DNA from: Alphaproteobacteria bacterium
GTDB lineage: Bacteria > Pseudomonadota > Alphaproteobacteria > Rhizobiales > JAKIUO01
Direction: 5' to 3'
Length of the DNA stretch: 37,259 nt
NCBI GenBank assembly: GCA_024280895.1
Contig: JAJRPI010000084.1
Span: forward strand, 1-37,259
Shown here: one piece after another, positions 1-37,259 of the stretch
How positions within the stretch are numbered: position 1 is the first letter of the stretch
How the letters are laid out: each line of letters opens with the position of its first letter
Program-made: the position numbers and the translations under genes
Notes under the pieces: model-generated
What the model was told of the DNA's origin: nothing
The model's database searches: none
The model's input: the letters and a program-made list of their open reading frames with translations, nothing else

Positions 1-180
1 CCCATAGGGGCCGACCGTCTCGATGAGGCATCCCTCAAGGAACTGGCTATAATATGGTGTGGAATCTTCGACCATCTGCGCCTCAGGTTCAAGATTGACG
101 ATTTAGATAGTCGTTCTATTAAAAAGGGGTTGGTATTGGGGCAAGTCTTACCTGACGGCATTGCAAAGTCAAAGCTATAA
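1..180 (+). CDS. C-terminal end of an unidentified protein (partial at window start)
   Basis: An open frame enters from the left edge and runs 59 codons to a TAA at 178-180. The residues look protein-like: a mixed amphipathic stretch followed by a basic tail, with few rare codons. I recognise no family. No upstream start is available because the window begins inside it. It is convergent with the nucleotide-sugar dehydrogenase on the other strand. It could be a chance open frame, so confidence is limited. Confidence 0.3.
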   Translation, partial: PIGADRLDEASLKELAIIWCGIFDHLRLRFKIDDLDSRSIKKGLVLGQVLPDGIAKSKL

Positions 181-214
181 ATCCAGACCTGGCCCAAATG
201 GCAGTACACGCCAT

Positions 215-334
215 TCACCCGATCGAAAAATCATCTGTTTTGACAAATAATGCGGCGCGCACGAAATCAAGTGCCGCCTGATCGCTCATTGTTTCAATTG
301 CAAACCCAGATGGTTGTGAGCTGCCGATTTTCAC
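215..334 (-). other. Possible 39-residue ORF just downstream of the dehydrogenase gene
   Basis: A GTG at 334 lies 3 bases beyond the dehydrogenase stop, and the frame runs to a TGA at 215-217, with an internal ATG at 289. The product would be a short alanine-rich peptide of no recognised family. The close spacing would permit translational coupling, but there is no clear ribosome site and no similarity I can name. It is noted only because it fills the 157-base spacer. Confidence 0.12.
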
Positions 335-337
335 TCA

Positions 338-1678
338 TCATGCCTTCACGAGATTGCCGGAATTTTCGTCCTTAATATATTTACTCATCACATTGCGTGT
401 ATCAATGATAAGCACGTCCTGTTCAGCAAGAAGCTTCCAATCGATCTGATCGTGGTCAGTACTTATCAAGATGGCATCATATGAGTTTATATTCTTAGCG
501 CTCCACTCTACAGAGTTTTTGCCTGCCAATTCCGGGTATTTTCTGGTTGTGGGTATTTGAGAGATGTGAGGATCGTAATAGTCCAACTCGGCGCCGAGCT
601 TGTGGAGGAGCTGCGTCAATTCAAGAGAGGGGCTTTCACGGGTGTCATCGACATTCTTTTTATAGGCAAGGCCAACGATCAAAACCCGCGATCCTTTTAC
701 GGATTTTTGTTTTTTGTCGTTAAGTGCTCTGGCTAATTCAGAAACCACATATTGGGGCATATAGTGATTTATTTCACCGGCCAATTCTATAAATCTTGTA
801 TTTAGTTTGAATTCTCGTGCTTTCCAGGTGAGATAAAACGGGTCGATGGGGATGCAGTGTCCGCCAAGTCCGGGGCCAGGGTAAAAGGCTGTGAAACCGA
901 AAGGTTTGGTTTTGGCGGCTTCGATCACTTCCCAGACATCAATATCCATGGCGCTGAAAATCATTTTCAGCTCGTTCACCAAAGCAACATTTACCGCCCG
1001 GTAGATATTTTCAGTCAGCTTCACGGCTTCGGCGGTATCTGTGGATGAGACCGGTATGACTTGGGGAACGACTGTTTCGTAAAGGGCAACGGCTACTTCA
1101 AGACTATCAGGGGTGTCTGCGCCCACGACCTTTGGTATCGATGTTGTTCCAAAGTGGCTATTGCCGGGATCTTCTCTTTCGGGTGAGTAGGCGACAAAAA
1201 AGTCTTCATGGGCGCGAAGGCCAGATCCTTCTTCGAGGATCGGCAGCAGGATTTCTCGTGTTGTACCTGGATAGGTTGTTGACTCCAAAGTGATCAATTG
1301 GCCCACCTGCAAATAGGGGGCAATGGCTTTAGCGGTAGCCGCGATATAGGAGATGTCTGGTTCGCGATTTTTTGTCAACGGGGTTGGTACGCATATCAAT
1401 AAAGCATCCGTGTTCGCAGCTTCACTAAAATCGCTCGTGGCACGACAGCGCGGATTTGACATCATCTTTGCGACGCTGTCAGCATTTATATGCTCGATAT
1501 AGCTTTCGCCTTTTCCTAGTTTGGCGATTTTATTTTCATCAATATCGAAACCGATAACTGAGAATCCAAGTTCGGCAAATCCGATCATCAAGGGAAGTCC
1601 AACATAGCCAAGACCAATCACACCAATTGTAGCGTCCTGGTTGGCAATTTTGGAGAGGAATTCATTTTTTTTTGTCAT
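338..1678 (-). CDS. wbpA: UDP-N-acetylglucosamine 6-dehydrogenase-like nucleotide-sugar dehydrogenase (WbpA/TviB type)
   Basis: A 446-residue member of the UDP-glucose/GDP-mannose dehydrogenase family, which oxidises C6 of a UDP-sugar to a uronic acid in two NAD-dependent steps. The N-terminal NAD fold shows GLGYVGLP at residues 22-29. The central domain has the KLTEN segment near 220-224 and the catalytic cysteine at residue 275 in GGHCIPIDP. The C-terminal UDP-binding domain contains the GLAYKKNVDDTRESP signature. GGHCIPIDP and full length favour the WbpA/TviB branch (UDP-GlcNAc or UDP-GalNAc substrates) over UDP-glucose dehydrogenase; the substrate is inferred. Such enzymes feed capsule, O-antigen or exopolysaccharide synthesis, but no glycosyltransferase cluster is visible here. 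It is divergent from the metallophosphoesterase gene. Confidence 0.9.
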   Translation of the reverse strand: MTKKNEFLSKIANQDATIGVIGLGYVGLPLMIGFAELGFSVIGFDIDENKIAKLGKGESYIEHINADSVAKMMSNPRCRATSDFSEAANTDALLICVPTPLTKNREPDISYIAATAKAIAPYLQVGQLITLESTTYPGTTREILLPILEEGSGLRAHEDFFVAYSPEREDPGNSHFGTTSIPKVVGADTPDSLEVAVALYETVVPQVIPVSSTDTAEAVKLTENIYRAVNVALVNELKMIFSAMDIDVWEVIEAAKTKPFGFTAFYPGPGLGGHCIPIDPFYLTWKAREFKLNTRFIELAGEINHYMPQYVVSELARALNDKKQKSVKGSRVLIVGLAYKKNVDDTRESPSLELTQLLHKLGAELDYYDPHISQIPTTRKYPELAGKNSVEWSAKNINSYDAILISTDHDQIDWKLLAEQDVLIIDTRNVMSKYIKDENSGNLVKA

Positions 1679-1763
1679 GTTTTCAATAATGTTCCCGGCA
1701 TATTAATGGGGGCAGCGCAAGGTCAGTCATTTTATACTCGGATTGCGGTTGTAGTTACAAGCA

Positions 1764-1874
1764 TCAGGTTTCCACAGCTTGCCGTTTTGATTTGGCACCG
1801 GCATCAAGGGCATTTTCGACCAGCTCTTGGATGATGGCGGCCAAGATGCCTAAAAAGTGCGTGGTATCTGTCAT
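1764..1874 (-). pseudogene. Short MutL/GHKL-like remnant
   Basis: A 36-codon frame starts with an ATG at 1874 and contains QELVENALDAGA, almost identical to the ATP-binding motif KELVENSLDAGA near the N terminus of MutL (GHKL ATPases). Preceding residues (IAA-like) also recall MutL, but the invariant GEVVERPASV segment is missing and a stop follows 12 residues after the motif. The frame lies in the divergent spacer between the dehydrogenase and metallophosphoesterase genes, without a convincing ribosome site. It is either a decayed gene fragment or a coincidence; the motif match is the only evidence. Confidence 0.25.
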
Positions 1875-1953
1875 CGAGAGATTGATACCTGACAATTGGC
1901 AATATATAGTGGGAGCTAATCATTATTAAGCTTTTGAAGGAGCTGGTATTTCA

Positions 1954-2874
1954 TTGTTTACTCTAGCTCATATGTCAGACATACACCTTTGTCCGCTGCC
2001 AGCACCCACGACTGTGGAGCTGCTTAGCAAACGTACTTTAGGTTATCTTAGCTGGAAATGGAATAGGGAGAGCAGGCATCAACGAAAAGCTCTCGACAAT
2101 CTTGTTTCCGATCTCAAAAAGCGGGCCCATGACCACATATCAATCACTGGTGATTTGATAAACCTGTCTCTTCCAAAAGAATTTTCCGAAGCAAGGAGTT
2201 GGCTCAACGGCCTGGGTAGACCGCAAGACGTCTCCGTTGTTCCTGGAAATCATGACGCATATGTTAAAATTCCCAACGAAGTTGGTATGGGGCAATGGGC
2301 ACCATACATGGCAAGTAATTTATTGGGGCTCAAATACGCCAAAGGTCTATCATTGCAGTTTCCCTATGTGCGCGTCATGGATAAAATCGCGATTGTGGGG
2401 CTGTCAACCGCATGTCCAACACCCTGGTTTATACATGCGGGAAAATTGGGTACGGAGCAGGTTGATGCTCTGGAAAAGATGTTGTCCAGACTGAAAGCAG
2501 ATGGTCTGTTTCGCGTTATTCTAATCCATCATCCACCTCTACTATTACCAAAACGCAAGCAGCTACAATTAGGATTGCGTGATGTCCTTCCGTTACGGAA
2601 GGTTATCGAGAAAGAAGGGGCTGAATTGGTCTTGCATGGTCATCATCATGCCAATGTGAAATCTACCATCCCATCTACTTATGGGCCTGTTCCGGTCATT
2701 GGCGTGCCATCTGCATCAATTGGGTCACATCCAAAAAACCCGCATTCTCGATATAATCTTTATAAAATAGACCAGGTGCGAGGGCGATGGCGTTGCGAAC
2801 TGACGGCGCGAGGGAAAAGTCCCGATAGCAGCAAGATCCAAGAGATTGAAAAAATAAAGATCATTGGCGGTTGA
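1954..2874 (+). CDS. Calcineurin-like metallophosphoesterase
   Basis: A 306-residue cytoplasmic metallophosphoesterase of the two-metal calcineurin/Icc fold. All signature blocks are present in order: SDIHL near residue 9, GDLIN, GNHD, HHPP and HGHHH, giving the metal-binding Asp, His and Asn ligands. I chose the TTG at 1954 because AAGGAG at 1937-1942 is 11 bases upstream and the next in-frame ATG (1972) would begin at the metal-binding SDIHL segment itself, cutting off the first beta strand. The substrate cannot be told from sequence; relatives hydrolyse cyclic nucleotides, UDP-diacylglucosamine or other phosphodiesters. Its stop lies 15 bases from the stop of the convergent phosphatidyltransferase gene. 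Confidence 0.85.
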   Translation: MFTLAHMSDIHLCPLPAPTTVELLSKRTLGYLSWKWNRESRHQRKALDNLVSDLKKRAHDHISITGDLINLSLPKEFSEARSWLNGLGRPQDVSVVPGNHDAYVKIPNEVGMGQWAPYMASNLLGLKYAKGLSLQFPYVRVMDKIAIVGLSTACPTPWFIHAGKLGTEQVDALEKMLSRLKADGLFRVILIHHPPLLLPKRKQLQLGLRDVLPLRKVIEKEGAELVLHGHHHANVKSTIPSTYGPVPVIGVPSASIGSHPKNPHSRYNLYKIDQVRGRWRCELTARGKSPDSSKIQEIEKIKIIGG

Positions 2875-2889
2875 TGGATTATCCGTACA

Positions 2890-3459
2890 TTATGTTTTTG
2901 TTATCCGCACAGCTTCAACAAAGTAGTCAGCAAGGGACACCACTGACACCGTTGTCGCAATAGTCAGCAATAAAAACACTGAGCTTTCGCCAAAAATCGC
3001 ACCTAAACCGAGAAAATTGGAGAGAATCGCCACGACCCCAATTTGACTGGCACCTTGAACCACAGCTTTCAGTTTGCCACTCCACCTGACAGGCAAAGAA
3101 TGACCTGATTGTATCGTGAATGTTCGCAGATACGGGACAACGAGATCTCTGGCATATATCAAGATGAACATCCACACAGGCATCCAGTCATTGAAAAAGA
3201 ATGCCAGGAACACGGACAATCGATAGATACTGTCACTAACGGGGTCGATGAACCTGCCAAAATCAGACTGCTGATCAAATTTTCTTGCGATATAACCATC
3301 AAGAAAATCGGATAATTCGGCAAGCACCATAATCGCCAGAGCGGCCATTAACATGCTTTTATCATTGGCAATCAATAGCATGGCCGTTAACGGGCCCAGC
3401 AGTGCACGTATCAAGCTAATGGCATTTGGTATGGTATTGATGCTGTTCGAACTAGCCAT
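2890..3459 (-). CDS. CDP-alcohol phosphatidyltransferase (copy 1)
   Basis: A 189-residue multi-pass membrane enzyme of the CDP-alcohol phosphatidyltransferase family (PgsA/PssA type), which moves a phosphatidyl group from CDP-diacylglycerol to an alcohol at the inner membrane. The family motif D-x2-D-G-x2-A-R-x8-G-x3-D-x3-D is intact, from DFLDGYIAR to GRFIDPVSD. Hydrophobic segments fit about five to six helices. It resembles copy 2 at 4337-4930 closely around the motif (ELSDFLDGYIAR and DP-SDSIYR are shared), so the two probably arose by duplication. It is the last gene of a likely three-gene operon, 80 bases after the GDPD-like gene. The alcohol acceptor is unknown; neither copy is clearly the housekeeping PgsA. 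Confidence 0.85.
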   Translation of the reverse strand: MASSNSINTIPNAISLIRALLGPLTAMLLIANDKSMLMAALAIMVLAELSDFLDGYIARKFDQQSDFGRFIDPVSDSIYRLSVFLAFFFNDWMPVWMFILIYARDLVVPYLRTFTIQSGHSLPVRWSGKLKAVVQGASQIGVVAILSNFLGLGAIFGESSVFLLLTIATTVSVVSLADYFVEAVRITKT

Positions 3460-3539
3460 CCCGGCTTATCGCTCCTATACTTTATTGTTGATTGGAGGGC
3501 AATGTTAGTGCTCCTCATTGCTGTTTTCAAGTCGGGGGA

Positions 3540-4340
3540 TCAACAGTCATTCCCAGAAAATGTGGGGTTCGGCAATTTTTCCATTTTTTTTGAAATCTCT
3601 GGTTCCATATCAAACAGCTCGGACAGGTCTCCATGTACGTAGCCGGCACGGGCAAACCAATATCGTGAGCATTTATATTGCTGGATATCATGTATTCTCG
3701 ACAAGACCAGTATCTTGCTGGCGTCCAAAACGCTATCACAACACCGTTTCATGAAATTATTGCTGCCGTGCCAGCGAATAGCTATTCCATCAACGCTGTT
3801 CAAGTCTTTAATGCGTTTGAATTTGGGGAGCGAGAACTCAGGTGCTGCGACAAGAGCGAAGCCGTTTATGACAAGCTCGCTATGAAGCGTCAACGGAATA
3901 TCAGGCTTCTTTTTGTTCACATATTCCAACAGCGTTAAAGAGAAGCCATCCATCCAATATCTTCCAGAAAAATGTTCCTCAAGAATTTCGATGATCTTGT
4001 CTATCGCTTTATATTTATCTCCTCGTCCCAATTTGAATTCGATAATCAGAAAGACATCTTCTTTAGCGAGCTCTTCAAGAGTGCTTATTGTGACAAGCTT
4101 ATTGTTAGAAACTGCTTTGTCAATTTGATCACTACTCAAGGTATCAATAATGAAGCTTGGATGTCGAAAATATAAATCTTCTCGTCCATCCTCGAAGTTC
4201 CAGCAAATATCCCCCTCAAAGACATGAGACACTTGCGGATATTTCTTGGCTAAACTGCGAGCCTTTTCCAGTTCGGTAAAATCATTCAATGCTCTGTGAT
4301 GGATGAAGCCATATGATCCCACTTTGTCAAATACAGTCAT
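3540..4340 (-). CDS. Divergent glycerophosphodiester phosphodiesterase-like protein
   Basis: A 266-residue protein with the layout of the GDPD TIM-barrel family. HHRA at residues 14-17 stands where HRG is usual, EGDI matches the E-x-D metal-binding step, RHPS replaces the usual HD, and a STLEELAKE...LIIEFKLG segment matches the helix and strand that normally carry TLEE and the I-E-x-K metal ligand. Several positions depart from consensus, so activity is uncertain. The start is the ATG at 4340, whose A-T-G-A overlaps the stop of the upstream phosphatidyltransferase; a longer open frame to 4532 would run inside that gene and is rejected. No signal peptide is seen, so it should be cytoplasmic. 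Sitting between two phospholipid-headgroup enzymes, a role in phospholipid headgroup turnover is plausible. Confidence 0.6.
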   Translation of the reverse strand: MTVFDKVGSYGFIHHRALNDFTELEKARSLAKKYPQVSHVFEGDICWNFEDGREDLYFRHPSFIIDTLSSDQIDKAVSNNKLVTISTLEELAKEDVFLIIEFKLGRGDKYKAIDKIIEILEEHFSGRYWMDGFSLTLLEYVNKKKPDIPLTLHSELVINGFALVAAPEFSLPKFKRIKDLNSVDGIAIRWHGSNNFMKRCCDSVLDASKILVLSRIHDIQQYKCSRYWFARAGYVHGDLSELFDMEPEISKKMEKLPNPTFSGNDC

Positions 4341-4930
4341 TTGCCGTTTCCTCGCGGGAGCCGCATGATCACGCTCGTGCCATAGTCGATCAAAGAATAT
4401 GCGGTGACAAGCGTTGCAGCAAGCAATGAGTAGAAAGCGACTTGTTCTGCCAACCCGCTGATTGTGCTCCCGTACAGAGCGTGCAAACCTACGACAATGA
4501 TTTGTGCGCCGCTTTGAACGATCGCTTTCCACTTTCCACTAGACCGTGCCGCCAGTGTTCCAATTTGCTGTTCTGCTAATATTCGCAGATATGAAACGAT
4601 AATATCTCGGCACAAAATGAGTAAAAACATCCATACCGGCATCCATCCTTGCGATACAAAGGCGACGAAAACGGATATGCGGTAGATACTGTCAGACATG
4701 GGGTCAAGTATTTTCCCCAAATCAGAAACCTGGTCATAGGCACGTGCAATGTAGCCATCAAGAAAATCAGAAAGCTCCGCAAGAGCCATGACAAACAGGC
4801 ATGACCACAGTGCCCAAGTAGTTCCTGAAAGAATGAGTAAAATACATATTGGCCCGGCTATAATTCGAAAAGATGTAATCCCGTTTGGAACCGTCCATAT
4901 ATTTTTGTCCATGACACCATGGTTTTCCAT
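4337..4930 (-). CDS. CDP-alcohol phosphatidyltransferase (copy 2)
   Basis: A 197-residue integral membrane enzyme of the same family as the gene at 2890-3459, with the complete motif from DFLDGYIAR through GKILDPMSD. Hydrophobic stretches again suggest five to six helices. It is the first gene of the minus-strand operon, and its stop codon overlaps the start of the GDPD-like gene by an ATGA, implying translational coupling. An unlinked housekeeping pgsA would be expected elsewhere, so this pair may make a specialised lipid. The N terminus is short and hydrophilic before the first helix, and another ATG seven residues in (MDKNIW) could also serve as start. Confidence 0.85.
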   Translation of the reverse strand: MENHGVMDKNIWTVPNGITSFRIIAGPICILLILSGTTWALWSCLFVMALAELSDFLDGYIARAYDQVSDLGKILDPMSDSIYRISVFVAFVSQGWMPVWMFLLILCRDIIVSYLRILAEQQIGTLAARSSGKWKAIVQSGAQIIVVGLHALYGSTISGLAEQVAFYSLLAATLVTAYSLIDYGTSVIMRLPRGNGK

Positions 4931-5356
4931 CTTATAAATTCCAAAGCCTATTCAATGACGATATTTTTATGTGTATGGACTATAGCGATTTGCACAACCT
5001 ATGCAACTGCCCACAAAGCTGGCTATGTCGAAAGGCGGTATCGCCACAGAACATAGCAAGATCAACGAACTGGAACAAAACAAAATGCAAGCGGTGCCAG
5101 CCAAAATACAGGGTTTTCATATCTCGTGATCTGGAGAATAGGTCATAGATTTCGGGTTCTTGGTGGCCGTTTGGGAGTAAGCCTTCTTTGTTGCGTGAGT
5201 TCTTGAAAGAGTACCTTGTAAGGGGCTCTTTGTTTCAGGGGCAAGCACGCAGATTTGTCTTTGATAGAAAGAGTTGAGGCAAAGATAAGGACCAGCCAAT
5301 CAGGCCTTGGTTCCTTACAAGTTTAGCGATTTTGGCGGAAAAATTGCTCGATATTT
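4931..5356. other. Gene-free stretch with a wide inverted repeat
   Basis: About 426 bases between the phosphatidyltransferase operon and the small secreted-protein gene. I see no convincing gene; a 60-codon minus-strand frame at 5117-5299 has no ribosome site or recognisable content. CTTGTAAGG at 5215-5223 is matched by CCTTACAAG at 5313-5321, a 9-base inverted repeat with an 89-base spacer, of unknown meaning. The promoter of the downstream minus-strand operon should lie near 4931-5050. Confidence 0.4.
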
Positions 5357-5944
5357 CTAAAACGGGGTGATTTCGTCCGCACTTGCATTGAGGTTTATCT
5401 CAAATTTCTTCCGATAGCTGCTCAGCTGCTCTTTGATTTTACCAGGTATTTTTCCGCTTATTGAAACGACCCCGTTTGTTGCAACATTTGCTTTTATGAC
5501 TTCCCAGTATTTGAGCCCCCGCTTGTTACCTCTTACCAGTTTGTCCTGATGCCAGACGCTGACACCGTTTTTAAATAGATTCATATTTCCTGACCACTTG
5601 CCGCCCGGGAAATAGACACCTCCATTGTACACCTTGTTGTAAATCACAAAAATTATATAATTGGTCCCCAATTTCAGGTGTCTATTTATGTTCTTACGCA
5701 CTGTGCCGGGGCTAAGGAAGCTGCGCCACTGGCACTTGGCAACAATTGTAAAAGGTTTGTTTGCCTTGATATTGCCAACGATCACATATCCAACATCATC
5801 CACATTAGTCATTGAAATCTCGATTGAATCGGTGATTTCGACGCTTTCTGATGCTGACGTTTGGCCAACAATGCCTTGCTTTGACATCAGGAAAACAGCA
5901 ACAAGAACAGCTGCAAATAACTTCCACGAGACTAAAGTCCGCAT
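5357..5944 (-). CDS. Small secreted protein of unknown function, downstream of the TIR gene
   Basis: About 195 residues beginning with a clear N-terminal signal: a positively charged start, then a hydrophobic core (LFAAVLVAVFLM), so export to the periplasm is likely. The rest is beta-rich and basic, with no cysteine pair and no motif I recognise. I prefer the ATG at 5944 because GGAG lies 8 bases upstream; the ATG at 5950 is only 2 bases from it. The gene begins 54 bases after the TIR protein's stop on the same strand, so the two are probably co-transcribed. Function is unknown; the pairing is the only clue. Confidence 0.7.
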   Translation of the reverse strand: MRTLVSWKLFAAVLVAVFLMSKQGIVGQTSASESVEITDSIEISMTNVDDVGYVIVGNIKANKPFTIVAKCQWRSFLSPGTVRKNINRHLKLGTNYIIFVIYNKVYNGGVYFPGGKWSGNMNLFKNGVSVWHQDKLVRGNKRGLKYWEVIKANVATNGVVSISGKIPGKIKEQLSSYRKKFEINLNASADEITPF

Positions 5945-5998
5945 AATCATATCTCCAACAAACGAGCAGGCCAGGAATATCCTCAGTCCAAAAAGGAC

Positions 5999-7468
5999 CT
6001 ATGCCCAAAAAGTACTAACAGCCCAGATAGCTGTGCCGATTAACATTATGAGAAATGAACTCAAAAAACCTAATGCTGTAAAGGGTTTTTGATCTGTGTT
6101 AATGAAATTCCCGACCTTGGACAGACCATTTCGCTTACTCCAAAGGAGGATGCGGGCCAATGGTGTAATCAACAAGACCAGCCAAAGCCAGATCGTTGTG
6201 ATGAACGACGTACCAAGCATGGCACCAAGGGCAATGGAAACAGCGATATCCTGGGGTGACGACATGACATCTTTTGGTGAAAAATTGATAAGACCTTGTG
6301 TCGCGCCCTCAAGTATCAAGGCTATCTTCCCAATCATCAACTCAATGCCGGCGCCGCCAATGACCGTCGCGCCAATAAAAAGCGGGATTGAAAGGGCGGC
6401 AGCCCATATCAGAAATGTCAAGATAGCATCAAGGGGGAGGAGGATCGGCAGCAAGGCTGGATGGTCCGCAGCAACACGCAAAAGGACACGCGTTTCCCAA
6501 AGGGAAATATAGTCACCAAGAATATTGGTTGGCAGAGAGAAGAAAATGAAAATGGTTATTTTCAATAAGGCATCACCCTCCCATAAATTGAGGAGGCTTC
6601 CATTGGGCTGAAGAGAATCGAGTGCCAGCGCGATTGTAATGACCCCAAGCAGGGAGGCGATCACCGAGCGCTTGAAACAATGCCAGGAGAAGTGATTCTG
6701 GCCAAATACAGCTTCGAATAATCGGAAAAATGCTTCGGTTATGTTAATTTCAGTTTTGCCTTTGACAGGCATGAGCCAGCGTTTCGTCAACTCGATCAAT
6801 TGGGGACTAAGGTCGCGATCTGCCTGACGCATTAAAATATAGGTCATGAATGCCAGAGCGACAGACATTCCCATTATGCCGATATTCTCTCCCTTGTTTC
6901 CCAAATACCAGGCGGCTGCAAGAAGTGGCAGTGTTGTGGTCGTAAAAGCCGCGCCGCTGCTAAAGTTTTCGCGTGGATTAGCGCCAACGGCTGTCGCTGG
7001 TATGGATGGCAGGGATTGTCTTGTGTGGACCGTGACGGCTGGCGGACTGGCAACTGGGGAGGGGGGGCGCGTTACCGACTTCTCGATTGCGTCAATGAGG
7101 TCTATCCAGCACTTGTCTTGTTTGTCGCCTTCCCAGAAAGAAAAATCTGCATAATGCAGCGAGCGAAAACCAAGGGGGGGAGAGGCACTATCGATGACAA
7201 TCGGTATCAATTTATTGTATTCAAGTGCCACATTTGCTTCATCGCGTACAAATAAAGAGGTACACGATAATTCTGACCATATGACGATAACGACGCGCGC
7301 CAGTTCCAGTTCGTTGCCGATAACAAGAGCAAAATCATCTCCCGGCTTTAGACCGGCTTTGGTTTCTTGATCCCACCAGACACCGTACCCGGCTTCTCCC
7401 AATACGGCGACGAACGGCGCGATCCGGTGGCGGTCTTCCGACTTATAACTAACAAATATATCGGCCAC
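5999..7468 (-). CDS. TIR-domain protein with multi-pass membrane C terminus
   Basis: A 489-residue protein. Residues 1-135 form a TIR domain: DIFVSYKSEDR at the first strand, a BB-loop region around WWDQETKAG, and SLFVRDE with a candidate catalytic glutamate at residue 77 matching the S-x-W-x3-E step of NAD-cleaving TIR proteins. A proline/serine-rich linker follows, then roughly residues 170-489 carry seven or eight hydrophobic segments. Bacterial TIR domains cleave NAD or make cyclic-ADP-ribose signals, often in antiphage defence; whether this one does is inferred. The GTG at 7468 is the best start because it begins just before the TIR strand, with GAGG about 11 bases upstream. Two runs of seven G (7061-7067 and 7174-7180) lie in the coding region. 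Confidence 0.8.
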   Translation of the reverse strand: MADIFVSYKSEDRHRIAPFVAVLGEAGYGVWWDQETKAGLKPGDDFALVIGNELELARVVIVIWSELSCTSLFVRDEANVALEYNKLIPIVIDSASPPLGFRSLHYADFSFWEGDKQDKCWIDLIDAIEKSVTRPPSPVASPPAVTVHTRQSLPSIPATAVGANPRENFSSGAAFTTTTLPLLAAAWYLGNKGENIGIMGMSVALAFMTYILMRQADRDLSPQLIELTKRWLMPVKGKTEINITEAFFRLFEAVFGQNHFSWHCFKRSVIASLLGVITIALALDSLQPNGSLLNLWEGDALLKITIFIFFSLPTNILGDYISLWETRVLLRVAADHPALLPILLPLDAILTFLIWAAALSIPLFIGATVIGGAGIELMIGKIALILEGATQGLINFSPKDVMSSPQDIAVSIALGAMLGTSFITTIWLWLVLLITPLARILLWSKRNGLSKVGNFINTDQKPFTALGFLSSFLIMLIGTAIWAVSTFWA

Positions 7469-8011
7469 TGGTGGGCTACCTCATAAAAAATGCGTCACTT
7501 GAAGTTCGCATTATAAATATGCAAGTGAAATCTTGCTGTAATCCAAATTTTGCGACAGGCTGTCTGAAAACCGGGAAAGAATAAAACAATTATTTGGGAC
7601 GACACGACCCTTTGGTGAAATGACAGCGAACTGCCACATCAGATTTTAAACCCGGGATATCATTAGCCCGAAACAAGGGGGTCCATCGAAGTCTTTTGCG
7701 CTGTTTTCCACCAACGTAAATGTCGATGCGATGGTCGACATTTTTAGCAAAAATCTACACTTAATCGGCCCAGCGCTTTTGATTGATCGCAAGCAGCATC
7801 AACCTTACCCAGCACAAATGGAGCTATCATTGAGTGATTTCGCAATAAATTTTTCTTTGTAACAGTCCCCCCGGAAACGCACACGAATATCGTCAAGCAA
7901 GTTGCGCATAAAAACGAACAATGCCATAAGCTTCAATTGAGCATAAATAACGAGACAATTCAATATTTGTGTAAACAAAACCAGTAACATCAGACGTCTG
8001 ATCACACGGTA
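7469..8011. other. Gene-free stretch of about 540 bases
   Basis: Divergent spacer between the TIR gene and the DUF2062 gene. No convincing protein gene is present: an 85-codon minus-strand frame at 7805-8062 would overlap the DUF2062 start and has no recognisable domain. The only strong structure is the hairpin plus T-run at 7718-7745, listed separately. Promoters for both flanking genes should be here. Confidence 0.45.
7718..7745 (+). terminator. Terminator-like hairpin with no obvious upstream gene
   Basis: AAATGTCGA (7718-7726) pairs perfectly with TCGACATTT (7735-7743) around an 8-base loop, and the right arm leads into a run of five T ending at 7745. This is the form of a weak intrinsic terminator reading rightward. 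No plus-strand gene precedes it, so it could end a small RNA, act as an operator, or be chance. Confidence 0.35.
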
Positions 8012-8626
8012 ATGCGCGCACGCGAATCTGAAAGTTCGGGTATGACAGGACAGCAACGACACATGAATGGCAGCAAAAAAACGGGTGTGCTAAATAAACT
8101 CAAGCGCCTTGCTTACTACCGGCTTATCGTCCCCATTAAACGAGAGAGGAAGTCGCCTAAATTTATCGCGCGCGGATGCTTGATCGGGTTACTGGTTGGC
8201 TTCACGCCAACGGTGGGTATTCAAATGGCCCTTATTCTGGGTATTTGGTGGGTTGCCCTTTATATAGTCAAATGGGAGTTCAGTCTTATCACCGCTGTCG
8301 CCTGGTCTTGGGTGTCTAATCCCCTTACCATGATGCCGCTATATTTTCTTTTCTACGTGACGGGGCAGGCGATGGTGGGCGGGGCAGATGTGAACGAAGG
8401 ATACGCCGAGTTCCAGACGCGGATCGCTGGAGAACTGGCAACGCAGCGCGACGGTATGATTGACGAAGCGGTCAGTTTTGTCAGCTTTTTGTTCAATGAA
8501 TATGGCTATGCGGTTCTCATCGGCTGCCTTCCCTATATGCTCATCCTTCCCGTTATGGGCTATCTTTTCACCTTGAGTATCGCTGCAAAAGTGCAATTAA
8601 AACGCGGCACCGCAGCCAATATGTAG
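8012..8626 (+). CDS. DUF2062 membrane protein
   Basis: Up to 204 residues matching the DUF2062 family seen in many proteobacteria: a basic N-terminal segment, SPKFIARGCLIGLLVGFTPT at the start of the first helix, then a WSWVSNPLTM turn typical of the family and further hydrophobic helices near residues 95-115 and 170-195. The function of the family is not established. ATGs at 8012, 8042 and 8063 are all in frame, none with a strong ribosome site; the family domain begins after the third, so the true start may be 8042 or 8063. The gene converges on the HAD hydrolase gene. Confidence 0.8.
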   Translation: MRARESESSGMTGQQRHMNGSKKTGVLNKLKRLAYYRLIVPIKRERKSPKFIARGCLIGLLVGFTPTVGIQMALILGIWWVALYIVKWEFSLITAVAWSWVSNPLTMMPLYFLFYVTGQAMVGGADVNEGYAEFQTRIAGELATQRDGMIDEAVSFVSFLFNEYGYAVLIGCLPYMLILPVMGYLFTLSIAAKVQLKRGTAANM

Positions 8627-8684
8627 GATTTCGGGGATTGCTAGCAGGATCGCGTTTTCTTGGTTTTGCTGTCTTTTTCTGGCT

Positions 8685-9473
8685 CTAACGCCCGATCAAT
8701 GGTGTCAATTCTCTAAATCCAAACCCTCCGGGTTCTTCCGTAATCCATTTTGGCAGGTGGGCCATTTGATCGCGGAATTGATTGATGTTTGCAACCCCCA
8801 CTGTATGGTCAAAAAACTCGAACATTGGTTCATCATTTGGCGAATCCCCGACATAAATAACTCTTTTCTTGAGGTTATCGCTTGCCAAGGAATGCTCATC
8901 TCCCAATATTTTCTTTGACATTTCAAGTTTGCTGAAGTCTCCGATCCAGGCATTGATATGGATCGAGCTGACCTTTACTGTTGCGCCAGCTTTGGCTAAC
9001 CGGTTCACAATGTCATTGATTTGTGTCTCGTTGAGCGGTGGAACATCCTCACAAAAATCAATAGCAATATCGCTGATACGGTAGGGCTGATCGACGGATA
9101 ATTTCACGTCAGGATAGTGTTCTTGTATGGGTTTGAAAATATCAAATAATTGCTGCTGATCACGGGCGCGTTGTTCGTTTGAGCGCTGAAAGACGCGTAC
9201 CATTTCCTTGCTTGTATGCCGGTAGCAAAAATAAAACGCCCCGTTTTCTCCGACCACACCTGCGACCGGCCAAAGGCGGGCAATCAAATCGCACCACCCG
9301 GCAGGACGTCCGGTTATTATGATCACTCTTTTGCCAGAGGACGTGATTTCCTCGAGTGCATTATAGCTTGCAGCAGGCAGTCTCCCCTCGTGGGTGAGGG
9401 TATCGTCTAAATCACATAGGACAAATTCTATGTCTGAAAATTCATCTTGCTTGCAGGTTTTAAGAGCTTTCAT
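8685..9473 (-). CDS. HAD-superfamily hydrolase, subfamily IIB (sugar-phosphatase like)
   Basis: 262 residues with the HAD motifs in order: the nucleophile in CDLDDT near residues 20-25, ITGRP as motif II, a central IIB-type cap, and GDSPNDEPM as the metal-binding motif IV. The cap placement and the GENGAF segment fit the sucrose-phosphate/mannosyl-3-phosphoglycerate/trehalose-phosphate phosphatase group, so a sugar phosphate is the likely substrate, though not identifiable further. The ATG at 9473 has AGGA ten bases upstream. It is divergent from the stand-alone sbnA-like gene at 9927. Confidence 0.8.
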   Translation of the reverse strand: MKALKTCKQDEFSDIEFVLCDLDDTLTHEGRLPAASYNALEEITSSGKRVIIITGRPAGWCDLIARLWPVAGVVGENGAFYFCYRHTSKEMVRVFQRSNEQRARDQQQLFDIFKPIQEHYPDVKLSVDQPYRISDIAIDFCEDVPPLNETQINDIVNRLAKAGATVKVSSIHINAWIGDFSKLEMSKKILGDEHSLASDNLKKRVIYVGDSPNDEPMFEFFDHTVGVANINQFRDQMAHLPKWITEEPGGFGFRELTPLIGR

Positions 9474-9926
9474 ATTATAGTTTTCCTGATTGGCCTTTTT
9501 GATCTACTTAATGAAGAATTACTCTGTAATTACGAATAATTTTACCTAGAAGACTGAATTCCAGAGACTAGTGTCTTGATGTTCTTGCGTGCTGCCCGGT
9601 TCTTGAATAAATATAGAGTCGTATTGGCCGTTTTGTACAAGGACTATTTTGTCACAATTCCCCAGTTCATGATTGTCACCAGATTTAAAAATCCGGTTTT
9701 GAATGAGGATCATAGGGCAAGTCCGGGGAGTAGAGATGATTGAGATAATTTGATGTGGCTGATGACGTCTTTTTTTTGTTTGAACCAAATACGCCCCTGT
9801 TGCGACTAACCCATATGAATACCATGATCACATTAAAAATCATTGGCAGCAAATCAATGTTGGAATTCTCAGCAGAGAGCTTTTTCTATTTGAAACGGGC
9901 AGTGAAATTATTTTAAGGACTAAAGA
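9474..9926. other. Gene-poor spacer upstream of the stand-alone sbnA-like gene
   Basis: About 450 AT-rich bases. A minus-strand 80-codon frame (9546-9788, TTG start with AGGGG five bases upstream) is possible but has no recognisable content and is not called as a gene. Promoters for the divergent HAD and sbnA-like genes should lie here; I see no strong hairpin. Confidence 0.35.
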
Positions 9927-10895
9927 ATGATTATCGACTCATCGGCACAATTGGTTTTTCCTGATTTGTTTTATCGACTAAAAGAGTTCGCCGCTGGTCG
10001 AGATGCGTTTTTGAAGCTGGAAGGCTTTAACGTCACGGGCTCAATCAAGCTCAAAACGGCAATTGGTATGATTGAAGATCTTGAGGAGCGCGGGATTGCT
10101 ACGCCAAATGAAACAACGATCATCGAATCATCGTCAGGAAATCTGGGCATCGCGCTCAGTCTGGTTTGTGCCAGCAAAGGCTACCGGTTCATCTGCGTCA
10201 CAGACCCCAACGCCAATAATGCCAATTTGATAGGGATGCAGCTCTATGGGGCCGAAGTCATCGTTGTTGACAAGCCCGATCCTAAAACTGGTTATCTGGG
10301 CAGGCGCCTGCAGGTCATCGACAAGATACTGCAAGTTGAGCCCAACTCAATCTGGCTCAACCAATATGCCAACATTGCCAACAAAATGACGCATAAAAAT
10401 ACGACCGCCGCCGAGATCGCGCGCGAATTTGACAAGGTCGACTGGGTATTTGTTGGGGCTGGAACGACCGGGACGCTTTGCGGTGTTGCGGAAGGGCTGC
10501 GCGAAAAATTTCCCAATATCCAGGTCATCGCCGTCGAGCCGGAAGGGTCCGTTACATTTGGCGGCAAGCCGGGCCGTCGTGCAATTCCTGGAATTGGTAC
10601 AAGCGTCAAACCAAAACTCGCGCAGTCTATCGATCCCGACGAAGTTATAACAATAAGCGAACTGGCTACCATTGAGGCCTGTCATGCCTTTGCCAAGGAC
10701 TATCACTTGTTGGTTGGCGGCAGCACCGGCTCTGTTCTGGCAGCGATTAAAGAAAAGGCCAGCGCGTTCGCTCAAAGCGATACCATCGTCGCTATTTCTC
10801 CAGACCTTGGCGATAAATATCTAGACACGATCTATGATCCCTCTTGGGTCGACGCCAATATCCGGTGTCCCGCTAAAACATCAATAAGCGTTTAG
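9927..10895 (+). CDS. sbnA: SbnA-like PLP-dependent synthase (stand-alone copy)
   Basis: 322 residues of the fold-type II PLP family (cysteine synthase/SbnA). The Schiff-base lysine is K41 in TGSIKLK, the substrate loop is SSSGNLGIA (68-76), and the PLP-phosphate loop is GAGTTGT. It shares the long blocks IGMQLYGAEVIVVDK, VEPEGSVTFGGK, IPGIGTSV and GDTIVAISPDLG-type ends with the fused copy at 36045-37259. SbnA condenses O-phospho-L-serine with L-glutamate to give N-(2-amino-2-carboxyethyl)-L-glutamate, which SbnB oxidises to 2,3-diaminopropionate. Start supported by AAGGA seven bases before the ATG at 9927. No sbnB lies next to it, so it may serve the distant cluster or another reaction; it lacks the cyclic-nucleotide domain. 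Confidence 0.75.
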   Translation: MIIDSSAQLVFPDLFYRLKEFAAGRDAFLKLEGFNVTGSIKLKTAIGMIEDLEERGIATPNETTIIESSSGNLGIALSLVCASKGYRFICVTDPNANNANLIGMQLYGAEVIVVDKPDPKTGYLGRRLQVIDKILQVEPNSIWLNQYANIANKMTHKNTTAAEIAREFDKVDWVFVGAGTTGTLCGVAEGLREKFPNIQVIAVEPEGSVTFGGKPGRRAIPGIGTSVKPKLAQSIDPDEVITISELATIEACHAFAKDYHLLVGGSTGSVLAAIKEKASAFAQSDTIVAISPDLGDKYLDTIYDPSWVDANIRCPAKTSISV

Positions 10896-10967
10896 GTGAT
10901 CAAATTTCGGGAAGAACTCAGACATTTCACATCATTCGCGGTTGCGCTTCGATCTGGCACGTCAGAC

Positions 10968-11960
10968 TTATACTTTTAGTTCCTTTTCGATGAGATGTTT
11001 TTCCCATTCATAGGCTTGCTGGACGATGGTATCGAGGTCTTCGAGTTGTGGCTGCCAGCCAAGTTCTTTTCGAATCCGGTCAGCCCCGGCAATGAGGGCG
11101 GCAGGGTCACCTGCGCGGCGATCGGTCAGTTCAACTGTAAATTCAACCCCGACGGCCTTTTTAACGGCTTCAACAACCTCAAGCACAGAATAGCCATTGC
11201 CATATCCGCAGTTGAGAATTGTGTTCTCACCATTATTGCGAAGATGCTCAAGGGCGCGCAGGTGAGCTGTGACGAGATCGGTTACATGGATATAGTCGCG
11301 AATACAGGTGCCGTCCGGGGTGTCATAGTCAGTGCCATAGACCTGCAATTTGTCTCGGTCTCCAAGGGCTGCTTGCGAGGCCACCTTGATCAGATGGGTG
11401 GCGTTTGGTGTGGATTGGCCCGTGCGACCTTTCGGGTCGGCTCCGGCCACGTTGAAATAGCGTAGTGCGACAAAGTTCAAATCATGGGCGGCGGCGGTAT
11501 CTTTGAGCATGATCTCCGTCATCATTTTGGAAGAGCCATAGGGAGAGATCGGGTTAAGGGGGGCATCTTCATGAACTGGATTGGCAGCGGGCATGCCATA
11601 AACGGCGGCGGTCGATGAAAAAATGAAATGTTTGACGCCACCTTTCACCGCAGCGGCGATCAGGGCGCGCGATTTGATGGTGTTATTGTGGTAATAACCA
11701 AGCGGATCTTCGATGGATTCTGGAACAATAATGGAGCCGGCAAAATGAATAATTGCGTCGACATTATATGTGCTGATGCTGTTGGCCAGCAGCTCCATGT
11801 CGCCGGCATCTCCTTGAATGAAATGGGCTTTGTCTGCGACTGCCCAACGAAACCCTGTTGATAGATTATCGACAACGACAACCTCCAGGCCAGCTTCTAT
11901 CAACTCCCAGACCATGTGACTGCCAATATATCCAGCCCCCCCCGTCACTAATACGCTCAT
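10968..11960 (-). CDS. galE: UDP-glucose 4-epimerase
   Basis: 330 residues of the extended short-chain dehydrogenase family, interconverting UDP-glucose and UDP-galactose. VTGGAGYIGSH (5-15) is the NAD-binding loop, followed by the SSTAAVYG strand and the catalytic Y141-x3-K145 pair in PYGSSK. The NCGYGNGYSVLEV block and C-terminal RRAGDPA are typical GalE. AAGG lies eight bases upstream of the ATG at 11960. Codons 6-9 hold a run of eight G (11936-11943 on this strand as C). It converges with the stand-alone sbnA-like gene. Confidence 0.93.
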   Translation of the reverse strand: MSVLVTGGAGYIGSHMVWELIEAGLEVVVVDNLSTGFRWAVADKAHFIQGDAGDMELLANSISTYNVDAIIHFAGSIIVPESIEDPLGYYHNNTIKSRALIAAAVKGGVKHFIFSSTAAVYGMPAANPVHEDAPLNPISPYGSSKMMTEIMLKDTAAAHDLNFVALRYFNVAGADPKGRTGQSTPNATHLIKVASQAALGDRDKLQVYGTDYDTPDGTCIRDYIHVTDLVTAHLRALEHLRNNGENTILNCGYGNGYSVLEVVEAVKKAVGVEFTVELTDRRAGDPAALIAGADRIRKELGWQPQLEDLDTIVQQAYEWEKHLIEKELKV

Positions 11961-12142
11961 TTGAGAAACCTTTTTACGTTGTTAAATGTTGGAGCTGTCC
12001 TTAATCATCCGTATGGGCTTGATCTGAACAATTTTCGTATGATTAGCTTAAATTTCTTTTTGAGAACAGCCCTTAGTCAGTAGATTCTGCGGAGAAATGC
12101 CTTGGGCATTGCAGATCTTGAGTGGTGGATTGAACTGGTATT

Positions 12143-12964
12143 TCACGATGGCGAAGAGGGCAGGGAGTTTCTGGCCCAGGCAACAAAGTATGGATTGCGG
12201 TATTTTTGGTCCGTCTTGCCATAGCTCAAAGGGGCACCATCAGAGGTCATGACTTTGCCTCCAGCCGCCGCCAAAACAGCATGCCCTGCAGCGGTGTCCC
12301 ACTCCATGGTTGGGCCAAACCGAGGATAGACGTCGGCGTCTCCCCGTGCCAGCAGGCAGAACTTCAGGCTCGATCCGATATTTTGCAATTCTCGAACGTC
12401 GAGCGTTGTAATAAAATCGCTGGTTTCGTCAGTCATGTGAGATTTGCTGACAACCACGATCAGCCCGTTGCTGGTGGGTGTCCTGGTTGAAATTGGCTTC
12501 AGGTCAAGTTCCTCAAGGGATTTCACGGGTGCAAAAGGGTCAAGCTTGCAGCTCATCGCCTGAGTAGTGCCAAGTGTCAGGTAAAGCTCTTGAATGGCGG
12601 GGGCATAGACGATGCCAAAAACCGGCTGCCCCTTATCAATTAGCGCGACATTGACTGTGAATTCGCGGCTTTTTTTGATGAATTCCTTGGTGCCATCCAA
12701 AGGATCGACAAGAAAAAAGCGCTCACCGGTTCGAGGAATATTCCCGTCGCTTGCTGCCTCTTCGGCAATCACGGGAATGTCGGGAAAAATTCTGGTAAGT
12801 GTTTCAACAATAACAGCTTCGGCAAGTCGATCAGCCTTCGTCACTGGGCTGTTGTCGTTTTTTCTCTCCACCAAAAAATCTTGCTCATAAATCTGCATTT
12901 CAAGACGACCAGCGCTTTGCACTGTGGAGAGTAATTGTTCTGCCAGATGGCGCATGTTTTCCAT
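12143..12964 (-). CDS. cysQ: 3'(2'),5'-bisphosphate nucleotidase CysQ
   Basis: 273 residues of the inositol-monophosphatase superfamily. The metal-binding motifs are AEEA at 67-70, DPLDGT at 87-92 and the C-terminal WDTAAGHAVLAAAGG. The N-terminal D-x-S-P-V-T-x-A-D block (37-45) and overall length identify the CysQ group, which removes phosphate from 3'-phosphoadenosine-5'-phosphate formed in sulfate assimilation and in 4'-phosphopantetheine transfer. The latter link would suit the carrier-rich pathway nearby, but that is inference. It lies 65 bases after soxG on the same strand. ATG 12955 is an alternative start. Confidence 0.9.
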   Translation of the reverse strand: MENMRHLAEQLLSTVQSAGRLEMQIYEQDFLVERKNDNSPVTKADRLAEAVIVETLTRIFPDIPVIAEEAASDGNIPRTGERFFLVDPLDGTKEFIKKSREFTVNVALIDKGQPVFGIVYAPAIQELYLTLGTTQAMSCKLDPFAPVKSLEELDLKPISTRTPTSNGLIVVVSKSHMTDETSDFITTLDVRELQNIGSSLKFCLLARGDADVYPRFGPTMEWDTAAGHAVLAAAGGKVMTSDGAPLSYGKTDQKYRNPYFVAWARNSLPSSPS

Positions 12965-13029
12965 ATGAATGTCTAAGTTCCGCCTGTTTGAGAGCAGCGA
13001 ACCAATCTCAGCTGATCTAGTTAGAAAAT

Positions 13030-13677
13030 TCAGTCGTTTTTATTGGCCATTGTGTGAGTATTTCTATCACTTATGTTGATAACAAACCCAACTTCGCGCG
13101 CCGCATCGCATAGCCATGTCATGAAGGAATGGGCATAGCTGCGAGCTATCAAGAGATCATAATGACCAGCTGGTGATTGCCACGTTAACAAGACCGGAAT
13201 ATGCTCGATAACCGTATGTGCTGCCCCTTTTGCCAGAAGTGTTTTTGCGTGTAAATCAAGCGCCGTGCCTTTTGCCAGAATATCAGCTGCTTTTGCACCT
13301 GTGAGCGCAAGAACCAGTTTTCCCTCGCTTTGATCGAATATGGAAGCGGATTGTTCCGCTTTGGATTGTATCTGGGCAAGGGCATCAATTGCATCTGGCT
13401 TTTGCCCCATGACCCAATATTCCAAAGGGCCGGTTGCGCAAATGAGCAAGCCATTTTTACTTGCTGCCGCCATCGGCGCGAGCGGCTTTTCCAGACTTAG
13501 ATATTGGGTCATTATATTGGCAAGTTGCAGTGGATCATTGTTGCGCGCGAACATTTGCAGCAGGCAGATATCTGGCCGTTCCTCAATGACCACGCCAGGT
13601 TTTTGGTCTTGATTGCCAGAGATTTTCGGAGGTAAAAATGTTTCAAGGGCGCTGCGGGCCTGCATAAGTTCAGACAT
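13030..13677 (-). CDS. soxG: Sarcosine oxidase gamma subunit
   Basis: 215 residues of the SoxG family, the smallest folate-domain-like subunit of heterotetrameric sarcosine oxidase. Sequence is weakly conserved, but position directly after soxA and the C-terminal LLIARSYAHSFMTWLCDAAREVG segment match the family. I chose the ATG at 13677: a GAGGGAGAG stretch sits about ten bases upstream and the ATG overlaps the soxA stop by eight bases, indicating coupling. An upstream start at 13704 would lack a ribosome site. Confidence 0.88.
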   Translation of the reverse strand: MSELMQARSALETFLPPKISGNQDQKPGVVIEERPDICLLQMFARNNDPLQLANIMTQYLSLEKPLAPMAAASKNGLLICATGPLEYWVMGQKPDAIDALAQIQSKAEQSASIFDQSEGKLVLALTGAKAADILAKGTALDLHAKTLLAKGAAHTVIEHIPVLLTWQSPAGHYDLLIARSYAHSFMTWLCDAAREVGFVINISDRNTHTMANKND

Positions 13678-16660
13678 GTGTTCTCTCTCCCTCTGGGTCA
13701 ACAAATACCGGTTCTGATATCACTGCTTCGATCTGTTCATTGTGCAATGGCGAGACGACAAAAATCTGCTCGCCAATTCTTTTTCTGCCGCCATCTAGCA
13801 AAGCGAGGCCGATGAAATGATCACATGAGGGGCTATAAACCGCCGTGGTCACGTGGCCTTGCGAAACATCAGGCCCGATCAAGGTTGGATCCTCCACCAG
13901 ATGTGCTCCCATTTTAAACGATGCACCAGCCTCAACAGGTTTGAGGCCAACAAGTTGTTTTGTGGTATCAAGCACAAGGCCATCGCGGTGGGCCATGCGG
14001 CGGCCGATAAAGTCCTTCTTTTGTGACATCATGCGGCCAAGGCCAAGATCGTGCGCGGTGGTGCGGCCATCAAGTTCGGGGCCCGCCACATGGCCTTTTT
14101 CAGTGCGCATCACGGTCATGGCCTCGGTGCCATAAGCGGTGATCCCCATGGATTGCCCAGCAAACATGATGGCCTCCCATACGCCTTGGCCAACCCTCGC
14201 ATCTGCATAAACCTCATAGGCAAGTTCGCCCGAAAAACTAATGCGGAAAATGCGCACGAAAGCACCGTTGATCGTGCCATTGCCGACCGCCATAAACGGG
14301 AAGGCTTCATTGTCCAGATCAAGCTCATCAATGACGCTTGCAAGAACATCGCGAGACTTGGGTCCAGCCACCGCCATGGCGGCCCAATTTTCGCTGACCG
14401 TACAAAACTGCACATCCAGTTCCGGCCAGATGGTCTGATGGCAAAATTCCATATGCGCAAGCACCGGGCCTGCATTGACCGTTGTGACGGTGATGAAATA
14501 ATGGTTTCTTGCAAGCCGCGACACCGTCCCATCATCAAACATCATGCCATCTTCGCGCAGCATTGCGCCGTAACGGGCACGTCCTATTTTCATTTTGGAA
14601 AAGCTGTTGATGTAGAGGCGGTCAAGAAATACGCCCGCATCAGGTCCCTTCATTTCGATCTTGCCAAGCGTTGACACATCCACCATGCCAACGCTCGACC
14701 TGACTGCCAGCACTTCACGTTTGACAGCCGCCGCAAAATCTTCCCCCGGGCGGGGATAATAATAGGGGCGCAACCATAATCCGGCATGGGTGAGCACGGC
14801 GCCTTGGGCTGCGTGCCAGGCATGTATGGCGCTATGGCGCACCGGGGCAAAGGCGGCTCCTTTTTGCTGACCGGCAAGAGTGCCCAGAGCCACCGGACCA
14901 TAAAGCGGCCGGTAGGTTGTTGTGCCGGTTTCTGCAAGCGTTTTCCCACGCAATTGCGAGAGGATGCCAAGGGCGTTGACATTGGATAGTTTGCCCTGAT
15001 CGGTGCCCATGCCTAACGTTGTGTAGCGTTTGGCATGTTCGGCATGTCCAAAGCCTTCGCGCTGCGCCAGTTGCAGATCGCCAACCGTCACATCATTTTG
15101 TAAATCAACAAAGCTTTTGCTGCCATCGCACAAGTGATCAGGCATTTTCCAAAAGGCGTCAATGCCATATGTAAAGTCCTGCGGGACGAGCGGGGAGGGC
15201 GTTTGTTCGCCAGCGTCAAGACCGCACGCCTTGGCCGCATGGCATCCAGCTTGCGCAGCTTTTTCCAGAGTGTCCGCGAGATCAAAAGACCCGGCAGCTC
15301 CCCCAGCTACAAAGGCGTTATCACCGGGTTCAGCCAATGAGAAGGCGGCAATGTCTTCGCTCCAGTCGGGCCGCTGGCCAAGATGAGACAAGAGATGGGT
15401 GGTTGGATTCCACCCCCCTGAAACACAAATGAGGTCGCAGGTTTTCAGATGCTTTTCTCCCTCGCCAGACAAGGGGGTGATATGCGCGGATGTGACTTGA
15501 ATTGTACCCGCTATTTCTGTGAGGGCATGCTCATAAAAGATCTTAATGTCAGCAGGCAAAATGGCAGCGCCAGCAGCACTTTTGCGTGTGTCAACAACGC
15601 TGACGTCAGCGCCCGCCGCGGACAGATCGCGCGCCGTGCGGTAAGCATCATCATTGTTGGTGAAGACAATCACATCGCGTCCGGGCAACACACCATAGCG
15701 GTTGAGATAGCTGCGCGCGGCCCCCGCCAGCATGACACCGGGGCAATCATTATTGTCGAAAACCAAAGGTCGCTCAATCGCCCCTGCGGCGCAGATGAAC
15801 TGTTTTGCATGGATCGTCCAAAGGCGTTGGCGTGGCAAGTCAGCGGCTTGCGCCTGTTGGTCGCCAAGATGATCGCACACGCGCTCCACGGCGCTAAAGG
15901 TCATGCCATCATAGCGGCCCACAACGGTCGTGCGCGATAGCATTTGCACATGCTCTTTCAAACGCAGCTGGTCTTTGATGTGACAAACCCATTGCTTGGT
16001 GGGCTTGTGATCAATTTCTAACTGCTCACCGCTGAGATATCCCCCCGGCGTTTGTTGATCATCAACAAGCAGTACCCGCGCACCAGTTTTTGCAGCCTCG
16101 CTTGCGGCGACGAGCCCCGCTGGACCAGCGCCGACAATCAATATATCGCAGTGAATATGGCTGTGCTCATAATGATCAGGGTCGGGTTCATTTTGCAGCG
16201 CCCCAAGACCGGCCGCACGGCGGATCATCGGCTCGTATAAGGCATACCAGAAGGAGCGCGGCCACATAAATGTTTTGTAATAAAAGCCAGCCGACAGCAA
16301 TGGCTTGAATAGCGAATTAATGGCCAATAGGTCAAATCGCAAAGAGGGCCAGCGGTTTTGGCTAAAGGCTTCCAGCCCCTCAAACAGCTCAACCGTTGTG
16401 GCGGCGATATTAGGCTCGGTCCGTGCGCCATGTCCCAGCGTGACAAGTGCATTTGGTTCTTCTGGGCCAGCAGTGTAGATGCCGCGCGGGCGGTGATATT
16501 TGAAGCTGCGCCCCGTAAGGGTCACACCGTTTGCCATCAATGCCGAGGCCAGAGTATCCCCTTGATGCCCGGTATAAAAGCGGCGATCAAACGAGAAATT
16601 GATCACCCGTGAGCGATCAATCATACCTCCGTTAGGCAAGCGATTGCTTTGCTGGTTCAT
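13670..16660 (-). CDS. soxA: Sarcosine oxidase alpha subunit
   Basis: 996 residues, full length for the alpha subunit of heterotetrameric sarcosine oxidase, which demethylates sarcosine to glycine with tetrahydrofolate taking the formaldehyde unit. The N-terminal 2Fe-2S-like fold (about residues 25-110) is followed by a nucleotide-binding domain with ILIVGAGPAGLVAASEA near 175-190, a second dinucleotide-binding part, and a GcvT-like folate domain from about residue 600 (HAWHAAQGAV to the end). The ATG at 16660 overlaps the soxD stop as ATGA. Genes soxB, soxD, soxA and soxG are contiguous. Confidence 0.95.
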   Translation of the reverse strand: MNQQSNRLPNGGMIDRSRVINFSFDRRFYTGHQGDTLASALMANGVTLTGRSFKYHRPRGIYTAGPEEPNALVTLGHGARTEPNIAATTVELFEGLEAFSQNRWPSLRFDLLAINSLFKPLLSAGFYYKTFMWPRSFWYALYEPMIRRAAGLGALQNEPDPDHYEHSHIHCDILIVGAGPAGLVAASEAAKTGARVLLVDDQQTPGGYLSGEQLEIDHKPTKQWVCHIKDQLRLKEHVQMLSRTTVVGRYDGMTFSAVERVCDHLGDQQAQAADLPRQRLWTIHAKQFICAAGAIERPLVFDNNDCPGVMLAGAARSYLNRYGVLPGRDVIVFTNNDDAYRTARDLSAAGADVSVVDTRKSAAGAAILPADIKIFYEHALTEIAGTIQVTSAHITPLSGEGEKHLKTCDLICVSGGWNPTTHLLSHLGQRPDWSEDIAAFSLAEPGDNAFVAGGAAGSFDLADTLEKAAQAGCHAAKACGLDAGEQTPSPLVPQDFTYGIDAFWKMPDHLCDGSKSFVDLQNDVTVGDLQLAQREGFGHAEHAKRYTTLGMGTDQGKLSNVNALGILSQLRGKTLAETGTTTYRPLYGPVALGTLAGQQKGAAFAPVRHSAIHAWHAAQGAVLTHAGLWLRPYYYPRPGEDFAAAVKREVLAVRSSVGMVDVSTLGKIEMKGPDAGVFLDRLYINSFSKMKIGRARYGAMLREDGMMFDDGTVSRLARNHYFITVTTVNAGPVLAHMEFCHQTIWPELDVQFCTVSENWAAMAVAGPKSRDVLASVIDELDLDNEAFPFMAVGNGTINGAFVRIFRISFSGELAYEVYADARVGQGVWEAIMFAGQSMGITAYGTEAMTVMRTEKGHVAGPELDGRTTAHDLGLGRMMSQKKDFIGRRMAHRDGLVLDTTKQLVGLKPVEAGASFKMGAHLVEDPTLIGPDVSQGHVTTAVYSPSCDHFIGLALLDGGRKRIGEQIFVVSPLHNEQIEAVISEPVFVDPEGERTHV

Positions 16661-16947
16661 TCTTGCACCTCTTTTGCTCTTGGTGCTGCAAAGGCCACCT
16701 GGTCGATGATGTGTGTGGTGGTATCGCGGGTAACAATGAGCCAGGATCGACAGCCCGAGACATGATGCCAGTATTCCTTGTGAGGCCCGGCGGGGTTGGC
16801 GCGCAGATAGACATGATCCATCCAGGCGGCAAGATCCTCGCCCGGATCCTTATTCGTGCTTTCAAGCGGGCGCGTTGTATTGGCATCGCCGCCATAGGTA
16901 AATTCGTGTAAGGGTCGCTCGCCGCACCAAGGGCAGTCAATTAGCAT
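16657..16947 (-). CDS. soxD: Sarcosine oxidase delta subunit
   Basis: 96 residues. The zinc-binding residues of the family are visible: C5 and C8 in CPWCGER, and H62 with C66 in HHVSGC. EYWHHVSGCRSW is the SoxD hallmark. It sits 45 bases after soxB and overlaps soxA by the ATGA at 16657-16660. The small subunit structurally supports the alpha-beta core and does not bind flavin. Confidence 0.95.
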   Translation of the reverse strand: MLIDCPWCGERPLHEFTYGGDANTTRPLESTNKDPGEDLAAWMDHVYLRANPAGPHKEYWHHVSGCRSWLIVTRDTTTHIIDQVAFAAPRAKEVQE

Positions 16948-16992
16948 AGGTCACCTTTACTGTTTTCTTCAATGCTCACGTCAGTGTTCACT

Positions 16993-18249
16993 TCAATGTT
17001 CGCCGGGCATCGGACCGTGTCCGCTCTCGTTCAAGGTCAGGCCGGTTTCAAATCGCGACAAGGTAAATTTTGCGGCCAAGTCATGTGGCTGGTCATTGGC
17101 GATCAGATGAGCGTAAGTCCAACCCGAGGCCGGGGTGCCCTTGAAGCCGCCATAGCACCAGCCACCATTGAAATAGAGCCCTTTCACCGGGGTCTTGGTG
17201 ATGATCGGGCTGCCATCCATTGTCATGTCATTGATACCGCCCCAATGGCGCAACATGCGCAGCCGGCCAAAGCAGGGCATGAAGGAAGCCGCGCAAGCGG
17301 CGGCACTGGTCAGGGTTTGCATATTGCCGCGCTGGGCGTAACTGTTATAGCCATCCAGATCGCCGTTGAAAACCAGCCCACCCTTGTCGGACTGCACCAC
17401 CGCAAAATGAGCTGCACCAAAACTGACGACCGTATCAAGAATGGGCTTGACTGGCTCGGTGACATAGGATTGCAGGACATGGCTTTCGATAGGTAGTCGA
17501 AGGCCAGCCATGGCACCAACCAGCGAGGAGCGACCAGCAACGCAGATCGCTACCTTTTTGGCCTTGATGGCACCAAGACTGGTTTGCACACCAAGCACCT
17601 TGCCGTTTTCGATTGTAAATCCTGTGACCTCACAATTTTGGATGACGTCAATGCCTTGCGCATCAGCACTGCGGGCATAGCCCCAGGCAACGGCGTCATG
17701 GCGTACGCTGCCACCGCGCGGTTGCAGTAATCCCCCCATAATGGGAAAGCGCGCCTTGGCGGAAGTATCGATAATGGGAACCAGTTTTTTCACATCCTTG
17801 CGATCAAGCAGAACGGCGTCGACCCCTTGCAGAGCCATGGCGTTGCCGCGCCGGATTGCGGCATCTCTTTGCGCTGGCGTATGAAACACATTGAGCACCC
17901 CGCGCTGGCTCAACATGACATTATAGTTTAGCTCGCTCGACAAGTTCTCCCAAAGTTTCAGGGAATGATCGTTGAAGGCGATATTTGCGGGGCACAGATA
18001 GTTCGAGCGCACAATGGTCGTGTTGCGGCCGATATTGCCATTGCCAAGATAGCCCTTTTCCAGCACGGCAACATTTGTGATGCCGTGATTGCGCGCCAGA
18101 TAATGAGCGGTCGCAAGGCCATGACCACCGCCACCCACGATGATCACATCATAGGCGGGTTTGGGTTCTGGTTCCCGCCAGACTTTAGGCCAGTGTTTTT
18201 GACCCGAAAGGGCATTGCGCAGGAGAGATCTGGCGGAATAGCGCATCAT
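16993..18249 (-). CDS. soxB: Sarcosine oxidase beta subunit
   Basis: 418 residues of the DadA/glycine-oxidase-like flavoprotein family. DVIIVGGGGHGLATAHYLA near residue 30 binds the FAD adenine, and the C-terminal GLYFNGGWCYGGFKGTPASG is characteristic of SoxB. This subunit carries the site of sarcosine oxidation between FAD and FMN. Its ATG at 18249 overlaps the stop of the upstream MmgE/PrpD gene as ATGA, an unusual partner for sox genes and evidence that they are translated together. Confidence 0.95.
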   Translation of the reverse strand: MMRYSARSLLRNALSGQKHWPKVWREPEPKPAYDVIIVGGGGHGLATAHYLARNHGITNVAVLEKGYLGNGNIGRNTTIVRSNYLCPANIAFNDHSLKLWENLSSELNYNVMLSQRGVLNVFHTPAQRDAAIRRGNAMALQGVDAVLLDRKDVKKLVPIIDTSAKARFPIMGGLLQPRGGSVRHDAVAWGYARSADAQGIDVIQNCEVTGFTIENGKVLGVQTSLGAIKAKKVAICVAGRSSLVGAMAGLRLPIESHVLQSYVTEPVKPILDTVVSFGAAHFAVVQSDKGGLVFNGDLDGYNSYAQRGNMQTLTSAAACAASFMPCFGRLRMLRHWGGINDMTMDGSPIITKTPVKGLYFNGGWCYGGFKGTPASGWTYAHLIANDQPHDLAAKFTLSRFETGLTLNESGHGPMPGEH

Positions 18250-19685
18250 ATTTCTCCTTGAAACAGCATGCGGATCGTGGATAGTTCATCGATTTGTTGA
18301 AGATTGTCACGCATGTTTTGTGCCCTTTGTTCGGACCAGCCCGCAAAAGCCATGCAGGATGTGAACTTCGCTAACAGGGCCTCATCGGAAAGGGGATTTC
18401 CTGGCATGCCAGTGGCCGCTTGCGTGAAATGAGCAAAACTTTGACCGTCCTTCATTGTCAAAGTCACACGGCAACATTCGGGGAAATGAGGTTGAAATTC
18501 GGGTCCGTTCAACTCATTGTCTTCGATCATTGTGACCTTGCTCATGGCATCGATCAGTTCCTTGTTTGCGAGGGTTTTCTTATTGATGTGACTTGGCCCA
18601 AGCGTGCCAAATGCGAGGATGGCGCCAATGGCAAAACCCATGGAAAACTGCGCCTGGGAAGGGGTTGCAGGTTGCGCATGCACCAAGCTGATTTTAACCA
18701 GATGGGGGACATGGCACATGACCGTTTTAATCTGCTCAACGTCCAACTCGTTTGAAGCGATTAAATATTGCGTCGCTTCAATCGCCGCATGTGCGGCTGA
18801 GTAAACGGGCACGTATTTGATGGCAATGCCAGGATCAACTAATCGCCATGTCTGGCCAAGCTCGCGAAGTCCATCCGGATTGTTGATGCCATCATTCATA
18901 AGAGCCAGAAAACCGCGGGGATCTTCAAAGGCGGTTTGCGGGGCGTCAATCCCTGCGTTCGCCAGCAACGCCGCCTCGACGCCAAGGCGCGCCGCTTGCC
19001 CAGCGATAAGAGGCTTGGCATCAGAACCAAACATGGCGCTCATGCCATTGGCCTGAACGGCGGCCAGCGCAATTGCCTTGGCCGTTTTTTCTCGCCCCAG
19101 TCCAAGCGCCTTGGCGGTGGCTGCGGCGGCGCCAATGGCCCCAAGCGTGCTGGTAGCCCACCAGCCTTTGAGATAATGGTGATCGCTCACGGTAAGGCCA
19201 AGCGCATAGATGACCTCAGATCCAGCAATAAAGGCGATGAGAAAATCCGCGCCAGAAATGTCCGCATGTTCCGCCGCTGCTAATAGGGCTGACAAGACAA
19301 TCGCTGAACCATGAACCACTCCGGCGTAGCTCGTATCGTCAAAATCAAGCGCATGAGCCGCGACGCCGTTTGCTAAAGCTGCTCCTGGCATTGAAAGGCG
19401 TGCAGTCTCGCCGATCACGCTGCAATCTCCAGAGCTATAGACGCTCGCGGCATGGGCACGGATCGATTGCGATATATGTGTCTTTGTCCCGGCTGTCGAA
19501 ACGGCAATCGTATCCATGATGCAGCGCTGCGCAATATGCCTTGCCTCTAGAGGAATATCGTCAAATACGAGACTGCTAACCCATGTTCCAAGATGCGGCG
19601 CTACATTGCTGATAGGACGATCAGGGCTCTCGTCTTCATCGTTTTGCCGATCCAGGCTCCGGCCAGTTGTATTCATGGCATACAT
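18246..19685 (-). CDS. MmgE/PrpD-family protein leading the sox operon
   Basis: About 479 residues of the MmgE/PrpD family (2-methylcitrate dehydratase, cis-aconitate decarboxylase and relatives). Family blocks include CIMDTIAVSTAG near the N terminus, HALDFDDTSYAG, and QANGMSAMFGSDAKPLIAGQAA. I take the ATG at 19685, with GAGG six bases upstream, over an open frame reaching a TTG at 19790; the longer N terminus would start inside a palindrome likely to be an operator. The reaction is not predictable from the family, and its coupling to sarcosine oxidation suggests a substrate upstream of sarcosine, but this is speculative. Confidence 0.85.
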   Translation of the reverse strand: MYAMNTTGRSLDRQNDEDESPDRPISNVAPHLGTWVSSLVFDDIPLEARHIAQRCIMDTIAVSTAGTKTHISQSIRAHAASVYSSGDCSVIGETARLSMPGAALANGVAAHALDFDDTSYAGVVHGSAIVLSALLAAAEHADISGADFLIAFIAGSEVIYALGLTVSDHHYLKGWWATSTLGAIGAAAATAKALGLGREKTAKAIALAAVQANGMSAMFGSDAKPLIAGQAARLGVEAALLANAGIDAPQTAFEDPRGFLALMNDGINNPDGLRELGQTWRLVDPGIAIKYVPVYSAAHAAIEATQYLIASNELDVEQIKTVMCHVPHLVKISLVHAQPATPSQAQFSMGFAIGAILAFGTLGPSHINKKTLANKELIDAMSKVTMIEDNELNGPEFQPHFPECCRVTLTMKDGQSFAHFTQAATGMPGNPLSDEALLAKFTSCMAFAGWSEQRAQNMRDNLQQIDELSTIRMLFQGEI

Positions 19686-19773
19686 TTGCAACCTCGCAGA
19701 TCCGATCCGCCTCGCCGCAAACGAGCGCGGTTCTTGACTTGTTGCCAATTTTGCATTGGCTCTTGATTGATTG

Positions 19774-19789
19774 TGTAACATATGTTTCA
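19774..19789. promoter_or_regulatory. Candidate operator palindrome between the sox operon and the RpiR regulator
   Basis: TGTAACAT followed directly by ATGTTTCA forms a 16-base palindrome with one mismatched pair per half. It lies in the divergent spacer, 88 bases upstream of the MmgE/PrpD start and about 60 bases from the RpiR-family gene. It resembles the TGTAAT-type palindromes of HexR, another RpiR-family protein. The link to this regulator is inferred from position. Confidence 0.45.
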
Positions 19790-19848
19790 ATAATTACTCA
19801 ATCTAAGAAACGTTTATTACATCGATTTTCGTGAGTCGATAGAAAATT

Positions 19849-20745
19849 TTGGAAATTGTGTTGCAAACATCGACATCCATACAAAGCCAGGTATTGCCAA
19901 GGCTGAAAGGGCTTAGTCCAAAGCTTCGAAGTGCGGCCGAATTTGTGCTTGCGCATCCCGATGAAATTGCCACGCGCACCTTGCGCCAGGTCGCCAAGGC
20001 CGCAGATCTTACCCCGCCGACTTTTTCGCGACTTGCCCGCGCACTGGATTGTGAAACCTATGACGATCTACGTGAGATTTGTCGCGGTGAGTTGAAGCGG
20101 CGCAATCAATTGCTGGCAGATAAGGCTCAAACGCTGCTGGACATGTCCTCAAAGAAGAGCCCGGCAGATCGTTCTGGTGTATTTTTTGTGCAGGCACGCT
20201 GCGCATTGGATAATATTCATGGGTTGATGGAAAGCATTGATTTGATGAAGCTTGAGGAAAGTGCGAAAGCCCTCGCGCATGCTCGCAAAGTGCTTTTGCT
20301 CGGCACCACAAGCTCGCTGGCCCTCGTCAATTATTTCTCTTGCATGGCGGATATGGCGTTCGATAATTGGCAAGTTGCTGGCACCAATGGCGCGATGTGG
20401 GCGACCCAGCTGTCAAAACTCAGATCGTCAGATGTGGTGTTTGTGGTGTCTCTTGCTCCCCATGGAAATCTTCCTGTTAAGGCCATGCAGATTGCTCACG
20501 ACGCGGGAGCGAAAATAATTGCCGTCACCGATAATAAAGACGCTCCCTTTCTCGAGATCGCCCATACCTGTTTCATTGTCGAGGCTCAAAGTCCCCAGTT
20601 TTTTCCGTCCCACGTTGTGCCGCTTTTATTGATTGAGGGCTTGATGGGGATGGTTGTTCGGCGCGTCGGGCAAAAAGCGGCGAGCTCTATTCGCTCAACT
20701 GAGCAAGTCGGGCATCAGTTAAAGGAGTATTGGGCGGACCAATAA
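19849..20745 (+). CDS. RpiR/MurR-family transcriptional regulator (HTH plus SIS domain)
   Basis: About 298 residues: an N-terminal HTH of the RpiR type (roughly residues 15-85, with LTPPTFSRLARALDCETYDDLR as the recognition part) and a C-terminal SIS domain (about 125-265; VLLLGTTSSLALVNYF and VVFVVSLAPHG). SIS domains usually bind phosphosugars or related small ligands. The longest frame begins at a TTG (19849); a GTG at 19858 or TTG at 19861 may be the true start. Divergent placement makes it the likely regulator of the MmgE/PrpD-sox operon. It converges with the LysR gene, 22 bases apart. Confidence 0.85.
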   Translation: MEIVLQTSTSIQSQVLPRLKGLSPKLRSAAEFVLAHPDEIATRTLRQVAKAADLTPPTFSRLARALDCETYDDLREICRGELKRRNQLLADKAQTLLDMSSKKSPADRSGVFFVQARCALDNIHGLMESIDLMKLEESAKALAHARKVLLLGTTSSLALVNYFSCMADMAFDNWQVAGTNGAMWATQLSKLRSSDVVFVVSLAPHGNLPVKAMQIAHDAGAKIIAVTDNKDAPFLEIAHTCFIVEAQSPQFFPSHVVPLLLIEGLMGMVVRRVGQKAASSIRSTEQVGHQLKEYWADQ

Positions 20746-20767
20746 CACATGGCGCGAAACTGGTAAA

Positions 20768-21679
20768 TCAGTCACCTGATCCGACTGTTCGTACCAGCCA
20801 GGACCAGAAACGTTCTGCTTCGGGATGAAGGCGATTGACACTTCGGGCCAGGCGAATTTCCAGATCAGCACAATGCTTTGCATCGCCAATCTGAACCAAC
20901 TCGTGATGCTGGAATTCACGTGTAGCGCAACTTTTAGGGAGCCAGGCTAGGCCATGCCCCTCCACTGCCATTGTTTTTAAGGCTTCAGACATTGAATTCG
21001 AATATCGCGTTTCAAATTTGTAGTCCTTGTCGAGCTCGTTGATGATCATGCTCACGGCCTTACCAAGAAACGTATCGCTGGAGTAGGCGAGATAAGATGC
21101 AGGTCGTTTTTTTCGGTCGAAGGAGTGCAGAGCTGTTCCGCTTTTATTGATTGCCGAAACCGGAATGAGTTGCTCTGTCGCTAGCTTGAGAGACGTATAG
21201 TTAGACTGATCCAGCAGGATCGGGCATTTATAGTGAGTGTAGTACAGCAGAAAATCAGAATGCTTTAGCGTCAGGGATTGCACGCAATCGTGGACATTGC
21301 CGGCTATCATTCGTGTTTTCGCGGGACCAAGCTCATGCTCGGACTGCTTTAACCATTTTGGAAAAAAGGTAAGGGCGAGCGTATGCAATGCCGAGAAGGA
21401 AATTTCAGACTTGTCATTGGATCGCTCTGCCAGGCAGGCATCTCGCGAGCGATACAAAGCTGCGATGGTTTCTTCTGCAGTGCTTCTGAGAATTTTTCCC
21501 GAGCTCGTCAGGGTTGCAGGATAAGTGCTGCGGTCCAGCAGGGGCATGCCGACCCATTGTTCGAGCGAGCGAATTCTTCGGCTAAATGCTGGTTGCGATA
21601 CATTTCTGCTCTCTGCCGCGGACGAAAAATTTCCTGTATTCGCCAAAACCAGAAAGTCTTCCAGCCAATCAATATCCAT
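20768..21679 (-). CDS. LysR-family transcriptional regulator
   Basis: 303 residues. The N-terminal winged HTH is typical: DWLEDFLVLANTGNFSSAAE, then SQPAFSRRIRSLEQWVG, followed by an effector-binding domain of two alpha/beta lobes (about residues 90-295). GGAG lies six bases upstream of the ATG at 21679. It is divergent from the aspartate-racemase fragment and, further on, from the amino-acid transporter operon, so these are its plausible targets. The effector is unknown. Confidence 0.9.
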   Translation of the reverse strand: MDIDWLEDFLVLANTGNFSSAAESRNVSQPAFSRRIRSLEQWVGMPLLDRSTYPATLTSSGKILRSTAEETIAALYRSRDACLAERSNDKSEISFSALHTLALTFFPKWLKQSEHELGPAKTRMIAGNVHDCVQSLTLKHSDFLLYYTHYKCPILLDQSNYTSLKLATEQLIPVSAINKSGTALHSFDRKKRPASYLAYSSDTFLGKAVSMIINELDKDYKFETRYSNSMSEALKTMAVEGHGLAWLPKSCATREFQHHELVQIGDAKHCADLEIRLARSVNRLHPEAERFWSWLVRTVGSGD

Positions 21680-21801
21680 TTGAATCTCCGTCTAGATTTA
21701 ACTTTATGCAAAAAACGAATTGCCTATAGTTTAATAGCATTAGACATGTGAATAGTAGGAACCTAGTCTTCAATTGTAAAGAAATCACGGAGCATAAAAA
21801 T

Positions 21802-22071
21802 ATGATCGGCGTACTGGGTGGAATGGGGCCAATGGCAACAGCCGATTTTTTGACAAAGCTTATTGGTGCAACTTCGGCCAAACGCGATAGTGATCATATC
21901 CCGGTGATCGTTCAATCACTCCCGCAATTTCCTGATCGAACCAAAGCGATATTGGAGGGTAGCCCGTCCCCTTTACCTCACATGATCTCGATGACAAACA
22001 AGCGCAAGATTGATGCTAATCTGGCTTTGGCAAATGCCTGTGTCGCACGATCATTACCAAATTACCTATAG
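21802..22071 (+). pseudogene. Broken aspartate/glutamate racemase gene
   Basis: The first 60 residues are a clear racemase N terminus: MIGVLGGMGPMATADF, then HIPVIVQSLPQFPDRT and an ILEGSPSPLP segment. The frame then loses similarity and stops after about 90 residues, whereas the family is about 230. Near 22027-22065 another frame reads MPVSHDHY, resembling the MPCNTAHY catalytic-cysteine motif, which suggests a frameshift plus decay with the cysteine lost. CGGAG lies nine bases before the ATG at 21802. Position next to an amino-acid transporter and a D-amino-acid aminotransferase suggests it once belonged to D-amino-acid metabolism. Confidence 0.7.
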
Positions 22072-22161
22072 CAATCTGTTCGGGCAGCGTAGAATAGTAA
22101 CTTTGATTATACTTTAACAACTAAGGACACAGGCAACTATTCTTGCAATAAATAATAGCTA

Positions 22162-22186
22162 ACAATCAAGTATTATTCTTGATTGT
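22162..22186. promoter_or_regulatory. Inverted repeat upstream of the amino-acid transporter operon
   Basis: ACAATCAAG (22162-22170) and CTTGATTGT (22178-22186) form a perfect 9-base inverted repeat around a 7-base spacer, with TAGCTA just outside on both sides. It could be a regulator binding site for the transporter operon or a weak terminator for the racemase remnant. Confidence 0.4.
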
Positions 22187-22224
22187 ATTTTAGCTAATGA
22201 ATACCGTTATTGTCGAAGATCTTA

Positions 22225-22239
22225 TTATAACGGTTATAA
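22225..22239. promoter_or_regulatory. Palindromic candidate operator just upstream of the binding-protein gene
   Basis: TTATAAC, a single G, then GTTATAA: a 15-base palindrome with perfect 7-base arms. It ends 16 bases before the ATG at 22256, immediately upstream of the GGGAG ribosome site, so a bound protein would block transcription or translation initiation. The binding protein is not identified. Confidence 0.4.
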
Positions 22240-22255
22240 CCAGGGAGAAGAAAAG

Positions 22256-23065
22256 ATGAAAAAACTACTGAAAGGTTCAATTGCAGCCGTCGTGTTTGGC
22301 GCCCTTGCAATGACCAGCATGGCTGTTCAGGCTGATGTGATTGATGACATTAAGAAACGTGGTGTCCTTAAAGTTGGCGTCAAGGCTGATTACAAGCCAT
22401 ATGGCTTTCGTGATCCATCGGGCAAAATTGTCGGCATCGAGCCAGAACTGGCGCAAGATGTTGCCAAGAAACTCGGCGTGAAAGTCGAATTCATTCCCGT
22501 CGTCAGCTCGAATCGCATGCAGTTTTTGCAACAGGGTAAAGTCGATTTGATGATTGCCACCATGACCGACAAACCGGCACGGCGCAAAGTCGTATCGATT
22601 GTTGATCCAAACTATTATTCTTCAGGTACCAATATTCTGGCACCCAAGAAATTTGGTTTTAAAAAGTGGGAAGACCTGCGCGGTAAGCCAGTTTGTGGCA
22701 TTCAGGGCGCTTTTTACAATAAGAAAACAGGCAAGGAATTTGGCGCGAAAATCGTTGCGTTCAAGGGAACTGCAGAAGTTTATGCCGCTCTAAAAGCGGG
22801 TAACTGCGTGGCGTTTGTTTATGATGACAGCTCGCATGTCGCCAAAACCAAATCAAAAGAATGGGCTGATTATGAAATGCCACTGCCTACCATTGATGAT
22901 GCTCCTTGGGGTCTTGCAGTGAAGCTTGGTGAAACCAAATTTCACGAAATGATGTCAGGTATGATCAAAGACTGGCACAAGTCTGGCCGTATTCTGGCGC
23001 TTGAAACAAAATGGGGTGTTGAGAATACACCTTTTGCCAAGGCCATGAACGCCAAATACAAATAG
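22256..23065 (+). CDS. Polar amino-acid ABC transporter, periplasmic binding protein
   Basis: 269 residues of the solute-binding protein family 3. A Sec signal peptide covers about residues 1-26, with likely cleavage after AVQA. The mature part begins with DVIDDIKKRGVLKVGV and contains the family motif GIEPELAQDVAKKLG. The two-lobe fold binds an amino acid in the periplasm and hands it to the permeases at 23160 and 23920. GGGAGAAG lies just before the ATG. First gene of a plus-strand operon that continues to the aminotransferase and phosphopantetheinyl transferase; the ligand is unknown. Confidence 0.92.
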   Translation: MKKLLKGSIAAVVFGALAMTSMAVQADVIDDIKKRGVLKVGVKADYKPYGFRDPSGKIVGIEPELAQDVAKKLGVKVEFIPVVSSNRMQFLQQGKVDLMIATMTDKPARRKVVSIVDPNYYSSGTNILAPKKFGFKKWEDLRGKPVCGIQGAFYNKKTGKEFGAKIVAFKGTAEVYAALKAGNCVAFVYDDSSHVAKTKSKEWADYEMPLPTIDDAPWGLAVKLGETKFHEMMSGMIKDWHKSGRILALETKWGVENTPFAKAMNAKYK

Positions 23066-23077
23066 GTGTTGCACCAG

Positions 23078-23115
23078 TTTGTGGCGGGGCGCGCATTTGT
23101 TCGCCCCGCCACAAA
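23078..23115 (+). promoter_or_regulatory. Strong intercistronic hairpin after the binding-protein gene
   Basis: TTTGTGGCGGGGCG pairs perfectly with CGCCCCGCCACAAA, a 14-base GC-rich stem with a 10-base loop. No T-run follows, so it is more likely an RNA-stabilising or attenuating hairpin that keeps the binding protein more abundant than the downstream permeases, as is common in such operons. A partial terminator is the alternative. Confidence 0.65.
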
Positions 23116-23159
23116 ATCTACTATTCTATTGTTACGGTTGAGGGGAAGGGGGTCATCAG

Positions 23160-23906
23160 ATGGAAGCCTTTTTTGAATGGTTCAAATGGCTCTATGACGA
23201 CACTGGTATAAACTTGCCGTTTATGTATGACAGTTATGATCGCGGTCGCATGATCAATGGTTTTTTCATGACCATAAAACTGTCGGTTCTTTGTTTGATA
23301 TTTTCAATCATTATCGGAATGATTGGCGCCTGGCTGCAGGCTTCGCCCTTGAAATGGACACGCCGATTTGTCGGTGGTTATATTCAACTGTTTCGCAACA
23401 CCCCCCCATTGGTACAGCTCTATTTTTTCTATTTTGCCATTGGCACCATGTTGCCCAAAGTAGCAAGCGATTATGGTGGCGAGCAACCAATGCTTGGCGG
23501 CTTTGCCTGGGCGGTTATCTCGCTCTCCTTTTTTGCCGGTGCTTTCAATGTCGAGATCTTTCGCTCAGGTATCGAAGCGGTGCCCAATTCAACTATTGAA
23601 GCTGCCAAGGCGTTGGGGTTTTCAAGGCTGCAAATCTATAAGGACATCACCCTGCCGCTGGCCTTTCGTGTTGTGCTGCCGGCCTTGGCCAATAATCTGG
23701 TCAATCTCGTGAAAACTACCACATTGGCTTACGCAATTGCCGTTCCAGAGATGCTGTATGAGGCCAACCAGATCTGGTCGGATAATGTCAACGTCACCGA
23801 GATGATGATTTTCATGCTGCTGGCTTACTTTCTTCTGGTGGGGGTTTTGGTATGGGCCATGAATCGCTGGGAGCGGTCATTAAAGATACCTGGCTACGGG
23901 GCTTGA
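23160..23906 (+). CDS. Polar amino-acid ABC transporter permease 1
   Basis: 248 residues of the HisM/HisQ family with about five membrane helices. The TM1 region GFFMTIKLSVLCLIFS is preceded by a short periplasmic N terminus, and the coupling loop EAAKALGFSRLQIYKDITLPLA contains the EAA motif that contacts the ATPase. FRNTPPLVQLYFFYF is a family hallmark. It follows the binding-protein gene and a hairpin, and its stop codon nearly touches the next permease gene. Confidence 0.92.
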   Translation: MEAFFEWFKWLYDDTGINLPFMYDSYDRGRMINGFFMTIKLSVLCLIFSIIIGMIGAWLQASPLKWTRRFVGGYIQLFRNTPPLVQLYFFYFAIGTMLPKVASDYGGEQPMLGGFAWAVISLSFFAGAFNVEIFRSGIEAVPNSTIEAAKALGFSRLQIYKDITLPLAFRVVLPALANNLVNLVKTTTLAYAIAVPEMLYEANQIWSDNVNVTEMMIFMLLAYFLLVGVLVWAMNRWERSLKIPGYGA

Positions 23907-23919
23907 GGAAATGCAGAAT

Positions 23920-24768
23920 ATGAATAAACCAGAATATAAAACAGATCTGCCGGTAATGTTGCCCCCCAAAGCGGGTGTAAATGGCAGTTTCGATTTCAAC
24001 CTCAAGCCATGGCACGGACTGTTTTTACTAGGCATTTGTGTGCTCACCTCAACAGCTGCCTATACGCAAGCAGATCCCGTAAAAGCGCCCCCGTTTGAAG
24101 TGTTATTGCGCTGGATGCCTCTCTTGCTGAAAGGCTTCATGTTCAATCTGATCATTTCCGTGAGCGCTATGGGCATTGGCACGTTGGTGGGTGCGGCCCT
24201 TGGATTGGGACAAATATCCTTGCATCCCTGGCTCAGGAAAGTCTCATGGTTCGTGACCCAGTTTTTTCGTAATTCACCCTGGTTGGTGCTGTTGTTCTTT
24301 GCGATGTTCCTGCTGCCGTTCGAATTGAAAATCGGTGGTTATACTATTCCTTTGCCGGACTGGCTGAAAGCGATTATCGGTTTGTCATTGCCTGTGATGG
24401 CCAATGTTTCTGAAATTGTGCGCGGTGCTATTGCCTCTTTGCCAAGTGGCCAATGGGAAGCCGCCGAAAGTCTGGCCTTTACTCGCACCCAGGTCTTGTG
24501 GCGGATTATCCTTCCTCAATGCGTCAAGCGCATGCTGCCGCCCTGGATGAACCTTTATTCAATTTTGACAATGGCAACTGTGTTGGCGTCGATCGTTGGG
24601 GTTTCCGAAGTGATGACATTAACAGGTCAGGCCCTGTCTGCTGAAGACGGACGCACCGATCTTTTGCTGCCGTTTTACTCCTTCATTTTATTCTTGTTCT
24701 TTATTTACTGTTATCCGATTGCGCGGTGGACAGTCTATCTGGAACAAAAATTTGCAGTTAAAACCTAG
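23920..24768 (+). CDS. Polar amino-acid ABC transporter permease 2
   Basis: About 282 residues of the same permease family, longer at the N terminus than its partner. FFRNSPWLVLLFFAMF and the EAA loop EAAESLAFTRTQVLWRIILP are present. GAGGA at 23905-23909 is ten bases before the ATG at 23920 but only one base from the ATG at 23911, so I favour 23920. It would form a heterodimer with permease 1. Confidence 0.9.
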   Translation: MNKPEYKTDLPVMLPPKAGVNGSFDFNLKPWHGLFLLGICVLTSTAAYTQADPVKAPPFEVLLRWMPLLLKGFMFNLIISVSAMGIGTLVGAALGLGQISLHPWLRKVSWFVTQFFRNSPWLVLLFFAMFLLPFELKIGGYTIPLPDWLKAIIGLSLPVMANVSEIVRGAIASLPSGQWEAAESLAFTRTQVLWRIILPQCVKRMLPPWMNLYSILTMATVLASIVGVSEVMTLTGQALSAEDGRTDLLLPFYSFILFLFFIYCYPIARWTVYLEQKFAVKT

Positions 24769-24780
24769 AGGAATTTTGTC

Positions 24781-25527
24781 ATGACGTGGAGCGAAGACCA
24801 ACCGATGGTATCCATCAAGAATTTGCACAAATCTTTCGGGGAACTCGAAGTCATAAAAGGGGTCTCCCTTGATGTGATGAAAGGCGAGGTCATTTGTATC
24901 ATTGGCCCGTCTGGTTCAGGAAAATCGACGATCATCCGATGCGTTAACGCCCTCAATGATATCCAAGAAGGGTCTATTATGGTCGAGGGCCAGGAGGTCA
25001 ATGATCCAGATCTCGACAAGCGTGAATTGCGCAAGAAAGTCGGCATGGTTTTTCAGCAATATAATCTGTTTCCTCATAAAACGGCCCTTGAAAATATCAT
25101 GATGGCTCCTCTGCTGGTTTTGAAGCAAGACAAGGAATCGGTTGAGAAACTGGCCCGTCAGCTTGTTAAAAAAGTCCGGCTTGAGGGTAAGGAAGACAGC
25201 TATCCTGGCGAGCTATCAGGTGGCCAACAGCAACGTGTTGCCATTGCCCGCTCGTTAGCCATGAGCCCGGATGTGATGTTGTTTGACGAGGTCACAGCCG
25301 CTCTTGACCCTGAAACGGTCAACGAGGTTTTGCTCACCATCAAGGAATTGGCGGAAGATGGCATGACCTGCATTTTGGTGACCCATGAAATGGGCTTTGC
25401 CCGGGAAGTTGCCGATCACATCTACTTCACTGACAAGGGTGTAATTGTTGAGCATGGTTCGCCGGCAACATTTTTTGACGATGCCAAGGATCCTCGCACC
25501 AAAGAGTTCTTGAGTCAGATTTTATAA
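24781..25527 (+). CDS. Polar amino-acid ABC transporter ATP-binding protein
   Basis: 248 residues. Walker A is GPSGSGKST (42-50), the Q-loop [15 protein letters not shown], the signature LSGGQQQR, and Walker [13 protein letters not shown], where V replaces the usual P of DEPTSALDP; H-loop VTHEM. The GlnQ/HisP group is clear. It energises the permease pair immediately upstream (12-base gap after permease 2). The upstream ATG 24781 follows GAGGAATTTTGTC at a workable distance. Confidence 0.94.
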
Positions 25528-25608
25528 GGTGCTTAATTGCCTCCTCTATACACTAAAAGAAGTTTTGCTCCTGACCCTTCTTACCCTGACCTGGAGGGAT
25601 AATAATAA

Positions 25609-26463
25609 ATGGCGCGTATCATTTACGTAAACGGTCGCTATAGTCCATATTCGCAAGCCAGCATTCATGTTGAGGATCGAGGGTTTCAATTCGCCGACGG
25701 TGTTTATGAAGTCTGTTTTATCCATAATCGTGTAATCGTTGATCTTGATGGCCATCTGGATCGCCTCGATCGATCTCTTGGCGAGTTGCGCATGGCGCCT
25801 CCCATGTCACGCCCGGCCCTCATCCATGTTATGAATGAAACGCTGCGCAGAAATAAAATCCGTAATGGGTATACCTATTTGCAGGTGACACGTGGGGCGG
25901 CGCCGCGCGCCTTCTCATTTCCGGGCGATGATATTGGCTCGAGCCTGATCTGCATGGCGCGCCCTCACGATGAGAAAAAAAACAATGCTCTTGCCAAAAA
26001 AGGCATCAATGCTCTGACCGTGCCTGATATTCGCTGGGCGCGCCGTGATATCAAATCCATTTCACTACTGCCGCAAATGCTGGCCAGTCAGACGGCTCTT
26101 GATCAAGGGTGCGCGGAGGCCCTGCTTGTGGAAGATGATGGCTTTATTACCGAGGGCTCTCACAGCAATGCCTGGATGGTGGATCATGATAATCGTCTGC
26201 TGACGCGCCGCGCCGATAATTCTATTTTGCGAGGGCGCACCCGCGAAGTAGTCGCGGCGACCATCATCGAACTTGGTTTGAAACTTGAAGAACGGGCCTT
26301 TAGCGTCGATGAAGCATTGGCTGCCAAAGAAGTTTTCGTCACGTCCACCACGGCCTTGTTGATGCCCGTCGTGCAAATTGATGGCAAGCAGATTGGTGCT
26401 GGTGTACCCGGTGATATCTCCAATAAATTACGGCAATTGATCTGTGACGCTTACGGCATGTAA
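25609..26463 (+). CDS. D-amino-acid aminotransferase (class IV)
   Basis: 284 residues aligning along their length with D-alanine aminotransferase (fold-type IV). The PLP lysine is K149 in RRDIKSISLLPQ, with FADGVYEV near the substrate Y33, TEGSHSN and FVTSTT in the C-terminal half. In the Bacillus enzyme an Arg and a His in the PRAH loop bind the substrate carboxylate; here the loop reads PRAF, so the histidine is a phenylalanine at 102, hinting at altered specificity. GGAGGGATAATAATAA precedes the ATG. It is co-directional with the amino-acid transporter; making or consuming a D-amino acid is plausible. Confidence 0.85.
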   Translation: MARIIYVNGRYSPYSQASIHVEDRGFQFADGVYEVCFIHNRVIVDLDGHLDRLDRSLGELRMAPPMSRPALIHVMNETLRRNKIRNGYTYLQVTRGAAPRAFSFPGDDIGSSLICMARPHDEKKNNALAKKGINALTVPDIRWARRDIKSISLLPQMLASQTALDQGCAEALLVEDDGFITEGSHSNAWMVDHDNRLLTRRADNSILRGRTREVVAATIIELGLKLEERAFSVDEALAAKEVFVTSTTALLMPVVQIDGKQIGAGVPGDISNKLRQLICDAYGM

Positions 26464-26515
26464 GGCCAGAAATATTTGCAAGCCAGTAATGTTTTAAGGG
26501 CAGGGGGCAGATAAT

Positions 26516-26653
26516 TTGCAGATGATCCTGTCAGACGCGCAAGTTCTATTGGCTCTTGATGAAATATTCAGCGCTGCCAAAGTCTACACCGGATTCTTTG
26601 ACAATCTGAATGACTTGTTGCGGAATGATGACCGCTTGGGCCAAAGCGCATAG
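26516..26653 (+). CDS. Small 45-residue acidic ORF between aminotransferase and PPTase
   Basis: Starts with a TTG at 26516 that has AGGGGG eight bases upstream; an ATG two codons later is also usable. The product is leucine-rich and acidic, predicted mostly helical, and ends with a TAG at 26651-26653. It is not an MbtH-like protein, and I recognise no family. Spacing of about 50 bases on each side fits an operon gene, so it may be real, but its small size keeps confidence low. Confidence 0.35.
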   Translation: MQMILSDAQVLLALDEIFSAAKVYTGFFDNLNDLLRNDDRLGQSA

Positions 26654-26691
26654 GTCGAGACGGGCTAGAAATCTCAATGTGGGATTATTGA

Positions 26692-27540
26692 ATGAGAGAA
26701 ATTGGACAATCTATTGATCAGCCCACGGGTGCGCAGAGCCCGTTGATGATTTCTCGGCCGGTGCTCACACACGGACTGGCGGAGGAGGCACCCTATGCGC
26801 TTGCATGGGCGCTTCAACGAAAAAAATCGACACCCAAGGTCAAAATTCTAACGTCAGTTGCAGATGCCAGAGAGGGGCAATTATCAGCGGATGAGCTGTG
26901 GCTTTGGGTGGGCGAGGTTCCTGATCTTCTCAACGGCGATATGGCTGATCTTCGCCAGATGCTTGACGAGGAAACTCAAGCGCGCCTGTCCCGGCTGGCG
27001 CGCGAACAGGACCAGGCCAGTATCGGCATTGCGCATGCCAGCTTACGGCTCCTGCTTGGTGCGATATTGGATGTTTCGCCCAGCGCCCTCGCATTCCAGC
27101 GCGGCCCTCATGGCAAACCATATCTGGTTTTAGATAATGATGGTTCGGATCGTTTGCATTTCAATTTGAGCCATACAAAGGGCGCGGTGGCCATCGCCAT
27201 GGCGCGCGAACCCGTTGGCGTCGACATCGAAATGCAGCGCGATCTGCCTGACCTCCTGGATATCGCCGAAACCGTATTTGCTCGCAAGACGATCACCGCG
27301 ATTGCTAGCGCTGTAAACGGCTCACAGCGCCGGACCCTGTTCTATCGCCATTGGACGCTTGGCGAAGCTTTGATTAAAGCAACCGGCAGTGGCATGTCTC
27401 ACGACCTCAAAAGCTTTGCTTTTTCATCGAGCGGTGCCCCAAAACTGGCCCTTTCTACGGGTGAATTTGCACAGGCCGAGCGTTGGGCATTTGGCCTTTA
27501 CGGTGTTGGCAATAGCAGCAAGCCTCAATCTTCGAGCTGA
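26692..27540 (+). CDS. Sfp-type 4'-phosphopantetheinyl transferase
   Basis: 282 residues. It attaches phosphopantetheine from CoA to the serine of carrier domains, here presumably the four-carrier protein and the NRPS nearby. Motifs: GPHGKPYL (138-145), NLSHTKG (159-164), VGVDIE (175-180), and WTLGEALIKATGSGM (221-235). The last motif normally begins W-T-x-K-E-A; here the lysine is G224. The acidic residues D178, E180 and E225 that bind magnesium are intact. The ~60-residue N-terminal extension is unlike the family and the start may be a later ATG (e.g. residue 19). Its 3' end overlaps the oppositely transcribed dioxygenase by 16 bases. Confidence 0.88.
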   Translation: MREIGQSIDQPTGAQSPLMISRPVLTHGLAEEAPYALAWALQRKKSTPKVKILTSVADAREGQLSADELWLWVGEVPDLLNGDMADLRQMLDEETQARLSRLAREQDQASIGIAHASLRLLLGAILDVSPSALAFQRGPHGKPYLVLDNDGSDRLHFNLSHTKGAVAIAMAREPVGVDIEMQRDLPDLLDIAETVFARKTITAIASAVNGSQRRTLFYRHWTLGEALIKATGSGMSHDLKSFAFSSSGAPKLALSTGEFAQAERWAFGLYGVGNSSKPQSSS

Positions 27541-28496
27541 ACAGGATCGGCCATGCCAACGAGCACTTCGCGATCGCCCTCATAGCCTTCCTTGCTGTGA
27601 GCCATGCGAATATTATCCACCAGCATTACATCGCCTGCCTGCCAAGGCTCGCGCATGGTGTTAGATTCGTAGGCGTCATTAATCGCCACCACCATGTCCT
27701 CGGTGACCGGGTCACCATTGCCAAGACTGGTGTTAAATGGCAATCCATCGCTGCCAAACACCTCGACCAGATATTCGCGAATTTCAGGATCGAGCGTCCA
27801 TTGGTTGAGAAAGGCGATCTGATTGAACCAGCAGCGCTCACCTGTAATGGGATGAGCGACCACAGCCTGGCGACGTTGCCGCGTTTTCAAGCCCCCGTCT
27901 GACTGCCATTCGCACTCAATATTGTTGGCTTTGCAATAGGCTTCTATTTCACCTTTGTCTTCAGTGCCAAAGGCTTCCGCATAAGAAGAACCGATCTCTT
28001 CATTATAGTTACGCGTCAGCATCCAGCCGTCGCGCTCGAACTGCTCGACCAGATCGGATGGCAAGGCCTTAAGGATATTTGTTGCATCGCAAACTCCGGT
28101 CTCACCGCCAGACGTGGGAGCGCTCAGGCAGGCAAACATCATGAGGCCGGCTGGTTCGCGCACATAGCTCATTTCATTGTGCATGCACATTGGTTGTCCG
28201 GGCTGCCACGGGGTCGTGGAAAATACGCCATCGGTAATCTTGCTGCGCACGGCGAAGGGTTCTCTATCGCTTATCAGGTCGGTGGCGAGGTCTGCAAAAG
28301 CCGCTGATACGCCAGATGCGTCCTGCAATCCAAGTCCACGGACAAGTACGGCGCCATGCTCCGTTACACTGGCGCGCAATGCGTCCGCATTCTCACTTGC
28401 CCAGCTTGCAGTATTGGCGCCGGGGCCAACCTGCACAATGGCCGGTTTTCCTGATTGCACGTCGATATCTAAAGGTGATTGTTCGCTTGAGGACAT
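27525..28496 (-). CDS. TauD/SyrP-like Fe(II)/2-oxoglutarate dioxygenase
   Basis: 323 residues. Iron ligands are visible as H106-x-E108 in MHNEMS and the distal H300 in RMAHSKEG, with R309 to bind 2-oxoglutarate. The HxE form, rather than HxD, is common in SyrP-like enzymes that beta-hydroxylate carrier-bound amino acids in NRPS pathways; this substrate role is inference. AAGGAGG lies seven bases before the ATG at 28496. It is the last gene of the NRPS operon, with its 3' end overlapping the convergent PPTase gene. Confidence 0.85.
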   Translation of the reverse strand: MSSSEQSPLDIDVQSGKPAIVQVGPGANTASWASENADALRASVTEHGAVLVRGLGLQDASGVSAAFADLATDLISDREPFAVRSKITDGVFSTTPWQPGQPMCMHNEMSYVREPAGLMMFACLSAPTSGGETGVCDATNILKALPSDLVEQFERDGWMLTRNYNEEIGSSYAEAFGTEDKGEIEAYCKANNIECEWQSDGGLKTRQRRQAVVAHPITGERCWFNQIAFLNQWTLDPEIREYLVEVFGSDGLPFNTSLGNGDPVTEDMVVAINDAYESNTMREPWQAGDVMLVDNIRMAHSKEGYEGDREVLVGMADPVQLED

Positions 28497-28536
28497 TGTG
28501 GTTCCCTCCTTAAATGGCTGTTATTGTGGTTCGGGT

Positions 28537-28557
28537 GTTTGTTTGTTTGTTTGTTTG

Positions 28558-28558
<1 letters not shown>
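28537..28558. repeat. Tetranucleotide repeat (GTTT, about 5.5 copies)
   Basis: GTTT is repeated five full times plus two bases, ending at the NRPS stop codon. It lies in the 61-base spacer between the NRPS and dioxygenase genes. Such tracts can change length by slippage and would alter spacing to the dioxygenase ribosome site. Confidence 0.85.
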
Positions 28559-31029
<2,471 letters not shown>

Positions 31030-31100
31030 CGACTTGTTACCCTTAGCTTGTGCTAGTAGAACGTGGCGTATATCCCATCATTCTGCTTCGATTAGGAGCC

Positions 31101-34100
31101 TCATTGTGCGATTGATGGCGCGGTGCTTGAAGTGACTTTAGAAATTTCGCTTGCTGGGTTATCACCCCAAACAGTGTGCGCGAGGACTTCTTCCCCTTTC
31201 ATCAAAAACGCATTTACGGCCAGTTCTGATCCATCTCCCAATTTTGCTCCATAGTGTACCCAGGAGCCAACGCCGAGCGTGCAATTCGCGCCAATTTCAA
31301 TGTGGTCGGACTTGAAGCCGCCGTCTTCTTGCGAGTGCGACTGAATAATACTCCCGATGTTGAGCGTGCAGTCGTCGCCAATGGCAACCATTGTCCGCTC
31401 GGACACGTCGCAGCCATCATCGAAAACGCGCTTGCCGATTTTCATGCCGTGTAGACGCCAAGCAAACGCCTTGAACGGGGTGCCGTCGAGTGGCAGGAGA
31501 TGAGAGCCGGCCATTAATTTCCAATAGCGCTCGTGAAACCAGAAATAGGGGTCGTAGATCGAACATTCCCGGGGCTTTAGAGATTGGAACCTTGTGCTCA
31601 ACCGCTCAATCAGTATCCGGTAGCCAATCCTTAGAGCGATGGCGAAGAGTCCGACGATAGCCACGATCAGCGCCGCTATCGGGGCATCGAGTTTTACAAA
31701 GAACTTGGCGACCGTGAAGCCAAGGCACGTCATCAAGAACATCTCGAACCAACGGGCCGCCAGAAACAAGCCCATGGTTGCCAGATTGTGCCTGTCCTTG
31801 GCGACAAGTTTGCGTGCTTGCTCGTCTTCGTCGTTGAGCTCAAGATCGCGATCGCGTGCCACCGTGCGTGGGATATTAAAGCTGGGCGAGCCAAGCAGCC
31901 CGACCCCTTCACGTACGTCTCCTTCAAGGGGCACCAACACCTTGGTTGCGAGCAGACAATTATCGCCGGTCTTGCCCTTTGCTGGGTAGGCGATATTGTT
32001 ACCCAGAAAGTTATCGCATCCAATCGTCACTCTGGAGACACGAAATGATGTGCTTGAATAGTCGTTGTTGATTGCCGACAGCCCGTCAGCAACGACCGTC
32101 CCGCTGCCAATGGTCACGAGAAACGGATTATCATGCTTTAAGTTTAATCCAAAATTTGATCCCGTTTGAACAACGTTTGGGAAGTCATAGCCAATCCACT
32201 GCAAGTACTTGACAATGTAGGAGCTGTCTCCGAACAAAAAGGTGAAGAATTTTACGTTCGTAAGTGTACTGATCTGCCTATGTATCCAGTAATGCAGACC
32301 GTATAGCGGATAGACCTTGCCAGGTTCCAGCGCGCGGTTGAGGATGCGTGGCACTGTGCCGATGAAGACGAGCGCAGAGACCAGCGAGACTAAAAAGAGC
32401 ACCGCTGAGACAAGCAAGGCATCCACATATAATCCCCAGTGCGCAAACGGCATACTTCCTTGTTGTGCGAAGTGGGGTCTGTCGGTCAACAGGTAGACGA
32501 GTAGGATGATTGCACTAAAGGAGATGGATAGGACCAATAGCATAGGCAGCAAGGTGATAAGGGAATAGATGACCTTTCGTACTGTTCCACATTTCATTGC
32601 AGGAACATCACGGTAGTCGGTGGTCGTTTGATGCTGGGCTGGCGAACCTTGCCTGTGCTCGCCCGCAGGAATGGACTGTCCCGCGTACAAGGCCGAGGTA
32701 TGACCAATCTGCGCCCCGTCGCCAACAAAGGTATCAATGTCGAGTACCGTCATCTCGCCTATGAAGGAATTCTTGCCTAGTGTCACTGGTCCGGTCTGAA
32801 TGAGACCGGCATGGGCGCGGTAGCAGCTGAAATATGTATCTTTACGGACGATGGCATTGTCGCCTATCGACAATAGGTCGGTGCATACAGGAACATGTGG
32901 TGAGTAAATTTCGACATTTCGGCCGATTTTGGCTCCCAGTGTTCGAAGATAAGCATTATAGATCGGTGTGCCTGCGAACAGTACCAGCGGATTGGACCGG
33001 ACCAGGGTTTTGACGATCCAAAAGCGTACATAGTCAAGGCTCCAGATGCGGAACTGTCGGGCTGTCCAGCGACCGACAAGTGCCCACTTCGCCAAGATAG
33101 GAAGAACCGAAAGGAGAACGAAACTACCGCCCGAAAAGATGACCGCGCGCGCGTAGGTCTCGCCATATCCTGCGCCATCGACCACCCAGCGATAGCCAAG
33201 TGTCAGCACGAGGGCGATCAGGTAGGCATATACAAAGCTGGCAGCGAGCTGTAGCGCTCCACAAATGGCGACCTCGCGGTCTGTCGCTGGTTTTTTCGCC
33301 TCAGCTGACATGCGGGGCTGGGAGCTGTCTGGCACGAATGCGTTGGAGGCTGCACCTATTGCGGCCAAACGTGCGAGCGTTGGATTGGCATAGACTTCTT
33401 TCATTGAGATGTTTGGAGCATCGGTGCGCTTGCGCACTCGTGCACAAAAGCGTGCCATGGTCATAGAGTCGACACCAAGCTCATCGAAAAAATGCTTGTC
33501 GGTTGCAACGGTCTCGACTTTTAAAACCTCTGCGAGGACTTGCGCAAAAATGTGTTCGATGTCGGCCCCTGATCCAGAGGATTGCTCCACGGAAGGTGAG
33601 GGAACTGGCGTAACGGCCGCTGCCAACTGCGCGATTGTCGGCGCGCCATAAACCTCTTTCATCGAGACATTGGGAACATCGCCGCGCTTGCGCACTCGTG
33701 CACAAAAGCGTGCCATGGTCATAGAGTCGGCACCAAGCTCATCGAAGAAATGCTTGGCGGTTTCAACGGTCTCGACTTTTAGAATCTCTGCCAGCATTTG
33801 CGCAAAAATGCGTTCAATATCGGTCCCTGATCCAGTGGATTGCTCCGCAGAAGGTGAGGGTGCGGGCGTAACAACCGCTGCCAACTGCGCGATTGTCGGT
33901 GCACCATAAACCTCTTTCATCGAGACATTAGGAATATCATCGCGCTTGCGCAATCGCGCGCAAAAACGCGCCATGGTCATAGAGTCGGCACCAAGCTCAT
34001 CAAAGAAATGCTTGTTGGTTGCAACGGTCTCGACCTTTATAACCTCTGCGAGCACTTGCGCAAAAATGTGTTCGATGTTGGCCCCTGACCCAGTGGATTG

Positions 34101-34451
34101 CTCCATGGAAGGAGAAGGTGCTGGTGCGACGGCCGATGCCAAGCGCGCGATCGTCGGCGCGCCATAGACCTCTTTCATTGAGACATTGGGAATATCATCG
34201 CGCTTGCGCAATCGCGCGCAAAAGCGCGCCATTGTCATAGAGTCGGCACCAAGCTCATCGAAGAAATGCTTGCCGGTTTCAACGGTCTCGACCTTTAGAA
34301 CCTCTGCGAGCACTTGCGCAAAAACGTGTTCAATATTGCCCCCTGTAGCAACCGATTTGGTATCACCGTCGAGCGACGGTGTCGCCGCGCCAGTTGAACC
34401 GGATCGTCCATTGCTGTCACCGTTTGGCTTGGAACCTTTCTCGTTCATCAT
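31101..34451 (-). CDS. Four tandem carrier domains fused to a Pls-like membrane region
   Basis: 1116 residues. Four carrier domains occupy residues about 38-366 with serines S71, S157, S243 and S329 in DELG-x-DSMTM, exactly 86 residues apart. From residue 390 the protein resembles the C-terminal region of epsilon-poly-lysine synthetase (the NRPS terminal-domain family): hydrophobic helices near 394-420, 434-458, 627-655 and 676-700, then about 900-945 (two), with three soluble left-handed-beta-helix regions near 505-595, 745-860 and 1000-1090 (hexapeptide-like IGRNVEIYSP, IGDNAIVRKD, IGANCTLGVG). In Pls these soluble parts are thought to drive peptide-bond formation. No adenylation domain is present, so the neighbouring NRPS must load it. 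The start ATG at 34451 has AAGG nine bases upstream. The 89-base gap to sbnB suggests one operon. Confidence 0.85.
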   Translation of the reverse strand: MMNEKGSKPNGDSNGRSGSTGAATPSLDGDTKSVATGGNIEHVFAQVLAEVLKVETVETGKHFFDELGADSMTMARFCARLRKRDDIPNVSMKEVYGAPTIARLASAVAPAPSPSMEQSTGSGANIEHIFAQVLAEVIKVETVATNKHFFDELGADSMTMARFCARLRKRDDIPNVSMKEVYGAPTIAQLAAVVTPAPSPSAEQSTGSGTDIERIFAQMLAEILKVETVETAKHFFDELGADSMTMARFCARVRKRGDVPNVSMKEVYGAPTIAQLAAAVTPVPSPSVEQSSGSGADIEHIFAQVLAEVLKVETVATDKHFFDELGVDSMTMARFCARVRKRTDAPNISMKEVYANPTLARLAAIGAASNAFVPDSSQPRMSAEAKKPATDREVAICGALQLAASFVYAYLIALVLTLGYRWVVDGAGYGETYARAVIFSGGSFVLLSVLPILAKWALVGRWTARQFRIWSLDYVRFWIVKTLVRSNPLVLFAGTPIYNAYLRTLGAKIGRNVEIYSPHVPVCTDLLSIGDNAIVRKDTYFSCYRAHAGLIQTGPVTLGKNSFIGEMTVLDIDTFVGDGAQIGHTSALYAGQSIPAGEHRQGSPAQHQTTTDYRDVPAMKCGTVRKVIYSLITLLPMLLVLSISFSAIILLVYLLTDRPHFAQQGSMPFAHWGLYVDALLVSAVLFLVSLVSALVFIGTVPRILNRALEPGKVYPLYGLHYWIHRQISTLTNVKFFTFLFGDSSYIVKYLQWIGYDFPNVVQTGSNFGLNLKHDNPFLVTIGSGTVVADGLSAINNDYSSTSFRVSRVTIGCDNFLGNNIAYPAKGKTGDNCLLATKVLVPLEGDVREGVGLLGSPSFNIPRTVARDRDLELNDEDEQARKLVAKDRHNLATMGLFLAARWFEMFLMTCLGFTVAKFFVKLDAPIAALIVAIVGLFAIALRIGYRILIERLSTRFQSLKPRECSIYDPYFWFHERYWKLMAGSHLLPLDGTPFKAFAWRLHGMKIGKRVFDDGCDVSERTMVAIGDDCTLNIGSIIQSHSQEDGGFKSDHIEIGANCTLGVGSWVHYGAKLGDGSELAVNAFLMKGEEVLAHTVWGDNPASEISKVTSSTAPSIAQ
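33354..34340 (-). repeat. Four tandem 258-bp repeats encoding carrier domains
   Basis: The carrier-encoding stretch repeats every 258 bases with no change of spacing. Repeats 1 and 2 differ at only about 8 of 70 residues, and repeat 4 is the most diverged (GVDS instead of GADS, and TDAPN instead of DDIPN). Antisense frames repeat with the same period, which is an artefact of this. Such identical units can recombine to gain or lose copies. Confidence 0.9.
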
Positions 34452-34540
34452 ACCTTTTTACCTTGGTTCAGCTGTTATCATTATTGCTTTGACGATCTTT
34501 GTAATCGAGCTGCCGACCGGTCTCGTTTGTGCAACAGCGA

Positions 34541-35557
34541 TCACCACCGTTCAGAGTGAGAGAAAAAGTTGGGCATCAGAGTTGCCTGTCCGCTCTCGCG
34601 GGCTTTCTCGAGGACTAAATTTCCGACGGCAATATCGAGTACACCAAGGCCGAACGGCGTGAAAATGCGCGGCTTGTCAGTTGCAAGGCTGACTTTTTCT
34701 TCGAGCACATCGACCAGGATCCCGTCGATAAAATCGCGATTGCCTGTCATTATCTCGGCTAGATGCAATGATGTTTTGGCTTTAACACAGTGATCAACAT
34801 CGTCGACGAAGTTCTGCGCCGACAAGATGATCTTCTCTCCAATGTCGCGTAATGAGAGATGAAGGACTGTTGGCGAATGCGCAAATAGCTCGATGTTATG
34901 CACGTAGGGCGTGGCTGATGTGGTTGTGAACGCAATCAGGGAGGATTCACTTAAAGTGTCATCCAGATTGTCTTTGATATCGACTTCGAGACCATATTCG
35001 CTATTGAGCCATCCCGCGAAACGCTCGGCCTCATTTTTGTCGAGATCGAATAGATTGACCTTGTCGAACTTCCAGTTGCGGAACATCAGCCATTGGACCG
35101 TCGTGCGGGCAATAATGCCTGTACCGATAATGCCCATTGTTCCCGTGAACGGTTCGGGCGCCAGATGCTCTGCCGCCAGCGCAGCTGAAGCGGCGGTTCG
35201 CGTCGCGCTGATTACCGAAGCTTCCAGGCATGCGACCGGATAGCCGTTGGAGGCATCGTTTAGAATCAAGACAGCGGAGGCGCGGGCCAGGTTGGCCTTA
35301 CGGTTTTCGGGAAAGCTTGAAATCCACTTGATGCCACTCTTTTGGACAGAACCGCCCAGATGTGCAGGCAAGGCGATGATACGAGCGCTCGGATTGTCTG
35401 GATAGAGCAGAAAATAGCTGTCTGGATTGACCGAGTCGCCTTTGGCGTGAAGCCGATAGGCCATCTCGACTGCGTCAAAAACCGCGGCTCTGTTTTTCTC
35501 GATTACGTCTCCGACTGCTGAGCCAGGAACGCCATAAAATTCAGGTGGTTGCGACAA
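34541..35557 (-). CDS. sbnB: SbnB, N-(2-amino-2-carboxyethyl)-L-glutamate oxidase/dehydrogenase
   Basis: About 338 residues of the ornithine-cyclodeaminase fold, in the SbnB group that turns the SbnA product into L-2,3-diaminopropionate and 2-oxoglutarate with NAD. GIIGTGIIART is the NAD-binding loop. YPDNPSARIIALPAHLGG and SGIKWISSFPEN are SbnB-like. I take the TTG at 35557 with GGAG eight bases upstream, giving the usual family length; a longer open frame to a TTG at 35641 lacks a ribosome site and merges with the decayed sbnA copy. It is followed by the four-carrier gene. Confidence 0.85.
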   Translation of the reverse strand: MSQPPEFYGVPGSAVGDVIEKNRAAVFDAVEMAYRLHAKGDSVNPDSYFLLYPDNPSARIIALPAHLGGSVQKSGIKWISSFPENRKANLARASAVLILNDASNGYPVACLEASVISATRTAASAALAAEHLAPEPFTGTMGIIGTGIIARTTVQWLMFRNWKFDKVNLFDLDKNEAERFAGWLNSEYGLEVDIKDNLDDTLSESSLIAFTTTSATPYVHNIELFAHSPTVLHLSLRDIGEKIILSAQNFVDDVDHCVKAKTSLHLAEIMTGNRDFIDGILVDVLEEKVSLATDKPRIFTPFGLGVLDIAVGNLVLEKARESGQATLMPNFFSHSERW

Positions 35558-35644
35558 TTTTGTATCTCCGGTATTTTGATTATATTGAAAATATTCTTCT
35601 TTAGTTATGTCGTTGTTCGCTTGATCTGGCTCGCGTTTCAAGGC

Positions 35645-36000
35645 AGCTTATTGATCGTGCCGAGAATGGTTTCGCCAATGGTAAATTCTGTTTCCTTTGT
35701 CTCGATAGCTTCGAATGCTGCACCAGCGCTTCGTTCGACCGATAGGTGATCATCGCGGACTAGCTGACGCCAAGATTCCATACTACACGTCCAAAGATTG
35801 TGATGCCTGTCACACATTCATGCTTTTCCGACTTGCCATCGGAAATAACGTCGCCTTCGGGTTCGACCAACAAGAGCTTTATGGTGCGCAATTTTTCGCA
35901 CAGCGGCTTGATGGCTCCATTGACCGGCCCACAACCGTGCAACGCCTTGAAAAAAAACAACGAGCCATCCACTCAATGATATTTGTCGATGATCCCGAGA
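35645..36000 (-). pseudogene. Decayed sbnA copy between sbnB and the sbnA-cNMP gene
   Basis: In the minus strand, one frame (to about 35760) reads CEKLRTIKLLLVEPEGDVISDGKSEKHE, and another, from about 35778, reads ESWRQLVRDDHLSVERSAGAA followed by TKETEFTIGETIL. These match in order the blocks VEPEGSVTFGGKSEPRH, ESCRQFVRDYHLLVGGSTGAV and KEKQAEFSPGDTIV of the intact fused SbnA upstream. The distance between the blocks is 89 bases here against 141 in the intact gene, so an internal deletion of about 52 bases with a frameshift has occurred. It is closer to the fused copy (GKSE, RQ-VRD) than to the stand-alone copy at 9927. Confidence 0.75.
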
Positions 36001-36044
36001 TGCCGTCTCCCGCATAAAATCAATTTGCACTGGGCCGCCCATCT

Positions 36045-37259
36045 TTACGCCTCGCTATCAAGGCGAGCAAGCAACCGCTGCATGCGGTCGCCGACAACAT
36101 GTAGGGGAGCAAGCGAGTCGTCATCAAGTTCGCTCGGGGCCTCGATACGGGCCTGTTCATTGTATTCGACATCCCCGTTGCCGAACTGAACGGTCGTCGT
36201 GCGCACCCGGTAAGAAAGAAAGACAGCGAACGCCTTGTATAATCTTGCAGCGAAATCGGTATCAGACTCAAGGCGGCTGTTTATCTCTGAATGGGGTATG
36301 GCCAGGACGCGCGCATCTGCTTCACATACAACGGAGACCGTTGGCAGGCGCTTCTCGATCAGCGACATCTCGCCAACGATATCGCCTGGCGCGAGCCGGG
36401 CAACAACCTTTTCTCCGTTTACATCGCCCAGTTTCACCGATAATTCGCCTTCGAGGAGGATATAGAGCGCCTCTACAGGTTCACCTGCTGTCACCAGAAT
36501 ATCGCCTTTGGAAAGATGTTGCTGGCCCGCAGTGGTGGCCATCCAGGATATGTCGGCCTCATCGAGATTGGGGAGAATATGGTCTATATTGGCGGCGACC
36601 CAGGACGGTTCATAGACGGTATCGAGATATTTCTCGCCAAGGTCGGGAGAGATCGCAACGATGGTGTCGCCTGGAGAGAATTCGGCTTGCTTCTCCTTGA
36701 CGGCTGCCAGTACGGCGCCAGTGCTGCCACCCACCAGTAAATGATAGTCACGCACGAACTGACGGCAGGACTCAACCGTATCCACCTCGCTGATCGTGAC
36801 AATATGATCGGGATCTACATGGTCAGCCAGTGGTGGGCGCACACTCGTGCCGATCCCGGGGATGTGGCGCGGCTCTGATTTGCCGCCAAAGGTGACGGAC
36901 CCTTCGGGCTCGACCGCAACGACCTTGACCCCAGGGTGCTTTTCGCGAAGCCGCTCAGCGACACCGGTGATCGTTCCCATCGTGCCGGCGCCAACGAAGA
37001 TCCAGTCAACTTTCTCGAATTCCTCGGCGATCTCATTGCCCGTTTGCTCGGCATGGACGTTTTTGGCCGCCACATTGGCATACTGATTGAGCCAGATCGC
37101 ATTTGGCTCTGTCTCTAACAGATGCTGGATGGTCTCGAGACGCGTGCCCAGATAACCAGTCTCTGGATGGAGCTTGTCGACGACGATGACCTCGGCGCCG
37201 TAAAGTTGCATACCCTTGATGTTTGAGGTGTTCGCCTTGGGGTCGGTGACGCAGATGAA
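36045..37259 (-). CDS. sbnA: SbnA-like synthase fused to a cyclic-nucleotide-binding domain (5' end beyond window)
   Basis: The frame is open through the right edge; the residues after the window edge continue as FICVTDP, so the start and the PLP lysine lie outside. The visible N-terminal part is SbnA-like: IGMQLYGAE-type block, QYANVAAKN, GAGTMGT PLP loop, VEPEGSVTFGGK, IPGIGTSVRP and GGSTGAVLAA. After EKYLDTVYEPSW, about 60 residues link to a CRP-like cyclic-nucleotide-binding domain: LSKGDILVTAGEPVEALYILLEGE, then a phosphate-binding-cassette-like GEMSLIEKRLPTVSV. A nucleotide-binding domain on a biosynthetic enzyme suggests allosteric control. The gene reads into the relic, then sbnB. Confidence 0.85.
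   Translation of the reverse strand, partial: FICVTDPKANTSNIKGMQLYGAEVIVVDKLHPETGYLGTRLETIQHLLETEPNAIWLNQYANVAAKNVHAEQTGNEIAEEFEKVDWIFVGAGTMGTITGVAERLREKHPGVKVVAVEPEGSVTFGGKSEPRHIPGIGTSVRPPLADHVDPDHIVTISEVDTVESCRQFVRDYHLLVGGSTGAVLAAVKEKQAEFSPGDTIVAISPDLGEKYLDTVYEPSWVAANIDHILPNLDEADISWMATTAGQQHLSKGDILVTAGEPVEALYILLEGELSVKLGDVNGEKVVARLAPGDIVGEMSLIEKRLPTVSVVCEADARVLAIPHSEINSRLESDTDFAARLYKAFAVFLSYRVRTTTVQFGNGDVEYNEQARIEAPSELDDDSLAPLHVVGDRMQRLLARLDSEA

Follow-up and report, generated by a model that had tools for sequence, protein, structure and literature searches.

An SbnA-type enzyme fused at its C terminus to a domain of the cyclic-nucleotide-binding (CNB) fold is encoded at one end of the stretch of DNA analysed here. 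This stretch, hereafter the window, is an entire contig of 37,259 bases (G000:C96) from an assembly of 3.36 Mb in 96 contigs. The fusion ORF (36045-37259, minus strand) is a 404-codon frame which enters from the contig end at 37259 and terminates with a stop codon at 36045-36047. It contains about the last 70% of the enzyme (36597..37259, minus strand, residues 1-221 of the open fragment), followed by a CNB-fold tail of 183 residues (36048..36596, minus strand). About 87 N-terminal residues lie past the contig end; recovery of the full 5′ end, as proposed in an earlier note on this DNA, failed, no match for the missing end being found in the window's own assembly. Pfam detects PALP at residues 2-206 (E 2.1e-38) and cNMP_binding at residues 247-332 (E 5.4e-18, 65.2 bits for a cut-off of 27.5), so that the search of the tail against the cNMP-binding family suggested in that note was positive. 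These are the only Pfam domains of the ORF, with no HK97 shell domain, CBS domain or DNA-binding domain. The same fusion is present in a genome of the same genus (G002) and in a Filomicrobium sp. MAG (genome G397), where its N terminus is complete (L053). In G002 the gene is divided across two contigs sharing an exact 118-base overlap, and the split is located upstream of the enzyme-tail junction. Because this junction is internal to contigs of three assemblies (the window, G002:C93 or L039, and the MAG contig carrying L053), the fusion is not an assembly join, and an artefact of this kind was ruled out as its source. The fusion of SbnA to a CNB domain read by the earlier note is therefore genuine. 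That note was also right about the stand-alone SbnA paralogue of the window (9927..10895, plus strand, 370.1 bits with the NCBIfam SbnA model TIGR03945), in which Pfam shows PALP only and no tail.

The enzyme part of the window copy matches TIGR03945 over model positions 84-304 of 304, with a score of 280.5 bits that remains under the SbnA equivalog cut-off of 349.95 because the N-terminal part is missing. The MAG fusion, with its full N terminus, scores 369.3 bits, above this cut-off. The best PDB match of the window enzyme part is SbnA 5d87 (E 1.6e-45), and the solved structure closest to the predicted model of L053 is SbnA 5d84 (Foldseek, 34% identity). When L053 is aligned with 5d87, GSIK falls on GSMK and SSSGN on STSGN; the same part of the window copy lies past the contig end. 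The former is the PLP-lysine segment and the latter the SxSGN loop, both SbnA-type motifs. On these sequence matches, the enzyme part is assigned as a genuine SbnA. Like S. aureus SbnA (TIGR03945; PDB 5d84-5d87), it is a PALP enzyme that belongs to the diaminopropionate pathway and has SbnB as its partner. The alignment with the S. aureus protein, whose solved chain has 326 residues, is confined to the PALP part, and the Ser altered in the Y152F/S185G entry is a Gly in the fusion. SbnA and SbnB together constitute the diaminopropionate synthase of S. aureus (PMC3179956). As an SbnA, the fused enzyme would be the first of L-2,3-diaminopropionate synthesis and would make the substrate of SbnB.

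Downstream of the fusion and on the same strand are found, in this order, SbnB (34541..35641, minus strand; TIGR03944 383.8 bits, cut-off 326.9), a Pls/PosA-type NRPS terminal protein with four tandem carrier domains (31101..34451, minus strand; TIGR02353 664.1 bits, cut-off 423.1; PP-binding in four stretches), and, as identified by domain search, an NRPS made of a partial condensation domain, an adenylation domain and a carrier (28558..31029, minus strand) and a TauD/TfdA-family dioxygenase (27525..28496, minus strand). A 4′-phosphopantetheinyl transferase (26692..27540, plus strand, Pfam ACPS) faces these genes, and shares 59% identity over 245 aa with its counterpart beside the cluster of the Filomicrobium MAG (L181). 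About 400 bases separate the fusion from SbnB, whose listed TTG start is probably too early, homology beginning at about residue 24-30. No sigma-70-like site was found in 35500-36300, and a search of the whole window with Rfam gathering scores gave no family. Counted by motif in the three genomes, the tandem carriers of the Pls-type protein number 4 in the window (31101-34451), 2 in L181 (1337-4237) and 3 in L045 (4320-7457). Elsewhere in the window, a 489-residue protein with an N-terminal TIR domain is encoded at 5999-7468 (minus strand).

The poly-diaminopropionate pathway of Streptomyces albulus combines cysteine-synthase-like and ornithine-cyclodeaminase-like enzymes with a Pls-type synthetase (PMC4668381). 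Both enzyme types accompany a Pls-type synthetase in the window as well. In S. albulus, according to the same paper, a single protein carries the adenylation, carrier and membrane parts, whereas these are split here; the membrane protein of the window bears four carriers, and a dioxygenase and a partial condensation domain are encoded beside it. By analogy, SbnB and the Pls-type synthetase point to a predicted product that contains diaminopropionate or consists of poly-diaminopropionate.

The three genomes differ in how the fusion is arranged. In the Filomicrobium MAG, contig C481 opens with the last 59 residues of the tail, whose stop codon is 55 bases before the SbnB ATG; SbnB, Pls, NRPS and TauD follow, with a phosphopantetheinyl transferase facing them. 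The adjacency of C249 and C481 was inferred from this tail piece, since the two contigs do not overlap. One other PALP match, only 29% identical, exists in the MAG assembly, and the fusion is thus the only close SbnA found there. G002, in contrast, has an SbnA-SbnB-PPTase-Pls-NRPS-TauD operon with a stand-alone, tail-less SbnA, and no cluster genes were detected on its fusion contigs (11.8 and 10.7 kb; tblastn, E 0.01). The earlier note had described the fusion as cluster-specific, which fits the window and the MAG but fails in G002, where operon and fusion are apart. Its suggestion to look for the same fusion in other NRPS clusters was likewise rewarded in the MAG, where the fusion precedes SbnB-Pls-NRPS-TauD, and not in G002. 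The cluster proteins of the window are 78 (SbnB), 66 (Pls), 69 (NRPS) and 69% (TauD) identical to those of the MAG, and 72, 56, 61 and 59% identical to those of G002 despite the common genus. The stand-alone SbnA at 9927 adjoins GalE-IMPase-SoxG-SoxA, whose products are 79-93% identical to those encoded beside the complete G002 cluster; given these shared neighbours, it looks like the leftover of a cluster of the stand-alone type. The segment 9927-16660 of the window is syntenic with G002 C188 (L183), which holds that complete stand-alone-type NRPS cluster. Of two cluster types, the window genome and G002 thus seem to have each retained a different, opposite part.

Several other arrangements were encountered. 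In the Filomicrobium MAG, the gene immediately upstream of the fusion (L053 1041-1844) also encodes a CNB-fold protein, of broadly the same type. It was dropped as a candidate partner of the fusion protein, its matches in G000 and G002 being distant (best E 2e-10, 30% identity) in a comparison covering 25 of the 26 non-fusion PF00027 places of these two genomes. In the relatives L134, L198, L199 and L202, a stand-alone SbnA-SbnB pair is followed by what by eye is an amidinotransferase-like gene, which makes another cluster type. A different SbnA-like fusion is present in genome G630 (L187 1465-2838, minus strand): its PALP enzyme scores 328.8 bits with TIGR03945, just under the cut-off, and its N-terminal domain weakly resembles ParB_N (20.8 bits) and the serine kinase SerK (28.1 bits), both under cut-off. 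This domain is perhaps an SbnI-like kinase, which in such a fusion would presumably supply O-phosphoserine.

The gap between the window fusion and SbnB contains a decayed relic of SbnA (35662..35930, minus strand; tblastn and blastn). Two pieces, 35826-35930 and 35662-35784, are in different frames, the relic having an internal deletion; they match residues 181-215 and 247-287 of the G002 fusion enzyme, with 46% identity over 35 aa and 54% over 41 aa (tblastn, E 2.4e-12, with the 487-base gap as database). At the DNA level, 74% identity was found over 114 nt (blastn, E 7.6e-16). Among 100 base-shuffled controls, searched with the default word size, the highest score was 24.3 bits, compared to 43.9 for the relic. 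Similarity of these pieces to the stand-alone SbnA at 9927 is weaker (E 1.2e-6). It is plausible that the SbnA beside SbnB decayed, and that an intact fusion copy replaced it from upstream.

The two halves of the fusion gene have diverged unequally. Window positions 36870-37199, in the enzyme part, are 96-98% identical in DNA to G002 C209/C93 over about 100 codons, whereas DNA identity between G000 and G002 is 0.59-0.81 along the tail, and about 0.6 for its last ~60 residues. In terms of residues, 212 of 221 are identical in the enzyme part and 114 of 180 in the tail. Moreover, the tail tree pairs G002 with the MAG, and the enzyme tree (nine rows, L184-L186 left aside, three distant rows being long-branched) pairs G002 with the window. 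Given this contrast in identity and the discordant trees, the fusion gene looks like a recombination mosaic. By a simple counting method, dN/dS in the tail is 0.27 (G000/G002), 0.10 (G000/MAG) and 0.07 (G002/MAG), the MAG tail being cut at 118 residues and the ratios of the MAG pairs being rough because dS exceeds 1; values for the enzyme part are 0.06-0.10. The tail is free of stop codons in the three genomes. Judged from these sequences, the core of the tail is constrained and its last 60 residues are not well kept.

The fusion was sought more widely with the L053 protein as query, at a threshold of E 1e-45 and in genome sets that overlap. Matches were found in 7 of 397 genomes of the order, and only those of G000 and G002 reach into the tail. 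In the class (12 matched out of 385) and the phylum (5 out of 398), matches end at query position 323 at most, except G000's own. Among 98 relatives of the Filomicrobium MAG, 5 matched, the MAG's own copy included, and that copy alone is fused. One candidate, G1119, was rejected as a fusion: it aligned to position 343 through a stop, and its ORF is a 351-residue SbnA without tail. A literature search of partial coverage returned no paper whose title deals with a fusion of SbnA, or of a cysteine synthase, to a CNB domain. What is new here is an SbnA with an added domain; the family of the added domain is known but uncharacterised.

To identify this family, we compared the tail with NCBIfam models. 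It matches TIGR03896 (cyc_nuc_ocin, bacteriocin-type transport-associated protein) with an E value of 9.6e-33, over the C-terminal half of the model only (145-317 of 317) and under its cut-off (113.9 bits for 161.05). The four stand-alone relatives scanned (L040-L043) are under this cut-off as well, with 103.8-131.6 bits. In alignment A1, the closest relatives of the tail are stand-alone proteins of 173-185 residues which match it end to end. Most of them start with MRK.LYILG.L, and since the start Met of most is opposite tail residue 1, a whole protein appears to have been appended to SbnA. At each of the four loci L040-L043, the relative has a neighbouring ABC exporter gene for which NHLM_micro_ABC2 is the top NCBIfam name, with 738.5, 710.9, 690.4 and 795.9 bits, the cut-off of 709.4 being exceeded at three of the four. 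Where loci were scanned for further exporter components, NHLM ABC1 was over cut-off (L040 and L042) and HlyD was seen (L040). From these similarities, the tail is classified as a CNB-fold protein of the NHLM/NHLP peptide-export type, and not as a generic CRP domain.

A search of the genome collection confirmed 469 loci with tail relatives, of which the best 80 were taken. These include at least two SbnA fusions (L052, the G002 copy, and L053, that of the MAG), a lower bound because only the best 80 of 469 were considered, and 78 non-fusions. NHLM ABC1 or ABC2 of L040 found a tblastn match of at least 150 bits, a threshold that other ABC exporters could reach, in the available DNA around 51 of these 78 stand-alone loci; of the 27 without such a gene, 21 are cyanobacterial according to record titles. 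Rows with long N-terminal extensions were assessed by eye only: L089 and L090 resemble double CNB proteins, and L113, L127 and L131 over-extended frames. None of 8 viral pattern matches was confirmed as a tail relative. The usual partner of the tail is missing from the genus, as no NHLM ABC1 (TIGR03796) exceeds the cut-off in its five genomes (the best, 470 bits in G002, is an HlyB-type exporter), and no NHLM exporter was seen among the scanned proteins of the window. The window tail thus differs from the stand-alone proteins by its attachment to an enzyme and by its occurrence in a genus where no NHLM ABC1 passes the cut-off. In a tree of 83 rows with midpoint root, the three fusion tails form one group with support 100/99, which is consistent with a single origin. 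SbnA has acquired, probably once, a whole stand-alone accessory protein of the CNB fold at its C-terminal end. The AlphaFold2 model of the tail is a CNB fold (mean pLDDT 83.6), its best VIA-align match being 9ydf (Z 15.7, rmsd 1.7 over 123 residues), and the L053 model shows two folded domains joined by a linker of low confidence (313-316). Arg130 and Arg132 of the C-helix are present in all 78 stand-alone rows from the best 80 of 469 loci, and Arg171 in 77 of them, this residue being Ser in the G002 fusion. To our knowledge, no function is known for the CNB-fold proteins of NHLM peptide-export operons.

CNB domains have an invariant arginine in the phosphate-binding cassette and a beta2,3 loop that holds it, and position 7 of this loop is predominantly Gly in CNB structures, as stated in PMC2275311. 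In the tail, the cassette segment GEMSLIEKRLPTVSV (36330..36374, minus strand) has Pro85 in the canonical Arg column and Arg83 two residues earlier, and the beta2,3 loop VTAGEPVEALY (36462..36494, minus strand) has Val at position 7. We aligned 80 rows of the family, namely the window tail and 79 loci from the best 80 of 469, the near-duplicate L052 being omitted. Among these rows, the Arg column holds Pro in 72, Thr in 6, Ala in 2 and Arg in none, and loop position 7 is Val in 42, Ile in 26 and Gly in a single one. The cassette Gly-Glu is present in 80 of 80, an invariance of GEMS that is partly built into the search pattern, and Arg83 in 48 of 80 and in all three fusions. Six CNB domains from the same genus were selected for carrying the motif with Arg; in each of four MAFFT modes their cassette Arg falls on Pro85, and at the loop position four of them have Pro rather than Gly. 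Pairwise comparison of the tail with other CNB domains of the window genome and G002 gave H, F, R, I or no aligned residue in the Arg column; many of the genus's CNB domains are hence without it too. Phmmer paired the Arg of 5j3u domain 1 and 6h4g domain 1 with Arg83 through gaps, and placed that of 2pqq, 5j3u domain 2 and three 9ya0 domains on Pro85 without gaps. Compared to the CNB domains of CRP and PKA-R, the tail thus shares the fold and the cassette Gly-Glu, and differs by the Pro of the Arg column, the Val of the loop and the absence of a detected DNA-binding domain. The earlier note had considered that the domain may be structural only if cassette residues were lacking on alignment: the canonical Arg is indeed absent, while Gly-Glu is kept and Arg83 is nearby. 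Arg83 could serve as an alternative phosphate ligand, leaving a non-canonical site possible. On the aligned residues, classical binding of cAMP or cGMP by the tail is unlikely.

The proposal of the earlier note that a cyclic nucleotide switches diaminopropionate supply is weakened by these results, and we now regard it as improbable. It would account for the CNB fold, class III cyclases are encoded in all three fusion-bearing genomes, and the Arg83 of the three fusions is the residue paired with a cassette Arg in the gapped alignments; yet Pro85 occupies the Arg column, where none of the 80 rows from the best of 469 loci has Arg, and the loop has Val. A further argument against it comes from family 2B encapsulins, distantly related to the tail (31.6 bits for a cut-off of 400), whose CNB domain is reported not to bind cyclic nucleotides in PMC12407261, which cites its ref. 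35. That domain is also of the CNB type with divergent ligand-site residues, according to the same paper; there it is inserted in an HK97 shell protein, in contrast to the fusion. The encapsulin domain was absent from the top 50 rows of the tail's Foldseek and VIA lists, an absence which proves nothing. An automatic "cyclic nucleotide-binding" label need not imply a cAMP switch.

We tentatively favour, among the readings considered, an SbnA fused to an NHLM/NHLP-type CNB protein whose tail would be a docking or regulatory adaptor rather than a cAMP/cGMP sensor. The tail would most likely hold SbnA at the membrane-bound Pls/NRPS machinery, its helices mediating pairing or docking, and the ligand of its altered pocket, if any, would be something other than a classical cyclic nucleotide. 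The reasoning is that many stand-alone relatives accompany membrane peptide exporters, and that here a membrane peptide synthetase is at hand: in two of the three genomes, the fusion adjoins a cluster that comprises SbnB, an NRPS and a Pls-type membrane synthetase. Against it, the usual NHLM ABC1 partner is missing from the five genomes of the genus, Arg83 might contact a phosphate in place of the canonical arginine, the G002 fusion is not beside Pls/NRPS and a similar cluster there works with a tail-less SbnA, 27 of the 78 stand-alone loci (best 80 of 469) have no NHLM-type ABC match, and the last ~60 residues of the tail are poorly kept between G000 and G002, with Arg171 replaced by Ser in the latter. 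Nearly as likely as the adaptor, though itself no better than a possibility, is a tail that gates SbnA allosterically through a small ligand other than a classical cyclic nucleotide. Cystathionine beta-synthase, of the PALP fold, is regulated by C-terminal domains, and shares with the fusion a PALP enzyme followed by an extra domain, which is CNB-fold here and not CBS. The retention of Gly-Glu in 80 of 80 rows (best of 469; partly built into the search pattern) and of the C-helix arginines in 78 of 78 stand-alone rows (best 80 of 469 loci), as well as the two folded domains and the linker of the L053 model (low confidence at 313-316), agree with allostery; between G000 and G002, nevertheless, divergence is greater in the tail than in the enzyme part, and we know of no ligand for the NHLM-type CNB family, which counts against it. 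Lastly, the tail is unlikely to be a neutral passenger that arose through an accidental gene fusion and plays no part in the pathway. Tail-less SbnA in the G002 operon and in the SbnA-SbnB pairs of relatives with another cluster type, the fast-changing C-terminal end, and the restriction of the fusion to three genomes among those searched all speak for a passenger, but dN/dS values of 0.07-0.27, a tail without stop codons in three genomes and a MAG devoid of any other close SbnA speak against it.

Whichever role the tail has, its fusion to an enzyme of known reaction offers a handle on this CNB family, as the activity can report ligand sensing or partner docking. A more specific version of the adaptor reading, in which the NHLM-operon CNB protein is a docking adaptor for membrane peptide machinery that was captured to hold diaminopropionate synthesis at the membrane-bound synthetase, is a doubtful proposal at this stage. 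If true, it would assign a role to a family of uncharacterised proteins that ranges from Cyanobacteria to Bacteroidota.
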